From positions 496,001-560,000 of the forward strand of contig NZ_JAKGAM010000001.1 in the NCBI RefSeq assembly GCF_023061285.1: a DNA stretch of 64,000 bases, read 5' to 3'. Within the stretch, counting starts at the first letter, position 1; each line of letters starts with the position of its first letter. Both the position numbers and the translations under genes were made by a program. Shown here in pieces: positions 1 to 64,000 of the stretch. This DNA is from Chromohalobacter nigrandesensis (lineage in GTDB: Bacteria; Pseudomonadota; Gammaproteobacteria; Pseudomonadales; Halomonadaceae). A model generated the notes under the pieces. That model was given only the letters and a program-made list of their open reading frames with translations, did no database searches and was not told where the DNA came from.

Positions 1-2
1 AC

Positions 3-1337
3 ATGGACCTGTTCGCTTCATCCCAATCCGATAACACGCCGCTGGCCTATCGCATGCGCCCACGCCAGCTCGATGACTACGTCGGCCAGGAAGCGCTGGT
101 CGGTCCCGACAAGCCGCTGCGCCGCATGGCGGAAAGCGGCGCGGTACGCTCGATGATCCTGTGGGGGCCGCCGGGCGTGGGCAAGACCACCCTGGCCGAT
201 ATCCTCGCCGATGCCTCGGGCGCCATGCTCGAACGCCTGTCGGCGGTGATGGCCGGCGTCAAGGATATCCGCGCCGCCGTGGAACGCGCTCGCGAGGGCC
301 AGGTCCGCGGGCAGCCGACGCTGTTGTTTCTCGACGAGATCCACCGTCTCAACAAGAGCCAGCAGGATGCCCTGCTGCCGCACGTCGAATCCGGGCTGCT
401 GACCCTGATCGGCGCGACCACCGAGAATCCCTCCTTCGAGGTCAATTCGGCGCTGCTCTCGCGGGCACGCGTCTATGTGCTGCGCAAGCTGGAGGTGGAC
501 GACCTGCTGCGTGTGCTGCATCAGGCCCTGACGGATACTCAACGTGGCCTGGGAGAGCGCCATATCGAGGCCGACGAAGACGTGCTGGAAACGCTCGCAC
601 GCTCGGCCTCGGGCGACGCACGTCGCGCACTGGGTCTGCTGGAGACGGCTTGCGATTTCGCCACGCCCACCGAGAACGGCGAACACCTGACCCTGCAGGC
701 GCTGCATGAAGTCCTGGGACATCAGGGCAGCGCCTTCGACAAGCAGGGCGATCATTATTACGACCTGCTCTCGGCGATCCACAAGTCGATACGCTCGTCA
801 CGCGCCGATGCTGCGCTTTTGTACATCGCGCAATTCGTGCAGGGCGGCGGCGACCCGCTCGATGTAGTGCGCCGCCTCGCCGCCATCGCCTCGGAGGATG
901 TCGGCAATGCCGAGCCCCGTGCCCTGCCGCTGGTGATGGCCGCCTGGGACGCCTACCTGCGTCTGGGCGACTACGAAGGCCAGCGCGCCATCGCCCATGC
1001 CGCCTTGCACCTCGCCATCGCGCCCAAGAGCAACGCCATCGACCAGGCCTGGAACGCCGCCAAGCAATTCGTCGCTGCGAATCCCGACTTCGAGGTGCCC
1101 ACCTACTTGCGCAACGCCCCCACCAAGTTGATGGAATCCCTCGGCCATGGCGAGGGCTACCGCTATGCGCACAACGAACCCAACGGCTATCCCGCCGGGC
1201 ACGCGCATGACTGCTGGCCATCGGAACTGCCCGAAACCACCTTTTTCAACCCCACGGAATACGGCCAGGAAAAACGCTTCAAGCAAATGCAGGCCTGGCG
1301 CGCCGAACTCGACGCCCACGCCGACGGGACGTCATGA
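3..1337 (+). CDS. rarA: Replication-associated recombination protein A (AAA+ ATPase)
   Basis: RarA/MgsA is a AAA+ ATPase of the clamp-loader superfamily that acts at stalled replication forks and gapped DNA with SSB. The 444-residue product has the family's usual length. It shows a Walker A loop (GPPGVGKT, residues 55-62), a Walker B with [11 protein letters not shown] near residues 104-114, a sensor-1 GATTENPSF stretch and an arginine-finger region (LLSRARVY). The C-terminal half carries the family's tetramerisation segment ([20 protein letters not shown]). The ATG at base 3 gives the normal N-terminus (MDLFASSQ), so the gene looks complete although its upstream signals lie outside the window. 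Its stop overlaps a tiny Gly-Ile repeat ORF by ATGA. Identification is firm. Confidence 0.97.
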
Positions 1338-1429
1338 GCCCCGCCGCCCTCAACGGCATCGGCATCGGCATCGGCATCGGCATCGGCATCGGCATCGGCA
1401 TCGGCGCAGCCTATCGTGAATGTCGCTGA
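1334..1429 (+). CDS. Candidate 31-aa ORF with (Gly-Ile)8, overlapping the rarA stop
   Basis: An ATG overlaps the rarA TGA as ATGA, so it could be translated by re-initiation. The reading frame runs MSPAALN, then eight Gly-Ile pairs encoded by the hexamer repeat, then GAAYRECR and stop. Copy-number changes in a 6-bp unit would keep the frame and only alter protein length. I know no family of this kind and there is no independent Shine-Dalgarno. In related genomes crcB often follows rarA, so this could be a worn 5' remnant of a downstream gene, but the sequence does not prove that. It may equally be non-coding. Confidence 0.25.
   Translation: MSPAALNGIGIGIGIGIGIGIGIGAAYRECR
1355..1402. repeat. 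Hexanucleotide tandem repeat, 8 perfect copies of GGCATC
   Basis: Eight uninterrupted copies of GGCATC fill 48 bp directly after the rarA stop. The repeat is perfect, which suggests recent expansion or active slippage. It sits in frame inside the small ORF that overlaps rarA. Confidence 0.97.
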
Positions 1430-1462
1430 GCCAACGATGGGTCTTGGGCGATAACGCTTCAT

Positions 1463-2722
1463 TCATGCCGAATTCGCCAGTTGCAGGGTGACGTCGTGGA
1501 TCAGCCGAAGGTCGTTGAAGCGGCTGGCGCGGCTCTCCAATTGATGCAACTCAAAGGCCTTTTGCTCGCTGCGCGGCAAGCTCTGGTACTCGGCAATCAC
1601 CTGGAAGAGCCAGATCTCCTCACCCCATTCCATGTCACTTTCCTGCAGGTAGGCCAGCGCACTGATGCCGGTGGGATCGGGATGGTCGATCACCGTCAGA
1701 TAGAAGCTTTCCACGTCCTGCTTGAGGGCCTGTTGGCGCGCCGCCACCAGGCTCTGCTCCTCGGCTTCGGCGGGCCGTGCGGCAGCGACGGTCTGCGGCT
1801 TGTGCAGCGGCGTCGGCAACTGGTGCACGAGGTCGGTCAGTACGCGAATATCCGGCTCATGATCCACGGCCGGCGCGGCAGCAGCGATCAACGGGACGGC
1901 CTGGTTGATCAGGTCGGGCACGTCGCTGCGCCGTGCATAGTTGCCGGGAACGAAATTGGGATGCTCACGCAGAAACGCCGCCATGCCACTGATCAACCGA
2001 CTGCGCGATTGCTGCTGGCGGAAGCGGGCCATCAGCTCGGTCAAACGACTCTGGACCTCCCGCAAGCTGGTGTAGTGCTGGCTGATCTGGCGCTGCAATT
2101 GACTTATCAGCAGCTTGCGCAGGGTGCCATCGCCGCCGACCAGTTCGATCAGCTCGTCGAAGTCGATCAGTTGCAGGCCATCCAGCAGGCGCACGATCTG
2201 CTTCTGGGCACGCTCGTTTTCGCGAATCTTGTCGTTCAGGCGACTGACGAAGCCGAAGTCGCTGTTGAGGCGCTGCCAGAGACTGTCGATGGCGTCGGCG
2301 AAACGTCCGTTGAGATCATCGACGGCCTGGCGCAGACGCAGCAACTGCTGCTCCTGACGCCAGTATTCGCCCTGGCTCTGGGCCTCGCGGTAGCTCTGCA
2401 CCAGCGTGCGCACCAGCTCCAGGGTTTCGCCCACATCGGCGTTGACCTGGCGGCGGGTTTCGTCGGCCAGCATCTCGGCGATCAACTCGCGCACCCTGGG
2501 CGCCAGCTTGACGCCCCCCTGATCATCAGGCCGCCAGACGATGCGCGCGGCCAGCAGCCGCCGCAGCGCACTGTCGCTCAGGGCCTCCAGCGGCACTTCA
2601 TCGCGACTGTAGCCCTGCATCAGGACGTCGGCGTGCTTGCCAAGCAGCGCCAGACGTTCCACGCCGGTGCCGATCAGGCGACTTTCCAGCTCATGCTCGT
2701 CGCTCACCGCAAACTCTTTCAT
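1463..2722 (-). CDS. mksF: MukF/MksF-like kleisin subunit of a condensin
   Basis: Third gene of a three-gene operon with an SMC-like ATPase and a MukE-like protein. The 419-aa product is mostly helical. An N-terminal segment to about residue 90 could be a winged-helix module, followed by long amphipathic helices (about 95-260, including QRLNSDFGFVSRLNDKIREN) like the four-helix middle region of MukF/MksF. There is a Pro/Ala-rich linker near 290-330 and a small C-terminal helical domain. The length fits the MksF family (around 400-450 residues). The start overlaps the upstream stop as ATGA, implying translational coupling. The kleisin would bridge the two SMC heads. The assignment rests on operon context plus architecture, so the subunit identity is likely rather than certain. 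Confidence 0.72.
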   Translation of the reverse strand: MKEFAVSDEHELESRLIGTGVERLALLGKHADVLMQGYSRDEVPLEALSDSALRRLLAARIVWRPDDQGGVKLAPRVRELIAEMLADETRRQVNADVGETLELVRTLVQSYREAQSQGEYWRQEQQLLRLRQAVDDLNGRFADAIDSLWQRLNSDFGFVSRLNDKIRENERAQKQIVRLLDGLQLIDFDELIELVGGDGTLRKLLISQLQRQISQHYTSLREVQSRLTELMARFRQQQSRSRLISGMAAFLREHPNFVPGNYARRSDVPDLINQAVPLIAAAAPAVDHEPDIRVLTDLVHQLPTPLHKPQTVAAARPAEAEEQSLVAARQQALKQDVESFYLTVIDHPDPTGISALAYLQESDMEWGEEIWLFQVIAEYQSLPRSEQKAFELHQLESRASRFNDLRLIHDVTLQLANSA

Positions 2723-3345
2723 AACAAGCTTTCCTGCGTCTGCGGGCGCTCGTCGTCGACGGGCAGGTTTTCTTCGTCGCGAATGAGCCGCACCAGATCG
2801 ACGAGGTAATCGATCTTGCCGGTGACCAGATAGACCTGGCGGTCGGCATGCGGCTGCAGCAGATAGCCGTGTTCCCTGAGGCGTTTGAAGACTTGCTTCA
2901 TCTGGGCGTCGAGCTGTTCGCTCTGGGAACCGAAGAAGCTGTCGCCGGCGAGACGTTCGAGCTGTTCGCGCAGGCTCTGGTTGTCCTCGCAGCGGGCACT
3001 GAGTTCGGCGGGTTTGAGCACGTCGCCAGGTGCCACCAGGGCGTCATGGCCCAGGGCTTCCTGCATCAACTGCAGCCATTCGAGCATCGGCATCAGGCTA
3101 TGCAGCACCTCGCCGAGCTGCCGCGATAGCTGCTCGCGGGCCTCATCGTTGAGCTGCCGCCAGGCCAGGAAGTAGACACTGCCCTCGGCGTTGGTGGCCA
3201 AGCGGCGATTGAGCGGCCGCAAGTAAGTGTCGATCTGCTCGCGCACTTCCTCGTCTTCGAGACGCCGGAAGGCTCTATCATCGCTCACGGCGCAGACGAA
3301 CTCGCCGGCCAGCAAGCGCTCCAGCAACGGACCATGTTCGATCAT
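2719..3345 (-). CDS. mksE: MukE/MksE-like condensin accessory subunit
   Basis: Middle gene of the condensin operon, 208 aa, matching MksE in size. The N-terminal half (EREQIDTYLRPLNRRLA-type helices, then YFLAWRQLND) resembles the paired winged-helix fold of MukE-type KITE proteins. The C-terminal part (MKQVFKRLREHGYLLQP and VYLVTGKIDYLVDLVRLI) looks like the second winged helix. Its start and stop overlap both neighbours as ATGA, so the three subunits are almost certainly made at coupled ratios. A consensus AGGAGG lies 7 bases upstream of its ATG, inside the end of mksB, which may boost its synthesis relative to the SMC. KITE subunits bind the kleisin and modulate loading on DNA. Family call is by context and pattern. 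Confidence 0.75.
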   Translation of the reverse strand: MIEHGPLLERLLAGEFVCAVSDDRAFRRLEDEEVREQIDTYLRPLNRRLATNAEGSVYFLAWRQLNDEAREQLSRQLGEVLHSLMPMLEWLQLMQEALGHDALVAPGDVLKPAELSARCEDNQSLREQLERLAGDSFFGSQSEQLDAQMKQVFKRLREHGYLLQPHADRQVYLVTGKIDYLVDLVRLIRDEENLPVDDERPQTQESLL

Positions 3346-6300
3346 GACGTAACCTCCTCGGCGGTACGTTCCTGCAGGCGTTCGGCCAGGCGACTCAGAC
3401 GCGGTTCGATGCGCTTCAGGCGGCGGCGACTCGGTTGCTCGGCGTCACGATCGATCAGATAGCGATTATGGAACAATAGCAAGACGTCGGACTCGGGGTT
3501 GGGAAACGCGCCGACGATATGGATGCGGTTGCTATCGCAGGCGTCGAACAGCATCTCGACATTGTGATAAGCCAGCGTACCGATCTCATCGATGGGCCAG
3601 TGAATGGCGATCTCCGATGGCCCGCGCAGCAACCGCGTGAAGGCAAGCAGGAACTTGCACAGGATCAGATAAGCCATGCCGTGACTCGAAGATTCGAGTA
3701 GCTGACGATCGCTCTTGATCACCAGGTCGGTGCCACCCTCGTTCAAGTGCAACTCGAGGCGTAACAGGCTTTCGAAACTGTATTGCTGGTCGTGGCGCAG
3801 CAGATCGACGACATCGGCCAGCGCATCCAGATAGTCATCACCGGGCAGCGTCTGGTTGGCGTTCTCCCAGTCGCGATAAAGCTGAGCGAAGCGCTTGAGT
3901 GGCTCCCAGAAGCCCAGCTCGTCGATGGTCGACTGAATGCGTACCTCGGCCTTGTTGATGCCCTCGAGGCGCAGGTCATCGGCCACTTCTTCGGACAAGC
4001 GGCGGCTCTGGGCGCTGATGCGTCGATTGAGGTCGCGGAAGACGGTGAAGAACTTGTCCAGGTCGGCCCCCAGGTTGCGCCCCTGCTGGATCAATTGCTG
4101 CTGCTGATCTTCGAGCAACTGCAGCATGCCCCGCAGCAACGGAAGCTGACGGCGCGGATCGATGCTCTGCTCGCCAGCCCCGCTTAACAGCTTGGCGCGT
4201 TCGGCTTCCAGAGTCTCGACGAAGCCCTGACTGGCGCCCTTGATCAGCTCGCTTTCGACCTGCTCGCAACCCTTGCGCAGGGTTTCCACCTCCCTGCTGC
4301 GGCTGCCCAGCGCCTGACGTGTGCGCTCGATACGTTCATGCACATCGCCCAGCGCTTCCCGGGTGGGCTCGCCGGCGGCATTCGGCGCTGAAGTAAGTCC
4401 TAGCCCATCGACCTGACCGAGCAGTGGTTTGAGAGCGTCGATGACTTCGCGTTCGCCATTGCAGCGTGCCTTAAGCGTCTTGGCGGCTTGCTGGTGCGCC
4501 ACCTTGGCAGCCTGATAATCGCTGCGACACTGCTCGCGCTGGTGCTCGGCGGCCTGCTTGTCACGCGTCAGCGTCGCTTCGCGGTCGACCAGTTGCGGCT
4601 TGCGCTCGCCCCATTCGACACGCATGAAACGCGTGTAGGCATCGAGCTCTTCGCGGCGGCTTTCGGTAACGCGAATGCGCTCCTGCAAATCGCTGATGCG
4701 CTGGCGCGTCAAGCGCAGGGTTTCAGGGTCACCGCCCTGATCCTGAAGCTCCTGGTCGAAGGCCGCTTCCAGTTCCTGGCGTTGACGCTGGTGCTCGGCC
4801 TTGAAGTCTTCGAGTTGTTGCTTGTACTGATCGATGCGTGCGTCGAAGCTGGCCAGTTGGCTCTGACCATCGGCCTTGAGTTCCAAGAGTTGCGCCTGAT
4901 GGGTCTCATCGAGCGTGCTCAGTGCCTCGCGCTTTTCATCGCGCAGGGCCTTGTCGGCGGCCTGCTGACTGGCCAGCGCTTCTTCGGCGACTCGCCGGCG
5001 CTCTTTCTGCTGCCGCGCATGACGCTCCTGACATTGATGTCGGGCATCCAGGGCATATTCGACTTCATCATCGGCATGCTTGAGGGCGAGACGCGCCTGG
5101 CTGAGGGGCTCCTCGGCCCCCTGCACCCGGTCATGGCAGGCCTTGAGTTGTTTCTCGGCGGCCTGAAGATCGGTTTCGGCGCGCGCTTGTTCGGCCTCGG
5201 CGACATCGATGGCAGCATTGAGGCTCGCCTCGTCGCGGGCGTGATCGGGCAGCTCGATGGCGGCAAGATCGAGTGCCACGCCGTACAGGTCGTCGTGCTC
5301 GGTGTCACCGAGCTGTGGCGAAAGATCGCGACGCTCAAGCAGTTCGGGCGCGATGATCTTGCCCAGGCGGTGCTCCCAGCCAGGGCGATGGTAACGCATG
5401 AAATAGCGCAGGCTGCCCTCGTCAGGATCGCGCTGCCGCTGGAGTTCCTGAGAGCGCTGATTCGCCCGATTGAGTTGCTGTTTGGCGCTTTCTCGCTGCT
5501 GCTCTGCCGTGTCGCGTTCGCGGCGCAGGGTTTCGTGCTCACGGCGCAAGCCTTCAAGACGACTGGCGGCAGCGTTGCGATCGCTCTGGGCCTGATCGAC
5601 CCTGGACTGGGCGAGTTCCGCTTCCTGAATCTCCTCGGGCACCTGACCGGTCGAGGCAAGTTGCGCCTTGAGATCGGCCAAGCGTTCGATGCCTTGCTCG
5701 AGCCGCGTCTGATAGCCGGCGTCCAGTTCGCTGCGCTGCGTGTGGTACTGGGCTTCCAGTTCACGCTCGGACGCCCACTGCTGCTCCTGGCACGCCGACT
5801 TCTCGTCGCCCAGTTCATTGATGAGCGCCTGGATTTCATCGCTGCGCCGCGAGAGGTTATCGGCAAGCTCGCGCAGGCGACCGTCAAGGCGTGAGCGGTT
5901 GGCCGCAGAGGCTTCCTGCATCACCGCCAGATGCTCCTGCAACTGCTGGGCCTGTTCGCGCCATTGCGGCAGCTCGGCCAGGTCCCGCTCCAGGGCGGGC
6001 ATATCGGCCTCGGCATACTGTTCATATTGCTGCTGCAGGTCGTTCAGGCTGCGCTGGGTGCGATCCAGCTCGCTGGCAAGCTCACTGATGCGATCGTTGA
6101 GGGTGTCGCGAGCCTGCTCGTATTCCTGCTCGCGCGCCTGAAAGGCTTCCTGCTGCGTGTTCAGCTCGGCCTCGGTGTCGGCCAGCACGCGCTCCGCGCG
6201 ATGGCGATCGGCATCCAGTTGTGGCTTGAGCTGCCAGAGCGTCGCTTCCAGATCGACGATATTGCGGTCGACGTCGGCCAGTTCCGCCAGTGACTGTTGC

Positions 6301-7040
6301 AGCGGCTCCAGGCGCATCGACTGGCGCATCTGCGCGATCCAGTCGCGCGCCTTGGTATTGCGAATGCGGGTCACCGGCAGTTCGACGCCGTCTTCCTCGA
6401 AGATCGCCGCCAGCATGGTCTTGAGGGTGTCCATCTTGCCCTCTTTGGCATGCACCGCCGAAATCAGCTTTTCCATATGGCGGATGCGCCGCTCGGGCTT
6501 GACCAGGCTGAATTTCGCGGCGGTCTGGCGCAGCTTCAACGCCTCGCGCCGGTTACCCTGCTGCTGGGTAAAGTCGTTCTGGATCACCGCACGGTATTCA
6601 GAAGTCGCCCCGAACTTGGCCGAGAAGTCGATACCGGCGCGACGCAACCCCGCCAACCAGTCGCCGTACTCCAGCGCCACCACACCGTCCTCGCTTTCCA
6701 CCAGGTAGTCTTCGGGCTGATACGGCGCAGCGACGAAGCGATATTCCAGGCCGCCCTCTTTCTTGCGCGTCAGCACGGCCTGGCAGACATTGCCTGCCTC
6801 GCGACGGTATTCGTAGATCAGATAGCTGTTGCGATGCGGCAGGTAGAAGGCATCGAACTTCATCCGTGTCTTGGGGACGACCTTGTTGGGCAGTTCGCCG
6901 TAGAAGACCGGCACCAATCGCTGAAGCGTGGTCTTGCCCGAAGCGTTGGTGCCACAGATATTGGTGTGGCCATCGACATCCAATTCGACCACGCCTTCCA
7001 GATGGCCGTGGATCATCACGATACGTAGCAGGTGGGCCAT
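3342..7040 (-). CDS. mksB: MukB/MksB-like SMC ATPase of a condensin
   Basis: First gene of the operon. It encodes a 1232-aa SMC-like protein with an N-terminal Walker A (GTNASGKT, residues 30-37), long coiled coils rich in Gln/Glu/Arg, and a C-terminal head containing an ABC-signature-like LESSSHG (about 1115-1121) and a Walker B (IHWPIDEIG, about 1146-1154). These are the parts expected of an ATP-driven DNA loop extruder. I chose the ATG at 7040 (MAHLLRIVM): it has AAGGA 6 bases upstream and a plausible promoter just beyond. The frame extends 11 codons further only through a TTG. The Walker A is followed by LQRLVPVFYGELPNK, unlike E. coli MukB, so this is a divergent Mks clade. No MksG/JetD nuclease gene is adjacent. 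Confidence 0.85.
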   Translation of the reverse strand: MAHLLRIVMIHGHLEGVVELDVDGHTNICGTNASGKTTLQRLVPVFYGELPNKVVPKTRMKFDAFYLPHRNSYLIYEYRREAGNVCQAVLTRKKEGGLEYRFVAAPYQPEDYLVESEDGVVALEYGDWLAGLRRAGIDFSAKFGATSEYRAVIQNDFTQQQGNRREALKLRQTAAKFSLVKPERRIRHMEKLISAVHAKEGKMDTLKTMLAAIFEEDGVELPVTRIRNTKARDWIAQMRQSMRLEPLQQSLAELADVDRNIVDLEATLWQLKPQLDADRHRAERVLADTEAELNTQQEAFQAREQEYEQARDTLNDRISELASELDRTQRSLNDLQQQYEQYAEADMPALERDLAELPQWREQAQQLQEHLAVMQEASAANRSRLDGRLRELADNLSRRSDEIQALINELGDEKSACQEQQWASERELEAQYHTQRSELDAGYQTRLEQGIERLADLKAQLASTGQVPEEIQEAELAQSRVDQAQSDRNAAASRLEGLRREHETLRRERDTAEQQRESAKQQLNRANQRSQELQRQRDPDEGSLRYFMRYHRPGWEHRLGKIIAPELLERRDLSPQLGDTEHDDLYGVALDLAAIELPDHARDEASLNAAIDVAEAEQARAETDLQAAEKQLKACHDRVQGAEEPLSQARLALKHADDEVEYALDARHQCQERHARQQKERRRVAEEALASQQAADKALRDEKREALSTLDETHQAQLLELKADGQSQLASFDARIDQYKQQLEDFKAEHQRQRQELEAAFDQELQDQGGDPETLRLTRQRISDLQERIRVTESRREELDAYTRFMRVEWGERKPQLVDREATLTRDKQAAEHQREQCRSDYQAAKVAHQQAAKTLKARCNGEREVIDALKPLLGQVDGLGLTSAPNAAGEPTREALGDVHERIERTRQALGSRSREVETLRKGCEQVESELIKGASQGFVETLEAERAKLLSGAGEQSIDPRRQLPLLRGMLQLLEDQQQQLIQQGRNLGADLDKFFTVFRDLNRRISAQSRRLSEEVADDLRLEGINKAEVRIQSTIDELGFWEPLKRFAQLYRDWENANQTLPGDDYLDALADVVDLLRHDQQYSFESLLRLELHLNEGGTDLVIKSDRQLLESSSHGMAYLILCKFLLAFTRLLRGPSEIAIHWPIDEIGTLAYHNVEMLFDACDSNRIHIVGAFPNPESDVLLLFHNRYLIDRDAEQPSRRRLKRIEPRLSRLAERLQERTAEEVTS

Positions 7041-7079
7041 GCCGGGTCCTTGGTAGTTTGCGCTTTTTTGCAAAAGGCC

Positions 7080-7109
7080 ATTCTACCCACCGCCGGCAGG
7101 CACAACCAA
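7080..7109 (-). promoter_or_regulatory. Probable sigma-70 promoter of the mksBEF operon
   Basis: On the minus strand a TAGAAT (-10, 7080-7085) is preceded after 18 bases by TTGGTT (-35, 7104-7109). Transcription would begin near 7073, giving a 5' leader of about 33 bases before the ATG at 7040. The -10 matches five of six consensus bases and the -35 only three, so strength is uncertain. Confidence 0.5.
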
Positions 7110-7196
7110 GTTGGCTCCTCCTCCACGCTTTACATTGCGAGGGGCGCCCGCTCACTCACATCGGACAGTCCCCGTTCTCTTTCTGCCCAAGCCTGC

Positions 7197-8807
7197 TTAC
7201 AGGTCGTCGGCCCGCGGCGGTTTGCCGACGGTCACCTCACTGAGTTTCTCGTGGGACAAGCCGCGCAGCAACGCGAACATCATGGCGAACACCAGGATGA
7301 ACATCGGCAGACCGACGACGGTGATGACCTGCTGCAAGGCGGTCAACCCGGCATCGCCGGCAAGCACGATCAACATGGCGGCTAGCATCCCTTCGGACAC
7401 GCCCCAGAACACCCGCTGATACCAGGGGCCCGGCTCGGGCGTCCCGGTACATAGCATGTCGACCACCAGCGAAGCCGAATCCGACGAGGTGGCAAAGAAT
7501 ATCGCTACGATGACCACCGCCAGGCCCTGGATCAGGGTCGCCGCCGGGAAGTTCTCGAAAAAGGCGAACATCGCCAGCGGAATGCTCTCCTCCACTGCCG
7601 TAGACAGCGATCCGGCCTGCGCGCCGAGTGCCGCACGTGCATCTTCGCCGATACCGTCGATCTGCATTGCCGACCAGCCGAAGATCGCGAACCACACCAA
7701 GGTAAATATCGACGGGGCGAACAACACACCGAGTACGAATTCACGGATCGTGCGGCCGCGGGAGATACGCGCCACGAAGATGCCGATGAAAGGCGACCAG
7801 GTCACCGTCCACGCCCAATAGAAGACGGTCCACCCTCCTTGCCATCCCCAGCCTCCCTCTTCGTGGGTATATTGCGCCAACGCATCGTTCCAGAACGCCA
7901 TCGGCACGATGTTGGAGACGTAGATGCCGACCGTTTCGATGATCGAGCGCAGCAGAAACACGGTCGCCCCGGTGACCAGCACGAACAGCATCAGGCCGAC
8001 GGCCATGCCGATATTGATGTTGGACAGCACCCTCACGCCCTTGTCCAGACCCGCCACGATCGAACACACCGCCACCGTCGTTAGAACGGCAATGATGATG
8101 ACCTTGGGCATGACGCCATTGGAGACACCGAGCAGCTCACTCAAGCCGGCATTGATCTGCTGAGTGCCCAGACCGATCGACACGGCCACACCGAACAGGG
8201 TGCCGAGAATCGCGAAGACATCCAGCGCTTTACCCAGTGGCCCGTAGATACGATCACCGATCAGCGAATAGAACACCGAGGAAAAGCGCATCGGCAGGTC
8301 ATAGCGGTAGATGAAATACGCGAATGCCAACCCGGGCAGCGTGAAGATCGCCCAGGTATGCAGCCCCAGGTGATAGATCGCGAACCCCATCGCGTCGTCG
8401 GCGGCCTGTACTGAGAAGGCCTCGACATCCGGCCGCGGCGGGTTGGCGAAATGCGACATGGGTTCGGCCACCCCCCAGAACATCAGCACCGTGCCGATGC
8501 CCCCGGCAAACAGCATGGTGAACCAGGAGACGTTGCCATAAGCCGGCTTGGCGTCATTGCCACCGAGACGAATCGCACCGAAACGACTGAAGGCCACCCA
8601 CAGCAGAAACACCACCCAACTGGTCACCCCGAAGATGAAAAACCAGCCGAGATTGGTGACGATCCAGGTTCGGCCGGCCCCGAAGGCAGCGCCGATGGGT
8701 TCAGGCGCCACGAGTAGAGCGACCAGAAAAACCACCATGATGCCGGCCGATACGAAGAATATCGTCGGATCGGTTTGCAGCCCGAGTCTACGCGCCAGTT
8801 TTTCCAT
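7197..8807 (-). CDS. BCCT-family betaine/choline/carnitine transporter
   Basis: BCCT carriers take up glycine betaine, choline or related compatible solutes with Na+ or H+. The 536-aa product has the twelve hydrophobic segments of the family and its hallmark WTVFYWAWTVTWSPFIGIFVARISRGRTIREF region (read in two parts around residue 315). It also has FGVAVSIGLGTQQINAGL in the substrate-path helix. The short N- and C-terminal tails lack the long cytoplasmic extension of osmosensing BetT types. The start at 8807 (MEKLARRLG) has AAGGAAC upstream; the frame continues 25 codons further without a ribosome site. A short inverted repeat, CTTCTA-N9-TAGAAG (8834-8854), lies just upstream and may be an operator. 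The substrate cannot be settled from sequence alone. Confidence 0.93.
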   Translation of the reverse strand: MEKLARRLGLQTDPTIFFVSAGIMVVFLVALLVAPEPIGAAFGAGRTWIVTNLGWFFIFGVTSWVVFLLWVAFSRFGAIRLGGNDAKPAYGNVSWFTMLFAGGIGTVLMFWGVAEPMSHFANPPRPDVEAFSVQAADDAMGFAIYHLGLHTWAIFTLPGLAFAYFIYRYDLPMRFSSVFYSLIGDRIYGPLGKALDVFAILGTLFGVAVSIGLGTQQINAGLSELLGVSNGVMPKVIIIAVLTTVAVCSIVAGLDKGVRVLSNINIGMAVGLMLFVLVTGATVFLLRSIIETVGIYVSNIVPMAFWNDALAQYTHEEGGWGWQGGWTVFYWAWTVTWSPFIGIFVARISRGRTIREFVLGVLFAPSIFTLVWFAIFGWSAMQIDGIGEDARAALGAQAGSLSTAVEESIPLAMFAFFENFPAATLIQGLAVVIVAIFFATSSDSASLVVDMLCTGTPEPGPWYQRVFWGVSEGMLAAMLIVLAGDAGLTALQQVITVVGLPMFILVFAMMFALLRGLSHEKLSEVTVGKPPRADDL

Positions 8808-8987
8808 GGGTTGTTCCTTTATCTTTTGTTGTCCTTCTAGGAATACCGTAGAAGCAGACGGGCAAGGCGTCGAATGGCACACGCCTTCCCGGCATCACCG
8901 ACCCCGACGATATGCGAGAATAGGCATCTGCCAATCGCCACGCCCCCGATATCCCGGCCATACTCAGTTCTGCAGCGAGAGCGATCG

Positions 8988-10961
<1,974 letters not shown>

Positions 10962-11041
10962 ATCATGTTTCGTTACGGTAGGCCCGCCCCGGCGCTGGCT
11001 TCTACACTGATATAAATCACTCGAAGGAGGCGAAAAACACC

Positions 11042-11398
11042 ATGAGCGAGCTTGCCGAACTGAAGTGCGAAGCCTGCAGCGCCGACGCCCCCACCGTCAG
11101 CGAAGGGGAAATGCATAGCCTCGGTGCGGAGATTCCCGAGTGGCGGATCGTGGAGCGCGATGGCATCATGCAGTTGGAGCGTGAATTCACGTTCCGCAAC
11201 TTCAAGCAGGCCCTGGCGTTCACCAACCAGGTGGGCGATATCGCCGAGGCAGAAGGTCATCACCCGGCGCTGACCACCGAATGGGGCAAAGTCACCGTTA
11301 CCTGGTGGTCGCACAAGATCAAGGGCTTGCATCAAAACGATTTCATCATGGCCGCCAGAACCGACGAGGTAGCTCAGTCCCATGTTCGAGCAGATTGA
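11042..11398 (+). CDS. phhB: Pterin-4a-carbinolamine dehydratase
   Basis: PhhB dehydrates 4a-hydroxytetrahydrobiopterin, regenerating the pterin cofactor of phenylalanine hydroxylase. The 118-aa product has the family core: WRIV, a F-x-N-F-x-x-A-L-A-F-T helix ([14 protein letters not shown]), then the catalytic EGHHPAL motif and [18 protein letters not shown]. An AAGGAGG lies a good distance upstream of the ATG. It overlaps the following aminotransferase gene by 17 bases, as phhB does with phhC in pseudomonad phhABC operons, but phhA is not in this window and the upstream gene is a helicase. PhhB may serve a remote phhA or a pterin-dependent enzyme. Confidence 0.95.
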
Positions 11399-12572
11399 AC
11401 GCGTACCCGGGGATGCCATCCTCGGGCTTATCGAAGCCTTCAAAAAGGATCCCAATCCCCAGAAAGTCGACCTGGGGGTCGGCGTTTACCGTGACGCGCA
11501 CGGCAATACGCCCGTCATGCGGGCCGTCAAGGAGGCCGAGACGCGGCTGCTGAGCAACGAGACGACCAAGAGCTATATCGGCTCGCACGGCGATCCGCGT
11601 TACGGCCAGGCGGTACTCGAACTGGTGTTGGGTAAAGATTCACCGGTGCTGATCGCCAACCGCGCCAGTGCCACGCAATCCCCCGGCGGCACGGGCGCGC
11701 TGCGTCTGGCGGCGGACTTCATCAAGTCGCAACTGCCCGGCAAGGGTATCTGGGTCTCCGATCCCACCTGGCCCAACCACTTGGGTATCTTTCATGCGGC
11801 GGGCGTCGAGCTGAAGAAGTACCCGTACGTGGACGCCGACAACCGTCTCGACTTTGACGGCATGCTGGGCGCGCTGCAGCAGATTCCCGAAGGCGATGTG
11901 GTGCTGCTGCACGCCTGCTGCCACAACCCGTCGGGCTTCGACCTGTCACGTGAGCAATGGCAACGCGTGCTGGAGGTCGTACGCGAGCGCCGCCTGCTGC
12001 CGCTGGTCGACTTCGCCTATCAAGGCTTCGGCGATGGCCTCGATGCCGACGCCTACGGGCCGCGCCTGCTGGCCGAGAATCTCGACGAAGTGCTGATCAC
12101 CAGCTCGTGCTCCAAGAACTTCGGGGTCTATCGCGAGCGTACCGGCTGCATGATCATGATCGCCCGCGATGGCGAGCAGATGGAGAACGTGCGTTCGCAG
12201 ATGGCCATCGTCGCCCGCGAGAACTACTCCAATCCGCCCGCCCACGGCGGCGCAGTGGTCGCCGAGATCCTCCATGACGAGGCGTTGGCCAGCGTATGGC
12301 GCGAGGAACTCACCGAGATGCGTGACCGCATCAACGGACTGCGACGCGATTTCGTGGAAGCGCTCAAGCCTTACGGGCTGGACGAACGGTTCGCCTTCAT
12401 CGCCGAACAACGTGGCATGTTCTCCTACACCGGCCTGAGCCCGGAACAGGTCGACCGCCTGCGCGACGAGTTCGGCATCTACATGGTGCGCTCCGGCCGG
12501 GCCAACGTTGCCGGTCTGGCGCAGGAAAACCTGCCCTACGTGGCCAAGGCCATCGCCACCGTCGTGGGCTAA
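11382..12572 (+). CDS. phhC: Aromatic amino acid aminotransferase (class I, PLP)
   Basis: A 396-aa class I aminotransferase of the aspartate/tyrosine subgroup. Expected reaction: transamination between aromatic amino acids or aspartate and 2-oxoglutarate, in the cytoplasm. Features: [10 protein letters not shown] near residue 27, [14 protein letters not shown] (PLP-pocket Asn), [11 protein letters not shown], and the Schiff-base lysine in [14 protein letters not shown] at about residue 246. The C-terminal [28 protein letters not shown] stretch carries the substrate-carboxylate arginine. The gene overlaps phhB by 17 bases and is followed by a clear terminator, so the two form a short operon. 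By context it corresponds to phhC; TyrB or AspC activity is also possible because the subgroup overlaps in specificity. Confidence 0.92.
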
Positions 12573-12609
12573 GATACGTAGGCTGACACAAAAGTCCCGG
12601 TACACAAAC

Positions 12610-12640
12610 GCCCGCCATGCACACGCATGACGGGCATTTT
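12610..12640 (+). terminator. Rho-independent terminator after the aminotransferase
   Basis: A hairpin with arms GCCCGcCATGC and GCATGaCGGGC, an ACAC loop and a following TTTTATT lies 38 bases beyond the stop. The opposite strand lacks a clear U-tract, so it mainly serves the phhB operon. Confidence 0.85.
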
Positions 12641-12663
12641 ATTGTGCGCTTACTTATTGACGC

Positions 12664-13080
12664 TCACTTCTCCTGAGCGTCGGGTAGCGTGTCCGAGCCG
12701 ACTTCGTCGCGGAATGCCTCTCGCGTCACCTCACCATCACCCTCATCGAGGCGCTCGAACAAATCGAGTCGGTCGGCCTGACGTGCCTCTTCTTCGCTGA
12801 GCACACCATCCTCGTCGACATCCATCTGATCGAAGGTCACCGCATTGCGGCGTTGGTCGAGCGGAGTTTGCGCGCCGCCCTGACCGAAACTGGCCTCTTC
12901 ATCGCTGACCCCGGTCGCCTTCTCGCTGACCTCGTCTGCCTCGGTCGCTTGGCCCTTCTGGTCCGCAGATATCGCGGTCTCGTCCTGGGCGAGTACCGCC
13001 CCACTCATCAACACCGAACTGCTCAATAACAACGCCAGCATGCCGGCACTTGCGGCACGCCCGCCCGAGCGAATCGTCAT
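12664..13080 (-). CDS. Secreted EF-hand protein
   Basis: A 138-aa exported protein of unknown role. Residues 1-33 form a signal peptide (MTIRSGGR then a hydrophobic LALLLSSSVLMSGAVLAQ, cleavage after LAQ). The mature part is very acidic, typical of halophile periplasmic proteins. It holds one canonical EF-hand loop, DVDEDGVLSEEE, with calcium ligands at positions 1, 3, 5 and 12, and a second, degenerate one (DEGDGEVTRE). GAGGAGG directly precedes the ATG at 13080; the open frame runs 55 codons further through a tandem repeat and is not credible as coding. It may sense or buffer Ca2+ in the periplasm. It follows dadA on the same strand after 142 bases and is probably separately expressed. Confidence 0.82.
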   Translation of the reverse strand: MTIRSGGRAASAGMLALLLSSSVLMSGAVLAQDETAISADQKGQATEADEVSEKATGVSDEEASFGQGGAQTPLDQRRNAVTFDQMDVDEDGVLSEEEARQADRLDLFERLDEGDGEVTREAFRDEVGSDTLPDAQEK

Positions 13081-13120
13081 CGCTGCCTCCTCAATGGCTC
13101 TCATCGCACTCTCAAGAGTA

Positions 13121-13165
13121 CCCGGTATGGATGGACCCGGTATGGATGGACCCGGTACGGATAGA
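13121..13165. repeat. 15-bp tandem repeat, three copies
   Basis: Two identical units, CCCGGTATGGATGGA, are followed by a third with two changes (CCCGGTACGGATAGA) and a partial CCGGGT. The array occupies the short gap between dadA and the EF-hand gene, upstream of the latter. Confidence 0.95.
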
Positions 13166-13222
13166 CCGGGTCTGATGCGAGTTTGGACAAGCGATGCGCG
13201 CAGGGATTCCCTACGGAATGGG

Positions 13223-14482
13223 TCACGCAGCGTAACGCGCCACACCCAGCCCCTGGGGGTCGATTTCCGGGCGACGCCCCGCCATCAGGTCGGCCAGCAA
13301 GTGCGCGCTACCGCAACTCATCGTCCAGCCCAGAGTGCCATGTCCGGTATTGAGCCACAGGTTGTCATACTGCGTGGCGCCGATGATCGGCGTCGAATCC
13401 GGCGTCATTGGTCGCAGGCCGGTCCAGAACTCGGCCTTGGCCATATCGCCGCCTTCCGGAAAGACATCCCGCACCACCATGCTGATGGTCGCGCGGCGTT
13501 TTTCCAGCAGGCTCAAATCGTAGGACGCCAACTCAGCGGTACCGCCGACGCGGATCCGGTCGTCGAAGCGCGAGATAGCCACCTTGAAGGTTTCATCCAT
13601 CACCGTGGACTGTGGCGCACCACCGTCGTCGACCACCGGCAGCGTCAGGCTGTAGCCCTTGACCGGGTAGATCGGCAAGCGGATATCGAGATCCTTGACC
13701 AGCAGCGGCGAGAAACTGCCCAGGCACACCACGTACGCATCGGCGCTCAGCGCGCCTGCCGAGGTCATGACGCGTTCGACGCGACCCGCCTGACGCTCGA
13801 TGCGCTGGATATCGACATTGAAGCGGAATTCGACGCCCAACTGCTGGCGGCAATAATCGGCCAGACGTTGGGTGAACAGATGGCAATCGCCGGTCTGATC
13901 GTCCGGCAGATGAAGTCCGCCCACGAACTTGCCCGGCACCCGCGCCAGCGCCGGTTCCACGGCGGTCACTTCCTGGGCATCGAGCAGCCGGTGGCGTACG
14001 CCACAATCGCTCAATACGCGCATGTCCTTGGCCACTGCCTCGACCTGGGAATCGTAACGAAAGAGCTGCAGCAGGCCGCGTTGACGATCCTCGTAGCGGA
14101 TGCCCGTGTCGCGGCGCAAGGTGTCGATGCACTGCCGGCTGTACTCGGCGACACGCACCATGCGTTCCTTGTTAACGACGTAGCGCTCGGGCGTGCAGTT
14201 ATTGAACATCGCCATCATGAAACGCGCCATGGCAGGATCGGCCTTAGGCTGAATCTTCAACGGCGCGTGTTCCTGAAACATCCACTTGAGCGCCTTGCGC
14301 GGGATGCCCGGGGCCGCCCAGGGCGAGGAAAAACCGAAGGAGACCTGACCGGCATTGCCATAGCTGGTCTCCATGGCGGGTCCCGCCTGGCGATCCACCA
14401 CCGCGACCTCGTGCCCCTGCGATGCCAGGTAATAGGCGCTGGTGACACCGACGACACCACTGCCGAGAATGAGTACGTGCAT
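13223..14482 (-). CDS. dadA: D-amino acid dehydrogenase small subunit
   Basis: DadA is a membrane-associated flavoenzyme that oxidises D-alanine and other D-amino acids to the 2-oxo acid and ammonia, passing electrons to the respiratory chain. The 419-aa product has the N-terminal FAD-binding GSGVVGVTSAYYLA (residues 7-20), the family signature YGNAGQVSFGFSSPWAAPGIP, and the C-terminal GHGTLGWTMSCGSAHLLADLMAGR FAD motif. Length matches the family (about 415-435). It stands alone, with no alanine racemase (dadX) next to it. Upstream are a TATACT -10 box and an 11-bp inverted repeat, fitting regulation by an Lrp/DadR-type activator, which is inference. Confidence 0.95.
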   Translation of the reverse strand: MHVLILGSGVVGVTSAYYLASQGHEVAVVDRQAGPAMETSYGNAGQVSFGFSSPWAAPGIPRKALKWMFQEHAPLKIQPKADPAMARFMMAMFNNCTPERYVVNKERMVRVAEYSRQCIDTLRRDTGIRYEDRQRGLLQLFRYDSQVEAVAKDMRVLSDCGVRHRLLDAQEVTAVEPALARVPGKFVGGLHLPDDQTGDCHLFTQRLADYCRQQLGVEFRFNVDIQRIERQAGRVERVMTSAGALSADAYVVCLGSFSPLLVKDLDIRLPIYPVKGYSLTLPVVDDGGAPQSTVMDETFKVAISRFDDRIRVGGTAELASYDLSLLEKRRATISMVVRDVFPEGGDMAKAEFWTGLRPMTPDSTPIIGATQYDNLWLNTGHGTLGWTMSCGSAHLLADLMAGRRPEIDPQGLGVARYAA

Positions 14483-14572
14483 GGCCTTCCCCTGCTTGGC
14501 GCTGATTGGATGCGAAGCGAAGCGCCAGTATAGGATGGAGAGGCTAGAAAATTATGGGGTAATCAATTTCAT

Positions 14573-14611
14573 GACCAGATGATAGAATCGATTTTTATCC
14601 ATCATCTGGTC
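14573..14611. promoter_or_regulatory. 11-bp perfect inverted repeat upstream of dadA
   Basis: GACCAGATGAT (14573-14583) and its exact complement ATCATCTGGTC (14601-14611) are separated by 17 AT-rich bases. On the dadA strand a TATACT -10 lies at 14527-14532, so the repeat would occupy roughly -50 to -90, a usual place for an activator. It is also just past the MATE stop, but neither strand has a U-tract after it, so a terminator is less likely. Confidence 0.55.
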
Positions 14612-14635
14612 TTTACGACTTAAAGAACGGCGTTT

Positions 14636-15973
14636 TCAAGTATTGCCATGGGCCGCCATACGCAGCGTCAGGGAGCGTCGGAAGATACCCCAGGCGAGAC
14701 CGCCCGCCAGCACGTTGCCCAGCGCAGCTCCCCAGGCGACGCCAAAGATCCCCGACAACCAGGCGCCCACCGCCAGACACGGCAAGTAACACACGAACAA
14801 GCGCATGAAAGACAGCAGCATGGCGCGTACCGGCCAACCCAGCGCATTGGAGGCGGACACCACCAGCATGCAAAGGCCCAGCAGGCTATAGCTGGGTAGC
14901 AACCAGCGTATCAAGGTCGCGAGTTCATCGCGTATTTCCGGATTGCCCGACAAGGCGACCGCTATCCAAGGCGCCGCCAGTGCCATGACACACCCCAGCA
15001 CCAGTTGCCAGATCACGGCCGTACGCGCCGCCAGCTTCATCAAGGCATCGATACGCGGCCAGTCACCGGCACCGTAACAACGTCCCAGCCAGGGCGGCAG
15101 CGACATGGTCAGCGCCAGCACCACCATCAACGAAAGCGTTTCCAGACGACTGGCCAGGCCCCAGGCCGCAACAGCGGTCTCGCCCAGTTTGGCGACGATC
15201 GAGGTCGCCAGCATCGCCGAGAGCGGCGGCATCAACTGACTGATCATCGCAGGTCCGGCAATCGCCATGAATGGCACGGCCGAGGCCCGCATTTCCTCGC
15301 GCAACCCACTACGCGCCAGCCAGTCGTGGGCCCGCAAGCGCACCACCAGAAACCAGATGCCGATGGCAAACGCCAACGCCGTCGCCCAGGCCGCGCCAGG
15401 TAGCCCCCAGCCCGACCAGTCGCCGACGCCGAAGATCAGCAAAGGGTCGAGGACCAGATTGATCAGGCTGGTCAGCACCATGAGCTTGCCGGGCAAGCGC
15501 GTATCGCCGTGCGCCCGGAACAGGCTATAGCCGAAATACAGCACCGCCCCTAGCCAGTTAGCCACCAACTGCGGGCCCCAGTAGGCGCGAATCAGCTCCC
15601 GCGTGGGGACATCGGCCCCCAGCAGCGTGAAGATCGGCGTCTGCGCAGCCCACATGATCAGCATCAGCAATGCCATCAATGCGCTTCCACCGACCAGCAC
15701 CAGGCTGCCCAGGCGCCTGGCACGCGCTGTATCGCCGGCACCCAGGGTGCGCGAGATCAGCGCCGCGATGGCAATACCTAGTCCCACCTGCACGCCGATG
15801 ATCAGAAACGACAGCGGAAAGGTGAAGGATTGCGCCGCGAGCGGCTGGGTGCCCAAACGGGCGATAAAAGCACTGTCGACAAGCTGAAAGCCCAGCAGCG
15901 AGAGCACACCAATGGCCATGGGCCAGGTCTGCTGCCACAGCTGGCGACGCAGCGAGGACATGGATTCCGTCAC
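14636..15973 (-). CDS. MATE-family multidrug/toxin exporter
   Basis: A 445-aa inner-membrane exporter with about twelve hydrophobic segments and the two-fold repeat of MATE proteins. MATE antiporters use Na+ or H+ to expel cationic drugs or metabolites. Typical features are a first helix QTWPMAIGVLSLLGFQLVDSAFIARLG, an ISRTLGAGD loop (residues 75-85 region) and the second-half GLASRLETLSLMVVLALTMSLPPWLGRCYGAGDW. I place the start at a GTG (15973) preceded by GAAGAGG; a TTG seven codons upstream and an ATG four codons inside are alternatives. The gene is single. Substrate is not evident. Confidence 0.9.
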   Translation of the reverse strand: MTESMSSLRRQLWQQTWPMAIGVLSLLGFQLVDSAFIARLGTQPLAAQSFTFPLSFLIIGVQVGLGIAIAALISRTLGAGDTARARRLGSLVLVGGSALMALLMLIMWAAQTPIFTLLGADVPTRELIRAYWGPQLVANWLGAVLYFGYSLFRAHGDTRLPGKLMVLTSLINLVLDPLLIFGVGDWSGWGLPGAAWATALAFAIGIWFLVVRLRAHDWLARSGLREEMRASAVPFMAIAGPAMISQLMPPLSAMLATSIVAKLGETAVAAWGLASRLETLSLMVVLALTMSLPPWLGRCYGAGDWPRIDALMKLAARTAVIWQLVLGCVMALAAPWIAVALSGNPEIRDELATLIRWLLPSYSLLGLCMLVVSASNALGWPVRAMLLSFMRLFVCYLPCLAVGAWLSGIFGVAWGAALGNVLAGGLAWGIFRRSLTLRMAAHGNT

Positions 15974-16015
15974 GGAAACCTCTTCATGAGTCAACGGTCA
16001 AGGTATCAAACAGGG

Positions 16016-16045
16016 CGCCCCCGGTATCGCTCGATACCGGGGGCG
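16016..16045 (-). terminator. Strong hairpin between aldo/keto reductase and MATE genes
   Basis: Fourteen-base perfect arms (CGCCCCCGGTATCG and complement) with a 2-base centre form a very stable stem 51 bases after the aldo/keto reductase stop. On the minus strand it is followed by CCCTGTTTGATA, a poor U-tract, so it may pause or attenuate rather than fully terminate. Confidence 0.6.
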
Positions 16046-16095
16046 ACAAGTCTAACAGGCTACTAGCAAAAAGCGCCTTCGTGAGTGATGACGAT

Positions 16096-16911
16096 TCAGG
16101 CGTCCCACTGAGGGGCAAAATCCGGATTGGCGATGCGTTCGCCGCGATCCAGCGCATCGATGCGCGCCATCTCGTCGGCACTCAAGGTGATCGCCATCGC
16201 GTCAAGATTCGATTGCTGGTGCTCGGGCTTCGTGGACGACGGGATCACCACGATGTCGCGCGCCGCGACCCAGGCGAGTGCGATCTGCGCCGGACTCGCG
16301 CCGTGCGCCTCGGCGATGTCCTTGAGCACGGGCTCGTCCATCACCTTGCCCACCGCCAGCGGCATGAAACCGGTGACTTGCAGGCCCAGGTCGTGGCAAT
16401 GCTCGACTACGGTGCGATTGGCCAGGAAGGGATGCACTTCAATCTGGTTGGTGATCAGGTGCTCGCCACCGGGGACCGAGAGCGCCTGGTCGAGCTGGGC
16501 CACCGTGAAGTTGGAGACGCCGATCTCGCGCGTGAGGCCTTTTCCGCGCGCCTGATTCAAGGCGCCGATGTAATCGGCCATCGGTACCTCGTCGCCGGGT
16601 GACGGCCAGTGCACCAACGCCAGGTCGACGTATTCGACACCGAGTTGCCGGCAGCTCTCTTCGAGACTCTCCAGCAATGCCTGCGGCTGCAATTGATCCC
16701 ACCACACCTTGGTGGTCAGGAAGATCTCGTCGCGGGGCACATCGCTTTGCTTGAGCGCCTCACCCACGGCGCGCTCGTTGTCGTAAAACTTAGCGGTATC
16801 GATATGCCGGTAGCCGAGTGACAGCGCTGACATGACCGAGTCGATGACGTCTTGATCCTTGAGGCGAAAGGTCCCCAGACCAATGCGGGGCAACGTGCGT
16901 TGATTGAGCAT
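16096..16911 (-). CDS. Aldo/keto reductase, 2,5-diketogluconate reductase-like
   Basis: A 271-aa NADPH-dependent aldo/keto reductase related to E. coli DkgB (YafB, 267 aa). The catalytic tetrad is visible: Asp in GYRHIDTAKFYDNE (about residue 38), Tyr in the same segment, Lys in FLTTKVWWDQL and His in DLALVHWPSPGD. The C-terminal VVIPSSTKPEHQQSNLDA is the NADPH 2'-phosphate-binding stretch. AAGGAGTC is placed well before the ATG. Such enzymes reduce methylglyoxal, diketogluconate and other carbonyls; the true substrate is unknown. The gene is followed by a strong hairpin and is probably monocistronic. Confidence 0.93.
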   Translation of the reverse strand: MLNQRTLPRIGLGTFRLKDQDVIDSVMSALSLGYRHIDTAKFYDNERAVGEALKQSDVPRDEIFLTTKVWWDQLQPQALLESLEESCRQLGVEYVDLALVHWPSPGDEVPMADYIGALNQARGKGLTREIGVSNFTVAQLDQALSVPGGEHLITNQIEVHPFLANRTVVEHCHDLGLQVTGFMPLAVGKVMDEPVLKDIAEAHGASPAQIALAWVAARDIVVIPSSTKPEHQQSNLDAMAITLSADEMARIDALDRGERIANPDFAPQWDA

Positions 16912-16995
16912 GATGACTCCTTGTCAGATGGAAAAAGACAGCACAAAAACCCAGTTACAAGATGAAACATGGCGCCAGGCAATTTGTCGTACTTC

Positions 16996-17067
16996 TATCT
17001 CGCGTATCTCGCGTATCTCGCGTATCTCGCGTATCTCGCGTATCTCGCGTATCTCGCGTATCTCGCG
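16996..17067. repeat. 9-bp tandem repeat, 8 perfect copies of TATCTCGCG
   Basis: Eight uninterrupted TATCTCGCG units (72 bp) lie in the gap between the divergent aldo/keto reductase and diguanylate cyclase genes, 64 bases upstream of the cyclase -35 box. The gap 16912-17205 is the longest non-coding stretch of the window. Besides this array and the promoter at 17131-17159 I see nothing else in it. Confidence 0.97.
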
Positions 17068-17130
17068 TATTTCTAAAAGAGTTGGGGACCGTTAAATTGA
17101 CTTTCAACACCCGCCTCATGCTAGATCGCG

Positions 17131-17159
17131 TTGAGATTGGCCATTTCGCCCTTTATGAT
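17131..17159 (+). promoter_or_regulatory. Sigma-70 promoter of the diguanylate cyclase gene
   Basis: TTGAGA (17131-17136), a 17-base spacer and TATGAT (17154-17159) match the sigma-70 consensus at five of six bases in each box. Transcription would start near 17166. This rules out coding starts upstream of that point and supports the ATG at 17206. Confidence 0.7.
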
Positions 17160-17205
17160 CAACCTAAACGTGATCATTAGTTACATTTTGAGAAAGATCC
17201 GCCTC

Positions 17206-19020
17206 ATGCCTCATTCGCTCTACGCACGCATGATAGTTGCCGCCATCGTGCCGTTCATGATCATGCTGACGGGATGCCTCGCCCTCTATCATGCGTCGCA
17301 GGTCGAGCAGCATACGGCACGCAGCGTCGCCCAGACCCTAGAGGTGATCGCCGACGCCAACCACTTGATGCGCCTGTTCATGGATGCCGAGACGGCGCAG
17401 CGCGGCTATGCCCTGACCCGAGATGGCGATTACCTGGCGCCCTACCAGCGTGCCTTGAGCACTTTTCCACTTACCCTGAGACGCTTGAAAGAAGCCTCGA
17501 ATGACGAAATACAATATCGACGCCTCGAGCAGGCCAACCATCTATTCCGGCAGTGGATAAAAGACGTCGCCACCGACAGCATCATCAAGACGCGTAGCGA
17601 AAATACCGAACTGCTCCCTCTAGACGATAAAGCCAGCAAACGCCTGGTCGATGACTTCCGCACCGTCATGAGGACCTTCATCGATACCGAGCAGGACGCC
17701 TTCCATGCGCGCCAGGTCGATAGTCAGGATGCCGCGAAACGCGCACAGCACATCATGGTATGGAGCATCTTGCTGGCGCTGGTGAGCGCCCTGCTGACCT
17801 GGTGGCCGCTGTTTCGTCGCACCCGCCACGCTGTTTCGGAAATCACCCAGCGCTCGCAACGCATGGTCGCAGGAGATCTCAGCCAGCGGGTAGCGCTCCG
17901 GGGGCGCGATGAGTTCGCCTGGATGGCGAATACCTTCAACGCCATGGCGGCGCGTCTCGAGGCCCTGGTCGCCACCGAACAACGCACCAGCCGCGAGCTC
18001 GCCGAACGCGTCAATGTGCTGGTGCGTGACCGAACCCGCGAGATGCGGGCCCGCCATGATCTTGTCGAAGCTCTGCAAGCCTGCCGCAGCACGCAGGAAG
18101 CGCAGTCGACGCTCCGCGACCAGCTACCGAGGGTCTTTGCCAACACGCTCGGCGGCACCTTGTGGTGCCTCGATGCACACACTGCCGTTCCCCATCGCAT
18201 TTGCCAGTGGGGCGAGGACAAAGGCGATGTCAACGGAGACGAATGCCTGACCCTGAACGATGGCGGAATACGCGATGTCACTCTTCCCGCGGCGCAGGAT
18301 GCGGAAGTTTGTTCGCACCTGCGTACCGCACACCCCGGACGCCATCTTTGCATTCCCCTGAAAGGCACGCAGGGGCCGGTGGGTATACTCCACTTGCATC
18401 TTGCCAGTACCACCGACGAGACGGGAAATGGCGACCCTCAAGCCGAGTTCGCCAAGGGCGCCGCCGAGAATATGGCGCTGTCGCTAAGCAATGTGCGACT
18501 GCGCGAGCAACTCGAGGAGGCCAGTATCCGCGATGCCTTGACCGGCCTCTACAATCGACGCTTCCTGGACGATACCTTGACGCGCGAGCTGGCCCGTGCA
18601 GAACGCCAGCCCGGCCCGCTTTCAGTTCTCATGCTGGATATCGACCATTTCAAGCCGATCAACGATGACCACGGCCATGCCTTGGGCGATAGGGCGTTGA
18701 TCGAGGTGGCCGAGCTTCTAGTAGACAACGTCCGGCGCGGCGATATCGTCTGCCGTTACGGCGGCGAAGAATTCCTGATCATCATGCCCGGCGCCGGCCT
18801 GTCCGCCGCACGGCAACGCGGCGAGCATCTTCGCCAGCAGGTCGCCACGCTGGACATTCCCCGGGATGACGCAACCCCGCTTCACCTTACCATCTCTCTG
18901 GGGCTAGCCTGTTACCCCCAGCATGGCGAGGACGCCGCCACCCTGCTGCATCACGCCGACATGGCGCTTTACGAGGCCAAGCAAGGCGGGCGCAATCGCC
19001 TGGCGATCGCCAACGACTGA
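17206..19020 (+). CDS. Membrane diguanylate cyclase (CHASE3-HAMP-GAF-GGDEF)
   Basis: A 604-aa c-di-GMP synthase. Order of parts: transmembrane helix (about 8-28), a periplasmic CHASE3 sensor with the EtxQRGYxLTxDxxYLxPY signature, a second transmembrane helix (LLALVSALLTWWPLF), HAMP (SQRMVAGDLSQRV and DEFAWMANTFNAMA), a coiled linker, a GAF-like domain, then GGDEF. The cyclase site is RYGGEEF, active type, with an intact RxxD inhibitory I-site (RRGD) five residues before it, so product inhibition is expected. The substrate-Mg aspartate is in LMLDIDHFKPIND. I start at ATG 17206 because a good promoter lies at 17131-17159; the frame is open further upstream. Output is probably biofilm or motility control. 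Confidence 0.94.
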   Translation: MPHSLYARMIVAAIVPFMIMLTGCLALYHASQVEQHTARSVAQTLEVIADANHLMRLFMDAETAQRGYALTRDGDYLAPYQRALSTFPLTLRRLKEASNDEIQYRRLEQANHLFRQWIKDVATDSIIKTRSENTELLPLDDKASKRLVDDFRTVMRTFIDTEQDAFHARQVDSQDAAKRAQHIMVWSILLALVSALLTWWPLFRRTRHAVSEITQRSQRMVAGDLSQRVALRGRDEFAWMANTFNAMAARLEALVATEQRTSRELAERVNVLVRDRTREMRARHDLVEALQACRSTQEAQSTLRDQLPRVFANTLGGTLWCLDAHTAVPHRICQWGEDKGDVNGDECLTLNDGGIRDVTLPAAQDAEVCSHLRTAHPGRHLCIPLKGTQGPVGILHLHLASTTDETGNGDPQAEFAKGAAENMALSLSNVRLREQLEEASIRDALTGLYNRRFLDDTLTRELARAERQPGPLSVLMLDIDHFKPINDDHGHALGDRALIEVAELLVDNVRRGDIVCRYGGEEFLIIMPGAGLSAARQRGEHLRQQVATLDIPRDDATPLHLTISLGLACYPQHGEDAATLLHHADMALYEAKQGGRNRLAIAND

Positions 19021-19027
19021 GCCCACG

Positions 19028-19058
19028 TGAATCGCCCCGCACGCGGCGGGGCAATTCA
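19028..19058. terminator. Bidirectional hairpin between cyclase and yceI
   Basis: TGAATcGCCCCGC and GCGGGGCaATTCA form a 12-bp stem with one mismatch, centred between two convergent genes. There is no U-run on either strand, so termination efficiency is uncertain. Confidence 0.55.
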
Positions 19059-19079
19059 GGCTCGATCATGCATGGCGAA

Positions 19080-19676
19080 TTACTGGCGAATACCTTCGAC
19101 CACCAGGTACATGTCAACGGTGGACGCCATCGGACCCAACTTGCTGGTATCGATGCCGAAGTCGGACAACGTCAACGTCGTTTCCCCCTCGAAGCCATCG
19201 CGATAATCGCCCCATGGGTCGTCGCCGCCGCCGATATGCTCGACGTCGATGGTGATCGACTGCGTCTGGCCATGCAGCGTCAAATCACCGGTGAGCTCTC
19301 CCTCGCCATCACCGGTCGATTCGAAACCGGTGGATTCGAACGTCGCGGTGGGGTACTGCGACGCATCGAGGAAGTCGTCACTCAGGATGTGCTTGTCACG
19401 CTCGGCATGGTGGCTATCGAGACTGTTCACGTCGATCTCGACATTGGCACTGGCTTCTTCCGGGGCATCGGCATCGTAGCTGAACGTTCCCGTGAAGTCC
19501 TCGAAGCTGCCGAGCACATAGGAATAGCCAAGATGGCTGATCTTGAACTCAATGAAGGCATGCTGCCCTTCGCTGTCGATCTTGTAATCGGCGGCGTTGG
19601 CCTGGGCCATGGGCAATAGCACGGCAGCACCGAGGGCGGCACCGGTCACGGTCTTGAGTAGCGATTTCGAGAACAT
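19080..19676 (-). CDS. yceI: YceI-family periplasmic lipid-binding protein
   Basis: A 198-aa secreted protein. Residues 1-24 are a signal peptide ending MAQANA|ADYKID. The mature part has the YceI lipocalin-like pattern: SEGQHAFIEFKISHLGYS, then FEDFTGTFSYD, DVNSLDSHHAERDKHILSDDFLDASQYPTATF, and LTLHGQTQSITIDVEHIG. Members bind isoprenoid chains such as polyprenyl pyrophosphate or quinone in the periplasm. I chose the second of two close ATGs (19676) because AGGAG is 7 bases upstream of it but only one base from the first. It lies 65 bases after the cytochrome b561 gene on the same strand, reproducing the yceJ-yceI pair of E. coli. Confidence 0.93.
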   Translation of the reverse strand: MFSKSLLKTVTGAALGAAVLLPMAQANAADYKIDSEGQHAFIEFKISHLGYSYVLGSFEDFTGTFSYDADAPEEASANVEIDVNSLDSHHAERDKHILSDDFLDASQYPTATFESTGFESTGDGEGELTGDLTLHGQTQSITIDVEHIGGGDDPWGDYRDGFEGETTLTLSDFGIDTSKLGPMASTVDMYLVVEGIRQ

Positions 19677-19741
19677 CGTCATCTCCTGATGATGAAGGAT
19701 TGAAGTACTTAAGTGGCGGCACACCGCCACGGATATCGAAC

Positions 19742-20296
19742 TCATTGGCGTCGAGACCCGCCGGGCCACCACATGCGACGCAAGGTATCCCGGCGATCGA
19801 GAATATGATGTTTAATCGCGGCCAGCGTGTGACCCACGGCGAGCACTATCAATGCCCAAGCTGCGTACCAGTGCACCTCCCCTGCCAGAGTTGCCTGGCG
19901 GGGCAAACCGCTGAGCAGTGCCGGTACTTCGAAGGCGCCGAACACACTGATGCCTTGGCCTTCTGCAGTGGATATCAAGTAGCCGCTGATCATCACCGTC
20001 AACAGCAAGACGTAGAGCAGACCATGGCCGGCATGCGCCAGCATTCGCTCCCACGACACGCCATGTGCCTCGGGCGTGGGCTGGCTCAAGCGCCATGCCA
20101 GCCGCAGCAGCGTCAATCCCAGTAGCGCCAGGCCCAGCGACTTGTGCCACCAGGGCGCCAATTGATACCAGCGATCGTAATAGCCGAGGCCGGTCATCCA
20201 CCAGCCCAGCACGAAGAGCGACACGACCAGCACGGCACTCAGCCAATGCAAGAGAATGCTGGGCAAGCCCCAGCCGTGTACCGAATTACGCCACAT
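19742..20296 (-). CDS. yceJ: Cytochrome b561 (YceJ-like)
   Basis: A 184-aa integral membrane protein with four hydrophobic segments and the haem-ligand histidines of bacterial b561 proteins: LLHWLSAVLV (H17), WWHKSLGLALLGLTLLRLAWR (H51), a third in HAGHGLLYVLLLTVMISGYLIS, and HWYAAWALIVLAVGHTLAAIKHH. It should carry two b haems and move electrons between quinol and a periplasmic or membrane acceptor. Next on the strand is yceI, whose products bind isoprenoids, so the pair plausibly works on a quinone-type substrate or superoxide. Residue patterns are clear; the biological partner is inference. Confidence 0.92.
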   Translation of the reverse strand: MWRNSVHGWGLPSILLHWLSAVLVVSLFVLGWWMTGLGYYDRWYQLAPWWHKSLGLALLGLTLLRLAWRLSQPTPEAHGVSWERMLAHAGHGLLYVLLLTVMISGYLISTAEGQGISVFGAFEVPALLSGLPRQATLAGEVHWYAAWALIVLAVGHTLAAIKHHILDRRDTLRRMWWPGGSRRQ

Positions 20297-20446
20297 CGTG
20301 TCTCTCCGCCAGTCATGCCTTTAGCATAATGGCTATCGCGCGTCGCGCCAGGCGATATCGAAGAAAGGCATCATTAACCAAAAAGAAATAATGACCCGCA
20401 AAGGCGAGCCATTATAAGAAAAGCGTGTAAGAATCGAGAGGTAGTG

Positions 20447-21130
20447 TCAGCCTGTCAGCGCCTCCAGCAGCAACTTGGCCGTCGGCGCACTGGAGGCCGG
20501 GTTCTGACCGGTAATCAACAAGCCATCACGCAGTTGAAAAGGCGCGAAATCGGTAGCGGCACGCTCATAGTGGCCGCCCTTTTCTTTCAGGGCATCTTCC
20601 ACCAGTAGCGGAACGACATCGGTCAGCCCCACAGCATCTTCTTCGCTGTTGGAGAATCCCGTCACGCGATGCCCCTTGACCACCGACTGGCCATCGGGAC
20701 CTTGGGCATGCACCAACACGGCAGGCGCATGGCAAACTGCGCTGACAGGCTTATGGGCCACAAGGAAGTCGTGGATCAACTGCTGGGAATGACGATCCTC
20801 GGTCAAGTCCCACAGCGGGCCATGGCCACCGGGATAGAAGACCGCATCGTAGTCATCGGCACGCACCTCGGCCAGCTTGTGCGTATTGGCCAAATGCGCC
20901 TTGGCGTCGCTATCCGCCTCGAAGCGGCGCGTTTCCTCGGTCAGCGCATCCGGCTGCGTAGAGGTGGGATCGATAGGCGGTTGCCCGCCCAGCGGCGAGG
21001 CCAGGGTCACCTCGGCACCTGCATCCTTGAACACGTAATACGGCGCAACGAACTCCTCGAGCCAGAAGCCGGTGGCATGGCCGGTATCGCCCATGCGGTC
21101 GTGTGACGTCAGAATCATCAGAATCTTCAT
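20447..21130 (-). CDS. DJ-1/PfpI-family protein (class I glutamine amidotransferase fold)
   Basis: A 227-aa cytoplasmic protein of the Hsp31/YDR533C-like branch of the DJ-1 superfamily. The nucleophile elbow is AVCHAPAVL (Cys near residue 130), with FYPGGHGPLWDL before it, and an N-terminal MKILMILTSHDRMGDTGHATGFWLEEFVAPYYVF typical of this branch. Members are chaperones or glyoxalase III-type enzymes that detoxify methylglyoxal. GGAGG lies just upstream of the ATG at 21130; the longer open frame is not needed. The aldo/keto reductase and this gene could both handle carbonyl stress, but they are not in one operon. The 150-base gap downstream of yceJ shows only likely promoter DNA. Confidence 0.9.
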   Translation of the reverse strand: MKILMILTSHDRMGDTGHATGFWLEEFVAPYYVFKDAGAEVTLASPLGGQPPIDPTSTQPDALTEETRRFEADSDAKAHLANTHKLAEVRADDYDAVFYPGGHGPLWDLTEDRHSQQLIHDFLVAHKPVSAVCHAPAVLVHAQGPDGQSVVKGHRVTGFSNSEEDAVGLTDVVPLLVEDALKEKGGHYERAATDFAPFQLRDGLLITGQNPASSAPTAKLLLEALTG

Positions 21131-21220
21131 GCAAACCTCCTTGGGTAAGCGACATTCATGTCGATACCCATGAGGTGGAGACATCCGAGTAGACTTCAAG
21201 GTATCGCCGCGCCAAGTACC

Positions 21221-22081
21221 CTACTCGATCGCCACTTCCACCTCGTAGCCACCGAACTTGCGCAGATTGATGACACCCGTATCGAAGATCAGGTACTGCC
21301 CCTTGAGTCCCATCAAGCGGCCGCTGACCTCGGGGGATTTATCGAAATTGTGCGACACCACCTTGCCGGGAAACTCCAGGACGGGATAGTGCAGATCGAC
21401 CGGCGTCGCCGCCAGCGTACCGATCGCCTGCTCGCCGATGCGTCGCTTCAGCGCCGCCAGCTCCTGATCGAGCGCCGCCAGGAGACGATCCCGCTCGGCA
21501 GGTAGATCGAGAGGCGCCACATCGCCTTTCAGCATGGCGCGCCAGTTGGTGCGATCGCCCACCACCTGCTTGAACAAGGTTTCGACCAGCCCCGACTGCA
21601 GACGATTGTCGACCTCGAGAATCGGCAGTGCCTGAATCGCCCCCTGATCGAGCCAGCGCGTGGGCAATTGCGTCTTGCGTGTGATACCGACCTTGAGCCC
21701 CGACGAATTGGCCAGGTAGACCACGTGCGGCTGGAAACAATGCTGCTCACCCCACGTCGGTTCGCGGCACGTGCCCGCATGATAGTGGCAGGTTTCCGGC
21801 TTGACGATGCAGGTATCGCACTGAGCAAGCGACTTGAAACAAGGGTAGCAATAGCCCTGGGCAAAACTCTTGCGCGTGGCACGCCCGCAATGCACGCAGT
21901 GAATGGCGCCGGTATGCACCAGTCGCAACGACGCCCCCAGATGCGCGTTGAGGCCGATGCGCTGTTCGCCGGCACGCAGGGTGTATTGCACCGGCGTCTG
22001 AGCGTCGCCGGGCGCTATGTCCATCTTGCGCAGCGGTCCGCGTGCGGCACTGACATCCGCCACGCTGAACAGATCGCTCAT
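21221..22081 (-). CDS. DUF2797 protein with zinc-binding cysteines
   Basis: A 286-aa protein of the DUF2797 family. A cysteine/histidine block near residues 75-115 (HCVHCGR, GYCYPCFKSLAQCDTC, CHYHAGTC) should bind zinc. It is followed by VVYLANSSGLKVGITRKTQLPTRW, which resembles the GIY-YIG-type fold core (YxAxS...KVGIT), and then a beta-rich C-terminal half (LMGLKGQYLIFDTGVINLRKFGGYEVEV). The start at 22081 (MSDLF) overlaps the stop of the YeaC gene by one base, so the two are coupled. Function is unknown; a nucleic-acid role is a guess from the zinc cluster and GIY-YIG-like strand. Confidence 0.85.
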   Translation of the reverse strand: MSDLFSVADVSAARGPLRKMDIAPGDAQTPVQYTLRAGEQRIGLNAHLGASLRLVHTGAIHCVHCGRATRKSFAQGYCYPCFKSLAQCDTCIVKPETCHYHAGTCREPTWGEQHCFQPHVVYLANSSGLKVGITRKTQLPTRWLDQGAIQALPILEVDNRLQSGLVETLFKQVVGDRTNWRAMLKGDVAPLDLPAERDRLLAALDQELAALKRRIGEQAIGTLAATPVDLHYPVLEFPGKVVSHNFDKSPEVSGRLMGLKGQYLIFDTGVINLRKFGGYEVEVAIE

Positions 22082-22344
22082 CAGTTCATCCACTTGATGG
22101 CATCGGACTCGCCGGCTTCATCGTTAGTGCTGCAACTGCTGCGCTCGAGATAGCCCACTCGCTCGTTCTCGGGGATACCGTGGGCGACTTCGTATTTCAT
22201 CACCGCCTCAAGACACAGCTCGGTCTGCTCCTGGCTCAGGCGCTGTCCATCCGGCCATTTACGCAGTGCGATGGCCTGCTTGAAGCTGTCGTACATGGCG
22301 GGTGTCATCTGCGCCACCATCTTGTCGAAGGTCATATCACTCAC
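22081..22344 (-). CDS. YeaC-like DUF1315 protein
   Basis: An 87-aa cytoplasmic protein. The segment MVAQMTPAMYDSFKQAIALRKWPDG...LSQEQTELCLEAVMKYE matches E. coli YeaC (DUF1315). The C-terminus is GxxERSSCSTNDEAGESDAIKWMN. I prefer a GTG start at 22344, because AGGAGA is six bases upstream; the ATG three codons later lacks proper spacing. The GTG overlaps the rhomboid stop as TAGTG, and its own stop overlaps the DUF2797 start, so the three genes are translationally linked. Function unknown. Confidence 0.85.
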   Translation of the reverse strand: MSDMTFDKMVAQMTPAMYDSFKQAIALRKWPDGQRLSQEQTELCLEAVMKYEVAHGIPENERVGYLERSSCSTNDEAGESDAIKWMN

Positions 22345-23198
22345 TACCGTTCTCCTCTCGCGGCACGTCCACCGGCCCACCATCCGCCGACCAGCCCGAC
22401 CAACAGACCGCCCAGGTGGGCCTCGTTGGCGACGTTGCCGAATCCAAACAAACTCGCCATATCGGTCATCGTGAAGACCATCCAGGCAAGCATGAACACC
22501 ACCAGCATCTGGGGCACGAAAAATCCGCTTTCCGGGGCTCGACGTGCCATCAGCCAGACATACCCCAGCAAGGCATAGTCGACCCCGGACATGCCGCCGA
22601 ACAGTACGGTCCCCGTGGCGTATTGCGCCAGGTTGGAGACGAGTGCCGCCACGACGGCGAGCATGATAAGGCGCACGGGGCCTTGCAGGGCCTCGACCTG
22701 GCGTCCGAAATACCACAACCACAGCATGTTGAAGACCAGATGCATCCAACCGAAATGCATCAACGCCGGCGATACCAGACGCCATATCTGACCGCTGGCC
22801 AGGGAATCGCCCAAGTTGCCGACCGTCAGGCGCCCGGATACGGAATCGACGGGCACGAAGGTCAGCGCAGCGATCACGCGATCCCCGAACATCGCCATCA
22901 AGGCGAAGACCACCACACAGAGTGCCACGCAGGCAGCCGCCAGCGGCGCCTGGCTAAAGGCACTGCCAAGCATGCCGGGCGATCGGCGTTTCGCCGCTTG
23001 AGCGGGACGCTCGGCCAACTCGCCACGATGCCATTGCTCGATCAAATGCGCCGCCTCGTCACGCTGACGCGGATCGGCCAGCCATAACACCTGAACCGCC
23101 TCTTCCTCAGTCACCTGATGGCCGATACGATGCGCCCACAACGCTCGACGCAGCGCGACGATATCCTGTTGAAGAGGCAATTCCAGTAGTTTGTACAT
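22344..23198 (-). CDS. Rhomboid-family intramembrane serine protease
   Basis: A 284-aa protein with an N-terminal cytoplasmic domain of about 75 residues (YKLLELPLQQDIVALRRALW..., similar to GlpG's) and six membrane segments. The catalytic serine is in GGMSGVDYALLGY and the catalytic histidine in NEAHLGGLLVG. The histidine/asparagine oxyanion region is FGWMHLVFNMLWLWYFG. It should cleave membrane proteins within the lipid bilayer. The start at 23198 has only a weak GGGA ribosome site. It leads the three-gene operon with YeaC and DUF2797. Upstream, between 23199 and 23234, is a short promoter region beyond a terminator for the gene behind it. Confidence 0.93.
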   Translation of the reverse strand: MYKLLELPLQQDIVALRRALWAHRIGHQVTEEEAVQVLWLADPRQRDEAAHLIEQWHRGELAERPAQAAKRRSPGMLGSAFSQAPLAAACVALCVVVFALMAMFGDRVIAALTFVPVDSVSGRLTVGNLGDSLASGQIWRLVSPALMHFGWMHLVFNMLWLWYFGRQVEALQGPVRLIMLAVVAALVSNLAQYATGTVLFGGMSGVDYALLGYVWLMARRAPESGFFVPQMLVVFMLAWMVFTMTDMASLFGFGNVANEAHLGGLLVGLVGGWWAGGRAARGER

Positions 23199-23234
23199 GG
23201 GCGGGGTCCCTTTCAGTACCGCAGACGAACGCAC

Positions 23235-23268
23235 AAAAGAAAAAGTCCGGCGGAGGGGGCCGCCGGAC
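23235..23268 (-). terminator. Rho-independent terminator after the metallophosphatase gene
   Basis: On the minus strand, GTCCGGCGG and CCGCCGGAC (loop 23254-23259) are followed directly by TTTTTCTTTT. It lies 100 bases after the metallophosphatase stop and 37 bases before the rhomboid start, so it insulates the two operons. It might also act as an attenuator for the rhomboid operon. Confidence 0.85.
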
Positions 23269-23368
23269 AAGAGCAAGGGATCATTCAAGGGAACACTTAC
23301 TCTGACGACGCCCCACCGCGATGAGTTCCCGGCGCAACGAAATTTTTTCCAACTTTTTTCTGCTCCCC

Positions 23369-24376
23369 TCAAGCCAGGTCGAAGTCATCCGGCATCGGAG
23401 GAACCGACCCCTCACGCGCTACATCGACCCACACGAAGCGATTGGCATCCAGACGCTGCTCACCTTCCCAGCGATAGGCCACCAGACGCCCGTATTTCAC
23501 GGCACTATAATCGAGACAGGCAATATTCGGCGCCGGCAACGCCGGGACCCCCTCGCACCAATAATGACCGATGAATAGCGGCGGTTCTTCCGGTCCGTAA
23601 TACGGCAGTCGCTGCCGCTCATCCGCACTCAAGGGCTGATTCTCGATATCGCCGGGCAGGTTATCGGGCTGGAAGACCACATCGCCATAGGTAAGAGGGT
23701 CACGTGCCCAAAAATGAGTGCGAAAGGTAGTGCGCGTGAAACCATCACCGGAATAGATCCGCAGTCCCGCCGGCAGCGGCAAGGAGGGACCCCGCGTCAG
23801 CCGATCCATGACACGAAAGGCGAAGGTCCCTGGACACGCCGAATCGTAAAAGAAATCCTCGCTCATGCAACCATCGGGACACTGCGCCAGAAATGGCGCG
23901 ATGAGATCGCTGTCCCAGCAGGCATGCACGACCCGTAGTCCGTCGCGTTCGAGGCACAACGGCATCGTCATGAACCAATCGAGGTGGGACTGCCACTCCT
24001 GGGGATGATCGCGAAACTGTGCCAGCGTCTCATTGATGATGCGATTGTGGCGCGGTGAATGCTCACGTAACCACTCTCCCGCCCATTCCGGCGGCGCCCG
24101 GCGACTATACGCCAAGGCATTGTATTCGTGATTGCCCATCACGATATCCGCTTCGCCAGCCTCGACCATATCGCGGGCGATATTCAGTGCCAGCCGAATG
24201 CGTGGGCCACGATCGATCAGATCGCCGAGGAAGACGACCCGACGACGCGGATGACGATACACGCCATCCCGGTAGCGATACCCAAGCTTCTCCAGCAACA
24301 CTGCCAGCGAGGCGCCACACCCATGCACGTCGCCGATCAGGTCGTAGCCATCGAGATCATTTCGAGCCAGCGTCAT
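23369..24376 (-). CDS. Calcineurin-like metallophosphatase (ApaH/PrpE-like)
   Basis: A 335-aa enzyme with all PPP-type metal motifs: IGDVHGC near residue 15, LGDLIDRGP (about 50), MGNHEYNA (about 79) and VHACWDS, plus a late GHYWCEG. It has the phosphoprotein or diadenosine-polyphosphate phosphatase fold, though longer than ApaH, with an inserted acidic segment. It starts one base after the nadK stop, so the two are co-transcribed and coupled. The neighbouring kinase makes NADP+, which suggests a nucleotide-related substrate, but that is inference. The open frame extends 22 codons upstream inside nadK. Confidence 0.88.
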   Translation of the reverse strand: MTLARNDLDGYDLIGDVHGCGASLAVLLEKLGYRYRDGVYRHPRRRVVFLGDLIDRGPRIRLALNIARDMVEAGEADIVMGNHEYNALAYSRRAPPEWAGEWLREHSPRHNRIINETLAQFRDHPQEWQSHLDWFMTMPLCLERDGLRVVHACWDSDLIAPFLAQCPDGCMSEDFFYDSACPGTFAFRVMDRLTRGPSLPLPAGLRIYSGDGFTRTTFRTHFWARDPLTYGDVVFQPDNLPGDIENQPLSADERQRLPYYGPEEPPLFIGHYWCEGVPALPAPNIACLDYSAVKYGRLVAYRWEGEQRLDANRFVWVDVAREGSVPPMPDDFDLA

Positions 24377-24377
24377 A

Positions 24378-25259
24378 TCACTCCCCCATCCGGCTACTCC
24401 AGCCGAGCTTGGTGCGACAGGCCTCGAAATAGTTGTGCCCATGCGGATGAAGGAGTGTCAGCCGTTCTCGCTTGCGACGCACCACCAGGCGGTCGCCGGG
24501 CTTGGACACCACCTGGGTCTGGCCGTCACAACTGACATGCGGATACGCGTGGTTGGTTTCGCCGATATGCACCGTGACTTCGCTGGCCGCATCGATGACG
24601 ATCGGCCGACTCGACAACGTATGCGGAAACATCGGTACCAGGGTGATGGCCTCGAGCCGGGGATGCACGATCGGACCACCTCCCGACAAGGCATAGGCGG
24701 TGGAACCGGTGGGCGTGGCAATGATCAACCCATCACTGCGCTGGCTATAGACGAACTGACCGTCGATGAACAGCTCGAACTCGATCATCCGCGCCGCCTT
24801 GCCGGGATGGATGACCACATCGTTGAGCCCCGAAGAAGCACCGACCCTCTCCCCGGCGCGGAACACTTCCGCCTCCAGCAGGAAGCGGCGCTCACTTTCG
24901 AAGTGCCCATCGAGCACTTCGCCGATTCGCTCTTCGACTTCATCCGGCGAGATATCGGTCAGAAAACCCAACCGTCCTCGGTTGATGCCCACTACCGGCG
25001 TCCCCGTGTCGCACAACGCCCGCGCGGCGCCCAACAGACTGCCATCGCCACCCACCACGATCACCAGGTCGCAACGTTCACCCAGTTGGCTGCGGCTGGC
25101 CTCGGGATAGCCGTGATTGAACAATACCGTGGCGGTGCGTTCCTCGACGATAACGTTGAGTTGGCGAGCGCCGAGAAAGCGGAGCAACCGCTTGAGCGTC
25201 TCTACCGCGTTGGGGCTGCCCAATCGCCCGATCAGGCCAATGGTCTTGAATGGCTGCAT
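24378..25259 (-). CDS. nadK: NAD kinase
   Basis: NadK phosphorylates NAD+ to NADP+ with ATP. The 293-aa product shows the family GGDGSLL (around residue 70-76), NRGRLGFLTDI, the NE/D motif (GLNDVVIH), TPTGSTAYALSGGGPIVHP, and the C-terminal DGQ segment. The length is standard for gammaproteobacteria. It leads a two-gene operon with the metallophosphatase. The usual neighbours in other genomes (recN, ppnK) are not present. Firm identification. Confidence 0.97.
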   Translation of the reverse strand: MQPFKTIGLIGRLGSPNAVETLKRLLRFLGARQLNVIVEERTATVLFNHGYPEASRSQLGERCDLVIVVGGDGSLLGAARALCDTGTPVVGINRGRLGFLTDISPDEVEERIGEVLDGHFESERRFLLEAEVFRAGERVGASSGLNDVVIHPGKAARMIEFELFIDGQFVYSQRSDGLIIATPTGSTAYALSGGGPIVHPRLEAITLVPMFPHTLSSRPIVIDAASEVTVHIGETNHAYPHVSCDGQTQVVSKPGDRLVVRRKRERLTLLHPHGHNYFEACRTKLGWSSRMGE

Positions 25260-25363
25260 GAAAGCATCTCGTTGCCAGCGTCGCGGCCCGTCATTATGCG
25301 GACTGGCGAGCAGCGGAGCAAACCGTGCCCGGACCGGACGCTTGCGAGATTAGCGATAGGTAC

Positions 25364-25636
25364 TCATTCCTTGGGGTCGTTGTACTGATCCGAATCGGGC
25401 GTCTGCACGGGGTGCAACTCCCACCAGTAGAGATACAAGGCCACGGGCGACGCAAAGATCGTATTCAAGATCATGAAGGTCACCAACGCTGCCCGGCCCT
25501 GTCCATCGACCTCGCCGTAATAGAGCATCATGAAGGCAATGCCGGCGATGCCCACAATCACGTTGATCACGATGATGGCCGCGAAGAATTTACCGATGGC
25601 GCGCCACCGGCGACGCCGGACCGTCTTTTCCGTCAT
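25364..25636 (-). CDS. Small membrane protein, unknown
   Basis: A 90-aa protein with a basic N-terminus (TEKTVRRRRWRAIGKF) and two hydrophobic helices (about 17-38 and 48-68), ending in an acidic, Pro/Asp-rich tail. GGAGA lies 7 bases upstream of the ATG at 25636. No family is recognised. It sits between nadK and the divergent DUF1853 gene with about 100 bases on each side. Confidence 0.75.
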   Translation of the reverse strand: MTEKTVRRRRWRAIGKFFAAIIVINVIVGIAGIAFMMLYYGEVDGQGRAALVTFMILNTIFASPVALYLYWWELHPVQTPDSDQYNDPKE

Positions 25637-25784
25637 TACGCATCTCCGGTTCAAGAATTGGCGTGCCACCTCGGGTCTGTCGACGACCTGGCAAGCGAGA
25701 GTATATTGTCAACACGCTGGTGCACTTAGTACAGCCTTGAGTAGATGCGATGTTGATGACAGGCGCCTCACAGATGACCACGAC

Positions 25785-26810
25785 ATGATGCAAACATTGC
25801 TCGATGACGCCACGCCCGTGCAGGAAGGCGAAGGGGCAGCGCTTCACCATCCCTGGGTGCGTGATCTCGCCTGGCTATTGCATGCACCGGATATCATCGA
25901 AAGCGCTCATCCGGGCCGGCCGACCCTTGAGGAACTCGGGCTTGGCGACGACGCATGCAGAAAGACTTGGCTACGTGCGCTCGACGCCGCGCCACAACGG
26001 CTCGCACCTTATATCGGCGCGACGCCGCCGCAACGCCTGGGGCATTATCATGAGCGTCTCTGGCACGCCCTGCTCGACCTTGCCCCGGCGACACGCCTAC
26101 TGGCCACCAACATCGTGATTCACGAAGCCGGCCGCACACTGGGTGAACTCGATGTCATCTATGCCGATGCCCGTGGACACCCCGTCCATCTCGAACTGGC
26201 CATCAAATACTATCTGGGACTTCGCGATGGTCCCGGCGACGAACACAGCCCAGCACGCTGGATTGGCCCCGGCTGCGCTGACTCCCTGGCGCGCAAGCAT
26301 GCCCATACTCGACATCACCAACTGCCCCTGGCCCATCATCCGCTCGCGGCGGCACGCTTGAACGCGCTGGATATCGACCCAAGATCACTGCGACAGCGTG
26401 CCGCCATGCTCGGGATACTGTTTTACCCGTGGCCCGACACGATAGCGGCGCCGCATTTGGCAAGCACCACCGCCGCTCATGGCGCTTGGCTGACATGGCG
26501 AGACTGGCCGATACTGTGTGACCACTTACCGACGGGAACCCTGGGCGCCCCGCTGCACAAGCCGCATTGGCTCGCACTCCCCGGAGTCGAGACGTATCGC
26601 TCGCTGGAGAAATTGGAAACCGCACTCGAGACGCACTTCACGAGCACCGGCGCGCCACGGCAATATCATCTGCAAGCGCCCGACGGCGCACAGCGACGTT
26701 TGTTCATCGTCCCCGATGACTGGCCGCGCAGCCTGCCGCTACCCCCCATCACCCCCATCACAGGGAGCAACTATCACCATGTTGAGGATCGGAGAACTGG
26801 CCGAGCATAG
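25785..26810 (+). CDS. DUF1853 family protein
   Basis: A 341-aa cytoplasmic protein matching the DUF1853 pattern: HHPWVRDLAWLLHAPD at the start, LGHYHERLWHALLDLAPATRLLATNIVIHEAGRTLGELDVIY, then HLELAIKYYLGL and LARKHAHTRHHQLPLA. The E-x-D-V and H-x-E-x-A-x-K-Y-Y elements look like a PD-(D/E)XK nuclease core, which is an inference from the motif spacing (Glu/Asp in GELDV, Glu-x-Lys in LELAIKYY). The start is uncertain: ATG at 25785 or 25788, with no clear ribosome site. Its 3' end overlaps the MerR-type gene by 32 bases. Function not established. Confidence 0.85.
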   Translation: MMQTLLDDATPVQEGEGAALHHPWVRDLAWLLHAPDIIESAHPGRPTLEELGLGDDACRKTWLRALDAAPQRLAPYIGATPPQRLGHYHERLWHALLDLAPATRLLATNIVIHEAGRTLGELDVIYADARGHPVHLELAIKYYLGLRDGPGDEHSPARWIGPGCADSLARKHAHTRHHQLPLAHHPLAAARLNALDIDPRSLRQRAAMLGILFYPWPDTIAAPHLASTTAAHGAWLTWRDWPILCDHLPTGTLGAPLHKPHWLALPGVETYRSLEKLETALETHFTSTGAPRQYHLQAPDGAQRRLFIVPDDWPRSLPLPPITPITGSNYHHVEDRRTGRA

Positions 26811-27219
26811 CGGCGTCAGCGTCGACACGTTGCGCTACTACGAAAAGGAAGGGTTACTCCCCGAAGCCCTGCGCGGCGACAACGGCTATCGCTACTACGC
26901 CGAGGACAATCTCGAGCGCCTGCATTTCATCCTTCGGGCCAAGCGGCTCGGTTTTACCCTGGCCGATATTCGTGAGCTGCTGTCACTGCAGGTCGATGCC
27001 GATGCACACACCTGCAAGGAGGTCAAACGCGTCGCCGAGGACAAGCTCGCCGCCATCGACGCGCGCCTGGCCGAGCTGCATCACATGCGCCAGGCGCTGG
27101 CCCATCTGACCGATGCCTGCTGCGGAGGCCCGCACGCGGCCACGCAATGCACGATCCTTACCGCCTTCGCCAACGGCAAGACCGCCCCCGAGCCCCACCA
27201 GCACCGGCATGACGCCTGA
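26779..27219 (+). CDS. ZntR-like zinc-responsive MerR-family regulator
   Basis: A 146-aa MerR-type activator. The N-terminal helix-turn-helix is LRIGELAEHSGVSVDTLRYYEKEGLLP, followed by a dimerisation helix and a C-terminal metal loop DACCGGPHAATQCTIL. That loop reproduces the Cys-Cys-x3-His-x4-Cys spacing of E. coli ZntR, plus the conserved dimer-interface Cys in HTCKEVKR. It would bind Zn(II) and switch on an exporter such as a P-type ATPase, but no such gene is in the window. The ATG at 26779 has AGGGAG upstream, lying within the DUF1853 frame. Confidence 0.88.
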   Translation: MLRIGELAEHSGVSVDTLRYYEKEGLLPEALRGDNGYRYYAEDNLERLHFILRAKRLGFTLADIRELLSLQVDADAHTCKEVKRVAEDKLAAIDARLAELHHMRQALAHLTDACCGGPHAATQCTILTAFANGKTAPEPHQHRHDA

Positions 27220-27228
27220 AAACACCCA

Positions 27229-28872
27229 CTACGCGGCCGTCGCCCCGCTCGGCGCGTCAACCAACTGCACGGGGGCGAAGCTCTTGGCCTGCGCCATGCG
27301 CCAGATACGGCCATAAAACGGCCGCTGACCGGGGTCGCGCAACAACTCTCCCGGCTCCAGGAACGGATGTAGATGAGTGAACAGCTTCACCTCGTTTTCC
27401 GAAACGCGGTGCACGAGGTGATCGGGCGTGATCTGCCACGGGCGCGTCAGCCCCGCCGCCGCGATCATTTCCGCCAGGGCATGCAGGGTATTGTGATGGA
27501 AGTGATACACCTGCTCGGCCTTGTCACCGACCACCAACGCCTTCTGACGTAGCGGGTCCTGGGTGGCCACTCCTGTCGGGCAGCGGTTGGTATGGCAGCT
27601 TTGCGATTGAATACAGCCCAGCGCGAACATGTAGCCGCGCGCGGCATTGACCCAATCAGCGCCCATGGCCATGACCCTCGCGATATCGAAGGCGCTGATG
27701 ATCTTGCCGCTCGCCCCTAGGCGGACCTGCTCACGCAGCCCTGCGCCGACCAGCGTGTTATGCACGAACAAGAGCCCTTCTCGCAGCGGCGTTCCCAAAT
27801 GGTCGGAAAACTCCACCGGGGCCGCGCCGGTGCCCCCTTCACTGCCATCGACGACGATGAAATCGGGCATAATCTCGGTTTCGAGCATCGCCTTGACGAT
27901 GGCCATGAATTGCCAGGGCTGGCCGAGGCAAAGCTTGAAGCCAACCGGCTTGCCGCCGGAAAGCTCACGCAATTGCGCGATGAAGTCGAGCATCTCGAGC
28001 GGCGTCGAGAACGCCGGATGGCTGGCCGGCGAGAGACAATCCTCGCCCTGTGGGATCTCCCGCGTCTGGGCGATTTCCGGCGTGATCTTGTCCGCCGGGA
28101 GAAGCCCTCCGTGGCCAGGCTTGGCCCCCTGACTGAGCTTGACCTCGATCATCTTGACCTGCGCATCGCGGGCCTGCTCGGCAAAGCGCTCGGGGTCGAA
28201 CTCGCCTTCCGGCGTGCGGCAACCGAAGTAGCCACTGCCTAGCTCCCAGATCAGGTCACCGCCATGTTCGCGATGATACGGGCTGATGCCGCCTTCTCCG
28301 GTGTCATGCGCGAAGCGCCCAAGCCGGGCGCCCTTGTTGAGGGCGCGAATCGCATTGGCGCTCAGCGCGCCGAAACTCATCGCCGAGATATTGAATAGCG
28401 AAATCTCATAAGGCTGGGAACACTGGCGGTTACCGATAGTCAGACGAAAATCGTCCGGCTCCGCCACCGGTGCCGTTTCCATCGAGTGGCCGATGTATTC
28501 ATACGTATTGGCATAGACATCGCGCAGCGTCCCGAAGGGCTTGGCATCGTTATGCTGGCGTGCTCGCTGATAAACTAAACTTCTCTGCACATGGGAAAAC
28601 GGCAGTTGCTCGGTATCGGCCTCGAAGAGGTACTGACGCAACTCCGGGCGTAGCGCCTGAAAGACATAACGCAGGTTGCCAAGGATGGGGTAATTGCGAC
28701 GTACCGCATATCCACGCTGCGAGAGATCGGCGATACCCAAGAACACCAACGCACCGCTCACCAACGGTACCGGCCACCAGCCATGCCACTGTATGGCCAT
28801 GAGCGTCGTCACCAAGGTGGTCGTACAGCACGCCGTAAAAAACCCGTAACGTGATAACAAAGAATACTTCAT
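27229..28872 (-). CDS. Membrane-anchored glutamate-synthase-like FMN/[3Fe-4S] protein
   Basis: A 547-aa protein corresponding to the central and FMN domains of glutamate synthase, without the N-terminal glutaminase and C-terminal beta-helix of GltB. Two hydrophobic helices (about residues 5-50) anchor it. FMN-binding elements include ISAMSFGALSANAIRALNKGARLG, NTGEGG-like HDTGEGGIS, KPGHGG and VDGSEGGTGAAP. The iron-sulphur cysteines are CIQSQSCHTNRC (C-x5-C-x4-C). Such stand-alone proteins are common; their reaction, possibly ammonia-dependent or unrelated amidation, is not established. AGGAC precedes the ATG at 28872. Confidence 0.9.
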   Translation of the reverse strand: MKYSLLSRYGFFTACCTTTLVTTLMAIQWHGWWPVPLVSGALVFLGIADLSQRGYAVRRNYPILGNLRYVFQALRPELRQYLFEADTEQLPFSHVQRSLVYQRARQHNDAKPFGTLRDVYANTYEYIGHSMETAPVAEPDDFRLTIGNRQCSQPYEISLFNISAMSFGALSANAIRALNKGARLGRFAHDTGEGGISPYHREHGGDLIWELGSGYFGCRTPEGEFDPERFAEQARDAQVKMIEVKLSQGAKPGHGGLLPADKITPEIAQTREIPQGEDCLSPASHPAFSTPLEMLDFIAQLRELSGGKPVGFKLCLGQPWQFMAIVKAMLETEIMPDFIVVDGSEGGTGAAPVEFSDHLGTPLREGLLFVHNTLVGAGLREQVRLGASGKIISAFDIARVMAMGADWVNAARGYMFALGCIQSQSCHTNRCPTGVATQDPLRQKALVVGDKAEQVYHFHHNTLHALAEMIAAAGLTRPWQITPDHLVHRVSENEVKLFTHLHPFLEPGELLRDPGQRPFYGRIWRMAQAKSFAPVQLVDAPSGATAA

Positions 28873-28966
28873 GAAGATGTCCTGAACGAAAGGCGTCATC
28901 ACCATGAAAACACGAAACGTCGTCCGGGTTTAGAGCCGCCTGGTCCAACAGGCGGCCGCAACGCTA

Positions 28967-29842
28967 TCACGCAATACCAAGCGACGCCTGATGACGCCGG
29001 CGCCACCAGGTATTGATCAGCAGCGAGGCCAGCAGTATGCCCCCGCCCAACGCCAGACGCCCCACATCCGCATCGCGGTTCCAGATCAGCAGATTGACCA
29101 GCAACCCGGCGGGCACCAGGGCATTGTTCATGATCGCCAGCGTCCCGGCATCGACGCGGCAAGCCCCCTTGTTCCACAGGAAGTAACCCAGCCCCGACGC
29201 GACGACGCCTAGCCATAGCAGGACACCCCACTGCAGGGAGGTCGTCGGCAATGCCGTGACATCGCCGAACAGCCAGAACGCCGGTAGCGCTACGCACAAC
29301 GCTCCCAGGTAGAACCAGCCGAAGACATGGCGATGCGCTATCTCCCGAGGCAAACGTGGCGCCAGATGACGATAAGCGACCTGCCCCACCGCAAAGCATA
29401 GGTTCGAACTCTGTACCACCAGGAAGCCGACCCAATAGGCGTCGCTGATGTCGGCGTAACGAATGACCGCCGCCCCAAGCACGGCAAGCGCGGCGGTAAG
29501 CAGATAGAATGGTGTGAAACGCCCCTGGAGGATGTCGTCGATCAAGGTGATATAGAGTGGCGTGAAGATCGTGAACATCAAGACTTCCGGCACGCTCAAC
29601 AACAGAAACGACTGATAGAAGCCGATATACATCGCCCCCAGCTGCACGGCGCCGATGGTCATCAGTCCCACTATGTGCCCGAGCGGCAAACGCTGCGGAC
29701 GTAGCCAAATCAGAAAGACCGCCGCCGCCAGCCCAATGCGGGTGAGCACCGCGAAATAACTATCGACCTGGCCGGAGAGGTAGACGCCGATCAGGCTAAA
29801 AGAAAATGCCCAGAGTACCGTCACCCCGATCAAATACCCCAT
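28967..29842 (-). CDS. EamA/DMT-family transporter
   Basis: A 291-aa inner-membrane protein with ten hydrophobic segments in two five-helix repeats, the layout of drug/metabolite transporters. The second half has GVLLWLGVVASGLGYFLWNKGACRVDAGTLAIMNNALVPAGLLVN, a typical EamA segment. Members export amino acids or other metabolites. GAGG lies upstream of the ATG. It is 94 bases upstream of the glutamate-synthase-like gene, on the same strand, so co-transcription is possible. Substrate unknown. Confidence 0.9.
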   Translation of the reverse strand: MGYLIGVTVLWAFSFSLIGVYLSGQVDSYFAVLTRIGLAAAVFLIWLRPQRLPLGHIVGLMTIGAVQLGAMYIGFYQSFLLLSVPEVLMFTIFTPLYITLIDDILQGRFTPFYLLTAALAVLGAAVIRYADISDAYWVGFLVVQSSNLCFAVGQVAYRHLAPRLPREIAHRHVFGWFYLGALCVALPAFWLFGDVTALPTTSLQWGVLLWLGVVASGLGYFLWNKGACRVDAGTLAIMNNALVPAGLLVNLLIWNRDADVGRLALGGGILLASLLINTWWRRRHQASLGIA

Positions 29843-29870
29843 TTATGGTTAACCTCAGGATTAATTAAAG

Positions 29871-30335
29871 TTGACTGCTATTATACGCCTGACACGCCTG
29901 TTGCCTAGTATTCATCGACTGAGTTTCACGTCGCGCTCGGGACACGCCTCCGAGGTTGTCTGGTCCGGCCAGGGCGCTGGGGTCGTGACGCCCGAGACAC
30001 ACACCGACCGGGTACGTTTCATCGAACAGGGGCATTTCCTACCTCAAGGACAGTCGCGCGAAGTGGCATTTCGCAACGTCTATCGCTGGGATTTTCATCC
30101 TGAGCATATCGCGCTTTATCACGAGCGCCGTGGCCCCGACGCGGCGGTCTGGCTATTCGACCTCGTCGCCGAGTCGGCGACCACATTGATCAGCAAGTCG
30201 CCGCATCTCTGCGGTGCCGATACCTACCAGGCCCGGCTCGACCTCGAGCCCCCTGGCTTTCGACTCGAATGGCATATCACGGGACCGCGCAAGGATGAGC
30301 GACTCGTCTACCATTATCGGCAGTCAGGCGATTAA
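29871..30335 (+). CDS. DUF6314-like protein
   Basis: A 154-aa cytoplasmic protein. The body has a beta-barrel-like alternation and the pattern RFIEQGHFL, YRWDF...IALYHERRG, LFDLVAE, then SKSPHLCGADTYQARL and WHITGPRKDERLVYHYR, resembling DUF6314. The closing GPRKDE-type motif and the SPHxCGxDxY motif are the most telling. The annotated start is a TTG just after AGGATTAATTAAAG; the real start may lie slightly further in. Divergent from the EamA gene. Function unknown. Confidence 0.65.
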   Translation: MTAIIRLTRLLPSIHRLSFTSRSGHASEVVWSGQGAGVVTPETHTDRVRFIEQGHFLPQGQSREVAFRNVYRWDFHPEHIALYHERRGPDAAVWLFDLVAESATTLISKSPHLCGADTYQARLDLEPPGFRLEWHITGPRKDERLVYHYRQSGD

Positions 30336-30400
30336 CGCAGCGCAGCGACACGTCTTCGTCGCCAGCACTGGCAGGCATCGTCACAACGCGCTAGAATAGT

Positions 30401-30429
30401 TTGAGAACACTGTTTTAAAACAGTATGGC
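30401..30429 (+). promoter_or_regulatory. 16-bp perfect palindrome in the promoter region of the glycine-zipper gene
   Basis: ACTGTTTTAAAACAGT (30409-30424) is a perfect palindrome 22 bases before the ATG. It lies either in the spacer of a TTGAGA-N17-TATGGC promoter (30401-30429) or just downstream of a TAGAAT -10 (30392-30397). Either place suits a dimeric repressor. The spacing does not fit LexA. Confidence 0.55.
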
Positions 30430-30445
30430 AAGCAACGGAGGTCGC

Positions 30446-30913
30446 ATGAAAGCATTACTTCCTTTAGCACTCATCGGAACATTGGCACTGGCCGGTTGTG
30501 CCAACACCTCGCCCTATTCCGGCGATGTCTATCGCAGCGGACAAGCCGAAACCGCACAGTCGGTGACTTACGGCACTATCACTTCAGTGCGTCCGGTGCA
30601 GATTCAAGCCGGCGATCAGAACGAAGGCGTTTTGGGTGGCCTAGGCGGTGCCGTACTGGGTGGTTTGCTGGGGAACCAGGTCGGCGGGGGATCCGGACGC
30701 ACCATCGCCACGGCGGTCGGCGCCATCGGCGGTAGCGTCGCCGGCAGCAAGGTCGAAGACTCCGCCAATCGTACCCAGGCCTGGGAGTTAGAAATTCGGC
30801 GCGATAGCGGCGATTCCGTCGTCGTGGTCCAGAAGGCTGACCGCGACTGGCAAGTTGGACAACAAGTACGCATGATCGGCAGTGGGGGCAGTCTGAGCGT
30901 CGCACCCTACTGA
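30446..30913 (+). CDS. Glycine-zipper 2TM-domain outer-membrane lipoprotein
   Basis: A 155-aa lipoprotein of the SlyB/Pcp type. The signal peptide ends with LALAGC (lipidated Cys near 18). After a Ser/Thr-rich stretch comes GxxxGxxxG-rich sequence (GVLGGLGGAVLGGLLGNQVGGGSGRTIATAVGAIGGSVAGSKVED, about residues 60-105), forming a hairpin that can insert in the outer membrane. The C-terminal beta segment (WELEIRRDSGDSVVVVQKADRDWQVGQQVRMIGSGG) is the usual end. ACGGAGG precedes the ATG at 30446. SlyB proteins help organise LPS under stress. The palindrome upstream suggests regulation. A terminator follows. Confidence 0.92.
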   Translation: MKALLPLALIGTLALAGCANTSPYSGDVYRSGQAETAQSVTYGTITSVRPVQIQAGDQNEGVLGGLGGAVLGGLLGNQVGGGSGRTIATAVGAIGGSVAGSKVEDSANRTQAWELEIRRDSGDSVVVVQKADRDWQVGQQVRMIGSGGSLSVAPY

Positions 30914-30943
30914 ACCAATGAACTAATGAACCAGTGTCACAAG

Positions 30944-30974
30944 GCTCATGCCGCCGATGAGGGCATGAGCTTTT
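30944..30974 (+). terminator. Rho-independent terminator of the glycine-zipper gene
   Basis: GCTCATGCC and GGCATGAGC arms, a 9-base loop and TTTT form a clear terminator 31 bases beyond the stop. Confidence 0.82.
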
Positions 30975-30988
30975 GAAAGCACGCTAAT

Positions 30989-31053
30989 TTTTCCTGTCCG
31001 AATCTTTTTACATCCGCTATCGTATGTACTGTAATACGCCACGGACAGGAAAA
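30989..31053. promoter_or_regulatory. 12-bp inverted repeat flanking the lpxR sigma-70 promoter
   Basis: TTTTCCTGTCCG (30989-31000) and its exact complement CGGACAGGAAAA (31042-31053) enclose a near-consensus promoter: TTTACA (31007-31012), 17 bases, TGTAAT (31030-31035). Transcription would begin at about 31042, the first base of the second arm. The two half-sites are 53 bp apart centre to centre, about five helical turns. The downstream arm includes the lpxR ribosome-binding AGGA. Confidence 0.7.
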
Positions 31054-31060
31054 CCGTCTC

Positions 31061-32050
31061 ATGAACACAGGACGCACGCTCGGCTATCTCGCTTCAGCGC
31101 TTGCCTTTACAGCCTTCTCCAGCCCCGTGCTGGCCGACGGAATGCTGACGATCAAGAGCGAGAATGATCTTTTCGCCAGCGGTGACGACGGGCACTACAC
31201 CAATGGTTTGGAAGTCGACTGGTCTTTCAAGCCCGACGAGGCGCACTGGACACGACGTCTCGCCGACGCCGTGCCCGGCTGGTCCGGCGCCGATCTCGAC
31301 GGCGTGGCTTATCGTGCCGGCCAGCAGATCTACACGCCAAACGATATCGACCGCTCGGACCTCGTCGAGAACGACCGACCCTATGCGGGTTTGCTCTATG
31401 CCGGTGTGTCACTCTTCGATGACCGTCAGTACAACGGCTGGCGCCAGGCGGACGATCTCCACGTCGACGTCGGCATCGTCGGGCCGGCATCGGGTGGGAA
31501 AGCCATCCAGAAGAACTTTCACCACCTCATCGGTAGCGATGAGCCCAACGGCTGGTCGCATCAGCTTCACAACGAGCCGGTGCTCAACCTGACCTACAAG
31601 CGCAGTTGGTGGCTGCAAGACTCGCTCGGCAATCTGGAAGTAGAATACGGCCCCAACGCCGGCTTTGCCCTCGGCAACCTGTATACGTATGCCGCAAGCG
31701 GCGTAGGCCTGCGTATCGGCGATAATCTACGCAATAGCGCCGGCATACCTGCCGTCGCCCCCGCCCAAAGTGGCAGAAGCCATTTCACACCCGGCCAAGG
31801 GTTCGGCTGGTATGCATTCGCGAGCCTCGAGGGCCGCTTCATGGCCCACAACCTGTTGCTCGACGGCAATACCTTCGAGGACAGCCACTCAGTGGACCGC
31901 CGCCAATGGGTCGGCGATGCGCTGGCCGGTATCGCCTTGACGTGGGACCGCTGGCAGCTCACCTACACCAGCGTCTGGCGGACCCACGAATTCGAAGCCC
32001 AAGACGAAGGGGACCAGTTTGGCTCATTGACGCTCTCGCTGTGGCTATGA
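31061..32050 (+). CDS. lpxR: Lipid A 3'-O-deacylase (LpxR family)
   Basis: A 329-aa outer-membrane beta-barrel hydrolase. A signal peptide (1-25, ending SSPVLA|D) is followed by SENDLFASGDDGHYTNGLEVDW, matching the conserved END-x-F...YTNG start of LpxR with the first catalytic or Ca2+ residues. The region NDRPYAGLLYAGVSLF, conserved in the family, and the C-terminal aromatic L (LSLWL) fit a barrel. LpxR removes the 3'-acyloxyacyl chain of lipid A and so remodels the outer leaflet. Both the promoter and a bracketing inverted repeat suggest tight control. A hairpin follows the stop. Confidence 0.92.
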   Translation: MNTGRTLGYLASALAFTAFSSPVLADGMLTIKSENDLFASGDDGHYTNGLEVDWSFKPDEAHWTRRLADAVPGWSGADLDGVAYRAGQQIYTPNDIDRSDLVENDRPYAGLLYAGVSLFDDRQYNGWRQADDLHVDVGIVGPASGGKAIQKNFHHLIGSDEPNGWSHQLHNEPVLNLTYKRSWWLQDSLGNLEVEYGPNAGFALGNLYTYAASGVGLRIGDNLRNSAGIPAVAPAQSGRSHFTPGQGFGWYAFASLEGRFMAHNLLLDGNTFEDSHSVDRRQWVGDALAGIALTWDRWQLTYTSVWRTHEFEAQDEGDQFGSLTLSLWL

Positions 32051-32066
32051 CATTTCCCGCAACGAC

Positions 32067-32090
32067 AATGCCCCGCATTGACGGGGCATT
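32067..32090. terminator. Hairpin after lpxR
   Basis: AATGCCCCG and CGGGGCATT flank a 6-base loop 17 bases after the lpxR stop. There is no U-run, but it lies between two convergent genes, where a bidirectional terminator is expected. Confidence 0.6.
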
Positions 32091-32119
32091 GATCTATCGC
32101 AAAACGGCTTTTCGTCTCG

Positions 32120-32404
32120 TCAATGTAATTTGACGCGGCGCATCAACCAGCAGCCCAAACGCTTGGCGATCCAGAAAAACAGCGCCAGGAGAATCAGCGT
32201 CAATAACATCGATATCGGGTTGACGATAAAGGTGGCGCCCAACACGGCCAGGGCAATGCTCCACACCCAACGATCGTCACCGCCTAGCTGCAACGCCTGC
32301 GGAATGCGGCGCATGACCACCTTGCCAAGAGAAGAATCCCACGCGCGCAGCGCCAGGAACAGAATCACGGCGAAAGCGATCAGCCAGATCAGCGTTACGG
32401 TCAT
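32120..32404 (-). CDS. Small membrane protein, unknown
   Basis: A 94-aa protein with two or three hydrophobic helices (1-20, about 45-85) separated by a basic loop (GKVVMRRIPQALQLGGDDRW). AGGAGG lies directly upstream of the ATG, so translation is well supported. I recognise no family. The 266-base gap upstream, before slyD, contains promoters for both directions and nothing else I can name. Confidence 0.75.
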   Translation of the reverse strand: MTVTLIWLIAFAVILFLALRAWDSSLGKVVMRRIPQALQLGGDDRWVWSIALAVLGATFIVNPISMLLTLILLALFFWIAKRLGCWLMRRVKLH

Positions 32405-32670
32405 GTTGGCCTCCTGATAGGCAACGTCGGTAATCTTTCAGCTCCACCAATATCGGCAGGGTACCGTCCCCCCATTTACCGCGCAACCGGCGCGACGTCC
32501 TGACGCAGGACACTTCTTTCGGAGACCACTCGGCGCTGAATTCGTTCCCGATGCAGCTTGAAGTACCGTCATGCAACACAAAGGGGACATGAAAACCCCG
32601 AGAGGCCCCTGACACACTTGGGTGAGCGCGTTACCATGGGTGGCGACATACACCCAGAAAGGTCTTCAAC

Positions 32671-33159
32671 ATGCAGATTGCCCAGAATTCCGTGGTTTCC
32701 TTCCACTACACCCTTACCAATAACGAGGGTGAAGTGCTGGACAGCTCGGAAGGCCGCGATCCTCTGACTTACCTGCACGGCGCGGGCAACATCATTCCAG
32801 GGCTGGAAAAAGAACTGGAAGGCCGTCAGAGCGGCGAGAACCTCAAAGTCACCGTCGAGCCGGCAGAAGGCTACGGTGAAACACAGCCCGGCCTGATGCA
32901 AGAAGTGCCGCGCGATGCCTTCCAGGGTGTCGACGATATTCAACCGGGCATGCAGTTCCAGGCGCAGACCGAGGGTGGTCCGCTCATGGTCACGGTCACT
33001 CAGGTCGAAGGCGACACCGTCACCGTCGATGGCAACCATCCGCTGGCTGGTCAGACATTGAATTTCGATGTTGAGATCGCTGAAGTGCGTGAAGCCACTG
33101 CGGAAGAAACCGAACACGGCCACGTGCACGGTGAAGGCGATCAGGAACAGGAGCACTAA
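32671..33159 (+). CDS. slyD: FKBP-type peptidyl-prolyl isomerase, SlyD-like
   Basis: A 162-aa SlyD-type prolyl isomerase. The FKBP core is residues 1-65 (NSVVSFHYTLTNNEGEVLDSS, LHGAGNIIPGLEKELEGRQSGE), the insert-in-flap chaperone domain is about 70-125 (PAEGYGE...GMQFQAQTEGGP), and the FKBP fold resumes with NHPLAGQTLNFDVEI. The C-terminal HGHVHGEGDQEQEH tail is a histidine-rich metal-binding tail shorter than in E. coli SlyD. GAAAGG precedes the ATG. It assists folding and can deliver nickel. Confidence 0.95.
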   Translation: MQIAQNSVVSFHYTLTNNEGEVLDSSEGRDPLTYLHGAGNIIPGLEKELEGRQSGENLKVTVEPAEGYGETQPGLMQEVPRDAFQGVDDIQPGMQFQAQTEGGPLMVTVTQVEGDTVTVDGNHPLAGQTLNFDVEIAEVREATAEETEHGHVHGEGDQEQEH

Positions 33160-33185
33160 GACGCTCCTTCGCAACACCTGACGCA

Positions 33186-33214
33186 AAAACGGGCGGCCTG
33201 TGGGCCGCCCGTTT
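33186..33214. terminator. Bidirectional terminator between slyD and a phosphatidyltransferase gene
   Basis: AAACGGGCGGCC and GGCCGCCCGTTT with a TGTG loop. U-tracts appear on both strands (GTTTC and GTTTTTGC), so it can terminate both convergent genes. Confidence 0.88.
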
Positions 33215-33230
33215 CATATCTACTCCCCGC

Positions 33231-33905
33231 TTACCTTGGCTCATCTCTCGACGCGTCAGCACCTTTCGCGAACGATCCCCCGGAGCCACCTTCAGCACTG
33301 CTCAAGGCACGGTAGCCTCCCCCGATACGCATCGCCGCCGTCAGCAGGCACGCCAGCGCGAAGCAGCCCGCCAACCAGGGAAAATATGCCGGCCACAGGC
33401 AGAACACGACGAAGGCGATGATCGTCTCGGTACCTTCGGTCAAACCATCCAGGTAGTAAAACGCCTTGTGCTCGAAATGCGGACGCTCCAAGCCATGGCG
33501 TGTCGCGGCGATCGCAAAGGCCAAAAACGAGGCGCCAGTCCCCATGAACGCGAAGAGCAGCAAAGCCGCTGGCAAGGCATTTTGCGCCGGATCGGCAAGC
33601 GCGAATCCCAATACCACGGCGGCATAGAAGACGAAGTCCAGGGCGATATCGAGAAATCCGCCGGCATCGCTCTGACATTGCAGATGACGCGCCAAGGCGC
33701 CATCCAGACCGTCACACACGCGATTGAGGACAATCGCCATCAGCGCCAGACCATAGGCCTGATAAGCCAATAACGGCAGCGCCAGCATACCGATTGCAAA
33801 ACCGCCTACCGTCAGTTGCGTCGGCGTCACGCCACGACGCCCCAAGCCAATGGCGCAGCGTGCCAGTACCGGCGCAACCCAGGCGTTCGTCCATTTATCC
33901 AGCAT
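33231..33905 (-). CDS. CDP-alcohol phosphatidyltransferase family protein
   Basis: A 224-aa membrane enzyme with six hydrophobic segments. The CDP-alcohol phosphotransferase signature D-x2-D-G-x2-A-R-x8-G-x3-D-x3-D is complete (DGLDGALAR...GGFLDIALD, near residues 65-90). It transfers a phosphoalcohol from CDP to an acceptor alcohol in phospholipid or related glycan synthesis. I see nothing that fixes the acceptor, so it may be a phosphatidylglycerophosphate synthase-like or inositol-type enzyme. Single gene, convergent with slyD. Confidence 0.92.
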   Translation of the reverse strand: MLDKWTNAWVAPVLARCAIGLGRRGVTPTQLTVGGFAIGMLALPLLAYQAYGLALMAIVLNRVCDGLDGALARHLQCQSDAGGFLDIALDFVFYAAVVLGFALADPAQNALPAALLLFAFMGTGASFLAFAIAATRHGLERPHFEHKAFYYLDGLTEGTETIIAFVVFCLWPAYFPWLAGCFALACLLTAAMRIGGGYRALSSAEGGSGGSFAKGADASRDEPR

Positions 33906-33991
33906 GCGAGTTCTCGCTATTTTTCGAGTAGACTTGATGTATGTTCATCGCATCAGCATGGCATATTAACCCGACGTTCAGGAGCTTCACG

Positions 33992-34594
33992 ATGCGCTTT
34001 CCCGTGATGGCGTTAGCTCTACTCACAACGCTTGCAGTCGTTCCCATCTCCCAGGCGCATGCCGCACAACGCGAGGCCATCTTCGCCGGTGGCTGTTTCT
34101 GGTGCATGGAGCCACCTTACGACAAACTCGAAGGCGTCGTCTCGACAACCTCCGGCTATATAGGCGGTGATAGCGAGCGTCCCACCTACGAACAGGTCAG
34201 CAGCGGCACTACCGGCCATGCCGAGGCGGTCAAGGTCGTCTACGATGACGAGGCCGTCGACTACGACACGCTGCTCAACGTGTTCTGGCACAATATCGAT
34301 CCCTTTGCCGAAGGACGCCAATTCTGCGATGTAGGCAGCCAATATCGCAGTGCCATCTTCCCCCTCGACCAGCGCCAGCGACGCCTCGCCGAAGCCTCCA
34401 AAAAAGCCGTGGAAACGCGCTTCGAGCGCGACGTCAAGACACGCATCGAGCCCAAGGCTCCCTTCTGGGACGCCGAGGAATACCATCAGAATTTCTACGA
34501 GAAGAACCCCGTGCGCTACCGCTTCTACCGTGCCGGTTGCGGTCGAGACGAGCGTCTCGAAGCTGTGTGGGGCGATGACGCCGGCAAACCTTGA
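33992..34594 (+). CDS. msrA: Peptide methionine sulfoxide reductase MsrA, exported
   Basis: MsrA reduces methionine-S-sulfoxide in proteins. The active site is AGGCFWCMEPPYD (catalytic Cys at about residue 34), with the partner residues in GYIGGDSERPTYEQVSSGTTGHAEAV and the EEYHQNFYEKNP motif. A C-terminal GCGRD may supply a resolving cysteine. Residues 1-24 look like a signal peptide (ALLTTLAVVPISQAHA|A), so this is a periplasmic form. CAGGAG lies upstream of the ATG at 33992; the longer frame upstream is not needed. Useful for repairing envelope proteins under oxidant or chlorine stress. Confidence 0.94.
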   Translation: MRFPVMALALLTTLAVVPISQAHAAQREAIFAGGCFWCMEPPYDKLEGVVSTTSGYIGGDSERPTYEQVSSGTTGHAEAVKVVYDDEAVDYDTLLNVFWHNIDPFAEGRQFCDVGSQYRSAIFPLDQRQRRLAEASKKAVETRFERDVKTRIEPKAPFWDAEEYHQNFYEKNPVRYRFYRAGCGRDERLEAVWGDDAGKP

Positions 34595-34604
34595 GAATAC
34601 GCGC

Positions 34605-35798
34605 TCAGGTCGTCGCCGGCATGCGTCGCTCGCGACGCCACAGCCAAGTCGCCACGCTGAAGGTTCCCAGCAACACCAGCAGCGAGGCAACGATCACGCC
34701 GCCCCATTGCCAGCGCGCCCAGAACGGCTCCAGATAGAAACCACCGAGGCTGGCGCCCAGGTAGTAGAACACCAGATACAGCGACGACGCACTACCCCGC
34801 GCGCGCTGGGCGTGGCGCCCCACCCAGCTCGAGGCCATCGAATGCGCCAGGAAGAATCCCACGGCATTGACCGTCAGCCCAGCGACGATCGTAATCAAGG
34901 TGGGTATCAACGTGAGTAACGAGCCGCTCATCAGGATGCCGATACCCAGCATCATGCAGGCCGGTTGCGACAAGCGTTGCGCGATACGCCCGGACAGCGC
35001 CGAGCCCACGGTGCCGCCGAGATAGGTCAGGAAAATCAGGCCCAGCCATTGCGAGGTGAGAGCAAACGGCGTCTCGCTGAGCCGAAACGTCACATAGCTG
35101 TATTGATTGAGGAAGATGAAGAAGTTGAACCCGCCGATCAGGTAGGCGGCAATCAACCGGGGATCGCGCAAATGCCCCTGCATGTCCCGCGCCGCCTGTC
35201 CCACGCGCAACGGCGAGGGGCGGAACTCTCGGGCAGGCGGCAAGGCACGCCAGAAGATCCAGGTACATACCAGGCTCAGACAGGCGACCGCCACGAAACT
35301 GCTATGCCATCCCCACTGTTCGGCAACCGTACCGCCGATGACGCGCCCGCCGATTCCACCCAGCGTGTTACCGCTGATATAGAGCCCGACGGCCAGCAAC
35401 AGCGCCGGCTTGTTGAATTCATCACCCATCCAGGCAATCGCCACCGCCGGCAAACCGCCCAGCAAGAACCCCTGCAAGGCACGCAAGGCCAGTAGACTCG
35501 CGAAGTTGGGCGCAAAGGCCATGACCAAGGTGCAAAAGCTGGCGAGTACCAGCGTGACACGCATGATGGCGGCTCGGCCGATGGCATCGGAAAGCGGTCC
35601 ATAGAAAAGTAGCGACAATGCCAGCGTCAACATGCTCACCGACATCGCACTGCCCGCAGCCAGCGTCGAGACCTCGAAACTCTCGCGAATGGCGGGCAGC
35701 AATGGCTGGGCAACGTATAGATTGATGAAGACGGTAAAGGAGCCCAGGCACAGTGCCAGGGTAGCGCGCCACCAGGCGCGGGTACGTGGTTCGATCAT
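34605..35798 (-). CDS. MFS transporter, YnfM/AraJ-like
   Basis: A 397-aa major-facilitator protein with twelve predicted helices. The loop-2 motif is GPLSDAIGRAAIMR and a second RIAQRLSQP appears after helix 8. The N-terminal LALCLGSFTVFINLYVAQPLLPAIRESFEVS is typical of the YnfM-type inner-membrane exporters. GGAGG precedes the ATG at 35798; an ATG four codons upstream lacks a site. Substrate unknown. It is convergent with msrA and separated by only 10 bases. Confidence 0.88.
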   Translation of the reverse strand: MIEPRTRAWWRATLALCLGSFTVFINLYVAQPLLPAIRESFEVSTLAAGSAMSVSMLTLALSLLFYGPLSDAIGRAAIMRVTLVLASFCTLVMAFAPNFASLLALRALQGFLLGGLPAVAIAWMGDEFNKPALLLAVGLYISGNTLGGIGGRVIGGTVAEQWGWHSSFVAVACLSLVCTWIFWRALPPAREFRPSPLRVGQAARDMQGHLRDPRLIAAYLIGGFNFFIFLNQYSYVTFRLSETPFALTSQWLGLIFLTYLGGTVGSALSGRIAQRLSQPACMMLGIGILMSGSLLTLIPTLITIVAGLTVNAVGFFLAHSMASSWVGRHAQRARGSASSLYLVFYYLGASLGGFYLEPFWARWQWGGVIVASLLVLLGTFSVATWLWRRERRMPATT

Positions 35799-35900
35799 GA
35801 CATCCTCCATGAGTGCATCATGATCTCTTTCAGCGCCGCATTATACAAACAAGGCGCGAGGTGAATCCGTCGACCAGTCATGACGAAGCCTGCTCGCCGC

Positions 35901-36515
35901 TCATCCTTCGTGGTGTTGGCGATCGATACGCGCCGCCAACTGAGTGCTATCCATGGGCCGCCGTGACTGCCAGTAGTGACGATTCCAGTAGACATTATCG
36001 AGGCGTGACAGCTTGACGCCCTGTGACGTCGAAGCATGCAGGAAATAACCGTCGTCGACATAGACGCCGACATGGTTGTAAGGGCCAGGGGAACGGAAAA
36101 AAACCAAGTCGCCGGCTTCCAGCTCGCTGCGCTGGACGCGTCGTCCCTCTTGCATCTGCTGTTCGGTGGTACGCGGCAGGGAAAGCTGGAACGCCTCACT
36201 GTAGACATGCTGCATCAGCGCCGAGCAATCGATACCGCGTCGCGTGGTACCGCCGAGGCGATACGGGGTCCCGACCCAGCGCCGGTGCTCGGAGAGTAGC
36301 GCCTCGCGAATACGTGCCGGTGATACCAGCGCGCGCTGAACGTCGCTGTCGCGAAAGGTGGTCAGTAGAGATTCACGGCTGGACAGCGCACCTTTGCCGA
36401 CTTTGGCGGCTGCGGACAGGGACGACGATTGTGGCGCGATATGTTGCGGGCTTTGCGTGGCACAGCCACTCAGCAGAGCGGCCAACACCCATCCCAATGC
36501 CATGATTCGAAGCAT
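35901..36515 (-). CDS. NlpC/P60-family lipoprotein endopeptidase
   Basis: A 204-aa lipoprotein: signal ending LLSGC, then a Ser/Gln-rich linker, then an NlpC/P60 domain. Catalytic residues are Cys in GIDCSALMQHVY, His in YNHVGVYV and a third polar residue in YFLHAST. Such enzymes cut peptide cross-links in peptidoglycan (MepS/Spr-type). The start at 36515 has GAGG nine bases before it. Immediately upstream, 36559-36585, is a GGGCGCTTGCAT hairpin with one bulge, role unknown; 36587-36706 shows a second GC-rich hairpin and otherwise nothing recognisable. Confidence 0.9.
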   Translation of the reverse strand: MLRIMALGWVLAALLSGCATQSPQHIAPQSSSLSAAAKVGKGALSSRESLLTTFRDSDVQRALVSPARIREALLSEHRRWVGTPYRLGGTTRRGIDCSALMQHVYSEAFQLSLPRTTEQQMQEGRRVQRSELEAGDLVFFRSPGPYNHVGVYVDDGYFLHASTSQGVKLSRLDNVYWNRHYWQSRRPMDSTQLAARIDRQHHEG

Positions 36516-36706
36516 CCAAGCGACCTCATCACACGTATTCAACCTCGCGGATGCCTCGGGGCGCTTGCATGAATGCAAGGCGCCCTGCCTTGCTAGGCAC
36601 TACCTGGCGAGGGGGTCGCTGTGGTGGTGGCGCACATCGCAGGTGCCACCGCCAGAGCGGCCTAGACTCGACTCGTTAACATGCCGTGTGCCCACTGGAG
36701 GGCATC

Positions 36707-36985
36707 ATGACCGAAACGATGATAGAGAAACTCCCGCCTTTTGACGAGAGCTCTCGTAAGCGGGATACGAAATGTTTCATCCCGATGCCCTGCCCGATCA
36801 GTGCAGCGTCCGCGCATCACCCGGCAGGGTATCGATATGCAGAGGCGCCCAGTGACGTGCAGGGGCACCCGGAAAATCGAGACTCGCCCAGCTACCAGCC
36901 AGCGGTGGCGCAGCCGTCAACCAGGCGGTCAGTGCCTCGCCAAATCCCTGCAGGAATGCCTCCCGCTCCTCGGTCTCGCCCATGA
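36707..36985 (+). CDS. Candidate small ORF antisense to the DUF1266 gene end
   Basis: A 92-aa open frame opening with GGAGG 5 bases before an ATG (MTETMIEKLPPFDESSRKRD). Its first 30 codons are in non-coding DNA; the rest runs antisense to the DUF1266 gene and is low complexity in Pro and Ser, as shadow frames often are. The ribosome site is genuine-looking but could be chance. I do not recognise the protein. Confidence 0.2.
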   Translation: MTETMIEKLPPFDESSRKRDTKCFIPMPCPISAASAHHPAGYRYAEAPSDVQGHPENRDSPSYQPAVAQPSTRRSVPRQIPAGMPPAPRSRP

Positions 36986-39254
36986 AGAAGGAAAAGCCCG
37001 CGTACAGCCCTCGAGCATAATCGTACCAACTCGCATAGTGCGATTGCGCCAAGTGAGCGGCGCGCTCCACCAGAGCGTCGAACTCCATCCCCGACAGCCA
37101 CCCCATCTGTCGCCCGGCAATGGCGAGATCGACGGCCTGGGCCACATCCCAGGCGGCCATGTCGTACTCGTTGCACCCCGACGCATTATTCTCGACGCGC
37201 CGCAGGCGCAACAGATGATTGCGATCATCCTCGCTGCACTCACCGGATTCGATGATCGCGACTTCCTCACGCAAGCGCGCGGCATTGAGCGTGTAAGGCG
37301 CATAGTTGATCTGATATTCCTGACGGTCGCCCGCCTCGATCAGGAAATCCAGGAACTCCTTGAGCGCTTCCGACGACAACACCCCATAGTGGCTATCGAG
37401 CCATTCGCGAAGCTCCTCACGCTCGCTGCCGACTTCAGGGCCCGGGGCGCTCCAGACAGGGGCATTGAGAGGCCCGACCAACGCCAGCGCCGTGAAGCGC
37501 GGCAACGACAAGCGCTCGCCGGGTTCAGTCCAGGTGCCATGGCGCCAGTCGAGCCAATGGAAGGGGCTTCCAGCGTCATCGAGGTGCCAACGAATTTCCG
37601 CCACCAGAGACGGCTCTTCCGCTTCTGGCAGCGCCGCCTCCCATGTCGCCCACGCCTCGATCAGCGCCTTGGGGCCACTATAAAAGCGGCTCAACACGCC
37701 GCGTAGCGACTCCGCCAGCGTCTCAAGCTCGCGTCGGTCGTAATCGCCGCTGTCGGCACACATCATCAAATAGAAGGCGTATTTCTCCGCCATGAAAATC
37801 GTCGCCGCATGGCGCGCGCAGTGCTTGAGCCCATTGCGGAGTCGCACGGCCTCCGACATCGCATGCCCAAAAGGGGTTTGCGTCGCAGGCAATGCACCGT
37901 GGGCGGCATCGGCGGCCAGTTGATTGAGATGATGCACCTGCCCGGGCAGCCACAAACTGGCCAGACCGGCCGTGCCCATGGCAGGTTCGAGACCCAGCGT
38001 GTCCCGCAGATAACGACGCGCCTCGTCTCGCTGCTGCGCATCCGGAGAACGGTCGATGCCCTGCCGGTACAGCAGATCGGGTTCACGCATCGCCGCCAAC
38101 GCCAGGACCCAGTGCCACGCCGGCGCGCGCCAACCGCGTATCGCCTGCCGCGAAGCCTCCCGCTGGGCGTCGTCCAGCAGCGCCTCGAGCGTCACCTGCC
38201 AGGGGCTCGACCGTGAACGCAACAAGACGTCCCAATCACGCGCGAAATTCGCACGCCGATCGACCCCCTCGAAAAGACTACGTCCACGCTGATACGCCTT
38301 GGCGACAGCCGTCCAGTCGCGATACCGGCGCATCAACAGATCACCTGCGTGCGCGGCAAATGCCTCGGCTTCCCGTACATCGAGCCAGCCTGCGTTCCAG
38401 CCCGCATAGGCGAGATCCGCCAGCCGCAGCCAATCCCACGCCGCCCATTCCAGTGGCTCTCCGCCATCGATGAATGTCAGCATTATCTGGCCGTAGTCAC
38501 CCGCTTCGCCGAGAGATTCCCGCCACTGACGTCGAGCGCTTTTGCCCTTGGGGGTCAAACGCGCAGCATCGAGATCCCATGTATAACGATGCCCTTGACC
38601 GCCCAACCACAGCAGCATGCGAATCAATTCATCACGCCCGTCGATCTGCCAGACATCGGCCAACCAGCGCTCAACCCCCGGCCAGTCCAGGCGCGCATCG
38701 CACGTCGCGGTCAGTACGGGGGCGAAGACCGCGCGCAACCGCCATACGCCAGCATTCTGCTCGACCGGCCACGGCAACTCACGAGGCCGGTCTGACAGCC
38801 ACTCGGCGAGTACCTCCCAAGTGACGCCGGCCGCTTCGCGCTCGAGTTGCGACAATGCTTCGCAGGCCTCGAGAAAGCCGTCATCGTCATGCGTCCAGTC
38901 GATTTGCCCTCGCTCGTGGCGCAACGCCGCAAGCCATGCATCCAGCGAGGCATGATGCGCCTGGATGTCGGCAGCAATCCACTCTGCCCAGGCCTGGGAT
39001 CGGGTAGCGTCCAGCCAACCGGCAGAGCCCGACAACGCCAGCAGCTCAAGTGCTTGTAGCTGGCGCAAGGCCTCGCCCTGCCCCGGCATGCACGCTTCGG
39101 CCAGACGCCAGCCGAGCTCTCCCCGTTCGCGCACGTCCAACAACGCTAGGCGTGCCTGCGCCGTCTCGGGCGGCACACTCAACGGTTCGGGATCAAACGC
39201 CCAGCCGCACAGCACCAATTGCTGGGCCCACCAGGCGTTAAGAGGATCGATCAA
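36798..39254 (-). CDS. Large DUF1266 protein with internal domain duplication
   Basis: An 818-aa cytoplasmic protein, unusually rich in Trp. Two DUF1266-type units are visible. The first (about 200-330) has VWQIDGRDE, GHRYTW, then AAWDWLRLADLAYAGWNAGWLDVREA and YRDWTAVAKAYQRGRSLF. The second (about 590-765) has ALKEFLDFLIEAGDRQ, then AAWDVAQAVDLAIAGRQMGWLSGMEF and YASWYDYARGLYAGFSFF. Residues 65-115 may be a third, degenerate end (LELLALSGSAGWLDATRSQAWA). I chose a TTG start (39254) because GAGG is six bases upstream; a GTG four codons earlier lacks one. E. coli YbeU and YbeR are DUF1266 proteins of unknown function. No conserved partner is next to it. Confidence 0.8.
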   Translation of the reverse strand: MIDPLNAWWAQQLVLCGWAFDPEPLSVPPETAQARLALLDVRERGELGWRLAEACMPGQGEALRQLQALELLALSGSAGWLDATRSQAWAEWIAADIQAHHASLDAWLAALRHERGQIDWTHDDDGFLEACEALSQLEREAAGVTWEVLAEWLSDRPRELPWPVEQNAGVWRLRAVFAPVLTATCDARLDWPGVERWLADVWQIDGRDELIRMLLWLGGQGHRYTWDLDAARLTPKGKSARRQWRESLGEAGDYGQIMLTFIDGGEPLEWAAWDWLRLADLAYAGWNAGWLDVREAEAFAAHAGDLLMRRYRDWTAVAKAYQRGRSLFEGVDRRANFARDWDVLLRSRSSPWQVTLEALLDDAQREASRQAIRGWRAPAWHWVLALAAMREPDLLYRQGIDRSPDAQQRDEARRYLRDTLGLEPAMGTAGLASLWLPGQVHHLNQLAADAAHGALPATQTPFGHAMSEAVRLRNGLKHCARHAATIFMAEKYAFYLMMCADSGDYDRRELETLAESLRGVLSRFYSGPKALIEAWATWEAALPEAEEPSLVAEIRWHLDDAGSPFHWLDWRHGTWTEPGERLSLPRFTALALVGPLNAPVWSAPGPEVGSEREELREWLDSHYGVLSSEALKEFLDFLIEAGDRQEYQINYAPYTLNAARLREEVAIIESGECSEDDRNHLLRLRRVENNASGCNEYDMAAWDVAQAVDLAIAGRQMGWLSGMEFDALVERAAHLAQSHYASWYDYARGLYAGFSFFMGETEEREAFLQGFGEALTAWLTAAPPLAGSWASLDFPGAPARHWAPLHIDTLPGDARTLH

Positions 39255-39457
39255 GACGCACCTCACTCATGACTCGGCATTCACACAACGGCGCCATAGT
39301 GTACCGGAAAGAGACTGGTGTCGCCGATACGCAAGGCACGATAACCTGACTGCGCAGGGATACGAAAAATCGCTGGACGCCACCTCGGCCAAGTGTTTTA
39401 AATAATGCACACGCCATCAAACGATAGCGATGAATCATGCTTCACCCGGAGGCTTCC

Positions 39458-40906
39458 ATGAGTCAGCCAACACCCAATATTTTGATCGACCGCGCCTACA
39501 TCGGCGGCGAATGGCGCGATAGCGAGCGCCGTTTCGCCGTCACCGACCCTGCCACGGGCGAAACCCTGGCCGAGGTACCCGACCTGGGCGCCACCGATGC
39601 ACGCGATGCCATCACCGCCGCCGAAGCCGCTTGGCCGGCATGGCGCAAACGCCCCGCCAAGGAGCGCGCGTCCTTGTTGCGTGCCTGGTTCGAGCGTGTC
39701 ATGGCCCACCGCGAAGCCCTGGCACAACTCATGACCCTGGAACAGGGCAAACCCCTCTCTGAATCGCGTGGCGAGATCGCCTACGGGGCCAGCTTCATCG
39801 AATACTACGCCGAGGAAGCCAAGCGCATCGCTGGCGAGACCTTGCCCGGCCACGGCGCCGACAAACGTATTCTCGTCATGCGCGAACCGATCGGCGTAGT
39901 GGCAGCGATTACGCCCTGGAACTTCCCACTGGCGATGATTACCCGCAAATGCGCCCCGGCCTTGGCGGCCGGCTGCCCGGTAGTGATCAAGCCCGCGGAA
40001 GCCACCCCGCTAACCGCTCTGGCATTGGCCAAGCTCGCCGATGATGCTGGGCTACCCGCAGGGGTCATCAACGTGCTTACTGCCGAAAAGCCCGCCGAGA
40101 TCGGTCACGTGCTGACCACCGACCCCCGAGTACGCAAGGTCTCGTTCACCGGCTCGACACCGGTCGGTAAGCGCTTGCTCGCGCAATGTGCCGAGACGGT
40201 CAAGAAAGCATCCATGGAACTAGGCGGCAATGCCCCCTTCGTCGTCTTCGACGATGCCGATCTGGATGCTGCCGTGGAGGGCGCCATCGCCTCCAAGTTC
40301 CGCAATTCCGGGCAGACCTGCGTGTGCACCAACCGCTTCCTGGTGCAAGACGGCATCTACGACGCCTTCATCGCCAAGTTCGCCGAGCGCATCGCACAAC
40401 TCAAGGTCGGTAACGGTCTCGACGACGACGTGACCCAAGGCCCCTTGATCAATGCCGCCGCCATCGACAAGGTGCAGGCACATATTGCCGATGCCCGATC
40501 CAAAGGCGCACGCTTGGTATGTGGTGGCGAACCGCACGCGTTGGGCGGTACCTTCTTCCAACCGACCCTGCTCGCCGATGTCACCGACGACATGCATGTC
40601 GCCCACGAAGAGACATTCGGCCCCGTGGCGCCGGTCTTTCGTTTCACCGACGAGGCCCAGGCCATTGCCATGGCCAATGCCACCGAATTCGGCCTTGCCG
40701 CCTATGTCTATGCGCGCGACTATCGACGTATATGGCATGTGATGGAGGGCCTCGAATACGGCATGGTCGCCATCAACGAAGGGCTTCTATCGACCGAGCT
40801 GGCGCCCTTCGGCGGCATCAAGGAGTCCGGACTGGGCCGTGAAGGCTCTCATCACGGTCTCGAGGAATACACCGAGCTAAAATACGTCTGCATGGGCGGA
40901 CTTTGA
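39458..40906 (+). CDS. gabD: Succinate-semialdehyde dehydrogenase (NADP+)
   Basis: GabD oxidises succinate semialdehyde to succinate, the last step of GABA breakdown. The 482-aa product has the aldehyde dehydrogenase pattern: ITPWNFPLAM, KPAEATPLTALALA, FTGSTPVGKRL, the catalytic Glu in MELGGNAPF and catalytic Cys in NSGQTCVCTNRF, then EETFGPVAPVF and SGLGREGSHHGLEEY. The second Cys two residues from the first is a GabD-type trait. CCGGAGG precedes the ATG at 39458. It is 13 bases upstream of gabT. Confidence 0.94.
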   Translation: MSQPTPNILIDRAYIGGEWRDSERRFAVTDPATGETLAEVPDLGATDARDAITAAEAAWPAWRKRPAKERASLLRAWFERVMAHREALAQLMTLEQGKPLSESRGEIAYGASFIEYYAEEAKRIAGETLPGHGADKRILVMREPIGVVAAITPWNFPLAMITRKCAPALAAGCPVVIKPAEATPLTALALAKLADDAGLPAGVINVLTAEKPAEIGHVLTTDPRVRKVSFTGSTPVGKRLLAQCAETVKKASMELGGNAPFVVFDDADLDAAVEGAIASKFRNSGQTCVCTNRFLVQDGIYDAFIAKFAERIAQLKVGNGLDDDVTQGPLINAAAIDKVQAHIADARSKGARLVCGGEPHALGGTFFQPTLLADVTDDMHVAHEETFGPVAPVFRFTDEAQAIAMANATEFGLAAYVYARDYRRIWHVMEGLEYGMVAINEGLLSTELAPFGGIKESGLGREGSHHGLEEYTELKYVCMGGL

Positions 40907-40919
40907 CAAGGAGGCAAGC

Positions 40920-42200
40920 ATGAACAACGCACAGCTCAATGAACTCAAGACACGCTATGTCGCCAGCGGCGCCGCAAGCCCGGCGACCCAGTTTGCCGAG
41001 CGCGCCGAGAACGCCCTGATCTGGGATGCCGACGGCAATCGCATCATCGACTTCGCCGGTGGCATCGGCGTGCTCAACGTCGGCCACCGTCATCCCAAGG
41101 TGGTGCAGGCGGTCAAGGACCAGCTCGACAAGGTGATGCACACCTGTCAGACGGTGATGCCCTATGAAGGCTATGTGAAAGTCGCCGAAAAACTCAGCCA
41201 GCTCACCCCGGTACGCGGCCATGGCAAGGTAATGCTCGCCAACTCTGGGGCCGAGGCGCTGGAGAACGCTGTCAAGGTGGCCCGCGCAGCGACCGGGCGC
41301 GACAACGTCATCTGCTTCACCGGCGGCTATCATGGCCGGACCTTCATGACCATGGCCATGAACGGCAAAGTCGCGCCCTACGCCACCGACTTCGGCAGCA
41401 TGCCGGGCAACGTCTTCCGTGCGCCCTACCCGGTGCCTTATCACGGCGTCAGCGAGGAAGACGCGCTAAACGGCCTGAAGATGACGCTCAAGACCGATGC
41501 CAACCCGCGTGATACCGCAGCCATCGTGCTCGAGCCAGTCCTCGGCGAAGGCGGCTTCTACGCGGCGTCGACCAGCTTCCTCAAGGCGGTCCGCGAGATC
41601 TGCGACGAGCACGGCATGCTGATGATCGTCGATGAGGTCCAGTCCGGCTTCGGTCGCACCGGCAAGTTGTTCGCCATCGAACACAGCGGCGTCGAGCCCG
41701 ACATCATCACCATGGCCAAGAGTATGGCCGACGGCATGCCGATCTCCGCCGTGGTCGGCACCGACACGGTCATGGACGCTTCTGGCGGTAACTCGCTAGG
41801 CGGTACCTACACCGGCAGCCCGGTCTCCTGCGCCGCCACGCTGGCGGTGCTGGAAGTCTTCGAAGAGGAGAAGATTCTCGAGAAGAGCCAGGCGCTGGGT
41901 GACAAGCTGGGCGAGCGCTTCACAAAATGGCAGCAAGACTTCGCCTGCGTCGACAATGTCCGCCACCTGGGGGCCATGGCCGCCTTCGACGTAGTCGCCG
42001 ACAAGGACAAGCACACGCCGGATGCAGAGTTGACCGGAGCGCTGTGCAAGAAGGCGCGCGAGAAGGGGCTGATCCTGCTGTCCTGCGGCCTTTACGGCAA
42101 CACCCTGCGTTTCTTGATGCCGGTCACCATCGAGGACGACGTACTCCAGGAAGGCCTGGACATCGTCGAAGCCTGCCTCAAGGAGCTGAACCACGCGTAA
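40920..42200 (+). CDS. gabT: 4-aminobutyrate aminotransferase
   Basis: GabT transfers the amino group of GABA to 2-oxoglutarate, giving the substrate of GabD. The 426-aa class III aminotransferase shows IDFAGGIGVLNVGHRHPKV, NSGAEALENAVKVARAATGR, the PLP Asp region MLMIVDEVQSGFGRTGKLFAIEH and the Schiff-base lysine in IITMAKSMADGMPISAVVG. An AAGGAGG precedes its ATG. With gabD it forms an operon ending at a strong hairpin. Related halophile enzymes also act on diaminobutyrate in ectoine breakdown, but the pairing with gabD favours GABA. Confidence 0.94.
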   Translation: MNNAQLNELKTRYVASGAASPATQFAERAENALIWDADGNRIIDFAGGIGVLNVGHRHPKVVQAVKDQLDKVMHTCQTVMPYEGYVKVAEKLSQLTPVRGHGKVMLANSGAEALENAVKVARAATGRDNVICFTGGYHGRTFMTMAMNGKVAPYATDFGSMPGNVFRAPYPVPYHGVSEEDALNGLKMTLKTDANPRDTAAIVLEPVLGEGGFYAASTSFLKAVREICDEHGMLMIVDEVQSGFGRTGKLFAIEHSGVEPDIITMAKSMADGMPISAVVGTDTVMDASGGNSLGGTYTGSPVSCAATLAVLEVFEEEKILEKSQALGDKLGERFTKWQQDFACVDNVRHLGAMAAFDVVADKDKHTPDAELTGALCKKAREKGLILLSCGLYGNTLRFLMPVTIEDDVLQEGLDIVEACLKELNHA

Positions 42201-42214
42201 ACGACTCGCGCGCA

Positions 42215-42272
42215 CTCATGACAACGCGTGCTCATGACAACGCGTGCTCATGACAACGCGTGCTCATGACAA
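42215..42272. repeat. 16-bp tandem repeat, 3.6 copies
   Basis: CTCATGACAACGCGTG repeats three times without a mismatch and then for 10 more bases. The array begins 15 bases after the gabT stop and runs into the first arm of its terminator. Confidence 0.96.
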
Positions 42273-42302
42273 GAAGGGGCGCCATGCCAATGGCGCCCCT
42301 TC
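42273..42302. terminator. Terminator between gabT and the acyltransferase gene
   Basis: GAAGGGGCGCCAT and ATGGCGCCCCTTC form a 13-bp stem with a GCCA loop. The plus side ends GTTGTT and the minus side TTGTC, so both U-tracts are modest. It lies between convergent genes. Confidence 0.75.
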
Positions 42303-42339
42303 GTTGTTAAAGCCAGAGTGTTCGAGCCGAGCAGCGACG

Positions 42340-43626
42340 TCAGCGCGCCACCTTCTCGGTATGCGACGGTGGCGATCCCACTTTCGGCAGTAGCCACCGC
42401 TGCATGGCATTGCGTACCCGGAGTACGAACTGCTCCTGAAACATCACGCAGAACAGCACCATCAGCAAGAGATACAACGGATAGAACAGCACGGAGCTAT
42501 CACCGGCAGCGTCGAAACAGGCACGAAATCCGCTCGTGCAGAGTGCCGGGTCGCCCACGATCACGCGCTCGATTCGCGTGAAGATCACAAACAGCGGAAC
42601 GTGCAGCGCAAACATCGGCAACGATGCCCCACCCAGCCGGCTCGCCAAGCGACGGACACGGCGACTCTCGGGCGTACGCCACTGTGTCGCCAGCAGAATG
42701 AGCGCTAACTGCGCGGGCAATAACAGGCCATTATGAAGCATGTAGTACCAAGCATGCCCATGGCCCAATAACCAGACCGCCAGCAACACACAAATCGCTA
42801 CGAAGAACGTCAGCATCAGGCGCTGCCCACCACTCAGCCAGCCACCCGCCGCGCGATAGCGGGTATACCATACGCACAGTAGTATCCCCGCCACGAATTC
42901 AGGCAAGCGTATCAACGGATTGCGGTGCAGGATCCCCGTTTCGGGCATACCGAAGTCCGTCATGGCAATGACAATCAGTGGTGGAATCAGGTACAGCAGA
43001 TTGGTCAATACCAAGGCGCGTCCCACGCGACGAAGACGAAATAGGCGCGGCGCCAGCCACGGGAAGACCAGATAAAAGCCCATCAGCGCCGAAATCGACC
43101 AGGACGGCGGATTGAAAGTCAGATAATACGGGTTCCAGGCATGCAGTAACCCGACATTGAGTACTAGATTGAGCGCAAGCTCGCCATTGCCCATGAAGTG
43201 TTTGAGGACATCCGGGGTTTCGCCTAGATCGTTGTTGACGTCGTAGAGCACGAAACGCCATGACATATCGGCATCTTCCGGCGTAATCGCCAGATACCCG
43301 ATCAGTGCCGACATGCTGATCGCCAGCACCAGCGAGCCGATATGAATCGGATACAAGTTCGAGAAGCGCTTGATCCAGAAACTTCGCGCCGGCTCGCGCA
43401 GTTGGCGACGCTCATCGAGGTACACATGGGTCAGCAAGAAGCCCGACAGCACGAAAAAAGTACTCGTCGAGAAAAAACCGATATCCGTCACGTAATGCGA
43501 CCAGTCACTGATCGATGGATAGGTATGCAGGGTATGGAAAATAACGATATAAAGCCCGAGTGCGAAGCGTAACCACTCCAGACCGATAAAGCGTTCCTTC
43601 TGGGCTGTCTGTTGCGTCTTGTCCAT
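42340..43626 (-). CDS. Acyltransferase 3 family membrane protein
   Basis: A 428-aa inner-membrane protein with about ten hydrophobic segments, of the family that O-acylates surface or periplasmic glycans (OafA, OpgC). Typical parts: GLEWLRFALGLYIVIFHTLHTY with the catalytic His, STFFVLSGFLLTHVYL, and FWIKRFSNLYPIH. OpgC, which succinylates osmoregulated glucans, belongs to the same family, and opgGH lies 500 bases upstream on the same strand, with a stress-protein gene in between. The link is suggestive only. Confidence 0.9.
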   Translation of the reverse strand: MDKTQQTAQKERFIGLEWLRFALGLYIVIFHTLHTYPSISDWSHYVTDIGFFSTSTFFVLSGFLLTHVYLDERRQLREPARSFWIKRFSNLYPIHIGSLVLAISMSALIGYLAITPEDADMSWRFVLYDVNNDLGETPDVLKHFMGNGELALNLVLNVGLLHAWNPYYLTFNPPSWSISALMGFYLVFPWLAPRLFRLRRVGRALVLTNLLYLIPPLIVIAMTDFGMPETGILHRNPLIRLPEFVAGILLCVWYTRYRAAGGWLSGGQRLMLTFFVAICVLLAVWLLGHGHAWYYMLHNGLLLPAQLALILLATQWRTPESRRVRRLASRLGGASLPMFALHVPLFVIFTRIERVIVGDPALCTSGFRACFDAAGDSSVLFYPLYLLLMVLFCVMFQEQFVLRVRNAMQRWLLPKVGSPPSHTEKVAR

Positions 43627-43668
43627 AAGCGCTCATCTCACAGCAGTTCCGGGGGCACGGCATCCATG

Positions 43669-43699
43669 AAAAGCCCCGACCTCTCAACGGGATCGGGGC
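43669..43699 (-). terminator. Rho-independent terminator after the GlsB-type gene
   Basis: On the minus strand GCCCCGATCC and GGTCGGGGC arms are followed by TTTT. It lies 63 bases after the GlsB stop and separates that gene from the acyltransferase gene. Confidence 0.8.
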
Positions 43700-43762
43700 A
43701 ATACGTCATTCGTTTTCCGTATGCAACGAACATTCTTCAGCGGGTCGGTAACTCACGACGCA

Positions 43763-44005
43763 CTACGACTTGCGGATCTTGGCCACGATCCACAGCAGCA
43801 CCACCGCACCAATCACGGCCATGATCAACGAGCCGATAATATTGGTCTGCGCAAGTCCCAGTAGACTGAAGAGGAAACCGCCGATCACCGCGCCCACGAT
43901 GCCCACCCCAATGTTGCCGAGGATACCGAAGCCGCCACCGCGCATGATCTTGCCAGCAATCCAGCCGGCCAAGCCGCCGATGATCAACCACAAAATGATG
44001 CTCAT
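43763..44005 (-). CDS. GlsB/YeaQ/YmgE-family membrane protein
   Basis: An 80-aa protein with three hydrophobic segments and many glycines: LIIGGLAGWIAGKIMRGGGFGILGNIGVGIVGAVIGGFLFSLLG is the family core. Members are stress-induced integral proteins of unknown action. GAAGGA lies upstream of the ATG at 44005. It is followed by its own terminator. Confidence 0.92.
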   Translation of the reverse strand: MSIILWLIIGGLAGWIAGKIMRGGGFGILGNIGVGIVGAVIGGFLFSLLGLAQTNIIGSLIMAVIGAVVLLWIVAKIRKS

Positions 44006-44113
44006 TCCTTCATCTCCTTCTTTCCTTGAATGCGACGCTACACGACAAACCACTTACAGACATCGTCTCCAGCATAGCAGCTAGGCCAACGGCGATAACT
44101 TTGTCCCCTCGTC

Positions 44114-46615
44114 TCATCCTGGCACTCGCCATGAGACAGGCGTCGGCGTACCGAGTTCACGCCAGTCCGGATGTGCGTCGGGCGATGTCCATACCCAGTG
44201 ATGCAGCATCGACAGCAGCACGGGGTCGTCGAGAAAGTTCAGTTGGGTTGCGGGCTGCACTTTGCCGGGGTTCTCGGTGACGATCGCCCTGACTCGTTCC
44301 TCTCGACGCCGCCGCAGAAGCGCCGAGACGCCATGTCGGCTCGTGGCCAGCGCACACCCGAGCGCATTGGCCATGGGATCGACGACCACCTGCACGAAGG
44401 TGGGCGTCGCCGCCTGCTGAGCGCGCATGCGTTTCAGATGCCGCACCATGCGCCGCAGCACACGCGGAGGATGCGTCTCTTCGGGAATACGAAACAAGCG
44501 CGCATGCTGACACCAGCGCCCCAGCGACACACGGCTGGAAAGAACCGAAACGGGAATCGACACCATCAAGGCGCCGACGATCGGCGCCAACCACCAGAGA
44601 AAGGTCGGTTCCATGTAATACACGCCCACGGCCCATACCGCTCCGATGAGCGTCTGAACGCCGTGGTGACGCACGGCATCACTCCACGGCGTATCGCTGT
44701 TATCACGCGACGGCGAACGCCACTGTATGGCGCGTCCCAGAAGCGCCGTCAGTACGAAGCGCGTATGGAAGAGCATTCGCACCGGCGCCATCAGCATGGA
44801 AAACAGCGATTCCAGCACCATGCTCGCAAATAAACGCAAGCCGCCACCGAACTCCTTGGAGCCTTGGGCGATGACCAGGATCACGCTGAGCACCTTGGGC
44901 AAAAACAACAGCGTCGCCGTCGCCGAAAACAGCCCCACCGCCAGAGTCGGATTCCACTGTGGCCAGACGGGGAACATCATGCCCGGCTCGGGGAAATACT
45001 GAGGTGTACTCAACGTATGCACCGCCAGCAAGGCAGTCGACAAGATCAAAAACAAGCACCACAACGGTGCCGATATATACGACATCACGCCGGTCAGGAA
45101 GACCGCACGATGCACGGGATGAATACCCTTGGCCAGAAACAGGCGAAAGTTCATCAAGTTGCCGTGACACCAGCGGCGATCGCGATTGAGCTCGTCGAGG
45201 AGATTGGGGGGCATCTCTTCGTAACTGCCATCCAGGTTGTAGGCGATCCACACACCCCATCCCGCGCGGCGCATCAACGCCGCTTCGACGAAATCGTGAG
45301 ACAGGATTTCCCCGGACAGCGAGCCTTTCCCCGGCAACGGCGCCAACATGCAGTGGCGCATGAAGGGGGCCAGGCGAATGATCGCATTATGCCCCCAGTA
45401 ATGTGACTCGCCCAACTGCCAGAAATGCAGCCCCGCCGTGAACAGCGGCCCGTAGACACGCGTGGCGAACTGTTGCATACGCGCATAGAGGTTTAGACGG
45501 CCGGAGGCACGCGGCGCGGACTGGATGATCCCCGCTTTGGGATGCGCTTCCATCAACCGCACCAGACGCGTCAAACACGCACCGCTCATGACGCTGTCGG
45601 CATCCAGCACCAACATATAGCGGTAATTGGCGCCCCAACGGCGGCAGAAGTCGTCGATATTGCCGCTCTTGCGCTTCATGCGGCGCTGGCGGCGTCGATA
45701 GAAGACTCGGTCGAAGGCACCCAGTTCACGGCACAACGCCAGCCAGGCGTGCGTCTCCGCAATCGCCAGTTCAGGGTCGAAGCTATCGCTCAGGATGAAC
45801 AGGTCGAAGTGGCGTTCCTGGCCGCTATCGCGCAGCGACTCGAGCGTGGCCCGCACGCCGGCAAAGACGCGCGCAACGTCTTCGTTGCAGATGGGCACGA
45901 CCAAAGCCGTACGCGCCGTCTCCTCGATCGGCGCATCGGCCTCCACGTCACGGGCGTCGATGGCGTAACGGTCGCGTCCACGCAACAGTTGGAAGAACCC
46001 CATGAGGGCCGTCCAGAACCCCGCCGAAACCCAGCAAAACAACAGCACGAACAGCGTCAGGATGGCAATCTCAAGCGCTTGCTTGCCTTGATAAGGCAAC
46101 ACCGAACGCATGTATTCCGCCGCGACCAGGCTCTGCCCCACTACCAGGATCAACAGGACCCTGCGCCGCAGCATGCCGACTTTTTGCCAACGTGGTGTCG
46201 GAGAAGCTTCAGGCTTAGCCTTATGCCGACGCCGAAATCCACGCTCGATCCACTTTCGCACTCGTTGCCCAAAGCGAACGAACGGGTTGGTCGCCCAGGG
46301 TTCCGGCCCCAAGGGGGTGCGCGTCATCGGCGGCATAGTACAAAGCCGTGTGATGCCTTGCGCATCGGTCGTGAGCACGGTGGGCGGCGCCAACGGACGG
46401 GCGCTATACGCCAGCGACAGACGCGCGCCCACCGACGTCGCGGCCGGATCATCCTCCGCGACCTCGCGCGCGCCGAGACTCGAGTGCAAGCCTTCCATGT
46501 CCTGTTCATCGAGGCGACTGGCGAGTAGCTCGCGGCGCACCTTACGGGAGTCCGTTTCCTGCGCCAGGCGTTCGAGATAATCGCCAGTCACCGTATCGGC
46601 TTGTGTATCAACCAT
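44114..46615 (-). CDS. opgH: Glucans biosynthesis glucosyltransferase H
   Basis: OpgH polymerises the beta-1,2 backbone of osmoregulated periplasmic glucans from UDP-glucose. The 833-aa product matches E. coli OpgH closely, with [17 protein letters not shown], the substrate-binding [44 protein letters not shown] and the [13 protein letters not shown] motif. Hydrophobic segments flank the catalytic loop. The 55-residue N-terminal cytoplasmic region is shorter than E. coli's and lacks a clear FtsZ-binding region. The ATG at 46615 overlaps the opgG stop by 8 bases, so the two are coupled. Confidence 0.97.
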
Positions 46616-48212
46616 TGGCAGGGAGCCGGTAATACCAAGTTTCCGAAAGCCGTTCGTCCCCATCCTTCAAGAAGGCACGAATATCCAGCGGTTTACTGTC
46701 ATCGCTGCGCTTGACGCGCACGAACATGCGCCAACCGCCTTCGGCGTCATTGGGTACGACACGGCTTTCGACCAGTTCGCCGTTGTCGCCGATATCGGCA
46801 TCGACCTCCATATCTTCGCCGTCCTCGATCGACTCCAGACCCGGCCCCTTGAAATCGACGATGAAAGCCAGCGACCCATCGCTCTCACGTACCAGGTTGT
46901 CCTTACGCACCTCGCCTTGGGAGCGGCGCGTCTGATCGGCCCAGGACAGATCAGGGCTATGGAACTTGGCTTCGTGCGTCGTCCAGTACATGCGGTAATC
47001 GAAGTCGAGTTCATCACCCGATTCCGGCGCTTCGTCGGGCTTCCACATAGTGACGATATTATCGTTGGTCTCGTCGGGCGTGGGGATCTGGATCAATTCG
47101 ATCTGGCCTTTTCCCCAATCGCCCTGAGGCTCGACCCACACGCTTGGACGACGATCATAGCGGTCCGTGAGATCTTCATAATCATGAAAGTCGTGACTGC
47201 GCTGCAGCAATCCGAAGCCCTTGAGGGACTCGACATCCTGCTCATTGACCATCAACTTGTCGGGATTGGCAAGCGGGCGCCAGACCCAGTCTTCCTCGCT
47301 CCCTTCTGATTTTTTGCCTGCGTCGTGCACCAACAAGCCATTGGAATCGTGAATCGCCGGCCGATAGTTGAGTGAATCCGTGGGCTGGCCAGGGCCGTAT
47401 AGGTACATACTCGTCAGCGGTGCGACCCCCAGCTTTTCCACGGCGTTACGCATGAAAAGCCGCGATGTCACGTCGACGACGGTGTCTTCGCCAGGGCGGA
47501 GAACGAAACGATAAGCGCCGGACAGGCTCGGCGAGTCGAGCAGGGCGAACACCGTCAGGTATTGGCTATCGTTGTTCGGCTTGACGACCCAGAACTCACG
47601 AAACGCGGGGAACTCCTCCCCACTGGGTAACGCCGTATCGATCGCCAGTCCACGGCCGGACGCGCCATAGGTCTGATCACGCCCCAAGGTACGGAAATAA
47701 CTTGCCCCCTGAAAGGCCATGATTTCATTCATGTGCTCAGCGTCATTGAGCGCATTGGTGACCTTGAATCCCGCAAACCCGAGGTCCTCGAGATCTTCAT
47801 CGGGAATATCCAGATCGCCGTAAGTGAAGTCGTCGGGATCGAAGGAAAGGTCTTCTACCTCACCATCCACCACGGTGTGCATCTTCACCGGGGTGTCGTA
47901 GTGCATCCCTTCATGAAAGAAAGCGAGATTGAAGGGTAGATCCTCGTCTTCCCACAGCGCGTGACCATCTTTGGTGTGAATCTTGGCGTAGTCGGAATAC
48001 TCCAGGTTGCTCAGCGATTCCGGCAGGTTGGCTCCGGGTGATTGATACCCCTGCTCGGAAAGTTTCTCGGCTTTCTTGATCACATCTTCAAAGCCAAAGG
48101 CAAAACACGCCTGCGCCGCGAAGGCCAACCATACGCCCATTACGCCCGCGAGAGGGCGACTACAACGGCGCGAGGAAATTGCCGTCAAAAAATGTCGATT
48201 CGGTACGCTCAC
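46608..48212 (-). CDS. opgG: Glucans biosynthesis protein G
   Basis: OpgG is a periplasmic protein needed for branching and release of osmoregulated glucans. The 534-aa product has a Sec signal (to about residue 39, [10 protein letters not shown]), then [18 protein letters not shown], the domain core with [34 protein letters not shown] and [23 protein letters not shown], and a late acidic Ig-like domain. The length is typical. GGGAG is 8 bases before the GTG start. The acidic composition fits a halophile. It is the first gene of the opgGH operon, and divergent from the GtrII-like gene. The 256-base gap between them has no other gene. Confidence 0.95.
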
Positions 48213-48468
48213 ATTACTACTCCCTTGCGGCTTTTCAGGGGGAAATCACCCCTTTACGTCACATTCTTCGTCTGAACACACTAGTCTATGCAATACACTC
48301 AACGAAGATAAAAGTTCCAGAGACGATGCGAATTGCGTGAGACGAGAAGCTTTCCGTGCCCCCGACGCAAGAGCTTAGCATCACGCAGGGCATGAAGGGA
48401 GCCCATTGGCAGCGTTGTCGTCACATTGCACTCATCCGCGCTATCTTCATACAGACGAAGGATTCCTG

Positions 48469-49998
48469 ATGTCGACACCATCAACTCCGCCGTCCTCACG
48501 CACGCCGAGCCCCAATGCCTGGCGGTGGATAGGCGCTTTCATTGGTCTTGTGCTGGCCACTTACCCGATCGTGGCGGCCGATCGTCCCTATCTCGATGAT
48601 ATCTGGCGCAGCATGCATGGCGATCCCGGCTGGACCTCGAATGCGCGCCCTCTCGCCGACGCCGTCATGCTCATGCTCAACCTAGGCACACGTGTCGTCG
48701 AGCTGGCTCCACTTCCTTTATGGTTGGGATTGGCCGGCGTCGCGACAATGCTCGTTGCACTACGCCAGACCTTTGTACAATTTAGCGACGGCTACGCCTG
48801 GCCTGCGATGGCGCTGTTGGTGCTGCAGCCCTTCTTCCTACAGAACCTTTCCTATCAGTTCGATGCCTTACCCATGGCACTTGCCGTCAGTTGCGCCGGA
48901 CTCGCCTTTGCCATCGGCATGAGATCGTCACCGAAAAAGGGTTTCATGCTGTCAGTCATCGGCTTATTCGTCAGCCTATGCTTCTATCAGGCGGCAGTGA
49001 GCGTTTACTTCGTGTTGCTCGCGTTTCATGCCCTGCTCAGCTTGGCCACGCATGGCACACTACAATGGCGGCGTCATGTCGGCTTGCTGGCCGCAGGCGC
49101 CGTCACGCTCCTGGGGTACAAGCTGATCTCGCCCTGGTGGTTGGCCGGTGACTACAGTCTATCGCATAGCCAGATGGCCGCCCCGGCGACATTGCCCATG
49201 CATATCTTCGACAACACCCTGACCTTCTGGCGTTATGCGGCCAGGACACTCTCCGGTGCACCTTGGTGGGGCCTATCGGCCACGGCCCTGTTCGCGCTAA
49301 TCGGTCTGATTCTGGGCACCCTCAGGCCAACACAGGCCAAGCGTGCCCTGTCACTGCCCTGGCGGCTCTTATGCATGCTCATCATCGTGCTACTGCTTCC
49401 GCTTGGCGCACTGGGTATCATGGCGGCGCTCGAAGATCCCCTCTGGCGTCCGCGCACCTTCATCGGGTTCGGCGCCTTATGCGCCGGCTCACTGTTCTGC
49501 GCAGTCTCTATTTGCGAGCGCTACGGATGGCGCCGCTTAGGCATGTCAATGCTCGTTATCGTGCTGGGAGGCGCCACGGTGATCGCTTATGCCTATGGCA
49601 ATGCCCAGAGCAGTCAGAAAGCGTTCGAGGAAAGCGTGTCGCGCCAGCTAGTCGACGACCTGCGACGGTTCGAGGCGAACGGTCCCCTCGTCGTCTTCGG
49701 CATCCTCCCGCTCAGTAACAGCGCCGACAACAGCGTGCATGCGTTCCCCGTCCTCAAGGAACTACTGGGACGCTATCTCGACAACGGCTATTGGTGGGGC
49801 TATCAAAACCTCTACCGTCTGGGCTTGCCCCAGCGTTACGAGTTCAATGGCGACCAGGCGCTGCGCGACGACTTCGCCAACCACTGCACTACCCTCGAGC
49901 CCCTCCTGGAACGTGGCTGGTACACACTGTACCAGTGGCAAGACGCAACCTTCGTCTCCTTGGACGGGGCCTGTCGAAGGAACGCTAGCAACCCATGA
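48469..49998 (+). CDS. GtrII-like membrane glucosyltransferase domain protein
   Basis: A 509-aa inner-membrane protein with about ten helices and the DD signature of GT-C-type enzymes, RPYLDDIWR (near residue 40). This, and the helix pattern, matches the Glucos_trans_II family, which transfers glucose from an undecaprenyl-linked donor to surface glycan. The C-terminal 130 residues (VLKELLGRYLDNGYWWGYQNLYRLGL...) are likely periplasmic. AAGGA lies upstream of the ATG at 48469. It is divergent from opgG, which also acts on glucose polymers. It has no flippase or donor synthase (gtrAB) nearby. Confidence 0.78.
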   Translation: MSTPSTPPSSRTPSPNAWRWIGAFIGLVLATYPIVAADRPYLDDIWRSMHGDPGWTSNARPLADAVMLMLNLGTRVVELAPLPLWLGLAGVATMLVALRQTFVQFSDGYAWPAMALLVLQPFFLQNLSYQFDALPMALAVSCAGLAFAIGMRSSPKKGFMLSVIGLFVSLCFYQAAVSVYFVLLAFHALLSLATHGTLQWRRHVGLLAAGAVTLLGYKLISPWWLAGDYSLSHSQMAAPATLPMHIFDNTLTFWRYAARTLSGAPWWGLSATALFALIGLILGTLRPTQAKRALSLPWRLLCMLIIVLLLPLGALGIMAALEDPLWRPRTFIGFGALCAGSLFCAVSICERYGWRRLGMSMLVIVLGGATVIAYAYGNAQSSQKAFEESVSRQLVDDLRRFEANGPLVVFGILPLSNSADNSVHAFPVLKELLGRYLDNGYWWGYQNLYRLGLPQRYEFNGDQALRDDFANHCTTLEPLLERGWYTLYQWQDATFVSLDGACRRNASNP

Positions 49999-50011
49999 GT
50001 CGAGCTGCACA

Positions 50012-50031
50012 GACATTGCTCGAGCAATGTC
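50012..50031. repeat. 20-bp perfect palindrome
   Basis: GACATTGCTCGAGCAATGTC is exactly self-complementary and lies 14 bases after the glucosyltransferase stop. No U-run follows, so it is more likely a protein-binding site or junction than a terminator. Confidence 0.8.
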
Positions 50032-50111
50032 AGACAAATGGCGAATGGTAGTTGACGGTTCGCCGGCTAAAATTCGTCCCCACGATGTCGTGTTATCGAC
50101 GTGGCGTGCGC

Positions 50112-50154
50112 TTGAAGACTGACGATATGCCAATGGCATGTCGTTGGTCTTCAA
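50112..50154. repeat. 43-bp near-perfect palindrome
   Basis: Arms 50112-50132 and 50134-50154 are 21 bases each, with one central base and three differing positions. All three differences become G-U pairs in RNA, so a transcript would fold into an unbroken hairpin. It adjoins the start of the symporter remnant. Confidence 0.8.
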
Positions 50155-50402
50155 TTGCATTGATCGCAGCAGGCTATTTCATACCGCCCTTCAACAAGAT
50201 TCTCGACGTCACCAGCCAGTATCACTTCGTGGCAGGCGTCTTCGTCTTGCTGATCATCAGCAAGCTATTCCCGCGTGAAACCAAGTGGGTACACCACGAC
50301 GCCGGCGAAGTCGATCTGACGCCCTGGAAAGGCGCTTGGCCCGTGGGCTTGGTGATGATCCTATGCGTCATCGCCATCTATGCTGCATTTGCTGGCGGTT
50401 AA
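50127..50402 (+). pseudogene. C-terminal remnant of a sodium:solute symporter (SSS) gene
   Basis: The 91-residue open frame ends SQYHFVAGVFVLL, ISKLFPRETKWVHH, then VDLTPWKGAWPVGLVMILCVIAIYAAF. This reads like the last two membrane segments and tail of SGLT-type sodium:solute symporters, which normally have about 500-600 residues. The preceding helices are absent, and the homology begins right at the 43-bp palindrome. I therefore call it a truncated relic, perhaps left by deletion or rearrangement. An independent small membrane protein cannot be excluded; no clear ribosome site is seen. A terminator follows its stop. Confidence 0.6.
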
Positions 50403-50430
50403 TCGCATACATCACCCACAAGCACGATGA

Positions 50431-50470
50431 AAAACGCCCGATCGGCATTGAAGCCGATCGGGCGTCTTTT
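50431..50470. terminator. Bidirectional terminator between the symporter remnant and purA
   Basis: ACGCCCGATCGGC and GCCGATCGGGCGT make a 13-bp stem with an ATTGAA loop. CTTTT follows on the plus strand and TTTT on the minus strand, so it ends purA transcription and any read-through of the remnant. Confidence 0.9.
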
Positions 50471-50489
50471 CGATAGCGCCGGGAAGCGA

Positions 50490-51818
<1,329 letters not shown>

Positions 51819-53000
51819 TTACGCGAGCGGCTCGACCCGCCATTCGCCATTGGTTTCCACTAGCTGCCGGTCACAACGCTGTTCGCGAGGCCCCACACGC
51901 TGCCCTGGCAATGCCTGAATGACACGCTCGCCGGCAGCACGCAGATGCGCGATGGCCTGGGTGAGCGTGGCACGATCGTCTGCAGGCGCCCAGATGGCAT
52001 CGCTACGCGGGCCACTCTCGATGAACGAGGCTAACAGCTTGAGGTCCATGGAAAACCCCGTCGCCGGGCGCGCCCTGCCAAAGGCGCGTCCCGTATCATC
52101 GTAGCGCCCTCCCTTGGCCAAGGCCTGACCGTAACCCGGCACATAAGCCGCAAACACCATACCCGTGTGGTATTGATACCCGCGCAACTCAGCCAAGTCG
52201 ATATACACCTCGGCCTGTAGATGATTGGCCGTCACGGCACGGCACAACGCCTGAATTTCATCCAGCGCCGCCGCGACGGCAGGAGGCGCTCCCGCAAAAA
52301 CCTCGCGGGCCTGGTCGAGCATCTCCTGGCCCCCGTAAAGACGCGGCAACGTTTGCAGCATCTCGGCCAGCGCGGGATCACGAACGTCGCGTTCGACCAG
52401 TGCATCGACGTCATTGAAGGCTTTGCGCTCGATGGCTTCGAAAAGCGCATGCTCGCTTTCCGCATTCAAGGCTGCCGCGTGCACCAAGGCACGATAGATG
52501 CCGATATGGCTAAGCGCCAGGTGAGTTTCGCCGGCTCCGGCGACTTCCAGCCCCGTGAGTGCCAGCCGCAACACCTCGATGTCCGCATCCAGCCCCGCAT
52601 GGCCGAACAACTCCACGCCGACCTGAGTCGGGCTGCGCCCACCCTGATGCTGATCGGCCTTGGCGCGCAACACGGTCGTGCAGTAGCAAAGTCGTGCCGG
52701 CCCGCTGCGCTTCAATGAGTGCGCATCCATACGCGCCACCTGCGGCGTCACATCCGCGCTGGCGCCCATCATCCGCCCGGAGAGCTGATCGGTCAGCTTG
52801 AACGTCTGCAGATCGAGATCGGTCCCCGTACCGGTCAAAAGCGAATCGAGAAATTCGACCGTCGGAGGAATCACCAGGTCGTATCCCCAGCGGTCATAGA
52901 GATCGAGCAATGCACGGCGCAGTTGTTCCATCCGCGTCGCCTGAGGCGGAAGTACTTCATCCATGCCGTCGGGAAGCAGCCAGCGGTCAGCGATGGTCAT
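51819..53000 (-). CDS. hisZ: ATP phosphoribosyltransferase regulatory subunit
   Basis: HisZ is a histidyl-tRNA-synthetase-like subunit that activates the short form of HisG. The 393-aa product has the class II core: RWLLPDGMDEVLPPQATRMEQLRRALLDLYDRWGYDLVIPPTVEFLDSLL, then LTDQLSGRMMGASADVTPQVARM and GRYDDTGRAFGRARPATGFSMDL. It lacks the C-terminal anticodon domain. It sits between hflC and purA, as in pseudomonads, which also use HisZ. The start at 53000 has AGGA upstream; the longer frame is not needed. Confidence 0.95.
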   Translation of the reverse strand: MTIADRWLLPDGMDEVLPPQATRMEQLRRALLDLYDRWGYDLVIPPTVEFLDSLLTGTGTDLDLQTFKLTDQLSGRMMGASADVTPQVARMDAHSLKRSGPARLCYCTTVLRAKADQHQGGRSPTQVGVELFGHAGLDADIEVLRLALTGLEVAGAGETHLALSHIGIYRALVHAAALNAESEHALFEAIERKAFNDVDALVERDVRDPALAEMLQTLPRLYGGQEMLDQAREVFAGAPPAVAAALDEIQALCRAVTANHLQAEVYIDLAELRGYQYHTGMVFAAYVPGYGQALAKGGRYDDTGRAFGRARPATGFSMDLKLLASFIESGPRSDAIWAPADDRATLTQAIAHLRAAGERVIQALPGQRVGPREQRCDRQLVETNGEWRVEPLA

Positions 53001-53144
53001 TTTTCGGTCCTGCCAGAAATGAGTGGCGTATTGGCATCGTCGGCTGAGGGCGAGACGACATGAGCGCTGACACGTCATGTCGGAGTCGCATACCGAGCCC
53101 GTCGCGAATCGCCATGAAGGCATTCATATCCGCTGACAGGCCAC

Positions 53145-53167
53145 AAAAAAACCGGGCGACGCCCGGT
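53145..53167 (-). terminator. Rho-independent terminator after hflC
   Basis: On the minus strand ACCGGGC-GTC-GCCCGGT is followed by TTTTTTT. It lies 86 bases beyond the hflC stop, closing the hfl/mutL superoperon before hisZ. Confidence 0.9.
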
Positions 53168-53201
53168 GTCAAGAGTCTATCACAGTTGGCCCCCGGATGT
53201 A

Positions 53202-53240
53202 CCCCGAACGGAGGTTCCCCGAACGGAGGTTCCCCGGAGG
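53202..53240. repeat. 15-bp tandem repeat, two copies plus a partial
   Basis: CCCCGAACGGAGGTT occurs twice in a row and a third time as CCCCGGAGG. The unit sits between the hflC stop and its terminator. Confidence 0.93.
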
Positions 53241-53252
53241 CCAGTACGCGAT

Positions 53253-54143
53253 TTATTCGTCGCTGCCGCTTTCACCCTCCGGCGACCGGAAATAGCGGAA
53301 GAACTCGCTATCCGGGCTCAACAACAGCATATCGTCGCCCTTGTCGAAGCTGTTCCGATACGCTTGCAGAGAGCGATAGAAATCAAAGAAATCCTCGTCC
53401 TGACTATAAGCATTGGCGTAGATCTCCGCCGACTTGGCATCGCCTTCACCACGCAGCGTCTCGGCCTTCTTGCGTGCGTTAGCCAGCGTCACCTGACGCT
53501 CACGATCGGCCCGGGCGCGAATACGCTCGGCCTGCTCCTGCCCCTGGGCGCGATACTGACGCGCTTCGGCATTACGCTCGGTACGCATACGCTCGAAGAC
53601 AGCCTGCTGAACCTCTTGAGGCAGTTCGACGCGCTTGAGACGTATATCCAGGATCGAGACACCTACTTCCTCGCGCAGCCGTTCATCCAAGTCCTCCTGA
53701 GGCTCCTCGAGCATCTCGTTACGCTCTTCGCTGATGATCTTGTCCACTTCGCGACTACCGAAGGCGTTACGCAAGCTTTCATCTACACGCGGCGCAATGA
53801 GGTCCTCGGCACGCGACGCTTCACCACGTGTGGCCTGATAGAACAGGCTGGGATCGACGACCTGCCACTTGACGTAGGAATCGACGATCAAGGCATTGCG
53901 ACCCGCCGTCAGAAAGCGACTCTCGGTGCTTTCCAGCGTCTGCACGCGCGCATCGAAGATGCGCACAGTGTTGAGCACTGGCCATTTTACGTGCAGGCCA
54001 GGTTCGATATCGGCCTGCACCACCTCACCGAAGCGTAACTTGATGGCACGCTGCGTCTCCGTCACCACATACAAGCTGGAGCTGGCAACCCAGGCGCCCA
54101 CGGCCAGCAATGCGACGATACCCAAGGCACGATTGTTGACCAT
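53253..54143 (-). CDS. hflC: Protease modulator HflC (SPFH domain)
   Basis: With HflK, HflC forms a large periplasmic SPFH cage around FtsH in the inner membrane and tunes its proteolysis. The 296-aa product has a single N-terminal transmembrane helix (6-26), an SPFH/band 7 domain with TETQRAIKLRFGEV and LKWPVLNTVRIFDARVQ-type core, a long charged coil (EERNEMLEEPQEDLDERLREEVGVSILDIRLKRVELPQEV), and a C-terminal helix region. GGAGGG precedes the ATG. It overlaps or touches hflK by 2 bases distance. Confidence 0.96.
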   Translation of the reverse strand: MVNNRALGIVALLAVGAWVASSSLYVVTETQRAIKLRFGEVVQADIEPGLHVKWPVLNTVRIFDARVQTLESTESRFLTAGRNALIVDSYVKWQVVDPSLFYQATRGEASRAEDLIAPRVDESLRNAFGSREVDKIISEERNEMLEEPQEDLDERLREEVGVSILDIRLKRVELPQEVQQAVFERMRTERNAEARQYRAQGQEQAERIRARADRERQVTLANARKKAETLRGEGDAKSAEIYANAYSQDEDFFDFYRSLQAYRNSFDKGDDMLLLSPDSEFFRYFRSPEGESGSDE

Positions 54144-54145
54144 GA

Positions 54146-55513
54146 TTAACGACCCTCCCGCGAAATTCCGCTCGACTGGCGCTGACCATTGCTGTTGTCG
54201 CCACCAGAAAGTGGTTCGTTTTGAACCTGCTGGGAGACCGACTCGAGTTCACGTATATCTTGTGAGTCAACACCGCTACCACTATCACCGGCACGAGGCT
54301 TACCTAGCTGATCGAGCGGTAGATAGATCATCGAGTTGTTCTGAGAACCAACATCGATCAATGCCTTGCGGTTGTTACCCAATACTTCGCTCACCGTATC
54401 CAGATAGAGACGTTGGCGTGTCACTTCCGGCGCCTGCTGGTATTCGCCCAACACGGCCAGGAAGCGGCTGGTCTGACCTTCGGCATCCGATACCACGGTA
54501 TTACGATAACCGGTAGCTTCCTCGATAAGGCGCTGCGCCTCCCCTTCGGTACGGGGCTGCAGGGCATTCTCGTAGGCGCGCGCTTCGTTGATCGAGCGCT
54601 GACGATCCTCTCGCGAGCGAATCACGTCGTCCACGGCATCTTGAACCTGCTCCGGTGCCTGAGTGCTTTCCAGGTTGACGGTCTGCAAACGCAGCCCCAG
54701 TCCATAGGCATCCAGCGACTCCTGGAGCCGCTTGGCGACTTCTGGACCGAGCTCTTCACGACCACTGAGCAATGAATCCGGAACCGGCGGCGTCATGGTG
54801 ACCACCGGCAATTCGCTGGGATCCTCCACTGTTTCCGGCATATCCGGCACCTTGCCGCCTTCATCGATCTGTTTGACTTCTTCCACCTCAGTGGTACTGG
54901 TCAACACGTTCTGCATGCCACTCGCGCCCACGACATGGCGCAACGTGGAATCCAGCGCGTTGCGCAGGCTCTGCTCAGGATCACGCACGTTGAGCACATA
55001 ATCGCGAGGATTGGCGACCTGGTACTGAGCAGAAAGGCGTACCGTCACGATGTTGGTATCGCTCGTCAGCATGGAAGCATTCTGACGGAACGACCGCACC
55101 TCGGTAACGTTCACCCTCGTCACTTGATCGACGAAAGTGGGACTCCAGTGCAGACCAGGATTCACCGTATCGTGATACTCGCCAAAGCGCAGCACCACGC
55201 CACGTTCAGACTGATCGACAACGTAGAACCCTGACCCGGCCCAGATGACCAACGCGATGATCACCAGCACACCCGGCAGTATGAAGGGATTCCCCTTACC
55301 GCCCGATGAGCCGCCGCTGCCGTTGCCACCACGCTTGCCGCGCTGGCCCATCATGCGATTGAGCTTGTCCTTGAACTTCTTCAGCGCCTCGTCGAGATCC
55401 GGTGGGCCCTGGTTGTTGCCACCATTCCCCCCACCGCTGCCGCTGCCACGACGATCACCGCCGCCGCTCCACGGGTCCTGCTGATTGCCACCACCAGGCT
55501 CATTCCAAGCCAT
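54146..55513 (-). CDS. hflK: Protease modulator HflK (SPFH domain)
   Basis: The larger partner of HflC. The 455-aa product begins with a Gly/Asn/Gln-rich, cytoplasmic stretch (about 1-70) of low complexity that is common in HflK, followed by one transmembrane helix (LPGVLVIIALVIWAGSGFYVV), the SPFH domain starting VDQSERGVVLRFGEY and a long coiled region (REDRQRSINEARAYENALQPR). An acidic and Ser/Gln-rich tail ends it. GGAGAAAAACGT precedes the ATG at 55513. The upstream extension of the frame is not needed. Confidence 0.95.
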   Translation of the reverse strand: MAWNEPGGGNQQDPWSGGGDRRGSGSGGGNGGNNQGPPDLDEALKKFKDKLNRMMGQRGKRGGNGSGGSSGGKGNPFILPGVLVIIALVIWAGSGFYVVDQSERGVVLRFGEYHDTVNPGLHWSPTFVDQVTRVNVTEVRSFRQNASMLTSDTNIVTVRLSAQYQVANPRDYVLNVRDPEQSLRNALDSTLRHVVGASGMQNVLTSTTEVEEVKQIDEGGKVPDMPETVEDPSELPVVTMTPPVPDSLLSGREELGPEVAKRLQESLDAYGLGLRLQTVNLESTQAPEQVQDAVDDVIRSREDRQRSINEARAYENALQPRTEGEAQRLIEEATGYRNTVVSDAEGQTSRFLAVLGEYQQAPEVTRQRLYLDTVSEVLGNNRKALIDVGSQNNSMIYLPLDQLGKPRAGDSGSGVDSQDIRELESVSQQVQNEPLSGGDNSNGQRQSSGISREGR

Positions 55514-55575
55514 ACGTTTTTCTCCACTGCATTGATTGCGATGCATCTCGCCAAGGGCGCCAGTGACGGGCACTG

Positions 55576-56895
55576 TCAGTGACGCTCCCACTCCGGGCAA
55601 TCGAGGGCTCCCGGCGGCAAATAATCTGCTGCCTTCTCACCGAGACGGGCCATCAGTTGAAAGAAATCGCGTCTAGGCAGACGGATATCCAGCAGGATTC
55701 GGCCCTGCTCGTCAAATCGTTCTTGCTGCACGGCATTCAACGCATGCAGCGATGCCCGCAATCTTCCCTGATCGGGCGCCAACGTCAAACTCGTCTCGAG
55801 CAGCTCTTCAGCCAGCAGCTCGCCGAGTGCTTGATGCAGCAATTCAAAGCCGCGTGCATCACGTGCCGATAGCCACACAATCTGCGGACGCCCATGCGCG
55901 TCACGCTCGAGACGTGGAGCGCTGTCAAATATATCGATCTTATTCATAACCAGCAGTCGCGGCACCTCGGCAGCACCGATTTCCTCGAGCACCGCATCCA
56001 CCTGCGCCACATTGAAGTCGCGATCCGAGTCCGCCGCATCGATGACATGCACCACCAATGAGGCCTCGGTCGCTTCCTGCAAGGTAGCGCGAAACGCTTC
56101 TACCAGCTTGTGTGGAAGATGGCGGATGAAACCCACGGTATCAGCCATGACCACCGGCCCGACATCCTCCACGTCGATACGACGCAGCGTCGGGTCGAGC
56201 GTGGCGAAAAGCTGGTCGGCCGCGTACACATCTGCCTTGGTCAAGGCATTGAACAGCGTCGACTTGCCGGCATTGGTATAGCCCACCAGGGAAACGCTGG
56301 GAATCTCGGCACGCGCCCGTGCACGGCGATTCTGATCACGCTGTGTGCGGACCTTTTCCAACCGCTTGTGAATCGCCTTGATACGCGCGCCCAGCAAACG
56401 ACGGTCGGTCTCGAGCTGCGTCTCCCCCGGACCGCGCAAGCCGATCCCGCCCTTCTGGCGCTCCAGGTGAGTCCAGCCACGCACCAGGCGCGTCGACATA
56501 TACTCTAGCTGCGCCAGCTCGACCTGAAGTTTACCTTCATGCGTACGCGCGCGTTGCGCGAATATATCCAGTATCAGGCCCGTGCGATCCAGCACGCGAC
56601 TTTTCAGGGCGCGCTCCAGATTGCGCTCCTGCGAGGGCGACAAGGCATGATTGAAAATGACGACCTCGGCGCCGTGAAGTTCGCGTGTCTCGCGAATCTC
56701 CTCCAGCTTACCGCTGCCGATAAATGTTTTGGGATCGGGACGACGCCGACTGCCCTCGATGAGGGTCGCCGGCGTCACACCCGAGGAACGCACCAACTCC
56801 AGGAATTCTCCCGGGTCTTCACGCTCCTGTTCGTCGTGGAAATCCACATGGACGAGGATCGCCGTTTCACCGGCGTCGGGACGTTCGAAAAACAA
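55576..56895 (-). CDS. hflX: Ribosome-associated GTPase HflX
   Basis: HflX splits or rescues stalled ribosomes under stress. The 439-aa product has the N-terminal HflX domain (LVRSSGVTPATLIEGSRRRPDPKTFIGSGKLEEI), a coiled Arg/Gln-rich linker (ETQLETDRRLLGARIKAIHKRLEKVRTQRDQNRR) and a GTPase with G1 GYTNAGKSTL, G3 DTVGFI and G4 NKID. I retain a TTG start because GAGG sits six bases before it and the first residues (FFERPDAGE) match the family. It is 14 bases from hfq. Confidence 0.95.
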   Translation of the reverse strand: MFFERPDAGETAILVHVDFHDEQEREDPGEFLELVRSSGVTPATLIEGSRRRPDPKTFIGSGKLEEIRETRELHGAEVVIFNHALSPSQERNLERALKSRVLDRTGLILDIFAQRARTHEGKLQVELAQLEYMSTRLVRGWTHLERQKGGIGLRGPGETQLETDRRLLGARIKAIHKRLEKVRTQRDQNRRARARAEIPSVSLVGYTNAGKSTLFNALTKADVYAADQLFATLDPTLRRIDVEDVGPVVMADTVGFIRHLPHKLVEAFRATLQEATEASLVVHVIDAADSDRDFNVAQVDAVLEEIGAAEVPRLLVMNKIDIFDSAPRLERDAHGRPQIVWLSARDARGFELLHQALGELLAEELLETSLTLAPDQGRLRASLHALNAVQQERFDEQGRILLDIRLPRRDFFQLMARLGEKAADYLPPGALDCPEWERH

Positions 56896-56909
56896 TCAGC
56901 GCCTCTCGA

Positions 56910-57164
56910 TCAAACGTCTTCTTCTTCCGCCGGGGCATTCGGATCCTGGACGGGAAGACGCACGTTGCGGGATGGCACGACCGTGGAAATGGCGTGCTTG
57001 TACACCATCTGACTGACGGTATTGCGCAGCAGGATGACGAATTGATCGAAAGACTCGACCTGTCCCTGCAATTTAATACCGTTCACCAAAAAGATGGAGA
57101 CCGGAATGCGCTCCTTGCGCAGAATGTTCAAGTACGGATCTTGAAGGGACTGTCCTTTGGACAT
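56910..57164 (-). CDS. hfq: RNA chaperone Hfq
   Basis: An 84-aa Sm-fold protein that pairs small RNAs with mRNAs. The Sm1 motif is [22 protein letters not shown] and the Sm2 motif [12 protein letters not shown], both near-canonical; RNA-binding N-terminal [21 protein letters not shown] is conserved. The C-terminal tail is short and acidic ([10 protein letters not shown]), unlike the long tail of E. coli. AGGGAGAG precedes the ATG. The 124-base gap to miaA may carry its own promoter. Confidence 0.98.
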
Positions 57165-57288
57165 TTTGCTCTCCCTAACTTCTCGCTGTGGTTTATGGTC
57201 GTTTTCGAAGGGTCACAGCCGCCATTCGCGTCGCCACCGCCGTTCGCGGCGTCACTCGCCAAGCGTTGTCGTGACCGGTCATCTTACG

Positions 57289-58227
57289 CTAAGTGCCGCT
57301 TCCGCGCACGATTTTCAATACCTGCTCATGCATATCGCTCGCCTCACTATCGACCCACTGCACGCCTGGCCAATTGCGCAGCCAGGTCAATTGACGCTTG
57401 GCGAGTTGCCGCGTCGCCGCCATGCCTCGCTCGCGCATCGTGGCCTCATCGGTCTCGCCTTCCAAATGTTCCCACATCTGACGATAGCCGACACAGCGAA
57501 TCGCAGGGAACCCGCGATGCAAATCGCCGCGCGCTCTGAGAGCGGCAACTTCCTCGCGGAAGCCTCCTGCTAACATGGCGTCAAAGCGCTGCGCGATACG
57601 TTCATGCAGCACCCAACGTTCGGTAGGCGCCAGCGCTATGGACACGAGGCGCCAGGGAAAGGTTTCACTAGGCTGCTCAGCCCATAGTTCACCCAGTGCC
57701 CGGCCGGTGAGGCGATACACCTCCAGCGCCCGCAACAGGCGCTGCCGATTGTGCGGGTGGATAGTGTTCGCGGCGATCGGATCGACCTGCGCGAGCTCGG
57801 CATGCAACGCCTCCAACCCCTCGCACTCGGCGCGCAGAGCCAGCTCATCGCGCAGCGCAGGATCGCGAGCGGGCAGTTCCGCCACGCCATCGATCAAACG
57901 TTTGATGTACATCATGGTGCCACCCACGAGGATAGGTATACGCCCCTGCGACGAGATGTCGCGCATCTCGGCCAGGGCATCCTCGCGGAATTCAGCGGCA
58001 GAATACGTGTCGGCGGGATCGCAAATATCGATCAGACGATGCGGCGCACGCGCCAGCTCTTCCGCCGAAGGTTTCGCGGTACCGATGTCCATGCCGCGAT
58101 AGATCATCGCCGAGTCGACGCTGATCAGTTCACCACCCAAGCGCTCGCGCAAGGCGATAGCCAAATCGGTCTTGCCGGCCGCCGTCGGGCCCATCAAGAG
58201 GATGGCCAGTGGCCGCGTATCGTTCAT
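57289..58227 (-). CDS. miaA: tRNA dimethylallyltransferase
   Basis: MiaA prenylates A37 of tRNAs reading UNN codons. The 312-aa product has the phosphate-binding MGPTAAGKTDLAI (near residue 12), VDSAMIYRGMDIGTAKPS, the DICDPADTYSAAEFREDA stretch and VGGTMMYIKRLIDG. The start at 58227 (MNDTRPLA) is preceded by AGGAT; an upstream open frame of 50 codons overlaps the end of mutL and looks spurious. Position between mutL and hfq is conserved. Confidence 0.96.
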   Translation of the reverse strand: MNDTRPLAILLMGPTAAGKTDLAIALRERLGGELISVDSAMIYRGMDIGTAKPSAEELARAPHRLIDICDPADTYSAAEFREDALAEMRDISSQGRIPILVGGTMMYIKRLIDGVAELPARDPALRDELALRAECEGLEALHAELAQVDPIAANTIHPHNRQRLLRALEVYRLTGRALGELWAEQPSETFPWRLVSIALAPTERWVLHERIAQRFDAMLAGGFREEVAALRARGDLHRGFPAIRCVGYRQMWEHLEGETDEATMRERGMAATRQLAKRQLTWLRNWPGVQWVDSEASDMHEQVLKIVRGSGT

Positions 58228-58258
58228 CGAGAATCCTGAAAACGGTCGCTGACCAGCG

Positions 58259-60208
58259 TTACTGGCCACGAAGAAATAGCTTATCCAGCTCGTGCATCGA
58301 CATCTCGGTCCAGGTCGGCCGCCCATGATTGCACTGCCCGCTGCGTTCGGTGCGTTCCATGTCGCGCAGCAAGGCATTCATCTCCGGCACTGTCAGCCGG
58401 CGATTGGCCCTCACGCTGCCATGGCACGACATGCTGGCAAGCAATTCATTGATATGCGCTTCGACTCTGTCCGAACGCCCGAAACGCTCGAGATCACCCA
58501 GCATGCCATGAATCAGCGATTCGACATCGGCGTTGTCGAGCAGTACCGGCACCCGGCGCACGAGTAGCGTCTCCGGGCCGGCAACGTCCAGCTCGACCCC
58601 CAGGCGCTCGAAGGTCTCGCGCTCGCGTTCGGCGGTTTCCACCTCGCGCGCGCTGACCGCCAACGACATCGGCACCAGCAGCGGCTGTGTCTGCAACCGC
58701 CCCAGGGCCTGTCCGTCGCCATGTACCTGCTGTTTCATACGCTCATAGGTGATGCGCTCGTGCGCGGCATGCATGTCGACCACGACCATCCCACGTGCGC
58801 TCTGCGAGAGGATATAGACCCCATGCAACTGCGCCACCGCATAGCCCAATGGCGGTGCCTGGGTCGCATCGGCCTCGGGCATCGCCGGCGCCTGGACATC
58901 GGACTCAGGTACCGCCGGCGCCTCAGCCTCGGTGCGTTGCGGCTGGGGCATCAAAAGCTGTTCTTCATGCTCCGGATGCAGTGCCTGGTAACCGGCCATG
59001 AATTCGCGCACGCGATGCGCCGCGGGACGCTCCTGATCGGCGCCGAGCGCCATGCCCTGTTGTTGCCAGCGCGGTTGTTCCTGCCCCTCGGAGGCCGAAG
59101 CTTCTCTGGACGGCGCCACGTCACCACCATTAGTGGTCGCCTCGTGTGTAGTGGTCGCCGCGTGTGGCGAGGAGGCCTCATTGGGGCGGGCATCCGCCAG
59201 CGCACGGTGCAGGCTCGAGAACAGGAAATCGTGCACCAGGCGTCCATCGCGGAAACGGACTTCATGCTTGGTGGGATGCACGTTGACATCGACCACGTGC
59301 GGATCGAGCTCCAGATAGAGAACGAAAACCGGGTGGCGACCGTGAAACAGCACATCGCGATAGGCTTGACGCACAGCATGGGCGACCAGGCGATCACGCA
59401 CGACCCGGCCATTGACGAAGAAATACTGCTGGTCCGCCTGTGCGCGGGAGTATGTCGGCAGCCCGACCCAACCCCACAGACGCAAACCGGTTGCCTCAAT
59501 GTCCACATGCAGGGCATTCTCGAGGAAATTGCGACCCAGCAGCGCCCCGACGCGACGCTCCATCGCCGCCGGCTCTTCACCCGCCCGCAACTGATGCACG
59601 ACCTTCTGATTGTGACGCAGTACCCAGGCGATGTCGTAGCGCGACAGCACCAGCCGCCGAAACGTCTCTTCGACATGGCCGAATTCGGTCTTTTCGGTAC
59701 GCAGGAACTTGCGTCGCGCAGGGGTATTGAAGAACAGATCGCGGACCACGACCGAACTGCCACGCGGATGTGGCGCGGGACTCACCCGAGGCTCCATCTG
59801 GCGACCTTCGGCGACCACGCGCCAGCCCTCGCTCGGCTCATCCTGCGTATTGGAAACCAGTTCGAGCCGCGAGACCGAACTGATCGAGGCCAGTGCCTCA
59901 CCACGAAAGCCAAGGCTATCCACGCCTTCCAGATCGTCCAGCGAAGCGATCTTGCTGGTAGCATGCCGCGACAATGCCAGCGGCAGATCGTCCTCGGCGA
60001 TGCCACGCCCATCGTCACGCACACGAATCAAGCGAGCACCGCCGGCTTCGAGATCGATCTCGATGCGCTGACTGCCGGCATCGATGGCGTTCTCGGCCAG
60101 CTCCTTCAATACCGAAGCCGGCCGTTCGACGACCTCGCCGGCTGCAATCTGGTTGGCAAGCCGGGGATCAAGGATATGAATGCGTCGGAATTGCGTCATA
60201 GCGACCAT
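58259..60208 (-). CDS. mutL: DNA mismatch repair protein MutL with endonuclease motifs
   Basis: The 649-aa product has an N-terminal GHKL ATPase: [22 protein letters not shown] and GFRGEAL motifs (up to about 110), followed by a transducer domain with NGRVVRDRL and [15 protein letters not shown] loose, Pro/Glu/Ala-rich linker runs about 340-450. The C-terminal domain has [12 protein letters not shown], an AC-type SCHGSVRA and CNHGRPTW, which together match the metal-binding endonuclease motif of MutL in organisms without MutH. That differs from E. coli MutL. The first of two ATGs has GAGG closer by. Confidence 0.97.
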
Positions 60209-60244
60209 TGTGCCTCGCGCATAGGGCTCACGTCATGTCCACGC

Positions 60245-61738
60245 TCACGAGTGGGGGATCTGCAGCACTTGGCCCACGCGCAGGATATCGCCGCTAAGAT
60301 CGTTGGCCTGCTTGATATCCAGCATCGTCACATCATGACGCGCCGCCACCTGAGACAGGGTATCGCCCTCTTGCACGCGATATTCGCCGGGCTCTCCGCC
60401 ACGCTTTTGGTCGCGCTGCCAGGCCAACAGACTGCTGGGAGGTGGATGGCGGCGAAAATGCGCGATGATTCCATCGCCGATGGCGTCCGCAACCTTTTCC
60501 TGAAACGTCGCCGAGAGCAATTTCTTTTCCTCGGAAGGATTGGAAATGAAACCGGTTTCGACCAGCAATGATGGGATATCAGGTGATTTCAACACCACGA
60601 AGCCCGCCTGCTCGACTTGTGAGCGATGCAGACGATTGACGCGTCCCAGCTTATCCAGCACTTGGCCGCCGACGCTCAATGAGTCATTCATCGTTGCGGT
60701 CATGGTCAGGTCGAGCAGAACACCGCGCAGTACTTCGTCCTTGTCGGACAGGTCGAGATTGCCATCGACACCGCCAATCAAATCGGAACGGTTTTCCGTC
60801 TCGGCCAGCCAGCGCGCACTCTCCGAAGTAGCCCCGTTCTTGGATAGCGCATAGACGGAGCTGCCAGTGGGCCCCCGGCTCTTGACCGCATCGGCATGCA
60901 CCGAGACGAAGAAATCGGCTTTTTGCTCACGCGCCAGCAGCGTTCTCTTGCGCAGGCCCACGTAGTAATCGCTGTCTCGCGTCAAGAAGGCCTTGAAGCC
61001 TGGCGTGGCATTGATGTGCGTCTTGACCTTGCGCGCGATGGCCAATACGACGTCCTTTTCATACGTGCCGCCAGGTCCGATCGCCCCCGGATCTTCCCCC
61101 CCATGGCCGGGATCGACAGCAACGATGATATCACGCTTGGGGTGGGGCTTGGCCTGGCTATCATTCTTGGCCAACGCCGCGCTCGGCGACCTCCCTTCGG
61201 CCTTGGCCTGCATCAGCTCTCGCTCGGCATCCATTTCCTGATCGCGAATCATGGCCGCGATGGGATCGACAGGCTCATCCAACGCGCCCTCTCCCGGATA
61301 GTCGAGATCGACCACGAGGCGATAGCCATACTGATCGGTGGGCGGTAACAGGAAGTGATGAGACTTCACCTCTCTATTGAGATCGAAGACCACACGGAGA
61401 TCGTCACCGCTGCGTGTCCCGGTGCGTAGCGTGTCTATCGCACTATCACCCAGATCGACATCGTCCGAGTCGAAAGCCAGTTGCGCATCCTTTAAATCGA
61501 CGACCAAACGACGCGGATCGTCGAGTTGAAATACGGAGCTTTCCACCTCGTCGGACAAGTCGAAGACCACGCGCACATGATCGGGCGCTGCCCAGAGACG
61601 AATATTATCCACGTCAGCGGCCTGGGCAGGCGCCACATGACTCATTGCGAGCATCATCAGCACGATAAGGCTAATAAGATGTCGAACGGCACTCAGCCGG
61701 CATGGTGTCTGCCAGGGGGTAGCGTGAAACGGCTTCAA
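60245..61738 (-). CDS. amiB: N-acetylmuramoyl-L-alanine amidase AmiB
   Basis: A 497-aa periplasmic amidase that splits septal peptidoglycan. A 40-residue N-terminal stretch is a signal peptide (LISLIVLMMLAMSHVAPAQA|A). AMIN domain follows (ADVDNIRLW...FDLSDEVESSVFQL), then Amidase_3 with zinc ligands in DPGHGGEDPGA, YEKDVVLAIA and SVHADA and the Glu in VETGFISNP, then a LysM domain (YRVQEGDTLSQVAARHDVTMLDIKQAND). I select a TTG start overlapping the tsaE stop as TTGA; AGGA lies upstream of it. The longer frame runs backwards into tsaE. Conserved between mutL and tsaE. Confidence 0.94.
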   Translation of the reverse strand: MKPFHATPWQTPCRLSAVRHLISLIVLMMLAMSHVAPAQAADVDNIRLWAAPDHVRVVFDLSDEVESSVFQLDDPRRLVVDLKDAQLAFDSDDVDLGDSAIDTLRTGTRSGDDLRVVFDLNREVKSHHFLLPPTDQYGYRLVVDLDYPGEGALDEPVDPIAAMIRDQEMDAERELMQAKAEGRSPSAALAKNDSQAKPHPKRDIIVAVDPGHGGEDPGAIGPGGTYEKDVVLAIARKVKTHINATPGFKAFLTRDSDYYVGLRKRTLLAREQKADFFVSVHADAVKSRGPTGSSVYALSKNGATSESARWLAETENRSDLIGGVDGNLDLSDKDEVLRGVLLDLTMTATMNDSLSVGGQVLDKLGRVNRLHRSQVEQAGFVVLKSPDIPSLLVETGFISNPSEEKKLLSATFQEKVADAIGDGIIAHFRRHPPPSSLLAWQRDQKRGGEPGEYRVQEGDTLSQVAARHDVTMLDIKQANDLSGDILRVGQVLQIPHS

Positions 61739-62214
61739 GCGTCGATTTCCTTGTCCTGACGAGTGGCATGTAGTGCGGCGATGACGGCCTGGCCATGTGG
61801 ACTGAGACCTTCGAGCATGACGTGGCGGCCCTCGCCTTCCAGGGCCAGGCATACCACTAAATCGGCCCGGGGCAGCCATCCCGCACCCCGAGAAGGCCAT
61901 TCGATGAGGCTCAAGCCGTCCTCGCCGAGCATGTCGCGTGCGCCCATGAATTCGAGTTCTTCGGGATCGCCCAGCCGGTAGAGATCGAAATGATAGAGGC
62001 GGCGCCCGTCCAGCATGTACGGCTCCACCAATGTATAAGTAGGACTCTTGACCGCCCCCTCATGGCCATAGGCACGCAAGATGCCGCGCGTCAGCGTCGT
62101 CTTGCCAGCTCCCAGCTCACCCTCCAGGTGTACTTGACCGTGACCATCCAGAGCATGCCCCAGGGCTTCACCGAAAGCGACATGGGCGGCTTCATTGGGC
62201 AGAAAACGTTGCAT
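61735..62214 (-). CDS. tsaE: tRNA threonylcarbamoyladenosine ATPase TsaE
   Basis: TsaE is the ATPase of the complex that makes t6A37 in ANN-decoding tRNAs. The 159-aa product has the Walker A GELGAGKTTLTRGIL (residues 32-46), SPTYTLVEPY and HFDLYRLGDPEELE, and a Walker B-like LSLIEWPSRGAGWLP. Its stop overlaps the amiB start as TTGA. It lies 18 bases from nnr. Standard length. Confidence 0.96.
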   Translation of the reverse strand: MQRFLPNEAAHVAFGEALGHALDGHGQVHLEGELGAGKTTLTRGILRAYGHEGAVKSPTYTLVEPYMLDGRRLYHFDLYRLGDPEELEFMGARDMLGEDGLSLIEWPSRGAGWLPRADLVVCLALEGEGRHVMLEGLSPHGQAVIAALHATRQDKEIDA

Positions 62215-62232
62215 CTATCGTGGCATCTCGCG

Positions 62233-63741
62233 TTATCGCATGACATCAAAGCGGTGTGGGTTGGCAATCGCGCGCGCATAGGATGCCAGATCCGTGGCGA
62301 CCAGACCACGCTCGCCCCCGTCTCGGGCCGCCGCATCACCGGCCAGGGCATGCAGTAGAACACCATGCCGCGCCGCTTCGCCCAGCGTTTGGCCCTGTGC
62401 CAGCAACGCTCCGACGATTCCGGAGAGCACATCGCCCATGCCGCCACTCGCCATGCCCGGGTTACCGTACGGACACACGGCGACGCCATCCGCGTCGGCC
62501 ACCAGAGTGCCCGCCCCTTTGAGCACCACTGTACCCCCATAGCGCTCATGCAGCGCCAGTGCCGCCGCACGCCGGTCGGACTGAATCTCGGCACCGGAGA
62601 CACCCAGTAACCGCGCCGCCTCGCCGGGATGCGGGGTCAGTACCCGGTCGTCGCGGCGATTGGTCGCTTCTTCAGCCAGCCAGTTGAGTGCATCGGCGTC
62701 GAGTACACTGGGCACCCCTGCGGCGAGCGCTGCCTGCCACAGTGCGTACCCCCAGGCCTGACGTCCAAGACCCGGCCCGACCACCAGCACATTGGCTTGA
62801 TCGAGCAGCTCGCGGATATCTTCGGCCTTCTCCACGCCGCGCACCATGACTTCCGGGCTATGCACCAGGCTCGCCGTGACATGCGCCGCATCGGTAGCCA
62901 GGCTGACTTTTCCCGCACCGCTGCGCAGCGCGGCTTCGCTGGCCATCAACGCCGCGCCGCCGAAACCGGCGCCGCCACCGATCACCAACACATGACCGAA
63001 ATCGCCCTTATGACTGCCCCGTGGCCGGGGCGGAAGTGCGTGCTGCAATATGTCGGCCGACTGCAGTTCGCCCAATGGCACGAGATCATCATGCGCCTGA
63101 GGCGTCACACCGAGCATCTCGACACGCAGTTCACCGACATGATCCGCGCTGGCGCCGGTATGCAGACCGAATTTATCGGCGATGAAGGTCACCGTCAGAC
63201 TGGCGCGCACTGCCACGCCGCCCACGCTACCGGTCTGTGCCGAAAGCCCCGAGGGTACGTCCACCGCCAGCACCGGGCGCGGTGTCGCATTGAGAATTTC
63301 GATGGCACGGCGCAATGGCTCGCGAACCTCGCCCGTCGCTCCGGTGCCCAGCAACGCATCGATCACCACGTCACCATTGACTACCGTCTCGGGGCGCCAC
63401 TCGATGACATCCAGTCCCGCCTGCCAGGCCATTTCGTAAGCCCGGGCCGCGTCGCCGCTCAGCGTCGCAGGGTCACGCAAGGCGATGAGCTGCACGTCGA
63501 GGCCATCACCCGCCGCCAGCGCCGCCATCACATAACCATCGCCAGCGTTGTTGCCACCGCCACACAAGACGCTCAAGCGATGCGCCTCCGGCCAGCGCGC
63601 ACGCAAAGCAGCATACGCCGCCTGCGCGGCCCGTTGCATCAATTCGAACCCTGCCACTCCCTCGGCGATGAGGCGCCGGTCCAACGCCTGGACCTGATCG
63701 GCACCATACAAGGGATGCGGCGCTCGGCATGTCGTTGTCAT
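62233..63741 (-). CDS. nnr: Bifunctional NAD(P)HX epimerase/dehydratase
   Basis: Nnr repairs hydrated NAD(P)H. The 502-aa product combines an N-terminal epimerase (GGGNNAGDGYVMA, DALLGTGATGEVREP, VDVPSGLSAQTG) with a C-terminal ADP- or ATP-dependent dehydratase (GHVLVIGGGAGFGGA, VVGPGLGRQ, LTPHPGEAARLL, KGAGTLVAD, GNPGMASGGMGDVLSGI). This is the normal fused arrangement (E. coli YjeF). GGAGG precedes the ATG at 63741; the further 13-codon extension is not needed. It leads the superoperon towards hflC and is divergent from queG. Confidence 0.97.
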   Translation of the reverse strand: MTTTCRAPHPLYGADQVQALDRRLIAEGVAGFELMQRAAQAAYAALRARWPEAHRLSVLCGGGNNAGDGYVMAALAAGDGLDVQLIALRDPATLSGDAARAYEMAWQAGLDVIEWRPETVVNGDVVIDALLGTGATGEVREPLRRAIEILNATPRPVLAVDVPSGLSAQTGSVGGVAVRASLTVTFIADKFGLHTGASADHVGELRVEMLGVTPQAHDDLVPLGELQSADILQHALPPRPRGSHKGDFGHVLVIGGGAGFGGAALMASEAALRSGAGKVSLATDAAHVTASLVHSPEVMVRGVEKAEDIRELLDQANVLVVGPGLGRQAWGYALWQAALAAGVPSVLDADALNWLAEEATNRRDDRVLTPHPGEAARLLGVSGAEIQSDRRAAALALHERYGGTVVLKGAGTLVADADGVAVCPYGNPGMASGGMGDVLSGIVGALLAQGQTLGEAARHGVLLHALAGDAAARDGGERGLVATDLASYARAIANPHRFDVMR

Positions 63742-63836
63742 GGTTCGCCTCCTGTTGTCGTGCTCGCCGGCGACAAGCATTTATTCCACGTAACGATTGC
63801 GCTAGGGTGGCGCCCTCGCTTTACGGGGGTCTCGTC

Positions 63837-64000
63837 ATGTCCTCATCTTCACCCATCGATTACGCCGCGCTGGCCGATCGCATCCATACGTGGGGACGCG
63901 AGCTCGGCTTTCAGCAGGTCGGCATCACCGACACCGATCTCGAGGCGCATGAGCGCTATCTCGAGCGCTGGCTCGCGGCCGGCTACCACGGCGAAATGCA
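63837..64000 (+). CDS. queG: Epoxyqueuosine reductase QueG (5' part)
   Basis: The first 54 codons of a gene running off the window. The residues SSPIDYAALADRIHTWGRELGFQQVGITDTDLEAHERYLERWLAAGYHGEM match the N-terminus of QueG, the cobalamin-dependent reductase that finishes queuosine in tRNA; DLEAHERYLERWLAAGYHGEM is the most typical part. In E. coli queG also lies opposite nnr-tsaE. The ribosome site is weak. The rest of the gene is not visible. Confidence 0.9.
   Translation, partial: MSSSSPIDYAALADRIHTWGRELGFQQVGITDTDLEAHERYLERWLAAGYHGEM

Follow-up and report, generated by a model that had tools for sequence, protein, structure and literature searches.

A Wadjet-like, SMC-first operon of Chromohalobacter nigrandesensis that has lost its probable nuclease gene

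An SMC gene followed by two partner genes, with no nuclease gene behind them, raises the question of whether such an operon was built to handle DNA without cutting it or descends from a system that did cut. The case considered here lies in a 64,000-nucleotide stretch of Chromohalobacter nigrandesensis DNA (the window, to which the coordinates below refer). The initial annotation saw in it a reversed, little-described condensin operon, nuclease-free by nature or else served by a nuclease encoded elsewhere. The order and the novelty are upheld below, while both explanations for the missing nuclease give way to a third: the gene was once there.

The operon and the remnant of a fourth gene

The features under discussion are as follows.

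3342..7040, minus strand: SMC ATPase (B, mksB-like, PF12128 DUF3584), 1232 aa; from Pfam and ATPase motif residues
2719..3345, minus strand: KITE-type subunit (E), MksE family PF21980, 208 aa; from Pfam
1463..2722, minus strand: kleisin-position subunit (F), mksF-like, 419 aa; from place and size
1402..1466, minus strand: 5' stub of the lost mksG (G, DUF7281 TOPRIM protein), about 22 codons; from the G profile and the alignment with relative L045
1354..1405, no strand: hexamer array (CGGCAT)8.7, falling exactly on the junction left by the deletion; from TRF, 100% matches
1338..1356, minus strand: end of the coding sequence, with 3' flank, of a truncated-haemoglobin-like gene that is otherwise deleted; from junctions compared with L045, L046, L047 and L077
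3..1337, plus strand: rarA (context); PF12002, 168.7 bits
7197..8882, minus strand: BCCT carrier (context); PF02028, 562.7 bits

Open reading frame analysis confirms three minus-strand genes with the SMC gene first, the B/E and E/F junctions each being a 4-base ATGA overlap, and the Pfam matches to rarA and the BCCT carrier bear out the flanks as first described. The SMC frame likely starts at the in-frame ATG at 7040 and not at 7109, with a TTG at 7073 as an alternative. B matches PF12128 (DUF3584) with 735 bits and contains the Walker A context GTNASGKTTLQRL; residues G30, N32, G35, K36, T37, S1119, G1121, D1151 and E1152, which we take to be those of the Walker A, signature and Walker B motifs, are invariant in a 21-sequence alignment that includes C. 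nigrandesensis. E scores 40.3 bits against PF21980 (MksE; cut-off 27), so that the MksE-type identity of the middle gene stands. The label "MukF-like" for F, which has no above-threshold family in Pfam or NCBIfam and no match in PADLOC, derives from position and size, and on these grounds F is presumably the kleisin. PADLOC likewise returned nothing for E; for B its one match up to E 0.001 was JetC1, covering residues 12-53. Judged by these sequence matches, the operon is a DUF3584/MksE-type SMC system. It is an additional one, since a canonical SMC gene was found in the same genome (contig C47, 1075 bits in a profile search); B itself does not qualify as an SMC of the SMC-ScpAB type, scoring 27.3 bits with TIGR02168 against a cut-off of 567.

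The absence of an adjacent MksG-type gene was correctly noted insofar as no nuclease gene is present, but a stub of about 22 codons, starting at the F stop codon, had been missed. Its ATG overlaps that stop as ATGA (1466), and its frame opens MNEALSPKTHRWLSDIHDRL, where the intact G of the nearest relative in the data set (L045, SMC 97% identical) opens MNEALSPRTHRWLSGIHDRL; 60 of the first 69 bases are identical. After the stub, the frame runs into the hexamer array and then into the last codons of the haemoglobin-like gene (presumably trHb), which in other members of the genus stands between the SMC cassette and rarA. When the G profile was run over the whole genome, the stub was its sole match up to E 10, with profile residues 1-23 aligned to 1395-1466 (E 0.89), so that no second DUF7281-type copy was found elsewhere, and JetD_C had no match in the genome. 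A nuclease acting in trans therefore finds no support in the two families searched, DUF7281-type and JetD_C; the whole-genome search proposed with the annotation thus yielded a canonical SMC gene and no TOPRIM/JetD homologue of either type. Phase variation through the junction repeat was also considered and has no support, because with a unit of six bases a change in copy number keeps the frame.

Between C. nigrandesensis and L045, dS is 0.07-0.23 in B, E and F; with G intact in so close a relative, the loss looks recent, and the intact motor of C. nigrandesensis alone consequently proves little. Among relatives more widely, 24 of 32 same-order loci carry a DUF7281 TOPRIM gene as the fourth gene, and wherever B, E and F were all detected they stand in the order B-E-F. 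With the intact copy in L045 and the stub here, this contradicts a system nuclease-free by nature. G is about 290 aa long and belongs to DUF7281, not DUF3322-JetD_C; in a fold comparison its model matches topoisomerase VI-A and MksG/JetD, the first ~100 residues being barely covered, and in a profile comparison G meets JetD at E 1.3e-4. DUF7281 is named in no paper found by a literature search, which was not exhaustive, and the operon supplies a candidate function for this Pfam domain.

Relatives of the operon also occur on plasmids; four were opened, and one of them, pMAQU02, is conjugative. It carries B-E-F-G (L115:3926-10403), so the plasmid may use the operon against rival plasmids. A complete B-E-F-G by profile match is further present in a 209-kb record filed as Dolichospermum phage Dfl-JY45 (L146:4447-10823). 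DUF7281 possibly has another context as well: at L138 (about 7891-8352) it scores above cut-off with B, E and F not found nearby, and at L139 and L140 it scores below cut-off with weak SMC-profile matches only.

Repeated nuclease loss in the family

When 275 genomes of the family were searched for SMC and G, the former matched in 142 and the latter in 137. By reading of the match tables, full-length SMC (identity of at least 46%) was assigned to 124 genomes and full-length G to 110; the other 18 SMC-matching genomes were left out, their matches being fragments, split genes or homologues of about 26% identity. Full-length G is missing from 18 of the 124, and after removal of three genomes whose contigs end near G (G520, G400 and G420), G is lost or broken in 15 of 121 genomes with full-length SMC. 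Genomes counted as G-bearing include G054 and G437 despite a stop flag (the G of L061, from G054, reads 299 aa without a stop), G405 (L087), where G is intact about 3 kb beyond F, and G527, where it lies on another contig. For the converse state, full G without full SMC, three genomes were set aside (G476, 89% complete; G489, 80%; G436, 77%) and a fourth, G438 (95%), has 230 contigs and no SMC match; G438 apart, a broken SMC with a full G is seen only in genomes 77-89% complete. L058 shows the opposite fault, keeping G with a split F; the 275-genome survey covered SMC and G.

The 15 nuclease-less loci were opened, and each retains B, E and F at full length. G itself is gone, reduced to a short stub (C. 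nigrandesensis; L077; L073 and L083, 41-42 residues) or left as scattered pieces. JetD_C is found in none of the 15 genomes, and the loci show no newly arrived gene where G would stand: the gene 3' of F is the trHb gene, rarA or the gene that lies beyond G in G-bearing relatives, as in L079, L080 and L081 (without G) compared with L021. At L084:2807-9308 and L085:2660-7798, the pieces of G are several kb apart, with intervening DNA.

A tree of B+E+F was built by a quick method from 37 loci of the family, of which 22 have G and 15 lack it. It requires the state of G to change 11 times, at least 10 of these changes being forced by starred branches; with four outer loci added the figures are 12 and 11, and the changes may include regains of G. 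L048, outside the family and lacking G at its locus, the only part of its genome examined for the gene, was excluded from the family tree. G state is neither clustered nor unclustered beyond shuffles. If events fell on SMC or G according to length, the chance of losses falling on G as they do would be 7e-8 for 10 of 10 and 6e-7 for 10 of 11. The same nuclease loss has happened repeatedly, with the motor left intact.

Ten genomes of the genus were compared at the rarA site: six have B-E-F (one of them with G) and four a different cassette, in another gene order. This second cassette encodes proteins of 489 aa and 258 aa, taken by place alone as kleisin and KITE, an SMC-like protein of 1634 aa and a JetD_C protein of 377 aa (L112:5801-14058, L091:938-9195, L113 and L114); three of its proteins go without a Pfam match at a threshold of E 0.01. 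Its copies in G053 and G337 are identical over 8258 of 8258 bases, against a rarA dS of 0.42, from which it follows that the cassette moved very recently and that SMC cassettes swap at this site. In G335 the second cassette is without its JetD gene, the other three genes being full length (L114:14700-15260), so that a system of another kind has lost its nuclease in parallel at this site. With both systems counted, the nuclease is absent in six of the ten genomes. At L077, 90 bases lying beyond the G stub match G335 across the end of the second-cassette SMC gene and the beginning of the gene after it, with a score of 105 where the best of 200 shuffles reached 29; this recombinant junction is the trace left when one system displaced the other.

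What the remaining motor may do

Pairs of nuclease-less loci with a common loss junction allow selection on the motor to be gauged. For L046/L047, dN/dS is 0.054 in B, 0.031 in E and 0.033 in F (rarA, 0.026); for L073/L083 it is 0.068, 0.043 and 0.036, respectively. Overall, these pairs have dS of 0.24-0.40 and dN/dS of 0.03-0.07, with no sign of relaxed selection on B, E or F; in six pairs whose members both carry G, the values run from 0.009 to 0.164 once a single zero and the saturated L056/L058 are set aside. Recombination at the locus is indicated by L046/L077 (E dS 0.02 against rarA dS 0.58), and L046 and L047 have their junction in common yet are not sisters on the B+E+F tree, so pairs with a common junction need not be wholly post-loss. 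L079/L080 (B 0.102, E 0.074, F 0.108) were tried and excluded as a post-loss pair because they are not joined on the tree and their junctions are merely similar. Whether a surface for docking the nuclease has eroded where G is lost was also examined, and no signal emerged. Over 34 of the 41 loci, alignment columns that never vary among 19 G-bearing rows show 43, 7 and 34 deviations (B, E and F) in the 15 nuclease-less rows, and the reverse comparison gives 151, 27 and 67.

The reading we prefer, with a probability of roughly 0.7, is that the operon derives, by loss of the nuclease, from a Wadjet-like system with the SMC gene first, and that its motor has been retained for a role without cutting. 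The ancestral system would have comprised four genes, mksB-mksE-mksF-mksG, Wadjet/Mks-like in kind; B, E and F would together make up an SMC motor, powered by ATP, which loads on DNA and reels it in, and G would cut once the motor meets a small circle, as reported for JetABCD. After loss of G, B-E-F would, to go by the protein families of its parts and the selection on it, still assemble, move DNA and stay useful. Non-cutting DNA handling beside the housekeeping SMC is, on this analysis, the most likely remaining role. The motor might compact or organise the chromosome, or DNA entering the cell, comparable to what has been proposed for P. aeruginosa MksBEF, and a chromosome-organising role of the kind first suggested for the operon is possible.

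The losses can also be viewed as snapshots of decay, in which a costly nuclease goes first and the motor, functionless without G, persists for want of time. The recent loss in C. nigrandesensis would suit this, as would whole-operon breakdown elsewhere (only pieces of F or G found in G473 and G546; SMC and G both broken in G477; a 95-residue SMC match only in the genome search of G392). Decay nevertheless seems quite improbable, given that the junction-sharing pairs, at the divergence stated above, have dN/dS no higher than the G pairs (0.01-0.16), that the motor of L046/L047 lies not far above rarA, and that B, E and F persist at full length in every nuclease-less operon.

Continued defence is unlikely too, if worth keeping in view: B-E-F could restrict plasmids or phages by trapping or silencing, or together with an unrelated nuclease in trans. 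Exchange of SMC-JetD cassettes at the rarA site in the genus, and the relatives on plasmids and in a phage-filed record, speak for such a function; the lack of DUF7281-type and JetD_C proteins in the genome, the two nuclease families searched, and the failure of any new gene to fill the place of G speak against it. That this is an ordinary P. aeruginosa-type MksBEF with its gene order shuffled strikes us as very improbable. The three-subunit make-up is alike and E exceeds the MksE cut-off, but the B-E-F order does not vary, relatives carry G, and B and F have no MukBEF/JetABC match beyond head motifs.

The derivation from a cutting system that we favour invites a wider proposal. Repeated loss of G with an intact motor suggests, from these sequences, a defence system turning into a non-cutting DNA handler. 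Tentatively, and at somewhat less than even odds, SMC-first B-E-F-G may be an undescribed Wadjet type in which each recurrent DUF7281 loss turns a plasmid cutter into a non-cutting condensin, at a site where a second SMC-JetD cassette, which has likewise shed its nuclease, can be exchanged with it. If true, condensins born from a defence system have been caught at many stages in one bacterial family. Members of this family are culturable, and with at least 10 nuclease-state changes on one tree and close relatives with and without G, the step from defence to chromosome should be directly testable, as should the question of whether chromosomes are a substrate for a Wadjet-type motor in the first place.

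Comparison with known SMC systems

Profile comparisons with the subunits of MukBEF and JetABC gave no more than weak matches. B meets MukB at E 5e-4 (weak, head) and JetC at 0.0017 (weak); E meets MukE at 0.009 (weak, full length) and JetB at 0.15; F meets MukF at 0.39, JetA at 0.24 and the 489-aa protein of the second cassette at 0.31. Family and profile searches gave F no sequence match to any kleisin. The family searches called for at the outset thus secured E as MksE, and none of the MukB, MukE and MukF Pfam families matched the three proteins at E up to 1; E of the plasmid relative L115 reaches MukE at 0.053, below cut-off. An attempt to recognise B, E and F by sequence through solved structures was also unsuccessful, with no MukBEF/JetABC among the matches listed.

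Wadjet type I, that is JetABCD or MksFEBG (C. glutamicum, P. aeruginosa PA14 and E. coli GF4-3), is one of the nearest known systems. SMC, KITE and kleisin-position proteins are alike, relatives of the locus carry a TOPRIM protein of the topoisomerase VI-A/MksG/JetD fold, and both plasmids and an exchange site are among the places where they occur. According to PMC10586767, JetABCD uses JetD to cut small circular DNA and is modelled as a DNA-extruding machine. Type I operons begin with the kleisin, as in the mksFEBG order given in PMC10123090 and in a JetABCD-type relative used as a control (L150: 489-aa, 224-aa and a further 297-aa ORF, SMC, JetD), whereas C. nigrandesensis and its relatives begin with the SMC gene, in agreement with the reversal first described. 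Such an order was not found in a non-exhaustive literature search, and the complex is indeed little described, although DUF3584 itself occurs in PMC3695513. The type I nuclease is DUF3322-JetD_C, while G of the relatives is short (~290 aa, DUF7281) and in C. nigrandesensis deleted. The operon accordingly has the SMC ATPase and KITE features of Wadjet and is without an operon TOPRIM nuclease and the kleisin-KITE-SMC-nuclease order; with these two defining features missing, we call it Wadjet-like and nuclease-less, not Wadjet.

MukBEF shares the make-up of SMC, KITE and kleisin (the last, here, by place and size) and differs in order, F-E-B against B-E-F, and in the length of its SMC protein, 1486 aa for MukB against 1232 aa; we know of no MukBEF with a nuclease. 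A further relative in make-up is P. aeruginosa MksBEF, which likewise has three subunits without a nuclease (F being here the candidate kleisin) beside a housekeeping SMC. Its order in PAO1 is, as we understand it, mksF-mksE-mksB, unlike the SMC-first operon, and to our knowledge no G stub has been described for it. Nuclease-less MksBEF of P. aeruginosa has been proposed, in PMC10586767, to have arisen from Wadjet by loss of JetD. The C. nigrandesensis locus would fit a case parallel to this one, in a divergent, SMC-first lineage.
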